Below, piece after piece: positions 1 to 40,937 of a stretch of DNA of 40,937 bases (position 1 is the stretch's first letter; every line of letters starts with the position of its first letter). The position numbers and the translations under genes are program-made. The notes under the pieces were generated by a model. It was not told where the DNA came from, did not search any database, and was given only the letters and a program-made list of their open reading frames with translations. This stretch comes from an uncultured Bacillota bacterium (GTDB lineage: Bacteria > Bacillota_I > Bacilli_A > RFN20 > CAG-288): the NCBI GenBank assembly GCA_949299015.1, contig CASFYT010000005.1:1-40937 (forward strand). Direction: 5' to 3'.

Positions 1-2
1 CC

Positions 3-371
3 CTCCTTCCTCTCCTTTTTCTCCGCGCCCGCGAAGAGAGGGAGCATCGAGGAGAAATCCTCCGGCGCCTCGTCTTGCTGGCGAAAGGACGCCGAGGAAC
101 GCTCCTTCCCCTCTCCCGGCTCTGCTACTCCCTGCAGGAAGCCGACCTGGGAAGGCGTTGCTTCCGCCTCGCTCTCCAGCAGGAGGACAAGGAAGCCCTT
201 CAAGAGGCCATCCGGACCGGGAAGGAAGAAAGACTGGCGGAAAAGATCCTTCGGGAAGGAAGAAGGAAGGGGAGGTCTGTCGCCCTCGAACGCGACCGGG
301 AAAGAAGGAATCGGGAGGAGTTGGGACAAGAAAGAGGAGTTTTCATATCGGACAAGATCGTTTTCGGATAA
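3..371 (+). CDS. C-terminal part of an unrecognised protein, cut by the left edge
   Basis: The frame is open from the window edge to a TAA at 369-371, giving about 122 residues with no start. Codon choice (CTC, GTC, GAC, CGC, AAG) matches the neighbouring genes, which supports real coding. The visible part is helical and very rich in Arg, Glu and Leu; its last third is almost entirely charged and it ends in VFISDKIVFG. It ends 5 nt before the helicase gene, so the two are probably co-transcribed. I do not recognise the family; a helical-repeat (TPR/DUF2225-like) tail is possible but unproven. An internal ATG at 75 is unlikely to be the true start because the frame continues upstream. Confidence 0.45.
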   Translation, partial: LLPLLFLRAREEREHRGEILRRLVLLAKGRRGTLLPLSRLCYSLQEADLGRRCFRLALQQEDKEALQEAIRTGKEERLAEKILREGRRKGRSVALERDRERRNREELGQERGVFISDKIVFG

Positions 372-376
372 AATAG

Positions 377-2755
377 ATGATTGTCATGGCCTACATCCTG
401 GAACGTTCCGTCCACGACATCGTCGACGTCCTCTGTCGCCGAGGCCACCTGGACAACCGCATCTTCAACCTCTCCTCGATGCAGGAGGGGACAAGGCTCC
501 ACAACCTCTACCAGGGGGAGCAGGGTTCCGACTACCTCTCGGAATACACCCTTTCTCATGCCTATCAGATCGCCGACTACGTCTTCCGCATCTCGGGCAA
601 GGCCGACGGTGTCTTTCTCGCTCAGGACGGGTCCATCACCATCGAGGAGATCAAGACGACCGTCGCCGACCTGGACGAGTTCGCCCAGGACCACAGCCAG
701 TGGCACCTCGCGCAGGCCATCTTCTATGCGGACATGATCTGCCTCGACCGACACCTGGATCACGTCCGTGTCGTCCTCACCTATCTCCACCAAACCAATT
801 TTCGTAAAAGAAAAAGAATCGAATTGGAATACAGCGCTGAGGAAGTCCACGGCTTCGTCCTGAACCTCCTCGAAAGATATTCCGAATACATGAACCAGAT
901 CCGAAAGCTGAAGGAAGAACGGGACGAGAGCGCCAAGAACATCGTCTTCCCCTATCCCACCCTACGGCCCGGCCAGGAGAAGATGATGTCCTTCGTCCGG
1001 GATTGCGCCTTGGAAGGGGAAAACGGATACATAGAGGCTCCGACGGGAATCGGAAAGACGCTCTCCGTCCTCTATCCGCTCCTGACGCTCTTCGCCGAAA
1101 GAAAATGCGACCATGTCTTCTACCTCACGAGCAAGAATGCCATCAAGACGATTGCCATGGACGGCATCAAGCAGCTCGTCGAGGGAAGGGCCAAGGTCAA
1201 GAGCCTCCTCGTCACGAGCCAGGACAACATCTGCCCCAACGACCGCAAGGGACACTGCAATCCCGACGAATGTCCCCTGGCGAGGAACTACTACGACCAC
1301 CTGGTCGAGAACATCTTCGAACTCCTCTCCCGGTCGGATTCCATCGACAAGGAGACGATCCTCTCCTTCGCCCTCGAGAAGAAGATCTGCCCCTTCCAGT
1401 TCCAGCTCGACCTGAGCCGATACGTCGACGTCCTTGTCTGCGACTACACCTATGTCTATGATTACCATGACAGGCTCGGCCTTTCCGAGTCCTCGATTCC
1501 CCTGGAACGAAGCTATCTCCTGGTCGACGAGTGCCACAACCTCCCCGAACGCGTGCGGGAGATGTACTCCATCGAAATTCCCCTCGCCCTTCTGAAGAAG
1601 GCACGGACGACGGCCCTGGGCCCGGAGCTCAAGGCCCTGCGCGGCGACCTCCGGCAGCTGGAAAAGGTCTTCCAGGAGCTTCCCGCTCCCGACCAGGGGG
1701 AAATCCTTCCCCTGGAGGAGACGCCGGGGGAGGTCTCCGACCTCGTCGAGGACTTCCTCCTCGACTTCAAGGCCGTCCTGCGCAAGACCCCCTTCGTCCT
1801 GAGCGAAGAGCTCTTCGAGTGCTTCTACGCCCTCAACTCGTTCTCCTTCCTCGAAGAGAAGAGGGGGTCGCATCCCGAGCAGTACCTCCTCTACGCCCTC
1901 TTCCTCCACGGGGAAATCCTTTCCCTCCGTCTGGTCTGCCTCGATCCGACGCCGCCCATCCGCGACGGGAACCGCTTCTTCCGCTCCGCCCTCTTCTTCT
2001 CCGCCACGCTCTCTCCCAAGGACTATTACATTGACCTCCTCGGCGGCGACGAAGGAGGAAGAAAGCTTGTCCTTCCTTCGCCCTTCCCCCGGCAAAGGCG
2101 CCTGGTCCTGCTCGACGCCCTGCCCTCCCTCCGCTACCGGGACCGGGAGGACAGCCTTCCGGAAGTCGTCCGCCTCATCCGGGAATGCGTCCTTGCCCGC
2201 AAGGGGAACTACTTCGTCTTCCTCCCCTCCTTCGAATACCTCTCGATGGTCGAGGAACTCCTCAGAAAGGAGGAGGGAATCGACATCCTCGCCCAGGGCC
2301 GGATGATGGGGGAGAAAGAGCGGGAGGAGTTCCTCGCCGAATTCGAGGAACAGCACGAGCGCTACCGGGTCGGCCTCCTGGTCCTCGGAGGCATCTTCTC
2401 GGAGGGCATCGACCTCATCGGGGAGAAGCTCATCGGCGCCATCCTCGTCTCGATCGGCCTTCCCCAGCTGACCTACGAGCGCAACCACATCCAGGCCTAC
2501 TACGCCACGGAAGAAGACCCGCGGAAAGGCTTCCGCTACGCCTACAGCTATCCAGGGCTCAACCGCGTCCTCCAAGCCGCCGGAAGGGTCATCCGCAGCG
2601 AGAAGGACAAGGGCGTGCTCTTCTTCATCGACCGCCGCTTTGCCGAAAAGACCTATCAGTCGGTCTTCGCCGAGCTCTATCCCGACCTCAAGCGCGTCTT
2701 CTCCCCGTCGGGAGTCTCGGCGCTCTGCCGCCATTTCTGGGAGGAAACGAAATGA
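377..2755 (+). CDS. XPD/DinG-type superfamily 2 DNA helicase with N-terminal PD-(D/E)XK nuclease-like domain
   Basis: 792 residues. Residues 60-140 have a PD-(D/E)XK pattern: D77 in GKADGVF and E91-I-K93 in TIEEIKTT. The helicase follows: Walker A APTGIGKT (221-228), four cysteines placed for a 4Fe-4S cluster (C286, C294, C299, C338), motif II DECH (384-387), motif III FSATLSP, and motif [16 protein letters not shown] near the C-terminus. Rad3/XPD/DinG proteins are ATP-driven 5'-3' DNA helicases, and this nuclease-fused form is often annotated ERCC2-like in Bacillota. It probably acts in DNA repair or branched-DNA processing; the exact substrate is not shown. There is no good ribosome binding site; ATG 377 follows the previous stop by 5 nt, suggesting coupling, and ATG 386 is the alternative. 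Its TGA overlaps the lepA ATG. Confidence 0.88.
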
Positions 2756-4566
2756 ACTTCGATCAAAGGCACATCCGAAACTTCTCCGTCGTCGCCCACA
2801 TCGACCACGGGAAGTCCACGCTCTGCGACCGCATCCTGGAGAAGACCGGGGCCGTCGAGGAGAGAAACCTCCAGCCCCAGCTGCTCGACGACATGAACAT
2901 CGAGCGCGAGAGAGGAATCACCGTCAAGCTCAACGCCGTCAACGTCACCTACAAGGCCAAGGACGGGGAGACCTATCTCCTCAACCTCATCGACACCCCC
3001 GGGCACGTCGACTTCACCTACGAGGTCAGCCGCTCCCTGAGCGCGTGCGAAGGGGCCATCCTCCTGGTCGACGCCACCCAAGGCGTCCAGGCCCAGACCC
3101 TGGCCAACGGCTACCTCGCCATCGACAACGGACTGAAGATCCTTCCCGTGATCAACAAGGTCGACCTCCCCTCCGCCAATTTCGAGAACTGCCAGCTCGA
3201 GCTCATCGACACCCTTGGCATCGATCCCGACCTCTGCCTGAAGGTCTCCGCCAAGACCGGAGAAGGCGTCGAGGAACTCCTGGAGCACATCGTCACGGAC
3301 CTTCCCTCGCCCGAAGGCGACATCGAAGCCCCTCTCAAGTGCCTGATCTTCGACTCCAAGTTCGACTCCTATCGCGGGGTCATCGTCCTGATCCGCGTCT
3401 TCGAGGGCCAGATCCGCGTCGGCGACCGCATCCAGCTCATGTCCAACAGGAACGTCTACCAGGTCACGGAGCTCGGCATCCGGACGCCGGGCGAGAGGAA
3501 GGTCGATTCCCTCGGGGCCGGCGAAGTCGGATATCTCGCCGCTTCGATCAAAAACATCAAGGATGTCTCCGTCGGAGACACCATCACTTCGGTCGAAAGG
3601 CCAACCATGGAACCGCTCAAGGGGTTCCGCCGCACGACACCGATGGTCTACGCCGGCCTCTATCCGAGCGAAAACCAGGACTTCGAGAACCTCCATAACG
3701 CCCTGGACAAGCTGAGCCTCAACGATTCCGCCCTCGTCTACGAGCCTGAGACCTCCATCGCCCTCGGCTCGGGATTCCGCTGCGGCTTTTTGGGCCTCCT
3801 CCACATGGAAGTCATCCAGGCCCGGTTGGAGGACGAGTATGACCTCGACCTCGTCTGCACCGCCCCTTCGGTCGTCTACGAGGTCCACTTCACGGACGGG
3901 CGCATCGAGATGATCCAGAACCCGGCCGACTTCCCCAAGGACCGGACGAAGGTGAAGAAGACCCTCGAGCCCTTCGCCAAGGTCCAGGTGATGACGCCCA
4001 AGGACTACGTCGGCGCGGTCATGACCCTGTGCCAGAACAAGAGGGGAGAATACGTCGACATGACCTACGTCGATGAAACCCGCGTCGAGCTGAACTATGA
4101 GATGCCCCTCAGCGAGATTGTCTTCGACTTCTTCGACCGGCTCAAGTCCGTCTCCCAAGGCTACGCCTCCCTCGACTACCAGCTCATCGGGTACCGCGAG
4201 AGCGACGTCGACCGGATGGACATCCTCCTCAACGGCGAGCGCGTCGACGCCCTGACGACGATCGTCTTCCGTCCGACCTGCTATCCGCGGGCCCGGGCGG
4301 TGGTCGACAAGCTCAAGGACGTCATCCCCCGGCAGCAGTTCGAGATTCCCGTCCAGGCGATGATCGGCGGGAAGATCGTCGCCCGCAGCGACATCAAGGC
4401 AGTCCGGAAGGACGTCCTGGCCAAATGCTACGGCGGCGACATCTCCCGCAAGAAGAAGCTCCTGGAGAAGCAGAAGCGCGGCAAGAAGAGGATGAAGGAA
4501 TTCGGAAAGGTCCAGGTCCCGCAGGAGGCCTTCATCGCCATGCTGACAGTCGACGAGGCGAAGTAG
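2752..4566 (+). CDS. lepA: Elongation factor 4 (LepA), ribosome-bound back-translocase GTPase
   Basis: 604 residues, the normal LepA length. The start is the ATG at 2752, inside the helicase stop (ATGA), with GGAGG at 2741-2745 region; it gives [20 protein letters not shown] with the G1 P-loop AHIDHGKST at residues 15-23. The G2 region ERGIT and G3 DTPGH follow, then NKVD for G4. Domains II, III and V and the LepA-specific C-terminal domain are present, ending in a basic helix ([20 protein letters not shown]) typical of the family. LepA binds the ribosome and helps initiation or recovery of stalled translocation under ionic stress. Longer upstream frames are shadows of the helicase gene. Confidence 0.97.
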
Positions 4567-4596
4567 TAGAATGATGCCAAAGCGAGACATCCAATC

Positions 4597-5874
4597 ATGA
4601 CCGAAGACGGAAAGAAATACACGGACCTCGTCTATGCGACAAAGGACGACGTCAAGGCGATCCTCAACCGCGAGAACGTCGATGCGGAATGGCAGAGGGT
4701 CCTCTCCTATCGCCAGGCCTTCTCGCTGGAGACCGAGCTTCGGGACCGGGACTTCCACCCCTGCGTCCTGACCCTGACGCCCACGATCCTCTCCCAGTGC
4801 TACGGCCTGGAGGAGAGGCTCTTTCAGGACCTTCGGCTCTACCACGGCCTGCGGAGGAAGGACGGATTCCGCCTGAAGAGGAAGGCCTTCGCCCTCAAGG
4901 CCCTTTCCCGGCACTGCATGGACAAGATGCCCAACGACGCCACGCTGGAGAAGATCGCCCGCCTGGAGGTGGAGACCCTGCCCTCGTCCTTCTTCCTGCT
5001 GGGCTCCTATTCCCGCCTCTGGGAACAGGAGGACCTCGCCTTCGACGAAGCGCTCTTCCCTCGCCTCAACGCCCTCCTTCAGGGCGATTCCACCCTCGAG
5101 GCGGCCATCCTGAGGAAGGACGTCGTGAAGGACGTCCTCAATCCGCTCCTGCCCTGCCCGGCCGAAGGCATCTCCGAGCAGCTCTCCTTCCTCTTCCTCT
5201 TCCTGCGGCAGCAGGAAGTCCCCCTGCTTTCGCGAGCGGTCCTCGCCGTCTATTTCTTTCTTTCCGAGCGCCCCTTCGAATACGTCAACGAAGAGACGGC
5301 CGCCCTGGTCTGCAAGTTCTTCCTCCTCGCAAGCGGACTGGACCAGGTCGGTTTCGCCCTCGACTTCGAATCGGTCCTCTTCTCCCATTCGGAAACCTTC
5401 TTCCGGAGGCTGAAGGAGACGGAAAGGACCCTGGACCTGACCTATGCGCTGACTTCCATCCTTCCCTACCTCGCCAAGGACGAGGAGAAGATCCGCCAGC
5501 TCCTTGAGGAGTGCCGGAAGGAAGAGGCGGAGCAGGACGCCGCCACCCCGACGGAGGAGGCCTCCCTTCCCCCTGTGGAAGAACTGGCCCTTCCCAACTT
5601 CGGAAGGAGGGAGGACGGGCGCGTCGTCGAAGAGCGGGCGAAAAGGCTGAGGGAGACCTATCCCTCGCTGAAGAAGAGGGAGGCCCATTTCTACGCCGGC
5701 CACTGCCGCATCGGCGCCTTCTACACGATCGAGGACTTCGTCACGTCGGAGATGTCCGTCTACGAGACGGGACGCCAGGGGATGGAAGGCCTGGCCAAGA
5801 AGGGCTTCTACCGCAAGGAGCGCCAGGGAAAGAAGTTCGTCTACACGCCGATTCCCATCGAAGGGCTCGACTAG
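4597..5874 (+). CDS. Degenerate Fic-like protein with C-terminal winged helix (probable pseudoenzyme)
   Basis: 425 residues. The layout resembles large Fic proteins: an all-helical N-terminal region, a segment at 215-247 that lines up with the Fic catalytic loop, then a piece like the post-catalytic helix (FSHSETFFRRLKETERTLDL, 262-281). The canonical HPFxxGN(G/A)R is replaced by RPFEYVNEETA (225-235), so catalytic His, the anion-binding GNG and the final Arg are absent. Residues 355-417 look like a winged helix (FYTIEDFVTSEMSVYETGRQ ... GKKFVYTP), as in Fic proteins that carry one. If related, it could not transfer AMP by the known mechanism. Residues 305-345 are an acidic low-complexity linker. 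It lies 30 nt after lepA and directly abuts hemW. The Fic assignment is by eye and could be wrong; the winged helix is the firmer part. Confidence 0.6.
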   Translation: MTEDGKKYTDLVYATKDDVKAILNRENVDAEWQRVLSYRQAFSLETELRDRDFHPCVLTLTPTILSQCYGLEERLFQDLRLYHGLRRKDGFRLKRKAFALKALSRHCMDKMPNDATLEKIARLEVETLPSSFFLLGSYSRLWEQEDLAFDEALFPRLNALLQGDSTLEAAILRKDVVKDVLNPLLPCPAEGISEQLSFLFLFLRQQEVPLLSRAVLAVYFFLSERPFEYVNEETAALVCKFFLLASGLDQVGFALDFESVLFSHSETFFRRLKETERTLDLTYALTSILPYLAKDEEKIRQLLEECRKEEAEQDAATPTEEASLPPVEELALPNFGRREDGRVVEERAKRLRETYPSLKKREAHFYAGHCRIGAFYTIEDFVTSEMSVYETGRQGMEGLAKKGFYRKERQGKKFVYTPIPIEGLD

Positions 5875-6954
5875 ATGCCCAAGGCCCTCTACCTCCACAT
5901 TCCCTTCTGCGAACACCTCTGCAGCTACTGCGACTTCCCGAAGGTCGTCTGCGGAGTCTATTCGGAAGGGGACTACCTTCGCGCCCTGATCTCCGAAATC
6001 GAGTCCTTTTCGATTCCTCCCTCCGCCATCAAGACGATCTACGTCGGCGGCGGGACGCCCTCCGCGCTTTCCCTTCCCGGCCTGGAGACGCTGCTGTCCT
6101 TCCTACGCCGTTCCTTCGGAGGCGTCGAGGAGTTCACTTTCGAGTGCAATCCGGAATCGGTGGACGAGAAGAAGGCGGAGCTCTTTGCCAACGGCGGCGT
6201 CAATCGCGTCTCCTTGGGCGTGCAGAGCGCGGACCCGCACCTTCTGAGGCGCTTCCGGCGTCATCACGATCCGCAGGACGTCGTTCGCGCCGTCTCTTGC
6301 CTCCGGCGGTCCGGAATTGACAATATCAATCTTGATTTTATCTATGGCATGAAGGATGGATTATCGGAAATCGATGAAGATATCGATTTTGCTCTCTCAT
6401 TGAATCCAACCCATCTTTCCTTCTATTCGCTTCAGGTCGAAGAAGGGACCCTTCTTTTCCGTCAAGGCGTCGAGATCGATCCGGACCATCTGCGGGAGGA
6501 ATACGACTACCTGCGGGAGAGGCTCTCGAGCCACGGCTTCCACCGCTACGAAGTCTCCAACTTCTGCCGTCCGGGATTCGAATCCCGGCACAACCTCACC
6601 TACTGGCACGACGAAGAATACTACGGCTGCGGTCTGGGAGCGAGCGGCTTCCTTCGTTCGCATCGCTACCGCAACACGACCTCGATGCCCCGCTACATGC
6701 GGGGAGATCCTTCCCGCGAGGTGGAACTCGTCGACTCCGAGAGCCGAAAGCTCGAGTACCTGATGCTTCACCTGCGGCTTTCCTCCGGTTTCTCCCTCGA
6801 GGATTACCGTGCCCTCTTCCACGAAGACTTCCTTCTCTCCCATCGCCGGGGGATCCAGGAGGTCTCGTCTCTCGTCGAGGTCCGGGACGGACGCTTTCGC
6901 ATCAAGGACGACGCCCTCTACGTCATGGACCAGGTCCTCCTGGCCCTGATCTGA
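5875..6954 (+). CDS. hemW: HemW, radical-SAM heme chaperone (coproporphyrinogen III oxidase-like)
   Basis: 359 residues. The radical-SAM CxxxCxxC is C12-C16-C19 (HIPFCEHLCSYCDFPK), followed by YVGGGTPSAL, FECNPESV and NRVSLGVQSADPHLLR. The HNxxYW heme-binding signature that separates HemW from the HemN oxidase is present as HNLTYW in the second half, followed by GCGLGASGF. HemW binds and delivers heme rather than oxidising coproporphyrinogen; many genomes lacking heme synthesis keep it. The ATG immediately follows the stop of the Fic-like gene (0 nt gap), so translation is coupled. The lepA-hemW neighbourhood is common in Bacillota, where hrcA-grpE-dnaK often follow, but those are not here. 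The gene ends in TGA. Confidence 0.93.
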   Translation: MPKALYLHIPFCEHLCSYCDFPKVVCGVYSEGDYLRALISEIESFSIPPSAIKTIYVGGGTPSALSLPGLETLLSFLRRSFGGVEEFTFECNPESVDEKKAELFANGGVNRVSLGVQSADPHLLRRFRRHHDPQDVVRAVSCLRRSGIDNINLDFIYGMKDGLSEIDEDIDFALSLNPTHLSFYSLQVEEGTLLFRQGVEIDPDHLREEYDYLRERLSSHGFHRYEVSNFCRPGFESRHNLTYWHDEEYYGCGLGASGFLRSHRYRNTTSMPRYMRGDPSREVELVDSESRKLEYLMLHLRLSSGFSLEDYRALFHEDFLLSHRRGIQEVSSLVEVRDGRFRIKDDALYVMDQVLLALI

Positions 6955-7050
6955 CCGTCCGGCGTTTTCTTCCCTCGCGGCGCTCCTTCCTCGTTTGACC
7001 TTTCCCTTCGCCCATCCGGCTGGGATGCTATGGGAAAGGAGCATTTGCCA

Positions 7051-7518
7051 ATGGAATCCATGAAGGAAAACCCCATCGACAGGGACGCCTTCTTCTCGGA
7101 CCTCACGCCCAACGCCAGGGAGCGTCTCAAGCGCGTCGTCCTCCATTACCGGCAGAGCCTCTGCGCCCTGCTCATGTTCCATCCCGTCTCCGTCTCGCGC
7201 CTCCTCACCAAGTCCAACGACCTTCCCTCCCTCTTCATGCTCAAGGCCGTCCTGGAGGACCCTCGCCTTCCGGGAAAGGCCCACTCCTTCCTCAGCTACG
7301 TCTCCGGCATCCTCTTCGCCCTCAACTGCCTGGAGAGGGACACCGGCGTCCTCCTGTATCGTCACCTCTTCATCCAGCGGGACTGCGACGAATGGATGAA
7401 GTCCCTCTCCCATTCCTCCTTCTACCGCATCAGCGGCAAGGCCATCCAAACCTTCTTCCAGATCCTGGACGGACCGGAACCGAAACCGCTGAACAAACAG
7501 GAGTCGAAAGGGCAATAG
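7051..7518 (+). CDS. Small helical protein with putative sigma-region-4/ArpU-like helix-turn-helix
   Basis: 155 residues from ATG 7051, chosen over the ATG at 7030 because AAAGGAG (7035-7041) sits 9 nt before it. Residues 99-137 (YRHLFIQRDCDEWMKSLSHS then SFYRISGKAIQTF) have the spacing of a region-4-type helix-turn-helix as in ArpU or sigma-70-like small regulators; the N-terminal 95 residues are helical without a motif I know. No transmembrane segment. It is first in a run of four closely spaced genes leading into tyrS, so it may regulate or serve the membrane proteins that follow; this is inference. The resemblance is weak, so treat it as a hypothetical protein. Confidence 0.65.
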   Translation: MESMKENPIDRDAFFSDLTPNARERLKRVVLHYRQSLCALLMFHPVSVSRLLTKSNDLPSLFMLKAVLEDPRLPGKAHSFLSYVSGILFALNCLERDTGVLLYRHLFIQRDCDEWMKSLSHSSFYRISGKAIQTFFQILDGPEPKPLNKQESKGQ

Positions 7519-7539
7519 GAAGTGGAAGGAGGTTCTTCC

Positions 7540-8220
7540 ATGGCCAAGCTGAGACGAATCTTTCGCGACGAGAGACAGGAGTGCCTGTCTCTTTTCGCCC
7601 TCGCCGCCCTTTCCCTCCTGCTGTTCGACAGTCCGCTCCTGATGCTCCTCTCCCTGATCCTGGAGATCGTCCTGACCCTCGTCCTGCTCGAGAGAAGGGA
7701 GAGGGGGAAGAAGCCCCTGAGGGAGGAGCATTCCGATCTCTCCTTCCTCGACTCGTTCCTCTCCCTCGTCGACGAAGGCTGGCCCATCCGGGAAGCCTAT
7801 GACCAGTCCCTTCCCTTCCTGCCCGAAGGAGAAAGGCGTCCCTATGATCAGTTCTCGGAACGGCTTTCATCCTCCCGAAGCCTTTGCCCCTTCGAGGCCA
7901 AGCTCCGCTTCTTCCTGGAATGCGACGGAAGGAACGAGGCTTATCTCCTCCACCTGCGTTCCCTGCGGGACGCCGTCCGCACGAGACGGGAGGAACTCTC
8001 CCGCTTCCTCGACGAGGAGAGGAAGGCTTCCTTCCGGGAGCGCCTGACGCTCTTCCTCTTTCTCTCCCTCACGGTCTTCCTTTCCCTCTTCTTTCCGTCC
8101 CTGACGGTTTCCTCCACCCATGGCGTGCTCTCCTTCCTCCTTCTCCTTGTCCTCTCCCTCCTCGTCCCCGGCCTTCTCGTCCTCTCGCTGGCCCGACTCC
8201 GGGGGTGGAAGGATGCTTGA
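7540..8220 (+). CDS. Membrane protein resembling a single-repeat type II secretion F (TadB-like) protein
   Basis: 226 residues from ATG 7540; GGAAGGAGG (7524-7532) with 7 nt spacing decides this start over the GTG at 7522. Hydrophobic segments at about 15-31, 33-51, 168-190 and 196-219 flank a cytosolic helical block (68-160). That block opens with FLDSFLSLVDEGWPIREAYD, which fits the T2SF helix pattern (FL..L..L...G.P...AL). The TM-TM-T2SF-TM-TM plan is that of TadB/TadC, the inner-membrane platform of Tad/Flp pili and related secretion ATPase systems. No TadA ATPase, prepilin peptidase or pilin gene lies in the window. The gene overlaps the next one by 8 nt. Family assignment is by topology and pattern only. 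Confidence 0.6.
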   Translation: MAKLRRIFRDERQECLSLFALAALSLLLFDSPLLMLLSLILEIVLTLVLLERRERGKKPLREEHSDLSFLDSFLSLVDEGWPIREAYDQSLPFLPEGERRPYDQFSERLSSSRSLCPFEAKLRFFLECDGRNEAYLLHLRSLRDAVRTRREELSRFLDEERKASFRERLTLFLFLSLTVFLSLFFPSLTVSSTHGVLSFLLLLVLSLLVPGLLVLSLARLRGWKDA

Positions 8221-8788
8221 CCGGATTCGCTCCCTCCTCACGAGGAAGGAGAAGGGGCCACGAAGGGAAAGGCGAAGGACGAAGAGGCCTCTCCTCTGGG
8301 CCCTTTTGCTCTCCCTGGCCCTCGGCCTGCTGCTCGGGCTTTTCCTCCAGAAGGCCATCCTGGTCTTCTTTCTCCCTCTTTTCACGCTCGCCTTCTTTTC
8401 CCTTCGGAAGAAAGAAGGAACGAAAATGGCGAAGGACGAGGAAGAGTTCTTCCAAAACTTCTATCTCTATTCATCGATGACAAGAGAAGGAAAGACTTCC
8501 TTTTCCAAGGCGGTCGACGAACTTCCCATCTCTCCGTTGAAAGACAAGCTTTTGTCGTCGATCGATTGCGCCAAACTGACGCGGAAGGACTTCGAGGAGG
8601 CCGGGGTCGCGCCCTCCCTGTTGGTCGACCGGACGACGCGGCTGGCCTTTTGCGACGAGATTGCCGAGGAGGATCTCGAGGACTACCGCCGGCTTCTTCC
8701 GCCGCGGAGGAGGCCGTCTTTCCCTTCCTTCCTTCCTCTGCTCCTTCTCCTCCCTCTCCTTCTCCTGACCTACCTGGCCATCCTATGA
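8213..8788 (+). CDS. Second membrane protein resembling a TadC-like (T2SF) platform component
   Basis: 191 residues from ATG 8213, within the end of the previous gene; frames extending further upstream are shadow. There is a strongly basic N-terminus (residues 11-25), two hydrophobic segments (25-45 and 47-64), a cytosolic block starting EEEFFQNFYLYSSMTREGKT, again like the opening T2SF helices (FF..L......G.....A), and a proline-bounded hydrophobic tail (170-191). It is shorter than usual TadC and seems to keep one C-terminal membrane segment. Together with the preceding protein it looks like a TadB/TadC pair. The stop overlaps the next start as ATGA, so the genes are translationally coupled. 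Confidence 0.55.
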   Translation: MLDRIRSLLTRKEKGPRRERRRTKRPLLWALLLSLALGLLLGLFLQKAILVFFLPLFTLAFFSLRKKEGTKMAKDEEEFFQNFYLYSSMTREGKTSFSKAVDELPISPLKDKLLSSIDCAKLTRKDFEEAGVAPSLLVDRTTRLAFCDEIAEEDLEDYRRLLPPRRRPSFPSFLPLLLLLPLLLLTYLAIL

Positions 8789-9117
8789 AAGTTTTCCTCC
8801 TGATCTTCTTCCTTCCTCTCTTCTTCCACGACGTCGCCCTCTCCGCAAGGGGTCGTGATTGGGCCCAAAGGAATGCTTTGATCGTCGAGAGGAACCTCTC
8901 GTCGGAAGAGACGCTTGCCTCAAGGGGCATCGACGAACGGCTCCGCTTCGTCCTGATCTCGTCCGACGAAAGGGAGGTCCGCTATGCGCTGGAAACCCGG
9001 AGGAAGCTCCTGCTGACCGGAAGGGGCGTCCGCACTTCCTTCGTCTACTCTCGAATTGAGGGGGATTTTGAGCTATACTCTTGTGCGGGAAATACCTCAT
9101 CAAGGAGAAAGATATGA
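8785..9117 (+). CDS. Small exported or membrane-anchored protein of unknown function
   Basis: 110 residues, starting at the ATG overlapping the previous stop (ATGA). The N-terminus MKVFLLIFFLPLFFHDVALS is a signal peptide or membrane anchor, and the rest is charged and would be extracytoplasmic. It lacks the GxxxE pilin processing motif and is not an obvious TadE. Its own TGA overlaps the tyrS ATG (9114-9117). The last 20 or so codons use AT-rich, rare-looking codons and run through the tyrS upstream region, so the true C-terminus may once have been shorter or the tail may be drifting. Position in the run suggests it works with the two T2SF-like proteins. Confidence 0.5.
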   Translation: MKVFLLIFFLPLFFHDVALSARGRDWAQRNALIVERNLSSEETLASRGIDERLRFVLISSDEREVRYALETRRKLLLTGRGVRTSFVYSRIEGDFELYSCAGNTSSRRKI

Positions 9118-10373
9118 CGAACCTCATCGACGATTTGGAAAAGCGCGGCCTCCTGGAGAGCTTTTCCGACGAACAGGCCATCAAGGCCATGCTCCAGAAC
9201 AAGACGACGCTCTACTGCGGCTTCGACCCGAGCGCCCGTTCCCTTCAGCTGGGGAACTTCATCATGATCCACATCCTCCAGCGCTTCCAGAAGATGGGCC
9301 ACAAGGTCATCGCGGTCCTCGGCGGCGCGACCGGCATGATCGGCGACCCCTCCGGAAAGTCGAGCGAGCGAAAGTTCCTCGGCGAGGAGCAGGTCCTCGA
9401 GAACGCCAAGGCCATTCAAAGGCAGCTTTCCAAGTATATCGACACCTCCGATCCCGAGAAGGGCATGATCCTGAACAATTTCGACTGGTGGAGCCAGACC
9501 AACATCCTGTCCTTCCTCCGGGACTACGGCAAGAAGTTCCAGGTCAACTACATGCTCTCCAAGGAGATCGTCAAGTCCCGGCTCGAGACGGGCATCTCCT
9601 ACACGGAGTTCAGCTACATGATCCTCCAGTCGGGAGACTTCCTACGGCTCTACCGCGACTACGGATGCCAGATCCAGTTCGGAGGCGGAGACCAGTGGGG
9701 CAACCTGACGACGGCGCTCGACTTCCTCAAGCGCAGCGAGGGGCCGGATGCGAAGGCGGAGGTCTTCTCCTTCAAGCTGATCACCGACGCCAACGGAAAG
9801 AAGTTCGGCAAGAGCGAGAACGGCGCCCTCTACCTCGATCCGACCATGACCTCGCCCTACCGCATCTACCAGTATTTCATGAACGTCTCGGACAGCGACG
9901 TCCTGAAGTACCTCTACATCTTCGACGATCGCGACATCGAGGAGATCAACGCCATCTACAAGGATCACATGGAGCATCCCGAGAGGCGCGAGGGACAACG
10001 GGAGCTCGCCCGCGTCATCGTCACCTCCCTCCATGGAAAGGAGAAGGCCGATTCCTGCGAGAAGATGTCCAAGGCCTTGTTTTCGGACGACTTCTCCGGC
10101 CTTCGGAAGGAAGAGCTTTCGGAACTGACCGACGGGCTCCCCCTCGTCCGGCTGAGCGGAGAAAAGGCGCTCGTCGACGTCCTGATCGAACTGAAGCTGG
10201 CGTCTTCCCGACGGGAAAGCCGGGAGTTCCTCAACAACGGTGCCGTCAAGGTCAACGGCCGGAAGGTTTCCGACCCGAACTTCGTCCTCGGCGCCAAGGA
10301 CGCCCTCGAAGGCGGCTACGTCTTCGTCAAGCGAGGCAAGAGGAACTACGGCTCAGTCCTCTTCGAGGAATGA
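9114..10373 (+). CDS. tyrS: Tyrosyl-tRNA synthetase
   Basis: 419 residues from ATG 9114, with AAGGAG (9102-9107) 6 nt upstream; a TTG at 9081 is in frame but lacks such a site. It charges tRNA-Tyr with tyrosine. Class I Rossmann core with CGFDPSARSLQLGNF (residues 35-49): the HIGH box is QLGN, Q45 and N48 standing where Bacillus enzymes have His45 and His48. The KMSKS loop is KFGKS (230-234), and FGGGDQWGN is present. An S4 RNA-binding domain occupies about 350-419. A possible -10 box TATACT lies at 9074-9079 but has no good -35, and no T-box leader is visible. The 3' end overlaps the convergent hydrolase gene by 21 nt. Confidence 0.96.
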   Translation: MTNLIDDLEKRGLLESFSDEQAIKAMLQNKTTLYCGFDPSARSLQLGNFIMIHILQRFQKMGHKVIAVLGGATGMIGDPSGKSSERKFLGEEQVLENAKAIQRQLSKYIDTSDPEKGMILNNFDWWSQTNILSFLRDYGKKFQVNYMLSKEIVKSRLETGISYTEFSYMILQSGDFLRLYRDYGCQIQFGGGDQWGNLTTALDFLKRSEGPDAKAEVFSFKLITDANGKKFGKSENGALYLDPTMTSPYRIYQYFMNVSDSDVLKYLYIFDDRDIEEINAIYKDHMEHPERREGQRELARVIVTSLHGKEKADSCEKMSKALFSDDFSGLRKEELSELTDGLPLVRLSGEKALVDVLIELKLASSRRESREFLNNGAVKVNGRKVSDPNFVLGAKDALEGGYVFVKRGKRNYGSVLFEE

Positions 10374-11393
10374 GAGGATCGCGCCGGACACGGCGTCGTC
10401 CAATACGTATTGTTCCTTTCGGCGGAAGGAAGAGACAAACTCTTCCTCCCGCCTTTTTCTTTCTTCAGGGTCGGCGACCTGAGCGATCGCACCGTACTCC
10501 TTCGTCAGGCGTCGATAGTTCTCGGAGGACTGGACCGTGATGAGCGAATTGTGTCCTCCCTCCGCCGTGACGAAGACGCGGACGTTGGGACGGGGATGCT
10601 TCTCCGCCTCCGCGGCCTGACTCTCCCGGAAGAGGACCATCGGATCGTCCTTGGCATGGACGAGAAGGATGCGCGTCTTCGCGTTCCGAAATCCTCTCCT
10701 TGCGCTGACCATGTTCCGACGTCCGATGAGAAGGAGGGAAATGGGATAGACCACGGGAGCCATCAAGACGTAAGCGGCCTTGCTGAAATGAAGCAGGGCA
10801 TTGAGACCCGTCTGAGTTGGAGAAAGAAAGCCAGAACGGGCGACACAAGAAACGACTTCCGGATGGTTCTTCAGGACGGCAAGAACACAATAAGCGCCCC
10901 ATGAATGTCCATAGAGCGTTATTGGAAGAGATGAATTGATATTTCTCTTCTGCACATCCCGCAGGACGTTCTCCAGGACGTAGACGCCCGTCCCCAGGCT
11001 CTCCTGATTCTTTCCGTCCGAAAGTCCGCAGCCATACTGGTCATAGGCGAGGACGATGTAGCCCTGACGGCAAAGCATGTCGATGTCGATCAGATACTGG
11101 ACGTGCGTTCCGAAGAGGCCGTGGGCGAGGACGACGAATCCGCAAAAGGAGCGCCTCCCCTTTTCCTTATAGACGTAGCCGCGGATGCTCTTCCCGTAGT
11201 AGCCGCAGGCATAGGCCTTCCTTTCCAGCACGTCGGCATAGTCCTCGAAACGGAGATAGCAGGGATTGTCGGGATCCTTTCCGCGGATCCAGAGCATCTT
11301 CCGCATCACGGCGGCAAAGAGGACCATCATCGAGGCGAGGTAGAGGAAGAGAACCGAAAGGATGACGATGACGGCAATCAGGACAGGATTCAT
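10353..11393 (-). CDS. Membrane-anchored alpha/beta hydrolase
   Basis: 346 residues. An N-terminal hydrophobic anchor (4-30) precedes an alpha/beta-hydrolase domain: oxyanion-loop HGLFG (91-95), nucleophile elbow GHSWG with Ser164 (162-166), acid in HAKDDPM (Asp249 or Asp250) and GGHNS with His281. The family covers esterases, lipases and peptidases; the substrate cannot be read from sequence. AGGAGGAG lies just upstream of the ATG and a TATAAT -10 box is near. It is a single gene, convergent with tyrS (21 nt shared at the 3' ends) and divergent from clpB. The C-terminal 40 residues are highly charged (EERKRREEE). Confidence 0.85.
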   Translation of the reverse strand: MNPVLIAVIVILSVLFLYLASMMVLFAAVMRKMLWIRGKDPDNPCYLRFEDYADVLERKAYACGYYGKSIRGYVYKEKGRRSFCGFVVLAHGLFGTHVQYLIDIDMLCRQGYIVLAYDQYGCGLSDGKNQESLGTGVYVLENVLRDVQKRNINSSLPITLYGHSWGAYCVLAVLKNHPEVVSCVARSGFLSPTQTGLNALLHFSKAAYVLMAPVVYPISLLLIGRRNMVSARRGFRNAKTRILLVHAKDDPMVLFRESQAAEAEKHPRPNVRVFVTAEGGHNSLITVQSSENYRRLTKEYGAIAQVADPEERKRREEEFVSSFRRKEQYVLDDAVSGAILSFLEED

Positions 11394-11414
11394 AGGTCTT
11401 TTCTCCTCCTGGAT

Positions 11415-11420
11415 ATTATA
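11415..11420 (-). promoter_or_regulatory. -10 box of the hydrolase promoter
   Basis: TATAAT on the minus strand, 22 nt upstream of the hydrolase start. The -35 region 17-18 nt further up is only TTTCCC-like, so the promoter would be of moderate strength. It diverges from the clpB promoter about 100 bp away. Confidence 0.45.
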
Positions 11421-11489
11421 GGACCCGAGGCGGAAGAGGGAAAGGAAGGAGGCTGTCCCAGGCTTCGGCCGGATGCTCTCTCGCCAAAA

Positions 11490-11516
11490 TTAGCACTCTA
11501 TACTTGAAAGTGCTAA
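11490..11516 (+). promoter_or_regulatory. CIRCE operator (HrcA binding site) of clpB
   Basis: TTAGCACTC, 9 nt, AAGTGCTAA: the CIRCE inverted repeat (consensus TTAGCACTC-N9-GAGTGCTAA) with one mismatch in the right arm. The right arm overlaps the -35 element of the clpB promoter, so bound HrcA would block RNA polymerase. HrcA itself is not in the window; its presence elsewhere in the genome is inferred from this site. Confidence 0.95.
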
Positions 11517-11531
11517 TATTTGTCCTATAAT
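11504..11531 (+). promoter_or_regulatory. clpB promoter (housekeeping sigma factor)
   Basis: -35 TTGAAA (11504-11509), 16 nt spacer, -10 TATAAT (11526-11531); predicted start near 11538. A ribosome binding site AAAGGAGG (11547-11553 region) follows, before the ATG at 11564. The -35 lies within the CIRCE element. Confidence 0.85.
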
Positions 11532-11563
11532 GGTATTGTCTTCACGAAAGGAGGACTTCACAT

Positions 11564-14125
11564 ATGGCCGAAGAACAACGATATACGCAAAAGGTCATCC
11601 AAGCCATCAACGATGGAATCCAATATACGAAGGACAAGTCCCTTCCTTCCTTCGACGTACCGGAACTCCTGCGCGTCCTCTTCGATCAGGAGGATTCGCT
11701 CTACTTCAGCGTCCTGCGAAAGGTCGGCGTCGACCCGAAGAGAGTCTCCCAGATCATCGACCGCTTCGTCGAGCAGACGGCCAAGACGACTTCCTCGGAG
11801 GAGCCCGAGACGTCCGCCGACGTCAAGAACATCCTCTACGTCGCCAGCAAGGTCCAGCGCCAGATGAAGGACGACTTCCTCTCCGTCGAACATCTCCTGC
11901 TCGCCCACTTCGAGACGAGGCATTCCATCCTGAGGGAGCTTCAGTCCCTGGAAGGGTACGACAAGTCCCGCTTCCAGAAGGCCATCGACCAGATCCGGGG
12001 TGGAAACCACGTGACGACCGATGCCCCGGAGAGCCAGTACGAGGCGCTCAAGAAGTATGGCCGAGACCTCGTCGACGAAGTCGCCCGCGGAAAGATCGAC
12101 CCCGTCATCGGACGCGACAACGAGATCCGCCGCGTCATGGAAATCCTTTCCCGCAAGAGCAAGAACAACCCCGTCCTCATCGGCGATCCGGGCGTCGGCA
12201 AGACCGCGGTCGTCGAGGGCCTGGCCTGGCGCATCTTCAAGGGGGACGTCCCCGAGAGCCTGAAGGACAAGTCCATCTACGAGCTGGACGTCGGATCCCT
12301 GATCGCCGGCGCGAAGTACCGCGGCGAATTCGAGGAGCGGCTCAAGGCCGTGATGAAGGAGGTCCAGAAGAGCGAGGGCCGCCTCATCCTCTTCATCGAC
12401 GAGATCCATACCTTGATCGGTGCCGGAGCCGGCGGGGACAGCAGCCTCGATGCCGCCAACATCCTCAAGCCGCTCCTCGCGCGAGGCGAGCTCCACTGCA
12501 TCGGCGCGACGACCCTCGACGAATACCGGAAGTACATCGAGAAGGACCAGGCCTTTGCCCGCCGTATGCAGAAGGTCCTGATCGACGAGCCGACGGTCGA
12601 CGACACGATTGCCATCCTCCGCGGCATCAAGGACCGCTATGAGCAGCACCATGGAGTGGAGATCACCGACGACGCCATCATCGCCGCCGTCACCCTCTCC
12701 AAGCGCTACATCACCGACCGCTTCCTTCCGGACAAGGCCATCGACCTGATCGACGAGGCCTGCGCCAAGGTCCGCATGCAGATCGACACGATGCCCGAGG
12801 AACTCGACGAGGTCAGCCGGAAGCTCATGCAGCTCCAGATCGAGAAGGTCTCCCTCAAGAACGACGACTCGCCCACCGTCCAGAAACGGCGCCAGGAGAT
12901 GGAAGAGGAAATCGCCGAGCTCACCAGCCGCAAGGACGAGCTGACCGCCAAATGGAAGGCGGAGAAGGAGGAGAACGAGCGTCAGAAGGAAGTGAAGAAG
13001 AAGCTGGACCTGGCCCGCCTCAACCTCGAAAAGGCGATGTCCGACGCCGACTACCTGACGGCGGCGAAGATCCAGAACGAGGAGATCCCGACCCTCCAGG
13101 AGCAGATGCGGACGCTTTCCGAGAACGCGGACCGGGAAGGGTCGATGGTCTCGGACGTCGTCGACGACGAATCGGTCGCCGAGGTCGTCTCGGGTTGGAC
13201 CGGAATCCCCGTCAGCAAGCTGACCCAGAGCGAATCCAACAAGCTGCTCGGCCTGAAGGGCGAGCTCGAGCGCAGGGTCATCGGCCAGGACGAGGCCCTG
13301 ACGCAGATCGCCTCCTCGATCCTGCGAAGCCGAGCGGGCCTGGCGGACGAGAGCCGGCCCATCGGAAGCTTCCTCTTCCTCGGCCCCACCGGCGTCGGCA
13401 AGACCGAAGTCGCCAAGGCCCTGGCGGAGCAGCTGTTCGACTCGGAGAAGCAGATCGTCCGGATCGACATGTCGGAATACATGGAGAAGGAATCCGTCAG
13501 CCGGCTGATCGGCGCTGCGCCGGGCTACGTCGGCTACGAGGAGGGCGGCCAGCTGACCGAGGCCGTCCGCCGCAAGCCCTACTCCATCCTCCTCTTCGAC
13601 GAGATCGAGAAGGCCCATCCCGACGTCTTCAACGTCCTGCTGCAGGTCCTCGACGACGGCCGTCTCACCGACGGCCAGGGACGGACGGTGGACTTCACGA
13701 ACACGATCATCATCATGACCAGCAACCTCGGCTCGGAAATCCTGTTGGAGGGAGAAGGAGAGGAAAGCCGACGGAAGGTCCTCGAACTGCTCAAGCGCTC
13801 CTTCCGCCCGGAATTCCTCAACCGGATCGACGAGATCGTCCTCTTCCATTCCCTGACCGACAAGGTCGTCGACAAGATCGTCGAGAAGTTCCTCAACGAC
13901 CTCGGACGGAGGCTTCAGCAGCGCAACGTCCGCTTCCAATACACCGACAAGGCCGTCTCCTGGATCCATCGCCATGGGTTCGATCCCGTCTATGGCGCCC
14001 GGCCTCTTCGCCGCTACATCCAGAACAACGTCGAGACGCCGATGGCCCAGGAGATCCTCCAAGGAAAGGTCCTGGACCATATCCAGCTCGATGCCAACGA
14101 AAAGGGACTCTTCTTCACCGAATAA
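11564..14125 (+). CDS. clpB: ClpB disaggregase (Hsp100 AAA+ chaperone)
   Basis: 853 residues, usual ClpB length. Divergent N-domain (1-150), AAA1 with Walker A GDPGVGKT (207-214) and Walker B LFIDEIH (276-282), a long coiled-coil middle domain (about 405-525) that marks ClpB rather than ClpC, and AAA2 with GPTGVGKT (607-614) and [12 protein letters not shown]. Pore loops are KYRGEF (AAA1) and GYVGYEEGG (AAA2). No ClpP-binding IGF/LGF loop was seen, consistent with a disaggregase. It works with DnaK to pull proteins out of aggregates. Single-gene unit: CIRCE-controlled promoter upstream, intrinsic terminator 8 nt after the stop. HrcA control of clpB is known in mollicutes and relatives. Confidence 0.97.
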
Positions 14126-14132
14126 AGAAAAT

Positions 14133-14168
14133 GGCTGTCCGGACATTAACTTCCGGGCAGCCTTTTTT
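14133..14168 (+). terminator. Intrinsic terminator of clpB
   Basis: 10-bp stem GGCTGTCCGG / CCGGGCAGCC (one U-G pair), 10-nt loop, then six T (14163-14168). On the minus strand the stem is followed by ATTTTCTTTATT, so it may also stop readthrough from nth. Confidence 0.92.
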
Positions 14169-14282
14169 CAATTGCCATTCCACTTGTTGAGAGCAGGAAT
14201 GTCGACGGACGAAGCAGGCGGTCGGCTGGCTGTCGAGGACCTTGATCCGGGACCATCGAGTTCCTTTTCCCGAAGGTTCCTT

Positions 14283-14939
14283 CTATCTTTCCTCTTCCTT
14301 CTTCTTGCGGAATCGCTCGCCTTCCTTGCAGAAGGACAGGAACGGACAGGAGAGGCACCGGGGCCGACGGGCCGAACAGAAGGTCCGCCCCAGGAGGATC
14401 AGGCGGCGGTGGGTCTCGATCGGGGTCTTCCCCTTCAGCTTCCGCTCCAGCAGGGCCTCAGCCTGGTCGGGCGTCCTTCCCTTCGGAATCAGTCCAAGGC
14501 GCGTCGAGACGCGAAGAACGTGCGTGTCCACGGGCAGGTAGGGGGCATGGCACCACTCCGCGAGGAAGACGCCGGAGGTCTTGTGTCCGACGCCTGGAAG
14601 CTCCTCGAGTTCCCTCCGGTCCTGGGGCACCTTCCCCTGATGCCGTTCCAGCAGAAGCCGGGCCGTCTCCCGGACGTTTCGCGCCTTGGATCGGGCCAGG
14701 CCCACCCGGCGGATGTCCTCTTCGATCTGCTCGACGCTCGCCTTGGAAAGGCTTTCGAGGGTCGGAAAATGTCCGAAGAGGATCTTCGTCGCCTCGTTGA
14801 CGCTCCGGTCGGTCGTCTGGGCGGAGAGCAGGATGGCGATCAGGAGCTGCCAGTCGCTCTCGTGGCGAAGGAAGCATTCGGTGCGGGGAAAGGCTTCCTC
14901 CAAAGCCTCGAGGAAGAGGGGAATCTCCTTTTCAGTCAT
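14283..14939 (-). CDS. nth: Endonuclease III (DNA glycosylase/AP lyase)
   Basis: 218 residues. The helix-hairpin-helix LPGVGHKTSGVF holds catalytic Lys120, and VDTHVLRVSTRLGL holds Asp138, the same numbering as in E. coli Nth. The 4Fe-4S motif C-x6-C-x2-C-x5-C is complete (C188, C195, C198, C204). It removes oxidised pyrimidines and cuts abasic sites in base excision repair. The start overlaps the end of dnaD by 8 nt, so it is last in the hup-cca-dnaD-nth run. The dnaD-nth pairing is classical for Bacilli. The gene ends in TAG, about 115 nt from the clpB terminator. Confidence 0.96.
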   Translation of the reverse strand: MTEKEIPLFLEALEEAFPRTECFLRHESDWQLLIAILLSAQTTDRSVNEATKILFGHFPTLESLSKASVEQIEEDIRRVGLARSKARNVRETARLLLERHQGKVPQDRRELEELPGVGHKTSGVFLAEWCHAPYLPVDTHVLRVSTRLGLIPKGRTPDQAEALLERKLKGKTPIETHRRLILLGRTFCSARRPRCLSCPFLSFCKEGERFRKKKEEER

Positions 14940-15576
14940 CGAGGGTCCAGTCCGTGTTCACGAGGATGTCGTGGATTTCCTTCTTCCGCTTGGTGTCCTC
15001 GTCCAGCGTCGAGACGCCGATCTTCTTCCTTCCTTCCGAACGCTCCAGCTCCTGGATCAGGACGTCCGCCCGCTTGAAGGAGATGTAGCCTCCCTTGGTC
15101 AGGCTCCGCTGGCACGCCTCCAGGACCATGTCGCGGGTCGCGCCCGACTGGAGCCAGCGCGTCACCATGTCGCGGTCGATTGGAGAGAGGACGCGTCCGT
15201 TGACCTTCTCGAGCTCCTCGTAGAGGTTTCCGTCGGCCTGCTTGGGCAGACCGGCCTTCTCCTGCAGGGTGACGTCCCGGACCCAATCGTCGAAGATCTT
15301 CTTCCGGAAGGAGGAGAGGGAGCTGTGGATGCCGCTTCCGTCGTCGACCACCTCGACGAAGTTCCGGGACAGGAGCTTCGAGAGGGAGAGGTCGATGTCC
15401 TCCTTCCTCGCCTTCATGTAGGAGGCGAGGATGTCGCAGGTCAGGAGGGTGTCCTCGATCTTCAGGACCATGTCCGAGACGAGGAGGACCATGACGTCCA
15501 GCTCGTCCAGGTCGTAGAGCGGATACCTCTTGACCAAGAGGGTCGCAAACGGAATATCCCTTTCATCGAAATTCAT
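14932..15576 (-). CDS. dnaD: DnaD-family primosome/replication initiation protein
   Basis: 214 residues from the ATG at 15576, which overlaps the preceding stop (ATGA) and has GGAG 9 nt upstream; upstream frames are shadow. N-terminal winged-helix region (about 1-110, starting DERDIPFATLLVKRYPLYDL) and a C-terminal DnaB_2-type domain, recognised by ITRWL/YISFK-like segments (MVTRWLQSG and GGYISFKRADVLIQELE). DnaD helps DnaA and DnaB load the replicative helicase at origins and stalled forks in low-GC Gram-positives. Its place next to nth strengthens the call. The C-terminal tail is short. Confidence 0.85.
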   Translation of the reverse strand: MNFDERDIPFATLLVKRYPLYDLDELDVMVLLVSDMVLKIEDTLLTCDILASYMKARKEDIDLSLSKLLSRNFVEVVDDGSGIHSSLSSFRKKIFDDWVRDVTLQEKAGLPKQADGNLYEELEKVNGRVLSPIDRDMVTRWLQSGATRDMVLEACQRSLTKGGYISFKRADVLIQELERSEGRKKIGVSTLDEDTKRKKEIHDILVNTDWTLDD

Positions 15577-16268
15577 GGATCCTGTCTCCTTTCTTTCCAA
15601 AAGTCCTCCAGACTCAGCATCTCCACCATCCTTTCGCGCCACTGGGGCGGGCACTTCCGAATCTCCTCCCGGACCTTCGCCGGATTGAGATGATCCAGGA
15701 GGTCCCTCTCCCGGCGGATGGCCTTTTCCAAGAACGGCGCCAGGGTGAAGGAGAGGGAGAGGGAGAAGCGGACGGCCCTCAGGATGCGAAGGGGATCCTC
15801 CCGAAGACGCCGGTAGGGATTGCCGACCGTCCGGATTCGATGGGAACGAAGGTCCTTCAGCCCCTTCCCCGTCGGGTCGATGACGTTGAGGCCGATATCG
15901 ACGTAGAGGCAGTTGATGGTGAAGTCCCGGCGTCGGTAGTCGCGGTAGAGCGACGGGACGAAGCGCACCTCCCTTGGATGCCGGAAGTCGTCGTAGCGCC
16001 TCTCCTCGCGGAAGGAAGCCACGGTGATGCGGAAGGGGTCCAGCTTGAAGGAGACCGTGCCGTAGCGCTCGAAGTACAGGGCGTAGGGAAAGGCCTCGAA
16101 GACGGCGCCCGGCGCGTTTCGGACCGCGAAGTCCATATCAAAGCTCTCCCTGGCAAGCAGGGCATCCCGGACGCTGCCGCCGACGAGGAAGACGTTGTCG
16201 CGTCCGAGCTTGGAGGCGATGAGGTCAAAGACCTCCTGCTGGTCGTTCGTGAGAGAGACGTTCATCAT
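15573..16268 (-). CDS. cca: CCA-adding-type tRNA nucleotidyltransferase, short form without body/tail
   Basis: 231 residues, against about 390-450 for usual class II CCA enzymes. Motifs of the head and neck are intact: FLVGGSVRDALL, catalytic DxD D44-M-D46, RRRDFTINCLYVD (112-124), DPLRILRAVRF (158-168). Sequence after about residue 215 is only a short tail, so the C-terminal body and tail that bind the tRNA elbow are missing. The end is not obviously broken: dnaD starts on its stop codon. It may be a reduced CCA enzyme, a CC- or A-adding partner, or a poly(A) polymerase relative. Two consecutive ATG codons (16268, 16265) are candidate starts; there is no Shine-Dalgarno because a terminator-like hairpin abuts the start. 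Confidence 0.8.
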   Translation of the reverse strand: MMNVSLTNDQQEVFDLIASKLGRDNVFLVGGSVRDALLARESFDMDFAVRNAPGAVFEAFPYALYFERYGTVSFKLDPFRITVASFREERRYDDFRHPREVRFVPSLYRDYRRRDFTINCLYVDIGLNVIDPTGKGLKDLRSHRIRTVGNPYRRLREDPLRILRAVRFSLSLSFTLAPFLEKAIRRERDLLDHLNPAKVREEIRKCPPQWRERMVEMLSLEDFWKERRQDP

Positions 16269-16269
16269 G

Positions 16270-16295
16270 AAAAGGCCGCTTTGGAGAAAGCGGCC
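16270..16295 (-). terminator. Terminator-like hairpin between hup and cca
   Basis: Perfect 9-bp stem GGCCGCTTT / AAAGCGGCC with a 4-nt loop, followed on the minus strand by only four T and then CATGATG, the cca start. It should end most hup transcripts and let some through, or act as a structure over the cca start region. Confidence 0.75.
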
Positions 16296-16304
16296 AACGA
16301 GAGC

Positions 16305-16610
16305 TTACCGATCGTTGAGGAGGTCCTTCAGGGTCTTCGAGGGCTTGAACTTGACCGCCTTGCTGGGAGGAATCTGAATCTTCTGGGAGGGATCGGAAGG
16401 ATTGACGCCGACGCGGCCCGTCCTTTCGACAAGCGTGAAGGTTCCGAAGCCGGCAACCTTGACCGAGCCGAAATCGGGATCGATCAAGCCCCTGGCGATC
16501 GCGGCGAAGATCAATTCCACCGCCCGGAGCGCCTCTCCCTTCTGCATCCGACCATCCTTCGCAAGCTGCTCTGCCAAATCTTCCTTCGTAATCGGTTTTT
16601 TGTCAGCCAT
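16305..16610 (-). CDS. hup: HU-family DNA-binding protein
   Basis: 101 residues from ATG 16610; an in-frame GTG at 16619 is too close to the AGGTAGGTG ribosome binding site. HU fold: N-terminal helices (ITKEDLAEQLAKDGRMQKGE), then VKVAGFGTFTLVERTGRVG and the beta-arm NPSDPSQKIQIPPSKAVKFK, with the usual RxGxNP modified to RVGVNPSDPSQ. HU bends and compacts DNA. Typical HU is about 90 residues; the extra length is at both ends. It has its own strong promoter and a hairpin terminator, and follows gpsA as in other Bacilli. Confidence 0.95.
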   Translation of the reverse strand: MADKKPITKEDLAEQLAKDGRMQKGEALRAVELIFAAIARGLIDPDFGSVKVAGFGTFTLVERTGRVGVNPSDPSQKIQIPPSKAVKFKPSKTLKDLLNDR

Positions 16611-16636
16611 TTCATTCACCTACCTTTCTAAAAGCT

Positions 16637-16665
16637 GTTATATCAAAATATATCGATTAAATCAA
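16637..16665 (-). promoter_or_regulatory. hup promoter
   Basis: Minus strand -35 TTGATT (16660-16665), 17 nt spacer, -10 TATAAC (16637-16642), in an AT-rich stretch that contrasts with the GC-rich genes around. It starts transcription about 20 nt before the ribosome binding site of hup. Confidence 0.8.
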
Positions 16666-16735
16666 TAAATTTCGCCAAAAAATAGAAATGTAAAGAAGTG
16701 ACGGCATTCCTAGGAAAGCGCTTCCGAAAAGAAGG

Positions 16736-17737
16736 TCACGCGACCCGCTCGCTCTTCAGCTCCCGAACCATCAGGGAGAGCGATTTTTCCGAAGGCCGGG
16801 CGTCGTGGAACAGAACGTCGTTCACCGCCTCGGCAATCGGCATCTCGATGGCCATCCGCCGGGCCAGGTTCGTGACGTATTTCGCCGTATTGACTCCCTC
16901 GACGGTCTTTTTGTTCTTTTCGAGGACAATTTTGGCATCATCAGCCTTGCCAATCTCATAACCGATGGAAAAATTTCGGGACTTCATGGAATTGCAGGTC
17001 AGCATGAGGTCGCCAATGCCGGAGAGGCCGAGAAAGGTCTCCATCCGAGCCCCGTTGGCGATGCCGAAGCGCATGATCTCGGCGTTTCCCCGCGTGATGA
17101 GCGCGGCACGGGCGTTCTCGCCCTCCCCCAGGCCCAGGAGGATTCCGGCGGCGATCGCCAGGACGTTCTTGAGGGCGGCGGCGATCTCCGAGCCGACCTC
17201 GTCCGTGTTGGTGTAGACGCGGAAGTTCTCGCTCGAGAGGAGCTCCTGGAAAAGCCGGGCCTCCTCTTCCACTTGCGAAATGGCGCTCAGGCAGGTGAGC
17301 TTCCCGTGCAGGACCTCCTCGGCGTAGGAAGGCCCAAGGAGGGAGACGATCGGGAACCGCCGTCCCTCCGGAATCTCCTTCCGAAGGACCTCGCTCAGGC
17401 GCTCGTTCGTCTCCGGATCGAAGCCCTTCGCCAGGGACAGGACGTGGACGGGAGCGGAGAGGAAGGGAACGAGCGCCCGGGCCGTCTGGCGATAGGCGTG
17501 GGAGGGCACGGCGAAGACGACGACCCGGGCGCCCGACAGGGCTGTGCTCAGGTCGTTCGTGAACGTGATCCTCGGAGAGAGGAGGACGTCGGAATAGTGG
17601 CGCGGGTTGCGGTGCTCGACGTTGATGGCCTGGTATGCCTCGTCCCGGTCGTAGAGGACGACGTCCTCGACCTTGCGCGAAAGGACGTGGGAAAGGGCCG
17701 TTCCCCAGGCTCCGGAACCGAGGACGGCGGCCTTCAC
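16736..17737 (-). CDS. gpsA: Glycerol-3-phosphate dehydrogenase [NAD(P)+]
   Basis: 333 residues from GTG 17737, which overlaps the der stop as GTGA and has CAGGAG 8 nt upstream; longer frames would run into der. It starts with the Rossmann nucleotide loop GSGAWG (residues 7-12). SLAKGF, LGPSYAEEV, ALKNVLAIAAGI, the ITRGNAEIMRFG segment and LSGIGDLMLTC are all present. It reduces dihydroxyacetone phosphate to sn-glycerol 3-phosphate for membrane lipid synthesis. Last gene of the cmk-der-gpsA operon; no clear terminator separates it from hup, so some readthrough is likely. Confidence 0.96.
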   Translation of the reverse strand: MKAAVLGSGAWGTALSHVLSRKVEDVVLYDRDEAYQAINVEHRNPRHYSDVLLSPRITFTNDLSTALSGARVVVFAVPSHAYRQTARALVPFLSAPVHVLSLAKGFDPETNERLSEVLRKEIPEGRRFPIVSLLGPSYAEEVLHGKLTCLSAISQVEEEARLFQELLSSENFRVYTNTDEVGSEIAAALKNVLAIAAGILLGLGEGENARAALITRGNAEIMRFGIANGARMETFLGLSGIGDLMLTCNSMKSRNFSIGYEIGKADDAKIVLEKNKKTVEGVNTAKYVTNLARRMAIEMPIAEAVNDVLFHDARPSEKSLSLMVRELKSERVA

Positions 17738-19074
17738 TTCTTCTTCTCCTGAAGCAGGTCGTAGGACCGCTTCGAACGAACCTGAAGGCGGATCGGACAG
17801 CAGTCGAATCCGAACTCGCGACGAATCGCGTTCTCCAGGTAGCGCTTGTAGGAGAAGTGGAAGTAGTTCGGGTTGTTGACGAAGAGGACGAACGTCGGCG
17901 GGACGCCCTCGCTCTGCGTGCAGTAGCTGATGCGGAGCCTTCCTCCGTTGAAGTCGGGCGCCTCGTTGTCGAGCTGGGCCTTGCTGATCAGGGAGTTGAG
18001 GAGGGAGGAGGGAACCTTGCGATGGAGGACCTCGTCGACGTGGTGCAGCTCGCGGAAGATCGCCTTGATGTTGCTTCCCGTCTTCGCCGAGCAGAAGACG
18101 ATCGGGGCATAGCTCGCGAACTTGAAGTAGGCCCGAATCTCCTGGGCGAACTTCTGCTGATCGTCCATGCCGTGGGAATGGAGGTCCCACTTGTTGACCA
18201 CGATGACGATGGGCTTGGATTCGTCCATGGCATAGGAGGAGACGTGGATGTCCTGGCTGACCAGGCCTTCCTCGGCGTCGATTAGGAGCAGGCAGATGTC
18301 GGCGCGGCGGGCGGCGTCGGCGGAGCGGATGACCGCATACTTGTCCAGGTCCTCGGCGACCTTTCCCGGCCTCTTGATGCCGGCGGTGTCGATCATGACA
18401 TAATGGCGGCCGTCGCGCTCGAAGCGGATGTCGACGGAGTCCCTCGTCGTCCCCGAGACCGGAGAGACGATGACGCGTTCCTGTCCGAGGATCTTGTTGG
18501 CGAGGGAGGACTTTCCGACGTTGGGCCGGCCCAGAAGGGTGAAGGTCAAGGCGCCTTCGTAGGGGTTCTCCTGCTCACGGGGCAGGACCTTCATGACCTC
18601 GTCGAGCAAGTCGCCAAGGCCGAGGCCATGTTCGCTGGAGATGGCGTGGGGATGACCGAAGCCGAGCTGGAAGAACTCATAGCTGTCTCCCAGGAGGGTC
18701 TTGTCGTCGATCTTGTTGACGACGAGGAAGACCTTCTCCTTGTAGGGACGAAGCTTCTTGGCGACGAAGAGGTCGCTGTTGGTGACGCCGGCCCTGCCAT
18801 CCACGACGAAGAGGATGACGTCCGCCTCCTGGATGCCCAGTTCCACCTGGCTCTGAACCTCCCGTTGGAAGGGGATGTTCTCGCCGGTGATGCCTCCGGT
18901 ATCGATGAGGGTGAAGGTCTTGTCGAGCCAGTGGCCCGTGCCATAGTTGCGGTCCCTGGTGATGCCGTATTCCCGTCCGGTGATCTCCCGACGGCTGTCG
19001 GTCAGCCGGTTGAAGAGCGTCGACTTCCCCGTCGAAGGGGCGCCGACGAGCGCTACTGTTCCATATCGTTCCAT
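17734..19074 (-). CDS. der: GTPase Der (EngA), 50S assembly factor
   Basis: 446 residues with two tandem G domains and a KH-like C-terminal domain (from about 355). The second domain has canonical GRPNVGKSSLAN, DTAGI and NKWD; the first has G1 as GAPSTGKST (11-19) instead of the usual GRPNVGKST, with DTGGITGE and NKID intact. Der is essential for late large-subunit maturation. The start lies 22 nt inside the cmk 3' end, and the stop overlaps gpsA, so it is tightly coupled in the operon. No rpsA/ypfD-like gene separates cmk and der. Confidence 0.97.
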   Translation of the reverse strand: MERYGTVALVGAPSTGKSTLFNRLTDSRREITGREYGITRDRNYGTGHWLDKTFTLIDTGGITGENIPFQREVQSQVELGIQEADVILFVVDGRAGVTNSDLFVAKKLRPYKEKVFLVVNKIDDKTLLGDSYEFFQLGFGHPHAISSEHGLGLGDLLDEVMKVLPREQENPYEGALTFTLLGRPNVGKSSLANKILGQERVIVSPVSGTTRDSVDIRFERDGRHYVMIDTAGIKRPGKVAEDLDKYAVIRSADAARRADICLLLIDAEEGLVSQDIHVSSYAMDESKPIVIVVNKWDLHSHGMDDQQKFAQEIRAYFKFASYAPIVFCSAKTGSNIKAIFRELHHVDEVLHRKVPSSLLNSLISKAQLDNEAPDFNGGRLRISYCTQSEGVPPTFVLFVNNPNYFHFSYKRYLENAIRREFGFDCCPIRLQVRSKRSYDLLQEKKK

Positions 19075-19742
19075 GTCTCACCTACTTTCTCAAGGAAGAG
19101 CTTCAGGATGGCGTCGACCTCCTGAGCGACCGTCATCTCAGACGTATCGAGGAGGACGGCGTCCTCCGCCTGCATCAAAGGCGAATGCTCGCGGTGGGAG
19201 TCGATGTAGTCCCGGCGCTCGATGTCTTCGGCGATTTCCTCCAGCGTACCCGGAATGCCTTTCTTCTGGTTCTCGAGGAAGCGCCTTCGGGCGCGAGCCT
19301 CGACGGAGGCGACCTGAAAGACCTTCAGGTCTGCCTGGGGAAGGACGACGGTCCCGATGTCCCGACCGTCCATCACGACGCTCTGCCGGGAAGCCATCTC
19401 CCGCTGGATCTCGACCATCCGCTCGCGGACGGCCTTGTGGGCGCAGGCGTAGGAGACGAGGCGGGAGACGTCGTTCTCACGGACGCGTTCCGTCACGTCA
19501 CGTCCCGAGAGGAAGACCCTTCCCTCCTTGTCCTCTTCCATCTCGAAGCCCGGAATCAGGGAGACGGCGTCGGCTTCCGAGCGCGGATCCCTGCCGTTCT
19601 CGATCATCCAGAGGGTGAAGGCGCGGTACATGGCGCCGGTGTCGATGTAGAGGAAGGAAAGCCTCTTGGCGACGGCCTTGGCCGCGGTCGACTTTCCCGA
19701 GGCGGCCGGCCCGTCGATGGCTATGGCGTAGTTTTTCTTCAT
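19053..19742 (-). CDS. cmk: Cytidylate kinase
   Basis: 229 residues. P-loop GPAASGKST (11-19), then YIDTGAMYRAFTLW, the DVSR and VMDGRDIGTVVLP segments and RDYIDSHREHSPL near the end, all Cmk hallmarks. It phosphorylates CMP and dCMP with ATP, feeding nucleotide salvage. The start overlaps the stop of the small membrane protein (ATGA, 19739-19742), and its 3' end contains the der start. Length is normal. Confidence 0.97.
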   Translation of the reverse strand: MKKNYAIAIDGPAASGKSTAAKAVAKRLSFLYIDTGAMYRAFTLWMIENGRDPRSEADAVSLIPGFEMEEDKEGRVFLSGRDVTERVRENDVSRLVSYACAHKAVRERMVEIQREMASRQSVVMDGRDIGTVVLPQADLKVFQVASVEARARRRFLENQKKGIPGTLEEIAEDIERRDYIDSHREHSPLMQAEDAVLLDTSEMTVAQEVDAILKLFLEKVGETWNDMEQ

Positions 19743-20053
19743 GCAATCACTCCTGTGGCATAGAGGACGACGACCAGGAGGACCAGGACGAAGAGGACCA
19801 GGACGAGGGCGACGGTTCCCACCTTGAACAGGAACCCCTTCTCCTTGGCCTTCTGGAAGCGGATGCGCTTGGCCTCCTTCTTCTGCTGGCGGAGGAGGTC
19901 GTGCCTCTGCTCCTCTTCCTGGTGGCGAAGCAGGGCATCGACGTGCTTGGCCACGTTCTTCTCCTTCGTTCCATTGGAAAAGGGGTAATCGGTCATCCGT
20001 TCGATGTTCCGACGAAGCTCCTGGTATCGCTCCACGCGCGTCTTCTTTTCCAT
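19739..20053 (-). CDS. Small tail-anchored membrane protein of unknown function
   Basis: 104 residues. The first 75 are strongly charged, probably helical and coiled-coil-like (HQEEEQRHDLLRQQKKEAKR), and the last 25 are one hydrophobic segment (VGTVALVLVLFVLVLLVVVL), so it would be inserted by its C-terminus with a cytosolic head. GGGGAG sits 7 nt before the ATG. It heads the operon with cmk, der and gpsA and overlaps cmk by 4 nt. I do not recognise the family. The coding evidence is the overlap, ribosome binding site and promoter. Confidence 0.7.
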   Translation of the reverse strand: MEKKTRVERYQELRRNIERMTDYPFSNGTKEKNVAKHVDALLRHQEEEQRHDLLRQQKKEAKRIRFQKAKEKGFLFKVGTVALVLVLFVLVLLVVVLYATGVIA

Positions 20054-20071
20054 GGAAATTCTCCCCTTACC

Positions 20072-20077
20072 ATTATA
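20072..20077 (-). promoter_or_regulatory. -10 box of the cmk-der-gpsA operon
   Basis: TATAAT on the minus strand, 19 nt upstream of the first ATG. The -35 region 17 nt further up is a poor TAAAAA within an A-run, which may instead act as an UP-like element. Confidence 0.5.
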
Positions 20078-20214
20078 GGAGGTGCGAGGACTTTTTTTTA
20101 GTCATGGGCTCGGATTTCCTCGAAAAAAGCGCCTTCCTTCCTCCGAAGACGGTTCGGGAAGATTCCAAGAGGGAAGGGCCCTTCGGCCGGATCGTCCATC
20201 GAATCGATTTTTCC

Positions 20215-20243
20215 TTGAAATCGTCCTGAGCCTGCGATACAAT
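20215..20243 (+). promoter_or_regulatory. tRNA-Thr promoter
   Basis: -35 TTGAAA (20215-20220), 17 nt spacer, -10 TACAAT (20238-20243). Start expected near 20250, 4 nt before the mature tRNA. Confidence 0.85.
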
Positions 20244-20253
20244 AATTGTCGCT

Positions 20254-20329
<76 letters not shown>

Positions 20330-20339
20330 TCGAAATTCC

Positions 20340-20362
20340 CCTCGCTTCGGCGAGGTTTTTTT
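20340..20362 (+). terminator. Intrinsic terminator of tRNA-Thr
   Basis: 6-bp stem CCTCGC / GCGAGG with a TTCG tetraloop, then seven T. It starts 10 nt after the CCA end. Confidence 0.93.
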
Positions 20363-20369
20363 GTTCCCG

Positions 20370-20396
20370 AAAAAGGAAAAGGGGCCTTTCGGCCCC
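20370..20396 (-). terminator. Intrinsic terminator of the ribosomal superoperon
   Basis: Minus strand stem GGGGCC / GGCCCC with a GAAA loop, followed by TTTTCCTTTTT. It lies about 10 nt after the rplQ stop and faces the tRNA terminator. Confidence 0.9.
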
Positions 20397-20406
20397 GAAC
20401 CGTTCC

Positions 20407-20814
20407 TTAGTCGACGAAGGAGAGGATCGCCATCTGGGCGTTGTCGCCCCGACGGTTCTCCGTCTTGAGGATGCGCGTGTAGCCGCCGTTGCGGTCCTTG
20501 TAGCGGGGACCGAGGACGTCGAAGAGATACTGGAGGGCGTTCTTCTTCGTCTTCGCCTCGATGAAGCCTTCCTCGCGGACGAAGCGGGCCGCCAGACGGC
20601 GCGCAGCGAGGTCGCCCTTCTTGGCATAGGTGACCATGCGCTCGGCCTTCTTCTGCGCACGCTTGGCAAATTCGAGCGTGACCTCGACGTGACCCGAGAC
20701 GATGAGCTGGGAAACGACGTTCCTCAGCATGTTCTTCTGCTTGTCCGAGGTATAACCCGCCTTGAAGCGGACGCCGCCCTTGCCGTGGACGTTCTTTCTT
20801 CCGATTGTAGCCAT
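20407..20814 (-). CDS. rplQ: 50S ribosomal protein L17
   Basis: 135 residues. The L17 fold is recognised by KQKNMLRNVVSQLIVSGHVE and the C-terminal GGYTRILKTENRRGDNAQMA. The N-terminus has ATIGRKNVHGKGGVRFKAGY where many bacteria have a shorter KLGR(T/D)SAHR-type start. It sits near the exit tunnel on the large subunit. Last gene of the superoperon, 11 nt after rpoA, and directly followed by the terminator. Confidence 0.97.
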   Translation of the reverse strand: MATIGRKNVHGKGGVRFKAGYTSDKQKNMLRNVVSQLIVSGHVEVTLEFAKRAQKKAERMVTYAKKGDLAARRLAARFVREEGFIEAKTKKNALQYLFDVLGPRYKDRNGGYTRILKTENRRGDNAQMAILSFVD

Positions 20815-20825
20815 GTTCGTTTACC

Positions 20826-21791
20826 TCACTTTTTCGAATTGTCGTCGTGCTGCAGGGAGAGACCGATGGCCTGAAGCTTGTCGAGAATCTCCTTGTAGGA
20901 TTTCTTGCCCAGGTTGCGGACCGTCATCAGCTCGCTCTCCTTCATGTTGCAGAGGTCCTGGACCGTCTTCAAGCCGTTGCGCTTGAGGCAGTTGTAGGAG
21001 CGGACGGAGAGGTCGAGGTCTTCCAGCGAGATCGTGGCGAAGTTCTTCTCGGTCGTCTCCTGCTTGGTGGTCATGATGGTGGCATTCTTGACGCGGTCGT
21101 CCAGGTCTTCGAAGAGCTTGAAGTGCTCCTCGAGGATCTTGCTGGAGAGCGCGACCGCCGCCTGCGGCGTCATCGAGCCGTCGGTCGTGACCTCGATGGT
21201 CAGCTTCTCGTAGCTGGCATCGTGTCCGACGCGGTCGGGATCGATCGTGGTCTTGACCTTGAGGATCGGGGAATAGTTGCTGTCGACCGCAATCCAGCCG
21301 ATCGGCCAGGTGGAGTCCTTGTTGTCCTCCGCCAGCACGAGGCCGCGGCCGCGGCGGGCGTGGAGGGTCATCTTGATGTGGCCGTCGCTGGAAAGGTGGC
21401 AGAGCGTCAGGTCCTTGTTGACGACGGAGACCATGTCGGGGCAGACGATGAAGCCCGCCTTGACCTCCTTCTCGCCGTGGACGTCCAGCTTGAGGACGTA
21501 GTCGGCCTTGTCGTCCTCGAGCTCATCCATGAGGACGATCTTCTTGATGTTGAGGATGATCTGGACCAAGTCCTCGACGACGCCCGAAAGCTGGGAGTAT
21601 TCGTGCTGGGCGCCTTCGACCTCGACGGCATAGACCGCCAAGCCGGGAAGGGAGGAGAGGAGGACGCGGCGAAGAGCGTTTCCGATGGTGATTCCGAACC
21701 CGCTCTCGAGGGGGGAGATCACGAACCGACCCTGAGTCGAAGTGATGGCATCCCGATCGATGTCGAATGAGGGCTTCTCGAATTCTTTCAT
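20826..21791 (-). CDS. rpoA: RNA polymerase subunit alpha
   Basis: 321 residues. The N-terminal assembly domain (1-230) carries GFGITIGNALRRVLLSSLPG, the dimerisation segment. A linker is followed by the C-terminal domain (about 250-310) with ISLEDLDLSVRSYNCLKRNG and the helix-hairpin-helix VRNLGKKSYKEI that contacts UP elements and regulators. It assembles core polymerase. It lies between rpsK and rplQ, as in nearly all Bacillota. Length is normal. Confidence 0.98.
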   Translation of the reverse strand: MKEFEKPSFDIDRDAITSTQGRFVISPLESGFGITIGNALRRVLLSSLPGLAVYAVEVEGAQHEYSQLSGVVEDLVQIILNIKKIVLMDELEDDKADYVLKLDVHGEKEVKAGFIVCPDMVSVVNKDLTLCHLSSDGHIKMTLHARRGRGLVLAEDNKDSTWPIGWIAVDSNYSPILKVKTTIDPDRVGHDASYEKLTIEVTTDGSMTPQAAVALSSKILEEHFKLFEDLDDRVKNATIMTTKQETTEKNFATISLEDLDLSVRSYNCLKRNGLKTVQDLCNMKESELMTVRNLGKKSYKEILDKLQAIGLSLQHDDNSKK

Positions 21792-21806
21792 TGCCTTCCT
21801 CCTTTT

Positions 21807-22247
21807 TTAGCCACGCGGACGCTTGGGCGGACGGCAGCCATTGTGAGGAATCGGCGTGACATCGGCGATGGAGAGGACCTTGAGTCCGCTCGCCTCGAGG
21901 GCGCGGACGGCCGTTTCACGGCCCGGGCCAGGGCCCTTGACTTCGACGTCGACGGACCTCAGTCCGCGGTCGAAGCAGGTCTTCGCGACGGTCGAGGCAG
22001 CGACCTGGGCGGCGAAGGGCGTCGACTTCCTCGTGCCCGACATGCCGCAGGTTCCGGCGCTGGACCAGGCGATGACGCGTCCCTGCTCGTCGGAGATGGA
22101 GACGATGGTGTTGGAGTAGGAAGCGTGGATGTGCGCGACGCCCTTGGTGAAGCCCAGCTTGGTCTTCTTCTTGCGAATCGTCGTCTTCTTGCCCTTGGTG
22201 GCCTTGCTCGCAGTCTGGGCCTTGGGCTTGTTGTTGATTTCAGCCAT
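21807..22247 (-). CDS. rpsK: 30S ribosomal protein S11
   Basis: 146 residues against about 129 usual; the surplus is a basic Lys/Thr-rich N-terminal tail (residues 1-30). Core landmarks: [40 protein letters not shown] and the C-terminal [18 protein letters not shown]. It forms the small-subunit platform near the mRNA exit with S7 and S18. It follows rpsM by 15 nt. Confidence 0.97.
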
Positions 22248-22262
22248 TTCCGTTACCTCTTT

Positions 22263-22640
22263 TTAGCCGATGGTGGCCTTCTTGTGGTTGGCGACCGTCT
22301 TCCTCGGGCCCTTGCACGTACGGGCGTTGGTCTTGTCTCTCTGTCCGCGGCAGGGAAGGCTCCTCTTGTGGCGGTTGCCACGATAGGTTCCGATTTCCTC
22401 CAGCCTCTTGATGTTGAGGGCGACGTCACGGCGGAGGTCGCCTTCGACGACGTAGTGGGAGACCTGGTTACGAACGGCGGTCAGCTCCTCTTCCGTGCAG
22501 TCCTTGACGCGCTTGGTCGGATCGACCTTGGCATCCGCGCAGATCTTGAGCGCGCGGGTCATGCCGATGCCGTAGATGTAGCGAAGCGAATAGGCCAGCT
22601 GCTTGTCGTTGGGAATGTCCACACCTGCAATTCTTGCCAT
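22263..22640 (-). CDS. rpsM: 30S ribosomal protein S13
   Basis: 125 residues. [28 protein letters not shown] (helix-turn-helix-like), then the basic C-terminus [20 protein letters not shown] that reaches towards P-site tRNA. Small differences from the common sequence are PCRGQRD and NARTCK, where PVRGQRT and NARTRK are typical, adding two cysteines. S13 bridges the subunits through L5. It follows rpmJ. Confidence 0.97.
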
Positions 22641-22658
22641 AATGTTTGTCCTTTCTCC

Positions 22659-22772
22659 TTAGCCCTGTCTCTGCTTGTGCTTGGGGTTGGAGCAGATGAC
22701 CATGACCCTTCCCTTGCGCTTGATGACACGGCACTTGTCGCAAATCGGCTTGACTGAAGCTCGAACTTTCAT
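22659..22772 (-). CDS. rpmJ: 50S ribosomal protein L36 (zinc form)
   Basis: 37 residues from the ATG at 22772 to TAA at 22659-22661. It reads [33 protein letters not shown] at the end, with the zinc ligands C11, C14, C27 and H32 all present. L36 lies on the large subunit near the 23S/5S junction. It fills the gap between infA and rpsM, its standard position. Confidence 0.97.
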
Positions 22773-22785
22773 GTTCAGTTCCTCC

Positions 22786-23004
22786 TTACTTGTATCGGTA
22801 CACGATGCAGCCATTGGTGACATCATATGGGGAGATTTCCACCGTGACCCGGTCTCCGGGGAGGATGCGGATCTTGTTCATGCGCATCTTTCCGGAAATC
22901 CTGGCTCGGATCATGGCGCCTCCGTCGAGCTTGACCGAATACTTCTCGGCGGGGAGGGTATCCAGAACGGTCCCCTCCATCTTGATGAAATCTTCTCTGC
23001 TCAT
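22786..23004 (-). CDS. infA: Translation initiation factor IF-1
   Basis: 72 residues, the standard length, with the S1/OB fold: [38 protein letters not shown] and the end GCIVYRYK. The start at 23004 overlaps the map stop (ATGA) and has GGAG 8 nt upstream; longer frames overlap map. IF-1 sits in the ribosomal A site and helps IF-2 and IF-3 during initiation. Confidence 0.97.
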
Positions 23005-23804
23005 TTTTGCATCTCCAATTCGCTTAGATGTCTTCTCACGTTGGAGTCGACCGAAGTGATGAGGGCTCCCGTCCTCGTGATCAGGACGTCGTTCTCGTAG
23101 TGGGCGGTCAACCTCTTGTCGGCGCTCTGGACGGTCCAGCCGTCCCTGAGCGTCACGACCTTGTTCGACCCGGCGAGCACCATCGGCTCGATGGCCAGGC
23201 ACATGCCTTCCCGCAGGAAGGGGCCAAGGCCGAGCGAGGGCTCGTAGTAGTTGTAGATGAAGGGATCTTCGTGCATCTCCCGGCCCAGTCCGTGGCCGCC
23301 GTACTCCCGGACGAGGGAGAACTGGTAGGAGTCGGCGACTCTCTGGATGGCCCTGGAGATCTCGTGAAGATGGATTCCGGGACGAAGGATCTTGTAGGCT
23401 TCGAAGAAGCATTCTTCACTGCAGCGGATGAGCCTTTGCGCTTCAGCGGAGATGCTTCCGACGGCGAACGTCCGGCAGGCATCGCCCTGCATGGACGTCT
23501 CATCGACGTTCCCCATGTCGATGGAGAGGATGTCCCCCTCCTTGAGGATCTGGTCCTTGTGGGGAATGCCGTGGATCAGGGTTTCGTTGACGGAGGTGCA
23601 GACCGCACCGGGGAATCCGTCATACCCCTTGAAGGTCGGCTTGCAGCCTTCCTCGCGCAGGAACTTCTCGGCCAAGTGGCTGATTTCGAAGGTGGACCGT
23701 CCGGGCCGGATTTCCAGGGAGAGCCTGTCGAAGACTCTCCCCAGCTTGGCACCGACCGCGATCAGCCCATCCATCTCGCTTTGAGACTTGATGATGATCG
23801 CCAT
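23001..23804 (-). CDS. map: Methionine aminopeptidase type I
   Basis: 267 residues. All metal and catalytic positions are present: H79 (LIHGIP), D96 (SIDMGN), D108 (QGDACRTF), H171 (YGGHGLG), E206 (AIEPMV) and E237 (HYENDVLI), nearly identical in numbering to E. coli Map. It removes the N-terminal Met from nascent proteins with small second residues. Its place after adk and before infA is standard for Bacillota. The 3' end overlaps infA by 4 nt. Confidence 0.97.
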
Positions 23805-23809
23805 TCGAC

Positions 23810-24466
23810 TTAGAGGACTTCCTGGATGTGTCCGAAGACCGCATCGATGCTCTCGAGGGCATCGATCTCGCGGACGAGGCCCTTGCCCTTGTAGTATTCG
23901 ACCAGGGGCAGGGTCTTCTTGCTGTAGTCGTCCAGGCGGACCTGGAAGGACTCGGGACGATCGTCGTTGCGAAGGATGATCTTCTCGCCGCAGTGGTCGC
24001 AGATGCCTTCCACCTTGGGCTTCTTCGTCTTGAGGTTGTAGGAAGCGCCGCAGTTGGGGCAGACGCGACGGGAGGCGATGCGGTCGACGAGCTCCTTGTC
24101 GTCCGCGACCAGGAGCAGGACCGCCGTGATCTTCTTTCCCAGCGTGTCGAGGATCTTCTCCAGGGCCTCGGCCTGCGCGATGGTGCGCGGGAAGCCGTCG
24201 AGGAGGAATCCCTTCCTGCAGTCGTCCTTGGAAAGGCGTTCCGCGACGAGGCCGATCGTCACCTCGTCGGGAACCAGCTGGCCCTTCTGCATGTAGGCGT
24301 TGGCCTCCAGGCCCAGCTTCGTCCCTTCCTTGATGGCGGCACGGAACATGTCGCCCGTCGAGATGTGGGGGATCTGGTAGGTTTCGACGATCTTCTCGGA
24401 TTGCGTGCCCTTGCCCGCGGCGGGAGGGCCCATGATGATGATGTTCTTCTCTTCGTTTTGTGCCAT
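23810..24466 (-). CDS. adk: Adenylate kinase (zinc-lid type)
   Basis: 218 residues from ATG 24466, one nucleotide after the secY stop; GGAGAG near the end of secY is the likely ribosome binding site, and upstream frames are shadow. P-loop GPPAAGKGT (13-21), HISTGDMFR, DGFPRT, and a long lid with four zinc cysteines C136, C139, C156 and C159, as in Gram-positive Adk. It interconverts ATP, ADP and AMP. The extra MAQNEEKN before the first strand is slightly longer than usual. Confidence 0.97.
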   Translation of the reverse strand: MAQNEEKNIIIMGPPAAGKGTQSEKIVETYQIPHISTGDMFRAAIKEGTKLGLEANAYMQKGQLVPDEVTIGLVAERLSKDDCRKGFLLDGFPRTIAQAEALEKILDTLGKKITAVLLLVADDKELVDRIASRRVCPNCGASYNLKTKKPKVEGICDHCGEKIILRNDDRPESFQVRLDDYSKKTLPLVEYYKGKGLVREIDALESIDAVFGHIQEVL

Positions 24467-24467
24467 A

Positions 24468-25817
24468 TTACAGTTCACTCTCCGCATAGCCGTGGCCGGC
24501 GAGGATGCCGGCGATCTGGTTGGAGACTTCCAGTGCGACGCCGACGACGATGATGAGACCGGTTCCTCCAAGCGACAACGACGCATCGACCGCCCCCGAC
24601 ATGGAGAGGATGACCGGAAGGAGGGCGATGAGGGTCAGGGCCATCGAGCCCATGAACGTCATGCGGGAGAGGACCTTGCTGATGTAGCGTTCCGTCTCCA
24701 CGCCGGGCTTGATTCCCGTGATGTAGGTTCCGGATGTCTGGAAGTTTTCCGCGATGCGCTCCGGATTGATCTGCAGCTGGGCGTAGAAGTAGGAGAAGAG
24801 GATGATCAGGACCGCATAGATGATCGGACCGAAGGGGAAGGAGAAGTCTTCCGTCAAAGGCGTCATCGCCTGGTAGTTGAAGACGTCCATGACGATCTCC
24901 ATCCACCGCGGCGTCGTCTCCGCCGTGTTGAAGAGGGAGATGATGATCGAGGGGGCGACCATGATGGAGGAGGCGAAGATGACCGGCATGACCGAGCTGG
25001 CGTTGACCTTGATGGGGAGGAAGGAGGACTGCTGGCTCGCCAGTTCGCTGCTGGCGCTCGTGTTGGAATGGCTCACCGGAAGCTTGCGGACGCTGCGCTC
25101 GATGAAGGTGACGAAGACGATGATGGCCAGGAAGGCCAGGAGGTAGAGCGCGATCTGGACCGAACCCTGAAGGATCAGGTCCGGCGTGCCCGAGGCGATG
25201 GAATCGCCAAGGAAGCTTTCGAAGGCACCGGTGATCTGCGTCGGAAGGCTGGAGACGATGCCGGCGAAGATGAGCATGGAGATGCCGTTGCCGACGCCCT
25301 TGTCCGTGATCTGGTCGCCCAGCCAGTTGAGCATCATCGAGCCCGCGACCAGGAAGATGATGACCTTCGTATAGCCCCAGGCCGACTCGTCGTCCAGGGA
25401 GATTCCCTCGCCCGAGTTGGACAGGGCGACGATGATGCCGTAGGCCTGGACCGCCGCCAGGACGACCGAGAGGATACGCGTGACGACGTTGAGCCTCTTA
25501 CGGCCCGACTCGCCTTCCTTGGTCATCTGGGTGAGGGCCGGGAGGACGTCCATCGAGAGGAGCTGGATGATGATGGAGGAGGTGATGTAGGGCGAGACGC
25601 CGAGGGCGAAGAGTGAGAAGTTCTGCAGGGCGCCTCCTCCCATCATGTTGAGCAGGGAGAAGGCGTTGGTGGTATCTGCGAAGAAGGATTCGTCCGGGGT
25701 GACACCCGGAACGACGATAGCCGACCCGATCCGGAACACAAAGAAGATGGCGAGCGTGAAGAGAATGCGGTTGAGGACCTCCTTGTTGTGGAAAAACGCG
25801 GCTACCTTTTTCATCAT
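24468..25817 (-). CDS. secY: Protein translocase subunit SecY
   Basis: 449 residues with ten hydrophobic segments. Recognisable pieces: FTLAIFFVFRIGSAIVVPGV (TM1), plug-region and TM2 sequence ALGVSPYITSSIIIQLL, TM4-5 with DKGVGNGISMLIFAGI, and the cytosolic loop YFYAQLQINPERIAENFQ with PGVETERYI before TM9. SecY is the protein-conducting channel for Sec secretion and membrane insertion. Two consecutive ATG codons (25817, 25814) overlap the rplO stop. The periplasmic loop around 310-325 (NTAETTPRWME) is variable as expected. Confidence 0.97.
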   Translation of the reverse strand: MMKKVAAFFHNKEVLNRILFTLAIFFVFRIGSAIVVPGVTPDESFFADTTNAFSLLNMMGGGALQNFSLFALGVSPYITSSIIIQLLSMDVLPALTQMTKEGESGRKRLNVVTRILSVVLAAVQAYGIIVALSNSGEGISLDDESAWGYTKVIIFLVAGSMMLNWLGDQITDKGVGNGISMLIFAGIVSSLPTQITGAFESFLGDSIASGTPDLILQGSVQIALYLLAFLAIIVFVTFIERSVRKLPVSHSNTSASSELASQQSSFLPIKVNASSVMPVIFASSIMVAPSIIISLFNTAETTPRWMEIVMDVFNYQAMTPLTEDFSFPFGPIIYAVLIILFSYFYAQLQINPERIAENFQTSGTYITGIKPGVETERYISKVLSRMTFMGSMALTLIALLPVILSMSGAVDASLSLGGTGLIIVVGVALEVSNQIAGILAGHGYAESEL

Positions 25818-26323
25818 TCGGCCTCAGTTTCTTCCTCGTGGACGTGGGCCTTGAATGCGACCCTGGCATCCTTCAAGGAAACGACAGTGCAGGTTCCGCC
25901 GACTTTCTCGACGGCTTCCTTGGCCGCCTTCGAGAAGGCCTGGAGGGCGATGTCGAGCTTCTTCGTCAGCTCGCCCTTGCCCAGGAGCTTGACCGGCTTG
26001 TTCAGGTTCTTGACCAATCCGATCTCGATGAGGAGCGTGTTGTCGATGCGGGTGCCTTCCTCGAAGTCATAGCGCTCGAGGTCCCGAAGGTTGACGGCGA
26101 CGTACTCGACGCGGCCGTAGTTCACGAAGCCGTGCTTCGGAACGCGACGGAACAAGGGGAGCTGTCCGCCCTCGAAGCCGACGGGGACCTTCTGGCCCTG
26201 ACGGGCACCCTGTCCCTTCTGGCCTCTGGCCGAAGTCTTGCCCAGGCCCGAGCCGATGCCGAGTCCGACCCTCTTGGGAAGATGGCGGGAACCCTTGGCG
26301 ATCTTGAGATTGCTCAAATCCAT
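25814..26323 (-). CDS. rplO: 50S ribosomal protein L15
   Basis: 169 residues. The Gly/Arg-rich extension that enters the 23S rRNA is present (RVGLGIGSGLGKTSARGQKG then FEGGQLPLFRRVPK), and the globular domain follows. It is some 20 residues longer than the common form because of an acidic tail (HVHEEETEAE). It comes directly after rpsE, 12 nt away, where rpmD would usually intervene. The stop overlaps secY. Confidence 0.97.
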   Translation of the reverse strand: MDLSNLKIAKGSRHLPKRVGLGIGSGLGKTSARGQKGQGARQGQKVPVGFEGGQLPLFRRVPKHGFVNYGRVEYVAVNLRDLERYDFEEGTRIDNTLLIEIGLVKNLNKPVKLLGKGELTKKLDIALQAFSKAAKEAVEKVGGTCTVVSLKDARVAFKAHVHEEETEAE

Positions 26324-26335
26324 GGTCCTTCCTCC

Positions 26336-26974
26336 TTACTTCTTCGCCTCGCCGAGCGTCTTTCCGTAGCGCTTGGTGAGGATCTCGTCATACGTCTTGA
26401 GCTGCGTCAGGCCGTCGACCGTCGCCTTGACGGCGGTGGTCTGGGTTCTCGAGCCGTAGATCTTGGAGTAGACGTTCTTGACGCCCGCGAGCTCCAGGAT
26501 GGCGCGGACGGCGCCGCCGGCGATCAATCCCGTACCTTCCGGAGCGGGCTTGAGGAAGACCTTGGTCGCGCCGAAGCGTCCCATGACCGGATGGGTGATG
26601 GAGCCGTTCTTGGTGATCTGGACCTTGAACAGGTTCTTGCGGGCCGAGGCGATGGCCTTCTTGATGGCTTCCGGAACTTCGATGGACTTTCCGAGGCCGT
26701 AGCCGTACTTGCCCTTTCCGTCGCCGATGACGACCAGAGCCGTGAAGCGCATCCTCTTTCCGCCCTTGACGGTCTTGCTGACGCGGGAGATCTTGACGAC
26801 CTTCTCCTCGTAGAGCTTCTCCTCCGGACGGAAGGAGCGGCCGCCGCGACGATTGTTGCGGTTGAAGCCGCCACGACGATTGCCGCCGTTGGTGGGACGG
26901 CCGTGGTTCTCGCTGCGTTCCGCCTTGGCCGGAGCGGCCTGGCTGACAGCGGTATTCTTGTTGTTCTCTTCCAT
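26336..26974 (-). CDS. rpsE: 30S ribosomal protein S5 with Asn/Arg/Gly-rich N-terminal extension
   Basis: 212 residues against about 166 usual. Residues 1-48 are a low-complexity extension ([19 protein letters not shown]), after which the S5 domain begins at [20 protein letters not shown]. The S5 signature [20 protein letters not shown] and the C-terminal [20 protein letters not shown] are intact. S5 helps set decoding accuracy and lies at the mRNA entry side. An RG/RN-rich tail could contact RNA; that is inference. Confidence 0.97.
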
Positions 26975-26987
26975 GTTGCCTGTTCTC

Positions 26988-27344
26988 CTAGAAGACCAAT
27001 CCCGCTTCGCGGCAGGCCTCGGCCAGAGCCTGGACCTGTCCGTGATAGAGATAGCCCGAACGATCGAAGACGACTTCCTTCACGTTGAGGGCGAGGGCCT
27101 TCGCGGCAAGATCCTTGCCGACGGCCTTGGCCGCCTCACAGTTGGAGGGGTTCTCCAAGCCGAGCTTGGCCGAAGAGGAGGAGCAGAGCGTCTTGTGGCA
27201 GCTGTCGTCGATCAGCGAAGCATAGATGAACTTGTTGGAGCGGAAGACCGAGATGCGCGGACGCGAAGCGGTTCCCTTGACCTTGGCGCGGATGCGAAGA
27301 TGACGATGCTTTCTCTGAGCATTGCGGTTGAATGTCGTGTACAT
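26988..27344 (-). CDS. rplR: 50S ribosomal protein L18
   Basis: 118 residues. Basic N-terminus [20 protein letters not shown], then [17 protein letters not shown] and the ending [20 protein letters not shown]18 binds 5S rRNA in the central protuberance with L5. It lies between rplF and rpsE as usual, spacing 13-14 nt each side. Confidence 0.97.
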
Positions 27345-27358
27345 GGTCTCTTCCTCCT

Positions 27359-27910
27359 TTACTTGCCGCCGGCCTGCTTCTTGGCGGAAGCGGGCTGACG
27401 AAGGGCGATGACCTCACCCTTGAAGCGGATGCCCTTGCCGTGATAGCACTCGGGCTTGCGGACGTGACGGATCAGGGCCGCCATCTGACCGACCTTCTGC
27501 TTGTCGATTCCCGTGATGGTGATCTCGGACTGCTTGATCGAGACCTCGACGCCCTCGATGGGATGGACGACGTCCTCGTGCGAATGGCCGACGTGAAGGA
27601 CGAGGTCCTTGCCGCGCATTTCGCCACGATAGCCGACGCCCTTGATCTCCATGACCTTGGTGAAGCCGTTGCTGACGCCTTCGACCATGGAAGCGATGAG
27701 CGCACGGGTCGTGCCGTGGAACATCTTCATGGAAATGGAGTCATTCGGACGCTTGACCAGCAATTCGCCGTCCTTCTGCTCGAAGGCAATGTGCGGATTG
27801 AAGGTCTGGGAGAGCTCTCCCTTGGGTCCCTTGACCGTTACCTTGCTTCCCTCGACCTGGACGGTGACGCCCGCGGGGATCGCAATCGGTTTCCTTCCGA
27901 TTCTTGACAT
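27359..27910 (-). CDS. rplF: 50S ribosomal protein L6
   Basis: 183 residues with the two repeated L6 domains: MSRIGRKPIAIPAGVTVQVE, GTTRALIASMVEGVSNGF, EIKGVGYRGEMRGKDLVLHV and the C-terminal KPECYHGKGIRFKGEV (canonical PEPYKGKGIRY). L6 lies near the factor-binding site. Slightly extended basic C-terminus (RQPASAKKQAGGK). Confidence 0.97.
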   Translation of the reverse strand: MSRIGRKPIAIPAGVTVQVEGSKVTVKGPKGELSQTFNPHIAFEQKDGELLVKRPNDSISMKMFHGTTRALIASMVEGVSNGFTKVMEIKGVGYRGEMRGKDLVLHVGHSHEDVVHPIEGVEVSIKQSEITITGIDKQKVGQMAALIRHVRKPECYHGKGIRFKGEVIALRQPASAKKQAGGK

Positions 27911-27922
27911 TTCGATTTCTCC

Positions 27923-28324
27923 TTACCACACGTAGGCGAGCACTTCGCCGCCCATGTTGTTCTTGCGGGCTTCCTTGTCCGTCATCAGGCCCTTGGAGGT
28001 CGAGATGATGGCGATGCCCAGGCCGTTGAGGACCTTCGGGAGCTTGCTGACAGGGACGGTGATGCGAAGGCCCGGCTTCGAGATGCGCTTCAGACCCGAG
28101 AGGACTCTTTCGCCGTGGGCCGTGTACTTCAGCGTGATCGTCAGGGTCTTGTAGGGCTTCTTCTCCTCCTGCGCGACGGCGTAGTCGACGATGAAGCCTT
28201 CGTCCTTGAGGATCTTGCAGATCTTCTCGTTCATCTTGGAGGTGGGAAGGGAGACCGTCTTGTTGTGCATGAGGTTGGCGTTGCGGATGCGGGTGAGCAT
28301 GTCCGCGATGGTGTCGTTGACCAT
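27923..28324 (-). CDS. rpsH: 30S ribosomal protein S8
   Basis: 133 residues. [20 protein letters not shown] at the N-terminus, [20 protein letters not shown], and the C-terminal [20 protein letters not shown] plus VLAYVW. S8 binds helix 21 of 16S rRNA and in some bacteria represses the spc operon. AAGGAGG precedes the start. It follows rpsN by 18 nt. Confidence 0.97.
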
Positions 28325-28342
28325 TTTCTCTTCCTCCTTTCC

Positions 28343-28528
28343 TTACCAGCTCGACTTGTGCATGCCGGGGATCTCGCCGTTGTAGGCCATCTCCCTGAGG
28401 CAGATGCGGCAGACGCCGAACTGGCGGATGATGCCGTGAACGCGGCCGCAGCGGCTGCAGCGGCGATAGTTGCGGGTGGAGAACTTCGCCGGCTTGCTGC
28501 ACTTGATGATCAAAGCTTTACGTGCCAT
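28343..28528 (-). CDS. rpsN: 30S ribosomal protein S14, zinc type (S14Z)
   Basis: 61 residues. Zinc ligands C24, C27, C40 and C43 occur in [11 protein letters not shown] and [15 protein letters not shown], and the protein ends [11 protein letters not shown]. This short zinc form is typical of Bacillota and Actinobacteria. Sits between rplE and rpsH as expected. Confidence 0.97.
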
Positions 28529-28542
28529 TTACTCTCGACCTC

Positions 28543-29154
28543 CTATTTCGCGAAGGGCATGCCGAACTTCTCGAGCAGGGCATGGCACTCCTTGTCGGTC
28601 TTGGCCGTCGTGACGATGACGACGTCGAGACCCTGAGTCCTGGTGACCTTGTCATACTGGATTTCGGGGAAGATGAGCTGTTCCTTGACGCCCGTGGAGT
28701 AGTTGCCGCGGCCATCGAAGGAATCCTTGCTGACACCGCGGAAGTCGCGGACGCGCGGAAGGTCGATGTTGATGAACTTGTCGAGGAAGTCGTACATGCG
28801 GACGCGGCGCAGGGTGACCTTGACGCCGACGGGGACGCCCTCGCGGAGCTTGAAGTTGGCGATGGACTTCTTGGCCTTGGTGACGACCGGCTTCTGTCCC
28901 GAGATGATGCTCATCTCCTTGACCGCCTCTTCGACGTTCTTCTCGTTGGAGCCGAATTCGCCCAGACGCATGTTGAGGACGATCTTGACGAGCTTCGGGC
29001 ACTCCATGACGGAAGAATAGTGGAACTCTTCCATCAGCTCCGGGAGGACCTTCTCCTTGTAGAGGGTCTCCAGGCGAGAGACGACCTTGGCCTTCTGGCA
29101 GCCCTGCGAATGGTTCTTGCGAACGGAGACGCCGTTTTTCTTTTCTTCAGCCAT
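28543..29154 (-). CDS. rplE: 50S ribosomal protein L5
   Basis: 203 residues, about 24 more than usual, because of a Lys/Gln-rich N-terminal lead ([18 protein letters not shown]). The L5 core is clear: [60 protein letters not shown] and the final [21 protein letters not shown]5 holds 5S rRNA and forms bridge B1b with S13. Neighbours rplX and rpsN. Confidence 0.97.
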
Positions 29155-29166
29155 GTTTCTCTCTCC

Positions 29167-29475
29167 TTAGTTGAGGATGGTGCCGCTGGCCTTGGCGTAG
29201 CGGACCTTCTTGCCGTCCTGGAGCTTGTAGCCGACCTTCGTGCGCTTGTCGGTCTTGGGATCGACGAGGGCGACGTTGGAGACGTCGATGGGGGCGTTGA
29301 AGTCGACGATCTTTCCTTCGGCATTGCCCTGGTTGGGCTTGACGTGCTTCTTGCGGGCGTTGACGCCTTCGACAACGACCTGATGGGTCTTCGGAAGGGC
29401 CTCAAGGACCTTGCCCTTGGCTCCCTTGTACTGACCCGTGATGACGACGACCATGTCGCCGGTCTTGATTTTCAT
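29167..29475 (-). CDS. rplX: 50S ribosomal protein L24
   Basis: 102 residues. KOW motif at the N-terminus (KTGDMVVVITGQYKGAKGKV), then VVEGVNARKKHVKPNQGN and VDPKTDKRTKVGYKLQDGKK. L24 starts assembly of the large subunit. Follows rplN by 14 nt with AGGAGG before the ATG. Confidence 0.97.
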   Translation of the reverse strand: MKIKTGDMVVVITGQYKGAKGKVLEALPKTHQVVVEGVNARKKHVKPNQGNAEGKIVDFNAPIDVSNVALVDPKTDKRTKVGYKLQDGKKVRYAKASGTILN

Positions 29476-29489
29476 GATTCCGTACCTCC

Positions 29490-29864
29490 TTAGAGAACTT
29501 CGACCGCCAAGGAGACGATCTTCATGAACATGTCGCCCTTTTCGCGGAGCTCGCGGGCGACCGGCCCGAAGACGCGGGTGCCCTTGGGGGTTCCGTCCTC
29601 GTTGATGAGGACGACGGCGTTGTCGTCGAAGCGGACGGTCGACCCGTCCTTTCTCTGATAGGCCTTCTTGACCCGGACGATGACGCCCTTGACGACCTCG
29701 GACTTCTTGACCTTGCCATTGGGGATGGCGTCCTTGACGGCGCAGATGACGACGTCACCGACCGAGGCGCTGCGGCGGAAGCTTCCGCGAAGCATGCGGA
29801 AGACGCGGACCGAACGGGCGCCGGAGTTGTCGGCGACGACCAGATTCGTTTCGTTCTGAACCAT
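29490..29864 (-). CDS. rplN: 50S ribosomal protein L14
   Basis: 124 residues. [60 protein letters not shown] and the ending [21 protein letters not shown]14 contacts L19 and 16S rRNA at an intersubunit bridge and is the docking site of RsfS. Begins 3 nt after the rpsQ stop. Confidence 0.97.
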
Positions 29865-29867
29865 GGA

Positions 29868-30140
29868 CTACTCTCCCTTCTTGACGATCTTCACGAGACG
29901 GAAGCGCTTGTCGTGGCTGAGGGGACGGCATTCTTCGAATACCACGATGTCCCCGACCTGGGCCTCGTCCTTGCGATCGTCGACCTTGTACTTCTTGCGG
30001 GCCGTGACTCTCTTCTTGTAGATCGGATGAGCCTTCTTGACCTCCGTCTCGACGACGATGGTCTTCTGCATGTTGTGGCTGACGACCTTGCCCTGAAGGC
30101 GCCGGCGATTCGAGGTCTTCGTGACCTGTTCGTTTTCCAT
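29868..30140 (-). CDS. rpsQ: 30S ribosomal protein S17
   Basis: 90 residues with the OB fold: LQGKVVSHNMQKTIVVETEV, HPIYKKRVTARKKYKVDDRK and VGDIVVFEECRPLSHDKRFR. The first ten residues (MENEQVTKTS) are a short acidic lead. S17 is a primary 16S-binding protein. It follows rpmC. Confidence 0.97.
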   Translation of the reverse strand: MENEQVTKTSNRRRLQGKVVSHNMQKTIVVETEVKKAHPIYKKRVTARKKYKVDDRKDEAQVGDIVVFEECRPLSHDKRFRLVKIVKKGE

Positions 30141-30156
30141 AGTGTCCTGGACCTCC

Positions 30157-30369
30157 TTACTTGGCCGCGCTCTCCGCCTTGGCCCTCTTCCGTTCGTTCT
30201 CGACGGTGAGGCACTTGGCGATGTCCTTGCGGCACTGGTTGATCTTGTTTCCGTTGTCGAGCTGACCGGCCTTGGCCTGGAAGCGCAGGGTCAGAAGGTT
30301 TCCCTTGAGCTCGTAGACCTTCTTGCGGAGGTCCTGGTCGGAAAGCTTTCTCACATCTTCGATTGTCAT
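30157..30369 (-). CDS. rpmC: 50S ribosomal protein L29
   Basis: 70 residues from ATG 30369, overlapping the rplP stop as ATGA. Two-helix L29 pattern: MTIEDVRKLSDQDLRKKVYE, LKGNLLTLRFQAKAGQLDNG, and the second helix INQCRKDIAKCLTVENERKR. It is located at the tunnel exit near L23. Longer upstream frame belongs to rplP out of frame. Confidence 0.96.
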   Translation of the reverse strand: MTIEDVRKLSDQDLRKKVYELKGNLLTLRFQAKAGQLDNGNKINQCRKDIAKCLTVENERKRAKAESAAK

Positions 30370-30785
30370 TTCAATACCTCGCCTTTCTGAATGACGCGGG
30401 ACTTGACGGAGAGCTTGTAGCCCGCCTGGTGAAGGGCGCGCTTGCAATCCTCGTCGCTGAGTCCGGCGACCTCGAACATGACCATGCCCTTCTCGATGAC
30501 GGCGGCCCAAGTCTCGACCTGACCCTTACCGTTACCCATACGGACCTGGAGAGGCTTCTTGGTGATGCCGAGATAGGGGAAGACGCGGATGTAGAGCTTG
30601 CCGGTCTTCTTGGTGTACTTCGAGAGGACGACACGGGCGGCCTCGATCTGACGGTTGGTGATGTATCCGCCTTCCGTCGCGGCGAGGCCGAAGCTTCCGA
30701 ACGCGACCGTATTGCCGCGGGAAGCCTGCTTCTTGGGGCGCACGAGATGGGAACGGCGCCACTTGGTTCTCTTAGGCTGTAGCAT
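30366..30785 (-). CDS. rplP: 50S ribosomal protein L16
   Basis: 139 residues. MLQPKRTKWRRSHLVRPKKQ, ATEGGYITNRQIEAARVVLS, RVFPYLGITKKPLQVRMGNG and the loop GKGQVETWAAVIEKGMVMFE (commonly GKGSPEGWVAVVKPG). L16 contacts A-site tRNA and is needed for peptidyl transfer. It sits between rpsC and rpmC. Confidence 0.97.
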   Translation of the reverse strand: MLQPKRTKWRRSHLVRPKKQASRGNTVAFGSFGLAATEGGYITNRQIEAARVVLSKYTKKTGKLYIRVFPYLGITKKPLQVRMGNGKGQVETWAAVIEKGMVMFEVAGLSDEDCKRALHQAGYKLSVKSRVIQKGEVLK

Positions 30786-30787
30786 CC

Positions 30788-31582
30788 TTATTCTCCTTTT
30801 TGGGCCTCAGCCTTCGGGGCGGTCTTCTCCGCTCCGGCGTGGGGTCCGTTCTGGTGGCCGGCGTTGGGACGGCGGTTGTCGCGGTTGTTGAAGCGTCCGC
30901 GGCCGAAGCGATTGGTCTCCGGGCGCTTGTCGCGCAGCTCCTTGTAGTTGTCGGGGAGGGCGATCCAGACCTTGATGCCGATGACGCCGTAGGTGGTGTG
31001 CGCATCGACGTGGGCATAGTCGATCGGCTGACGGAGGGTGTGGAGGGAGAGGACGCCGTCGCGATACTCCTCGTAGCGGGCGATTTCGGCACCGCCGAGA
31101 CGGCCCTTGGCCATCGTCTTGCAGCCCTTGGCACCGGCGCGCATGACGCGCTGGATGGCCTTCTTCTGCACGACGCGGAAGGAGGCGCGCTGCTCGATCT
31201 GCTTGGCGATGTCCTTGGCGACGAGGACGGCATCGAGGTCGGGGTTCTTGACCTCGACGATGCTGACCTTGACGTTCTCGGGCTTCCGCTTGAGGAGCTT
31301 GGCGAGGTCGGCGCGGATCTTCTTGATGTTGGCCGAATCCTGGCCGATGACGATGGCCGGATGGCTGACGTGGATCGAGATGGTGATGTCGTTCTTGATG
31401 CGCTCGATGTCGATGTGGCTCAGGCCCGCGTCCTGCTTGTCGAGCTTCGGCTCGAGGTACTTGCGGATCTGGATGTCCTCTTGCAGATAAGAGGCGAAGT
31501 GCTTCTTGTCGGCGTACCAGTGGCTGGACCACTCACGGTTGATGCCCAGTCGCAGGCCGTTCGGATTGACTTTCTGTCCCAT
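30788..31582 (-). CDS. rpsC: 30S ribosomal protein S3 with basic C-terminal tail and altered KH loop
   Basis: 264 residues against about 218 usual. N-terminal GQKVNPNGLRLGINREWSSH is standard. In the type II KH domain the loop usually GK(K/G)G reads IGQDSANIKKI, so the GXXG signature is lost. The core RGGCKGR-like part is ARRK-type (RAGAKGCKTMAKGRLGGAEI). The last 45 residues form an Arg/Asn/Gly-rich tail ending in an Ala/Lys/Glu stretch. S3 lies at the mRNA entry channel and has helicase-related residues there. It follows rplV by 3 nt. Confidence 0.96.
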   Translation of the reverse strand: MGQKVNPNGLRLGINREWSSHWYADKKHFASYLQEDIQIRKYLEPKLDKQDAGLSHIDIERIKNDITISIHVSHPAIVIGQDSANIKKIRADLAKLLKRKPENVKVSIVEVKNPDLDAVLVAKDIAKQIEQRASFRVVQKKAIQRVMRAGAKGCKTMAKGRLGGAEIARYEEYRDGVLSLHTLRQPIDYAHVDAHTTYGVIGIKVWIALPDNYKELRDKRPETNRFGRGRFNNRDNRRPNAGHQNGPHAGAEKTAPKAEAQKGE

Positions 31583-31585
31583 GGT

Positions 31586-31978
31586 TTACTTGGCCTCCCG
31601 ATTCTTCAGCGTGACGTAGACGTTGGACCATCTCTTGACAAGGCCGCTGGCGGCGCCCTTGGCACGAGGCAGGATGCGCTTGAGCTTGATGGAGTCGTTG
31701 GCGGTGATCGTCGCCACGTAGAGGCTGTCGCGGTCCATGTGGAAGTTGTTGACCGCGTTGGCTTCCGCCGACTTGATCAGCTTCTTGATGTCGCGGGCGC
31801 ACATCTTCTGGGTGTTGTCCAGGATGTCGTAAGCCGTGTCGATGTCCTTCCCCCGGACCAGGTCGATGACCAGGCGGACCTTTCTCGGGGTCGCGCCGTA
31901 GTTGTTGAGCTCAGCCTTGGCCTCGTTACGAAGAGGCTTGTTCTCTTCCGGCTGAACGGTGTTCTTTTCTTTGGCCAT
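31586..31978 (-). CDS. rplV: 50S ribosomal protein L22
   Basis: 130 residues. After a 25-residue lead (MAKEKNTVQPEENKPLRNEA) the L22 core runs GATPRKVRLVIDLVRGKDID, SAEANAVNNFHMDRDSLYVA, and the tunnel-lining loop KLKRILPRAKGAASGLVKRW. L22 lines the exit tunnel constriction; changes in that loop affect macrolides in other bacteria. Order rpsS-rplV-rpsC is canonical. Confidence 0.97.
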   Translation of the reverse strand: MAKEKNTVQPEENKPLRNEAKAELNNYGATPRKVRLVIDLVRGKDIDTAYDILDNTQKMCARDIKKLIKSAEANAVNNFHMDRDSLYVATITANDSIKLKRILPRAKGAASGLVKRWSNVYVTLKNREAK

Positions 31979-31993
31979 TTTCTAGTGAACTCC

Positions 31994-32281
31994 TTACTTC
32001 TTGCCTTCGGTCGTGCTGTCGGCGCCCGAGCGATGGTGCGTGAAGGTGCGGGTGAAGACGAACTCGCCGAGCTTGTGTCCGACCATGTCCTCGGTGATGT
32101 AGACCGGGACGAAGGCGCGGCCGTTGTGGACCGAGATGGTATGCTGGATGAAATCGGGGAAGATGGTGGAAGTGCGAGACCAGGTCTTGATGACTTCCTT
32201 CTTTCCGCTCTGGTTCTGCTCTTGGATCCTCTTGAGAAGGCGAGGATCGCAATACGGACCTTTTTTGAGACTTCTAGACAT
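31994..32281 (-). CDS. rpsS: 30S ribosomal protein S19
   Basis: 95 residues. [60 protein letters not shown] and [16 protein letters not shown]19 works with S13 in the head of the small subunit. Normal length and position after rplB. Confidence 0.97.
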
Positions 32282-32300
32282 GTGTCATTCTCCTCCTGGT

Positions 32301-33131
32301 TTACTTGGCGTTGCGCCGACGGACGATGAGGTGGTTGCTGCGGGCCTTGCGAGAGCGGGTCTTGACACCCATGAGCCTTCTTCCCCAAGGGGAACGAGGC
32401 GCATCGTGGCCGATCGGGCTCTTTCCTTCGCCGCCGCCGTGGGGGTGGTCGTTCGGGTTCATGACGGAGCCGCGGACCGTCGGCCTTTCGCCGAGCCAGC
32501 GCGTCCTTCCGGCCTTGCCCTTGTGGACGAGGTTGTAGTCCTCGTTGCCCACGTTGCCGATCGTCGCGCGGCAGGTGAGGAGGAACTTGCGGACTTCGCC
32601 CGAGGCGAGCCTCAGGATCGCGTACTTCCCTTCCTTACCGAGGATCTGGGCGCCCGTTCCGGCAGCGCGGCAGACCTGTCCGCCCTTGCCCGGCTCGAGC
32701 TCGATGTTGTGGACGACGATACCTTCGGGGATGGAAGCGAGTTCCATGCAGTTTCCGACGCTGATCTCGCCTGCCTTGCCGTCGGTGACCTTCATGCCGA
32801 CCGTCAGGCCCTTCGGGCAGAGGATGTAGCGCTTGACGCCCTTCTTGTTGATGATGAGGGCGATGCGGCAGTTGCGGTTGGGGTCGTATTCGATCGCCAG
32901 GACCGTGCTCTCCTCTTCGCCGGAGCGACGGAAGTCGATCAGGCGGTACATCTTCTTGTGGCCGCCGCCGATGTGACGGCAGGTGATGTAGCCCTGCGAG
33001 TTCCTTCCGCCCGTCTTCTTCAGGGGAACGATCAAAGCTTTTTCAGGAGTCTTCTTCGTGATGTCTCCGGTGGCGAGGGTGGAGAGGTGTCTCATGCCCG
33101 GAGTGATCGGGTTATATTGCTTGATTGCCAT
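32301..33131 (-). CDS. rplB: 50S ribosomal protein L2
   Basis: 276 residues, normal. [60 protein letters not shown], and the catalytic-centre loop [20 protein letters not shown] with the conserved His needed for peptidyl-transferase assembly. It ends in the usual basic tail ([16 protein letters not shown]). Between rplW and rpsS. Confidence 0.98.
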
Positions 33132-33161
33132 ACTTGTCTCCTCTAAGTTGCTTTCTCCGAA

Positions 33162-33638
33162 TTACTTCTCTTCCGCTTCCGGAGTGGCCTTCATCTCTTC
33201 GGCAGCGACCGCTTCCTGGATCTTGCCGAGGTCGAAGGACGAATCGAAGCGGACAATGGCCTTCTTGTAGGCGGGGAGGAAGCCCGAGTAGCGGCCGACT
33301 CTCTTGGGCTTGCGACGGACGTTGATGGTGTTGACGGAAGCGACCTTGGCGCCGAAGACCGCCTGGACGGCGTTCTTGATCTCGGTCTTGTTCGCCTTCT
33401 TGTCGACGGCGAAGACCAGGGCGTTCTCCTTGTCGCGGAGCCTCTGGCTCTCCTCCGTGACGATCATGTGCTTCAGGATCTCGAAGTCCTTGAGGATCGC
33501 CGGACGGAACTGGAACTCGGGAACGGCCTCTTCGACCTTCTTCTCTTCCGCCTTCTTGCGGGTGGTCTTGCGGACCTTCTTCACCGGGGCCTTCTCGGCC
33601 TCGACGGTCTCTTCGACCTTCTTGTTTTCTTCAGCCAT
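33162..33638 (-). CDS. rplW: 50S ribosomal protein L23 with long charged N-terminal extension
   Basis: 158 residues against about 95-100 usual. Residues 1-45 are Lys/Glu/Val-rich (KVRKTTRKKAEEKKVEEAVP), then the L23 core ILKDFEILKHMIVTEESQRL, VFAVDKKANKTEIKNAVQAV and VNTINVRRKPKRVGRYSGFL, and an acidic tail (AVAAEEMKATPEAEEK). L23 sits at the tunnel exit and docks trigger factor and SRP, so a long tail there could reach nascent chains or chaperones; that is inference. The rplD stop is immediately adjacent. Confidence 0.95.
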   Translation of the reverse strand: MAEENKKVEETVEAEKAPVKKVRKTTRKKAEEKKVEEAVPEFQFRPAILKDFEILKHMIVTEESQRLRDKENALVFAVDKKANKTEIKNAVQAVFGAKVASVNTINVRRKPKRVGRYSGFLPAYKKAIVRFDSSFDLGKIQEAVAAEEMKATPEAEEK

Positions 33639-34295
33639 TTAGTTCTGTTCCTCCATGTGGTCCTCTTGGGTGGGGATGACGCCCTTGACAAGGATCAGCT
33701 TGTTGGCGTTGAGGACATCGTAGACCGAGACGTTGTCCGCCGTGGTCAGGGTGACGCTCGGGATGTTGCTGCTGGCGCGGATGAGGTTCTCGTCCAGGCC
33801 GTAGACGACCAAGAGGTTCTTCTTCTCGTCGGCGTGGATGTTCTTGAGGACCTGGATGAAGTCCTTGGTCTTGGCCGAGGGGCAGGCCTCGTCGGTCAGG
33901 ACGATGACGTTGCCGTTCAGGGCCTTGTCGGAGAGCGCCGAGGTGAAGGCGACGAAGTGCTCCTTCTTGTTCATCTTCAGCTTGTAGTTCTGCTGGCCGT
34001 TGGGGCCGTGGACGACGCCGCCGTGCCTCCAGATCGGAGAGTTGGTCGTACCGGCTCTGGCGCGTCCCGTGTGCTTCTGTCCGTAGGGCTTGCGGTTGCT
34101 GCCGTGGACTTCGCTGCGGTCGAGCGTCTTGGCCGTGCCGAGCCTGCGGTTGGAGAGGTCGACGCGGACGGCGCGCTGGACGACGACTTCGTTGACTTCC
34201 GTCCCGAAGAGCTCCTCGGGAAGGGTGACCTCGCCGACCTTCTCGCCCTTGTAGTCGAGAACCGGCTGGGTCAGGTAATTCTTTTCGTTAGCCAT
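33639..34295 (-). CDS. rplD: 50S ribosomal protein L4
   Basis: 218 residues. LPEELFGTEVNEVVVQRAVR, KPYGQKHTGRARAGTTNSPI and WRHGGVVHGPNGQQNYKLKM mark the tunnel-reaching loop, where most bacteria have KPWRQKGTGRARAGS. L4 lines the exit tunnel and represses its own operon in some bacteria. It follows rplC by about 20 nt. Confidence 0.97.
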   Translation of the reverse strand: MANEKNYLTQPVLDYKGEKVGEVTLPEELFGTEVNEVVVQRAVRVDLSNRRLGTAKTLDRSEVHGSNRKPYGQKHTGRARAGTTNSPIWRHGGVVHGPNGQQNYKLKMNKKEHFVAFTSALSDKALNGNVIVLTDEACPSAKTKDFIQVLKNIHADEKKNLLVVYGLDENLIRASSNIPSVTLTTADNVSVYDVLNANKLILVKGVIPTQEDHMEEQN

Positions 34296-34316
34296 TTCAA
34301 TTGCTCCTTGCCGAGA

Positions 34317-35102
34317 TTAGCGAACCTTCTTGTTGGTGGTCTGCTTCTTCTGGCCGGCCTTTTCCTTCTTGACTTCCATCTTGGCCAAGGCCTCGGCGTT
34401 CTTGCGCTCGATGTCCGCAATCGTCTCCGTCGTGTAGTCGACGATCGGGGCGACCGGGAACGGCTTGCAGGTTCTCTTGACCGCCGTGCGGATCTTCAGG
34501 ACGGCAAGCTTGGGTCCGGGAACCGAGCCGCGGATGAGGACGCAGTTCATGGAAGGATCGACCTTGACGATGGGGAGGTCCAGGATGGTCGTCGTCTGCG
34601 GACGCCAATGTCCGGACATCTTCTTGCCGGCATGCACGCGGTTGTTGCAGCGGCCGTTGGTGGCCAAGGAACCGATCTGGCGGTGATAGCCGGAGCCATG
34701 GCCCTTGGGGCCGATGTGGCCGTGATATCTCTTGATCGTGCCCGTATATCCGTGGCCCTTGCTCTTGGCCGTGACGTCGACCATGTCGCCGACCTGGAAG
34801 ATCGAGCAGTCGATGGACTGGCCCACTTCGTGATTGGGGTAGATTTCATCGCCTTCGATCTCGCGGATGACGTACTTGGGAGTCGTGTTGGCCTTCTTGG
34901 CAATGCCCAGCTCGCACTTGTTGGCGCGGCTTTCCTTCTTGTCTTCATAGCCGACCTGCAGGGCTTCGTAGCCGTCCTTCTCCTTGGTCTTCTTCTGGAG
35001 AACGACGTTCGGCAGGATCTCGACGACGGTGACCGGGTACGTGGTGCCGTCCTCGGTGAAGACGGAAGTCATTCCGATCTTTCTTCCGATGATGGATTTC
35101 AT
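34317..35102 (-). CDS. rplC: 50S ribosomal protein L3
   Basis: 261 residues against about 209 usual. MKSIIGRKIGMTSVFTEDGT, VGDMVDVTAKSKGHGYTGTI, and the core loop HRQIGSLATNGRCNNRVHAG (commonly GSTGMRRSPGRVFKGKKM) with KKMSGHW. Surplus residues are a C-terminal Lys/Glu-rich tail (AEALAKMEVKKEKAGQKKQ). L3 reaches the peptidyl-transferase centre and starts 50S assembly. Second gene of the superoperon. Confidence 0.96.
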   Translation of the reverse strand: MKSIIGRKIGMTSVFTEDGTTYPVTVVEILPNVVLQKKTKEKDGYEALQVGYEDKKESRANKCELGIAKKANTTPKYVIREIEGDEIYPNHEVGQSIDCSIFQVGDMVDVTAKSKGHGYTGTIKRYHGHIGPKGHGSGYHRQIGSLATNGRCNNRVHAGKKMSGHWRPQTTTILDLPIVKVDPSMNCVLIRGSVPGPKLAVLKIRTAVKRTCKPFPVAPIVDYTTETIADIERKNAEALAKMEVKKEKAGQKKQTTNKKVR

Positions 35103-35123
35103 AAATCCTCTCCTCCTTTAGGT

Positions 35124-35435
35124 TTAAAGTTTGATTTCAACATCGACGCCGGCAGGAAGATCGAGGTTCTTGAGAACGTCGATGGTCTGCTTGGTCGGGC
35201 GGTTGATGTCGATCAGTCTCTTGTGCGTCCGGATTTCGAACTGCTCACGAGAGTCCTTGTCGACGAAGGGCGAACGAAGAATGGTGAAGATCTGCTTCTC
35301 GGTAGGGAGCGGAATCGGCCCGACTACCTGCGCGCCGGTCTTCTTGGCGGCTTCGACGATCTTTGCGACCGCCTGGTCAAGGACTTTGTGGTCATAGCCC
35401 TTGAGACGAACACGGATGGATTTGTTTTCTGCCAT
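35124..35435 (-). CDS. rpsJ: 30S ribosomal protein S10
   Basis: 103 residues from ATG 35435, chosen for the AGGAAGGAAAG ribosome binding site; an in-frame ATG at 35486 has none and would give an unusual 17-residue lead. [40 protein letters not shown] and the mRNA-side loop [14 protein letters not shown] are standard. S10 is also NusE, the antitermination partner of NusB. First gene of the superoperon. Confidence 0.98.
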
Positions 35436-35568
35436 GATTTCTTTCCTTCCTTGCCTAAGATCTCTGTTTAGGCATCCGTTCAGCATGAATTACCCGAATA
35501 CGTTGACAACCGCTGTCCGCGTTTCGGCAACTTCACACGTCAATACGGGCTGAAATGGCGTTCAGCGT
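35436..35568 (-). promoter_or_regulatory. 5' leader of the S10 superoperon
   Basis: About 130 nt of untranslated leader between the predicted start and rpsJ. An imperfect inverted repeat is visible: GACAACGCTG (minus strand 35572-35563) and CAGCGGTTGTC (35515-35505), with one extra G, and a smaller inner element CGT-ATTG-ACG flanked by TTCA/TGAA. The predicted transcription start falls inside the outer 5' arm, so only about the CGCTG half may be transcribed. Autoregulatory leaders (L4 or others) are known for S10 operons; this one is not matched to a known class. Confidence 0.4.
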
Positions 35569-35573
35569 TGTCC

Positions 35574-35602
35574 ATTGTATCGCATCGAAGCAAGAGCGTC
35601 AA
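35574..35602 (-). promoter_or_regulatory. Main promoter of the S10-spc-alpha superoperon
   Basis: Minus strand -35 TTGACG (35597-35602), 17 nt spacer, -10 TACAAT (35574-35579), with an A-run upstream that may serve as an UP element. It is the only strong promoter found before the whole 15 kb block. Confidence 0.9.
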
Positions 35603-35621
35603 CAAAATTCGACGCTTTTTT
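35596..35621 (+). repeat. Inverted repeat with T-run overlapping the superoperon -35
   Basis: GCGTC, 10 nt, GACGC, then six T on the plus strand. Read left to right it looks like a weak terminator, but no plus-strand gene precedes it. One arm overlaps the -35 of the S10 promoter. Confidence 0.5.
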
Positions 35622-35715
35622 CGTATTTCCGTCCTTGCTTTATATATTAGGATAATATGTGAGTCCGATTGTTACAACCCTTTTCCGCGTTTCCATAAGG
35701 GAGAAGCCTCCCCTG

Positions 35716-35724
35716 TGGTAAGAT
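35716..35724 (+). promoter_or_regulatory. Extended -10 promoter of the methyltransferase-like gene
   Basis: TGG-TAAGAT: an extended -10 (TGn before the hexamer) ending 6 nt before the ATG at 35731. The -35 region (TAAGGG area) is poor. Transcription would begin at or next to the start codon. Confidence 0.4.
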
Positions 35725-35730
35725 AGAACC

Positions 35731-36837
35731 ATGAAAATCGAAATAGACACGCCGGCGCAAGGCCGGCTGGAAGAAATCCTTCGGCAGGACGAGCTCAACC
35801 GGGAAGCGACGGACCTCCTGAGCGAGTTCCTGACCCATCGCTACGACGAGATCGACGAGAGGCTCTTGACGACCATCCGGCGTTCCCTCTCCCTTTCCCC
35901 GGAGGATTCCTACGCCCAGGCCGTCCTCTCGACGCTCGACATCGATCCCGAGGACGAGGAACTGCGTCAGCTCCGCGCCAGGGGATTCCTCTCCCACGTC
36001 CATTCCCTGGAGGCACGAAGCTTCCGGGAAAACGCCTACCTCCGACGGATCCGGGTCCAAGGGGCAAGGAGGGGGAAGTGGTCGCTTGCGAAGAACTACT
36101 ACCAGCCCTACGAGGGCTTCCTCTCGCACGCGACAAGGAGCCTCGGAAAGGAAAGGGACTTCGCCCTCGAGGACCACATCGGCTTCTTCACCGAAAGGGT
36201 CGACTATCCCGTGATCCTGGAAAGGGACCACGTCTGGATGAGCGTCACGCCCTACGAGGTGGAGACCATGGCCCGCCCCATCGCCCTCTCCCGGGGAAGG
36301 GTCCTCGCCCTTGGCCTGGGCCTTGGCTATTATCCGTTCATGGCGCTGACGAGGAAGGAAGTCGAGCAGGTGGTCGTCGTCGAGAAGGACCGGGACGTCC
36401 TCTCCCTCTTCGCCACGGAGATCCTTCCGCAGTTTTCAAGGCCCGAAAAGGTCCTTCTCGTCCAGGCCGACGCCTATTCCTATCTGAAGAAGGAAGACCT
36501 CTCCGCCTTCGACACCGTCTTCTTCGACATCCACTCGACGGCCGAGGACAGCCTCCGGAGCTATGCCGCCTGCCTCCGCCTGCGTCGGCGCCGGGACAAC
36601 GTCTCCTTCTGGATCGAGGAGTCGACCCTCGCCTATCTCCGCCAGATCCTCCTCCTGCTCCTGGACATGGAATACGCGGAGGACGAGACGCTTCCCGAGG
36701 CCTCCCCGGAGATCCTCGACCTCTACCTGCGCTGGAAGGAAGAGCTCAAGGACGTCGTCCTGAGGACGAGGGAGGACGTCGACGACCTCCTCTCCGACGC
36801 CTCCCTGAGGAAGCTCCTTCTCGCCGTCCCGAAGTAG
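35731..36837 (+). CDS. SAM-methyltransferase-like (spermidine-synthase fold) protein of unknown substrate
   Basis: 368 residues. An all-helical N-terminal half (1-150) is followed by a Rossmann-like core: motif I VLALGLGLGYYPF (191-203), an acidic end of strand 2 VVVVEKD (214-220), VLLVQADAYSYL (241-252) and FDTVFFDIHST (260-270). This is the order of class I SAM-dependent methyltransferases and polyamine synthases. The catalytic residues cannot be assigned. No Shine-Dalgarno is present before the ATG, and an extended -10 box sits just upstream. It is a single-gene unit divergent from the ribosomal superoperon, closed by its own terminator. Confidence 0.7.
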   Translation: MKIEIDTPAQGRLEEILRQDELNREATDLLSEFLTHRYDEIDERLLTTIRRSLSLSPEDSYAQAVLSTLDIDPEDEELRQLRARGFLSHVHSLEARSFRENAYLRRIRVQGARRGKWSLAKNYYQPYEGFLSHATRSLGKERDFALEDHIGFFTERVDYPVILERDHVWMSVTPYEVETMARPIALSRGRVLALGLGLGYYPFMALTRKEVEQVVVVEKDRDVLSLFATEILPQFSRPEKVLLVQADAYSYLKKEDLSAFDTVFFDIHSTAEDSLRSYAACLRLRRRRDNVSFWIEESTLAYLRQILLLLLDMEYAEDETLPEASPEILDLYLRWKEELKDVVLRTREDVDDLLSDASLRKLLLAVPK

Positions 36838-36842
36838 ATTCC

Positions 36843-36866
36843 GGCCTCTCCCACGAGAGGCCTTTT
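36843..36866 (+). terminator. Intrinsic terminator of the methyltransferase-like gene
   Basis: 8-bp stem GGCCTCTC / GAGAGGCC, CCAC loop, then TTTT. It starts 6 nt after the stop codon. Confidence 0.85.
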
Positions 36867-36877
36867 CGATGGCAAGG

Positions 36878-36905
36878 AAAAAGGCCACGGAACAGGTCCG
36901 TGGCC
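36878..36905 (-). terminator. Intrinsic terminator of the zinc-ribbon membrane protein gene
   Basis: Minus strand 9-bp stem GGCCACGGA / TCCGTGGCC with a 5-nt loop, then TTTTT. It faces the terminator of the convergent gene. Confidence 0.9.
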
Positions 36906-36926
36906 CGAATGACGAACGACGAGGAA

Positions 36927-37811
36927 TCAGGCGCCGAGGGCGAGCTTGCCGATGGACCGGCGCGTCGCACGGGAGATGATCGTCAGGATGGGTTCCAGGC
37001 AGAGGACGCCCAGGATGACGCTCAGGTAGACGACGTCCCAGTAAAGCCTCGGCCAGCCGTCCAGGATGGCGAAGGGGTCGGCGACGTACTTCGGAAGCAG
37101 GTAGAAGCAGAGAGAGAAGAGGACCGGGGTGAGGAGGCAGGAGAAGACGACGAGGAAGATGTTGAATCCCAAATGACGGGAAGCACGATAGGGGCCGCTG
37201 TCCTTCATCGCCCGGAGCGCGTTCTTCTTGAAATAGGAATTGCGCAGGGAAGGAACGACATAGCGGAAGAAGCGGCAGAGCAGGACGATGACAAGGCCAA
37301 GGGCCGGGACGGCGAGGACGGCATAGTAGGAATACCGAAGGACTTCCGACCAGAGCTCCTGGTTGGGAAGCGTGGACATCAGCCTCGCCAGGAGGGTGAA
37401 GGCATAGCCGAGGACCGGGATGGCCTCCGTGCCAAGAAGGTTGAAGTCGTCGACCGCATAGGTCGGGGAGATTCGGACCGCCGGAAGCAGGGCGAGGAGG
37501 AGGAAGGCCGCGAGGGCGAAGAAAGTCGCAAAGAACCGAAGGCCGAGGTCGGAAAGGAAGAGGGGACGATGCTGCTTGACGAAGACCGAGGCCTTCTCCT
37601 CGAGCGTCATCTCCGGAGCGGCAATCGGCTCGACCGGCTTCGGAGCAGACGCTTCCTCAACCGGTTTGGGGGAGAGGACAGCGACAGGTTTCGTGTTCTC
37701 GGCAATCCGACGGTCGTATTCATCCTGCGAGACCCAGACAAACTTGGCGCGGCAATGCGGACAACGGTCCGGAGTTCCAAAGAATTCCTTATGGCATCGT
37801 GGGCATTTCAT
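36927..37811 (-). CDS. Membrane protein with N-terminal zinc ribbon
   Basis: 294 residues. Two CxxC pairs at the N-terminus (C3/C6 and C17/C20, KCPRCHKEF and DRCPHCRAK) form a zinc ribbon. A Pro/Ala/Glu-rich linker (40-70) follows, then about four hydrophobic segments (91-112, 160-182, 214-239, 258-280). AAAGGAGG lies 9 nt before the ATG. Proteins of this plan are common in Bacillota but mostly uncharacterised; a role in membrane stress or envelope sensing is possible but not shown. Single gene with its own promoter, an approximately 140-nt leader and a terminator. Confidence 0.75.
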   Translation of the reverse strand: MKCPRCHKEFFGTPDRCPHCRAKFVWVSQDEYDRRIAENTKPVAVLSPKPVEEASAPKPVEPIAAPEMTLEEKASVFVKQHRPLFLSDLGLRFFATFFALAAFLLLALLPAVRISPTYAVDDFNLLGTEAIPVLGYAFTLLARLMSTLPNQELWSEVLRYSYYAVLAVPALGLVIVLLCRFFRYVVPSLRNSYFKKNALRAMKDSGPYRASRHLGFNIFLVVFSCLLTPVLFSLCFYLLPKYVADPFAILDGWPRLYWDVVYLSVILGVLCLEPILTIISRATRRSIGKLALGA

Positions 37812-37959
37812 GATACAGTCCTCCTTTCCCGATGATGCACGTCCCCTGAAGTATCGTCCATTCGTAAGAGGAAGCCGAAGGCATCCTGTTGCAACGAGGA
37901 AAAGCCCTTACAAAGCGAGGAATAAAATAGAGAAAGCTCCTTATAAAAGTATTCTAAGA

Positions 37960-37968
37960 AGTATACCA
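37960..37968 (-). promoter_or_regulatory. Extended -10 promoter of the zinc-ribbon protein gene
   Basis: Minus strand TGG-TATACT, an extended -10 (TGn plus hexamer), in an AT-rich patch. GTGACA lies 15 nt upstream as a possible -35. The start would be near 37953, leaving a leader of about 140 nt. Confidence 0.5.
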
Positions 37969-38159
37969 AAGTCAAGGAATTGTCACGCTTTCGGCGTCTC
38001 GGACGACGAAGGAAAAGGATGACGAGCGGATGCCGAAAGGGCTTACGAACGGACCGGAAGGCCATCCGAGGGGGAGAGCGGACGGGCCCTCGCTGGCAAC
38101 GTAAGGAGCATTCCTCCTCTTACAAATCAAACATTCTGTCTTCAATCAGCCAATTTTCT
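37969..38159 (-). other. Gene-free stretch between hslO and the zinc-ribbon protein gene
   Basis: Together with the leader (37812-37953) this is the longest gene-free part of the GC-rich region. A GC-rich core (38000-38110) with several short inverted repeats is flanked by AT-rich patches. An 85-codon minus-strand frame (37808-38065) runs through it but crosses the promoter and has poor codon use, so I do not call it. No tRNA or known riboswitch core was recognised. No hairpin-plus-T-run follows hslO. Confidence 0.4.
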
Positions 38160-39047
38160 TTATCGATTATTGTCCAAAAGTTCAATGATTTTTCTAAAAT
38201 CATCTGTTGTATAAATATATTTCTTTCCACAAAATTCACATGTGATTTCCTGTTCCTTTCCCTCAGTCAGGAGCTCCTGGAGCGTCTCCCTCCCCAGGGT
38301 TGCCAGTCCGCGCAATCCTTTCTCCCTTGAACAATGGCAGGCAAAGCGGACCTCCTTCCGTTCCGTGAACTGGACATCCAACCCTTCCAGGACAAGGGAA
38401 AGAAGGTCCTCCGGCGTCTTTCCCTCACGATAGACATCCGTGACCGAGCGGAATCCCTTGAGGTTTCGCTCCAGGATCTCGACCGTCTTCTCGCTCGCAT
38501 GGGGCATCAGCTGAACCAGGAATCCACCGGCCGCCGCGATCGTGACGTCCTTGTTGAAGAGGACCCCGAGGCCGATGGCCGTGGGGGTCTGTTCCGACTG
38601 GGCGAAGTAATAGGTCAGGTCCTCGGCAATCTCCCCCGTCACGAGAGGCACCTGGGAGACGTAGGGTTCCTTCAATCCGTAGTCCTTGACGACCGTGAGC
38701 GTCCCCTTACCGATTCCTCCCCCGACGTTGAGATGCCCCTCCTTGTTGGGAGGAAGGATGACGTCGGGGTTGCTGACATAGCCCTTCACCTCGCCACGGT
38801 CGTTGGCCGTCGCCAAGACCTGCTTGAGGGGCCCGTCTCCTTGGATGTAGATCGTGATCAGGTCCTTCTCGTTCTTCAGCATGTCCCCCATGATCAAGGC
38901 CGCCGATAGGGTGCGCCCCAGGGCCGCCGCGGCTATCGGAGAATTGTCATGGATCTTCCTCGCCTCTTCGACGAGGTTCTTTGTCGTGACGGCAAAGGCG
39001 CGGACTTCCTCGTTTTTCGTCAGACCGCGGACGAGATAATCTTTCAT
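38160..39047 (-). CDS. hslO: Hsp33, redox-activated holdase chaperone
   Basis: 295 residues from ATG 39047, with AGGTG 6 nt upstream; a GTG at 39056 is in frame but overlaps the previous stop. The C-terminal redox switch is intact: CxC (C237, C239, ACHCSREKG) and CxxC (C270, C273, CEFCGKKY). N-terminal landmarks include YIQGDGPLKQVLATANDRGE and GYVSNPD, plus VGGGIGKGTLTVVKD. Oxidative unfolding releases zinc and activates chaperone binding to unfolding proteins. Last gene of a two-gene unit with the TIGR04076 protein; the final codons are AT-rich. Confidence 0.97.
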   Translation of the reverse strand: MKDYLVRGLTKNEEVRAFAVTTKNLVEEARKIHDNSPIAAAALGRTLSAALIMGDMLKNEKDLITIYIQGDGPLKQVLATANDRGEVKGYVSNPDVILPPNKEGHLNVGGGIGKGTLTVVKDYGLKEPYVSQVPLVTGEIAEDLTYYFAQSEQTPTAIGLGVLFNKDVTIAAAGGFLVQLMPHASEKTVEILERNLKGFRSVTDVYREGKTPEDLLSLVLEGLDVQFTERKEVRFACHCSREKGLRGLATLGRETLQELLTEGKEQEITCEFCGKKYIYTTDDFRKIIELLDNNR

Positions 39048-39052
39048 GGATG

Positions 39053-39358
39053 TCACCTCACTCTTTCAATCAGGAAGCTCATCGGACGGAAGCCGTCGTT
39101 GCAGGAAAGGAGGAGGGTGTCGGGATCCTTCATCCAACCGGGAATCGGCTCTTCGACGCCTCGGCTCCACATTTCCAAAAAGGGAAGGATCGTCTCCCAG
39201 GCGCTTGGGCAGAGTCCTTCCGGCTTTTGAAGCCCCCGGAAGAGGAAGACTTGGCCGACCGAGATAGGACAGGCGTCGGAAAGGACGTTCTCGTACCGAT
39301 CCTTCAGGTCAGGATAGGTCGACTGACGCAGCGCCGTGATTCGGAACGTTTCTTCCAT
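39053..39358 (-). CDS. TIGR04076-family small protein
   Basis: 101 residues. The family pattern is visible: ITALRQSTYPDL near the start, CPISVGQVF, a PEGLCPSAWETILPFLEMWS block, then PGWMKDPDTLLLSCNDGFRP and FLIERVR at the end. Conserved Cys residues (CP, LCP, SCNDG) suggest a metal or redox role, but the function is unknown. It starts with AGGTGA close to the ATG and its stop lies 5 nt from the hslO start, so the two are co-expressed; the pairing with Hsp33 hints at redox stress, which is inference. Confidence 0.85.
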   Translation of the reverse strand: MEETFRITALRQSTYPDLKDRYENVLSDACPISVGQVFLFRGLQKPEGLCPSAWETILPFLEMWSRGVEEPIPGWMKDPDTLLLSCNDGFRPMSFLIERVR

Positions 39359-39398
39359 GTCTCACCTCAGGAAGACGGAGTGATCCCTCTTCCCGGAA

Positions 39399-39426
39399 AT
39401 CATAATCAATTCGCGTGGAAAAGCAA
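39399..39426 (-). promoter_or_regulatory. Promoter of the TIGR04076-hslO unit
   Basis: Minus strand -35 TTGCTT (39421-39426), 16 nt spacer, -10 TATGAT (39399-39404), about 40 nt before the ATG at 39358. Confidence 0.7.
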
Positions 39427-39427
39427 A

Positions 39428-39443
39428 GTCCTTTCCCAAGGAC
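39428..39443. repeat. Perfect 6-bp inverted repeat upstream of the hslO-unit promoter
   Basis: GTCCTT-TCCC-AAGGAC, one base upstream of the -35 hexamer. The place suits an activator or repressor site, but it could be chance. Confidence 0.4.
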
Positions 39444-39702
39444 CCTGCGGGGAAATCCCTGATTCATCCTTTCCTTTTTTCTCTCAAGGGAAAAGGAACT
39501 TCGAGGGCGGCTAAGGACAGAAGTCCTCGTCGAAGACGCCGGAATTCTCCAAGTCACCCAAGAAGAAAAGCAGGAGGAGTGGAAAGCGCCGGAAATGATG
39601 TTTCCGACGAAGCCCCAGGAATGGCGAGGAAAGTCTTTCACTCCAGGGGCCTACCCAGGCCCCCTTAAATCCAGGACGTAGGATTCCGTGCAGAAGAACG
39701 AA
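39444..39702 (+). other. Gene-poor stretch with a possible decayed coding fragment
   Basis: No intact gene. A plus-strand frame free of stops from about 39463 to TAG 39679-39681 (VLVEDAGILQVTQEEKQEEW among others) has codon use like the host genes but no start, so it may be a remnant. A strong inverted repeat GGGGCC-N6-GGCCCC lies at 39646-39663 without a T-run on either side. Confidence 0.3.
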
Positions 39703-39888
39703 CTACGGCTCCAAATGGGTTGTTGGTCGTGCAACCGATAATCCACCCGTGAAGTCCATGCCCTTGCTGTCGCCTTGAATGACGCTGTCGTGGACGAAGC
39801 ATTGGGAGACCATTGTTTTCCCTAGCGCACCGCCGTCAAAGCCTCCCACCATATTGATTCCCGCCAAAACTCCTCCAATATTCGATTT
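39703..39888 (-). pseudogene. Remnant of a GLUG-repeat-like surface protein
   Basis: A minus-strand frame of 61 codons between stops, with no plausible start for a full gene. It reads NIGGVLAGINMVGGFDGGAL, then CFVHDSVIQGDSKGMDFTGG. The spacing of GG(V/F) pairs around NxCFVHDSVI-type strands resembles GLUG and related beta-helix repeats of adhesins. Codon use is host-like. It ends abruptly at the composition break, next to the recombinase remnant, as if truncated by an insertion or a join. Confidence 0.35.
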
Positions 39889-40375
39889 CTAAATTTTTGA
39901 GAATTTCATCTTTGCTTACAATCATTTAATTATAGGCATCAACAAACATCGCTTTTATTTCTTCCTCATTTAATGTTGGAGTTTGGCATTGTTCTTTATT
40001 CTTCTTATCGAATTTATAATTGCACTGCCATATAGTTTTCTTATATTTATCAGTCGAACGCCAGACTTTAGATCCATATAAATGTCCGCAATCTGCACAG
40101 ATTAATTTTGAAGAAAAGCAATTTTTAAAAGAATTTGAATACCGCAGTTTCTTTCTTCTTGCTAGTTCTATTTGAGCTAAATCCCACTACTCTTTAGGAA
40201 TGATACCCGGATGAGAATCTTTAACATAATATTTAGGAACTTCACCATTATTGACCTTTGTAGTGTGTGTTAGAAAATCCTCAACAAAAGTCTTTTGAAG
40301 AATAGCTGAACCACAATACTTTTCATTTCTCAAAATACTTCTTACAGTGGTTTCATTCCACTTATGTCTTAACTT
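39872..40375 (-). pseudogene. Decayed large serine recombinase (recombinase and zinc-ribbon domains)
   Basis: Minus strand reading in one frame gives KWNETTVRSILRNEKYCGSA, KDSHPGIIPKE, stop, WDLAQIELARRKKLR, LICADCGHLYGSKVWRSTDK, KKTIWQCNYKF and CQTPTLNEEEIKAMFVDAYN. These are the recombinase domain, the Cys-rich zinc ribbon (CxxC ... C ... C) and the start of the coiled coil of large serine recombinases. In-frame stops TAG (40187-40189) and TAA (39926-39928) break it, and another TAA (40376-40378) bounds the upstream side. The N-terminal catalytic resolvase domain is missing. The DNA is AT-rich, unlike the rest of the window. Confidence 0.85.
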
Positions 40376-40560
40376 TTACTTTGATACAAAACGACACACC
40401 CCACTAAATAAATGAAACCCCTTAATAAATGATAAATGCCACTTCTTTGTCTATATTTTTTGTTGTTTAATTATAGAGTTTTAATTCAACTTAATGAAAT
40501 TGACGCAAAAGAAGGCAAACGTAAACGCTTTGTGAGGCTATTAAAAAAGACTAGGATTCC
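40376..40560. other. AT-rich stretch between two recombinase remnants
   Basis: No gene recognised. A 72-codon plus-strand frame (40436-40654) has no ribosome binding site and lies antisense to the second remnant, so I do not call it. The 13-mer AACTTTTACTTTG occurs at 40371-40383 and again at 40576-40588. Confidence 0.35.
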
Positions 40561-40756
40561 TTACTTCCTAGCCTCAACTTTTACTTTGTATCCTGAATTA
40601 AATATAAACTCTATTAGGATGAGCGAAGATTATTTTTATTTTGTCTTTTACTAATTTTGAAGTTACTTCATCCACTTCTAAAGATTCCTTAGTTTTTTCA
40701 GTCAAAATGGATTCTGGTAAACCTATAGTTTTAAATCTATCGCTTTTAGCTGAATT
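40561..40756 (-). pseudogene. Possible C-terminal remnant of a second serine recombinase
   Basis: Minus strand reading gives RFKTIGLPESILTEKTKESL and VTSKLVKDKIKIIFAHPN; after a frameshift near 40615, LIEFIFNSGYKVKVEARK and TAA (40561-40563). A strand-rich ending of the kind (I)xFxFxxGxxVxVE is common at the C-terminus of large serine recombinases, but the match is weak. If right, it belongs to a different copy from the one downstream, because the order on the strand is C-terminal piece first. Confidence 0.35.
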
Positions 40757-40772
40757 TTATTAAAGAAAACTA

Positions 40773-40800
40773 TTGTATTTTTCGTTAATAAAAATAAAAT
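40773..40800 (+). promoter_or_regulatory. Possible promoter of the glycoside hydrolase gene
   Basis: -35 TTGTAT, 16 nt spacer, -10 TAAAAT, 6 nt before the ATG. In such AT-rich DNA these boxes arise easily by chance. Confidence 0.25.
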
Positions 40801-40806
40801 TTAGAC

Positions 40807-40937
40807 ATGGATAAAAATTTTTCTTATATTAAAACCGATGAAATAGAAACAAATAATAGAAAATTAGCATTAAAAGCCGCTATCGAAGGTATTGTTTTAT
40901 TAAAAAACGATGAAAATTGTTTACCTATAAAAAGTAA
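40807..40937 (+). CDS. N-terminal part of a glycoside hydrolase family 3 enzyme, cut by the right edge
   Basis: 43 complete codons from ATG 40807 to the window end, no stop. After a short lead (MDKNFSYIKTDEIETNN) it reads RKLALKAAIEGIVLLKNDEN and CLPIKS, the family 3 beta-glucosidase signature (A..AA.EGIVLLKN...LP). Family 3 enzymes release beta-linked glucose, xylose or N-acetylglucosamine; the substrate cannot be told from this piece. No Shine-Dalgarno is visible. Codons are AT-ending, unlike the GC-rich genes elsewhere in the window, so this gene has a different origin or belongs to another genome joined in assembly. Confidence 0.75.
   Translation, partial: MDKNFSYIKTDEIETNNRKLALKAAIEGIVLLKNDENCLPIKS

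Follow-up and report, generated by a model that had tools for sequence, protein, structure and literature searches.

What would keep two adjacent, platform-like membrane proteins in a genome where no motor for them is found? The question is raised by a short gene set in an uncultured Bacillota bacterium, within the stretch of DNA analyzed here (the window, 40,937 nucleotides of contig CASFYT010000005.1). Reading of its open frames places four plus-strand ORFs, P1 to P4, between the end of a hemN-like gene and the start of tyrS (Table 1), with overlaps of 8 bases between P2 and P3, 4 bases between P3 and P4, and 4 bases between P4 and tyrS. These coordinates bear out the first-pass annotation of this DNA, which had described four closely packed genes with overlaps running into tyrS. 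Hydropathy profiles of P2 (226 amino acids [aa]) contain hydrophobic stretches at residues 15-53, 167-192, and 187-222, and those of P3 (191 aa) at residues 25-66, which could accommodate two segments, and 167-191; both are thus predicted to be membrane proteins with a soluble middle part. P4 has one such stretch (residues 1-22) and P1 has none. None of the four window proteins matched a fitting Pfam family over its cut-off, and no fitting NCBIfam family was found for P2, P3, or P4.

Table 1. Features of the gene set and its two neighbors, in window coordinates
Feature	Coordinates	Strand	Description
hemN-like radical SAM gene	5875..6954	+	PF04055, E 5.8e-26; HemN_C below cut-off; upstream neighbor
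P1	7030 or 7051..7518	+	Small, without hydrophobic segment; possible DNA-binding regulator
P2	7540 (ATG) or 7522 (GTG)..8220	+	T2SF-like platform protein; counterpart of the gene after the TadA-type ATPase
P3	8213..8788	+	Second T2SF-like platform protein
P4	8785..9117	+	Small; hydrophobic segment at the N terminus; occupies the position of the TadF-like protein in the full operon
tyrS	9114..10373	+	PF00579, E 3.4e-72; downstream neighbor, start overlaps P4 stop

Homologs of P2 in other lineages of the order place the set in a larger context. Of the order's 279 genomes, 91 were matched by a P2 profile, in some cases in short or broken frames, and 73 of the 91 lie outside the window's family. 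We read 37 non-family loci from 37 of these 73 genomes, near-duplicates included, and P2 follows a TadA-type ATPase in 35 of them; among the 18 loci fetched first, the P2 homolog stands beside such an ATPase in 16, the exceptions being L082 and L092. L082 (contig C5 of G157) carries a family-type operon almost identical to that of G018, inside the bin of another family; it is probably contamination or a misbinned contig, and it was excluded from the non-family locus counts and the motif counts given below. By a tally made by eye, four of the 73 genomes fall outside the ATPase list: G196 and G197, which form genus g38, and G108 and G173, whose P2 matches look spurious (internal stops; a 586-aa frame). 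The operon consists of eight genes, P1 (helix-turn-helix [HTH]-like), X, Y, a TadA-type ATPase, P2, P3, P4, and a gene for a pilin-like protein. All eight were assigned in 28 of the 35 ATPase-bearing loci, while three loci run off their contigs and four are without P1; some of the profiles behind these assignments were built from loci on which they were later run. One such eight-gene, Tad-like operon with a TadA-type ATPase occupies L094:4942-9552 in this uncultured order of Bacilli, and 34 other loci are similar. Its occurrence in other lineages lends support to the earlier proposal that the window holds a reduced Tad machine.

The ATPase of the full operon matches PF00437 (E 2e-24) and the TadA model TIGR03819 (E 2.5e-40, below the model cut-off), with VirB11 nearly equal (E 2.4e-37); its matches in the PDB include 2oap (E 4.4e-30) and CpaF (E 1.3e-23). 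Two P4 proteins of the full operon were scanned, and one of them gave a sub-cut-off match to TadF (E 2.6e-4); a profile comparison between the family's P4 and this TadF-like P4 did not show homology. For P1, which the first-pass annotation described as a putative helix-turn-helix protein, family searches with the window copy gave no match; two of three full-operon homologs tested weakly match phrog_248, "transcriptional activator" (E 1.5e-5 and 7.9e-5); a P1 profile searched against solved structures returned nothing useful. Across the 279 genomes, a T2SSE ATPase was found in 199 and the prepilin peptidase PF01478 in 13 at E 0.001 (12 over cut-off), and the eight-gene machine seems to dispense with the usual peptidase. 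Pilins are expected to carry a glutamate five residues after the usual cleavage site. The pilin-like protein of the operon (for example, L098:9409-9564) begins with a nearly invariant MSEIKGQLLG followed by a hydrophobic stretch, and it is without that glutamate. Separately, 12 genomes of the order (L099-L110, L218-L229) encode on a single contig a PilB-like ATPase of full length, a PilC/GspF-type protein with two domains, and a peptidase, clusters that were perhaps acquired horizontally.

We asked whether P2 and P3 are single-repeat T2SF-like platform proteins, as the first reading of the sequence had proposed. PF00482 matched neither window protein and returned nothing from the window's genome even at E 10, in a search that gave matches in all 14 control genomes, 13 of them over cut-off. 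This check therefore fails on the window's own proteins, and the T2SF signal is reached only through relatives, where profile comparisons do support the proposal. The family's P2 profile aligned with ATPase-linked P2 at a probability of 98.1 (E 1.2e-13, 203 columns), and with more rows at 99.1 (E 3.9e-18; score 98.4 versus 30.1 for the best shuffle). Family P3 aligned with ATPase-linked P3 at 94.9 (E 4.4e-8), and in the larger run at 96.9 (E 2.3e-10; score 55.9 versus 39.8). The larger comparison was made with hhalign, with global alignment requested and 12 shuffles per pair; negative controls with tyrS and P1 gave values of at most 0.05. Family P2 also aligned with family P3 (96.3; score 51.8 versus 30.7 for the best shuffle), P2 with ATPase-linked P3 (97.0), and P3 with ATPase-linked P2 (96.0). 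Since the cross pairs score nearly as high, P2 and P3 appear to be paralogs, and the one-to-one match of P3 leans also on gene order.

Connection to known T2SF proteins comes from ATPase-linked P3, which aligned with the second PilC/GspF domain at 93.5 (score 43.8 versus 9.0 for the best shuffle); the other seven comparisons with these domains, covering family P2, family P3, and ATPase-linked P2 with either domain and ATPase-linked P3 with the first, were weak (0.15 to 8.3). A P2 relative in G073 exceeds the PF00482 cut-off, about 12 ATPase-linked or g38 P3 and P2 proteins match it below cut-off (assigned by eye from coordinates), and 37 of the 279 genomes have some PF00482 match at E 0.01. 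The Pfam family T2SSF was matched by one of five ATPase-linked P2/P3 proteins scanned, at E 0.16. Single-sequence structure models of P2 and P3 were poor (mean pLDDT 63 and 62; pTM 0.40 and 0.31), and structure searches with them returned nothing significant, as did a search of the full-operon P3 profile against solved structures return nothing useful. OutF cytoplasmic domain I of a type II secretion platform (5nbg) ranked 10th in the Foldseek search for P2 (E 3.5, probability 0.41) and was discounted as evidence. Tad platform proteins TadB and TadC have one T2SF domain each, as stated in a passage of PMC6668835. Altogether, the profiles support P2 and P3 as putative single-domain, TadB/TadC-like platform proteins, with PF00482 reached indirectly via relatives.

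The rest of the machine was sought in the window's genome and beyond it. In the window's genome, searches found no T2SSE-family ATPase over cut-off, no prepilin peptidase, and no pilin-like gene, in agreement with the absence of all three noted from the window itself. Given that this genome is 85% complete, claims of absence rest on the 15 genomes of the genus together. None of the 15 has a T2SSE (PF00437) match at E 1e-5, a match to the order's own ATPase profile at E 0.01, or a PF01478 prepilin peptidase at E 0.001. The order's ATPase profile likewise found nothing in 22 of the 23 genomes of the family; the exception is G019, where an ATPase of 588 aa belongs to a separate cluster on another contig, together with a peptidase and a platform protein of two domains. 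These searches run against the suggestion that the motor is encoded elsewhere. A profile of the operon's pilin-like gene found no convincing copy in 22 genomes without the operon ATPase and recovered the gene, with E values no higher than 6.3e-14, in 10 of 10 controls that carry the ATPase. Four weak matches to this profile were judged spurious by us: G001 (E 0.008, inside a 266-aa frame), G196 (0.075), G013 (0.089), and G006 (0.092). Weak PF00437 matches in the window's genome are below cut-off, and the best of them (E 5.3e-4) falls within an 853-aa ORF at 11564-14125, which we take to be clpB. Because searches detected neither motor nor pilin-like subunit nor peptidase, the set is unlikely to assemble a pilus in the established way, and the platform would act otherwise or be driven in trans.

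The gene set itself recurs across the genus in open frames, at 17 to 50% protein identity to the window copies, which is more than chance would give. P2 was detected in 13 of 15 genus genomes by BLAST and in all 15 by profile (18 of 23 in the family), and P3 in all 15, two of these copies being cut at a contig end. P1 is missing in 4 of the 15 and P4 in 3 of the 13 loci with a continuing contig, losses that suggest a set still shrinking. The constant core is P2 plus P3; the genes thus co-occur among relatives, a point on which the earlier interpretation had been made to depend. As far as contigs reach, the recurring order is lepA, a 425-aa gene of unknown family, hemN, P1 (where present), P2, P3, P4 (where present), tyrS, and clpB, the labels lepA and clpB being our presumptive readings of the sequences. 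The set is followed by tyrS in 12 of the 13 continuing loci (the exception is G009), and the junction of P2 and P3 keeps its short overlap or gap. A tyrS-based scan of named genomes, in which 80 loci were kept and 26 examined, included one genus member (MAG Bacilli bacterium SUG353), with a P3 terminus identical to that of G005. At L030:1295-2113, also in a genus member, a 272-aa exported ORF, presumably hydrolase-like, occupies the place of P1 between hemN and P2.

Elsewhere in the family, the sister genus (G018, G019, G021, and G022) has P1, X, Y, P2, P3, and P4, with tyrS next in three of the four genomes. G017 has P1, one ORF related to P2/P3, and another membrane ORF upstream of tyrS, and the contig of G015 ends at tyrS. 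In G016 (L214:6675-7753), the place of P2 and P3 directly before tyrS is taken by two short membrane ORFs, one of 172 and the other of 187 aa, without detectable similarity.

Selection on the pair was estimated as dN/dS by the Nei-Gojobori method (our own script) in four family pairs, several with dS near saturation. For G011/G013, values were 0.05 (P2), 0.10 (P3), 0.08 (hemN), and 0.05 (tyrS); for G018/G157, in the sister genus, 0.08 (P2), 0.09 (P3), and 0.03 (tyrS). In G006/G008, P2 (0.26) evolved at nearly twice the ratio of hemN (0.14), with P3 at 0.17. Constraint is modest in the pair formed by the window and G014, with 0.56 for P1, 0.39 for P2, 0.37 for P3, 0.30 for P4, 0.31 for hemN, and 0.11 for tyrS. 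Ratios of 0.05 to 0.39, together with open P2 and P3 frames in 15 of 15 genus genomes, argue against decay and support purifying selection on the P2/P3 pair.

A second motor-less group allows the loss to be compared within the order. Genus g38 is placed in a large ATPase-bearing family and has P1, X, Y, P2, P3, and P4; no ATPase at E 1e-8 and no convincing pilin-like gene were found in its two genomes. A GG motif in P2 is present in 35 of 35 ATPase-bearing loci and, at that column, in neither of the two g38 loci and in none of 19 loci of the window's family, one of which (L055) has a GG close to the motif column. This distribution supports a motif that tracks the motor, gone wherever the motor is gone. 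GExxGxL signatures are present in PilC/GspF-type proteins of the order and were paired with the GG slot of P2 by eye. The two motor-less groups could share one single loss, and an AU test does not reject their union in one clade (p 0.26). A tree of P2 plus P3, a quick tree with long branches, instead needs two changes. Given the AU result, independence of the two losses rests mainly on family placement.

We think it somewhat probable that the window encodes a Tad-type platform without its motor, in which P2 and P3 have been retained for an ATP-independent role in the membrane, perhaps ion-channel activity. An ancestral Tad-like operon would have lost its TadA-type ATPase and small pilin-like subunit in the window's family. 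P2 and P3 would make up a TadB/TadC-type platform and most likely still associate as a complex in the cytoplasmic membrane; where retained, P4 would be an exported accessory and P1 a regulator. Such a platform without an ATP motor would most likely be a passive or ion-gradient-coupled membrane complex, its role a reduced version of the channel activity that platform proteins have been proposed to have. Computation supports the homology of the pair, the absence of motor, pilin-like subunit, and peptidase, the conserved gene order, purifying selection, and the absence of GG where the motor is gone; complex formation, a membrane role, and ion coupling are what we infer for P2 and P3. That the platform pair is intact without its ATPase and pilin-like partner points to an independent use for the base of the machine. 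More tentatively, and with considerable doubt, we propose that the platform of a type IV filament is viable without its motor, as a stand-alone P2-P3 machine gated or driven by an ion gradient and kept after a loss of ATPase and pilin-like subunit that took place twice in the order. As to function, P2 and P3 may also belong to a different membrane system reusing the T2SF fold.

The same evidence bears on other readings. A relic in slow decay, nearly or wholly without function today, would fit the apparent step-by-step loss of genes (first the ATPase and the pilin-like gene, next X and Y, and finally P1 or P4 in some genomes) as well as fast divergence, with window-G014 ratios near 0.4. We consider this unlikely, however, as the P2 and P3 frames are open in each of the 15 genus genomes, even where identity falls to 17%, their short overlaps or gaps persist, and dN/dS in the other three pairs is 0.05 to 0.26, within about twofold of hemN in the two comparable pairs. 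Alternatively, the platform could be driven in trans by an ATPase that is encoded in another part of the genome and is either unrelated or highly divergent. An 85% complete genome with weak PF00437 matches leaves some room for such a split machine, but the lack of T2SSE matches in any of the 15 genus genomes, the failure of the order's ATPase profile even at E 0.01, and the loss of the P2 motif in both motor-less groups make it distinctly unlikely. It is very improbable that P2 and P3 are unrelated small membrane proteins that came to a similar place by chance. The lack of any family over cut-off, the poor structure models, and the weak comparisons of family P2 and P3 with PilC/GspF domains (probability 0.2 to 8) would be expected if so; against it are profile links to ATPase-linked P2 and P3 that span nearly the whole proteins and exceed all 12 shuffles in each case, the shared P2-P3-P4 order, and the G073 protein over the PF00482 cut-off.

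Among described systems, the set most resembles Tad (Flp, type IVc) in its two adjacent single-domain T2SF-like membrane proteins, the counterparts of the TadB/TadC platform pair, and in the other lineages of the order the pair follows a TadA-type ATPase and precedes P4. It differs in that searches here found neither TadA nor a pilin-like subunit nor a prepilin peptidase, in the shortness of both proteins, and in a P2 without GG. PulF/GspF of type II secretion is likewise a membrane platform, and the full-operon P3 homolog is T2SF by profile, but PulF has two cytoplasmic domains per chain and an ATPase partner. A section of PMC10790770 proposes PulF as a trimeric ion channel using the membrane potential, with conformational blocking as the authors' alternative. 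The channel idea for P2 and P3 is transferred from this two-domain protein of a Gram-negative system, which weighs against it. The Com pilus of monoderms is similar as a minimal membrane part in a one-membrane lineage (one membrane being inferred here from the class Bacilli); it has, however, a ComGA ATPase, pilins, a ComC peptidase, and ComGB with a repeated domain, according to a part of PMC10191384 that also describes platform proteins as coupling the ATPase to the pilin, and neither ATPase nor peptidase was found here.

Titles and abstract openings of the papers listed by literature searches yielded no description of a motor-less platform pair or of the eight-gene operon. A 2011 survey reports, in the portion cited here, Mollicutes and Spirochaetales without type IV pilus genes (PMC3244431), and a word search found neither "pili" nor "pilus" in the main text of two papers on related uncultured orders (PMC10868615, PMC7301438). 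A platform pair that persists under selection while the other three components go undetected amounts to a natural experiment on the platform's independent role, be it that of an ion channel, a scaffold, or something else. Within the order, one and the same operon can be compared directly with and without its ATPase, and a P2 motif tracks the motor. Finally, the minus strand of the window holds very long open frames at 2677-5916 (1079 aa) and 11558-14146 (862 aa), antisense to the genes there, which are likely an effect of codon composition.
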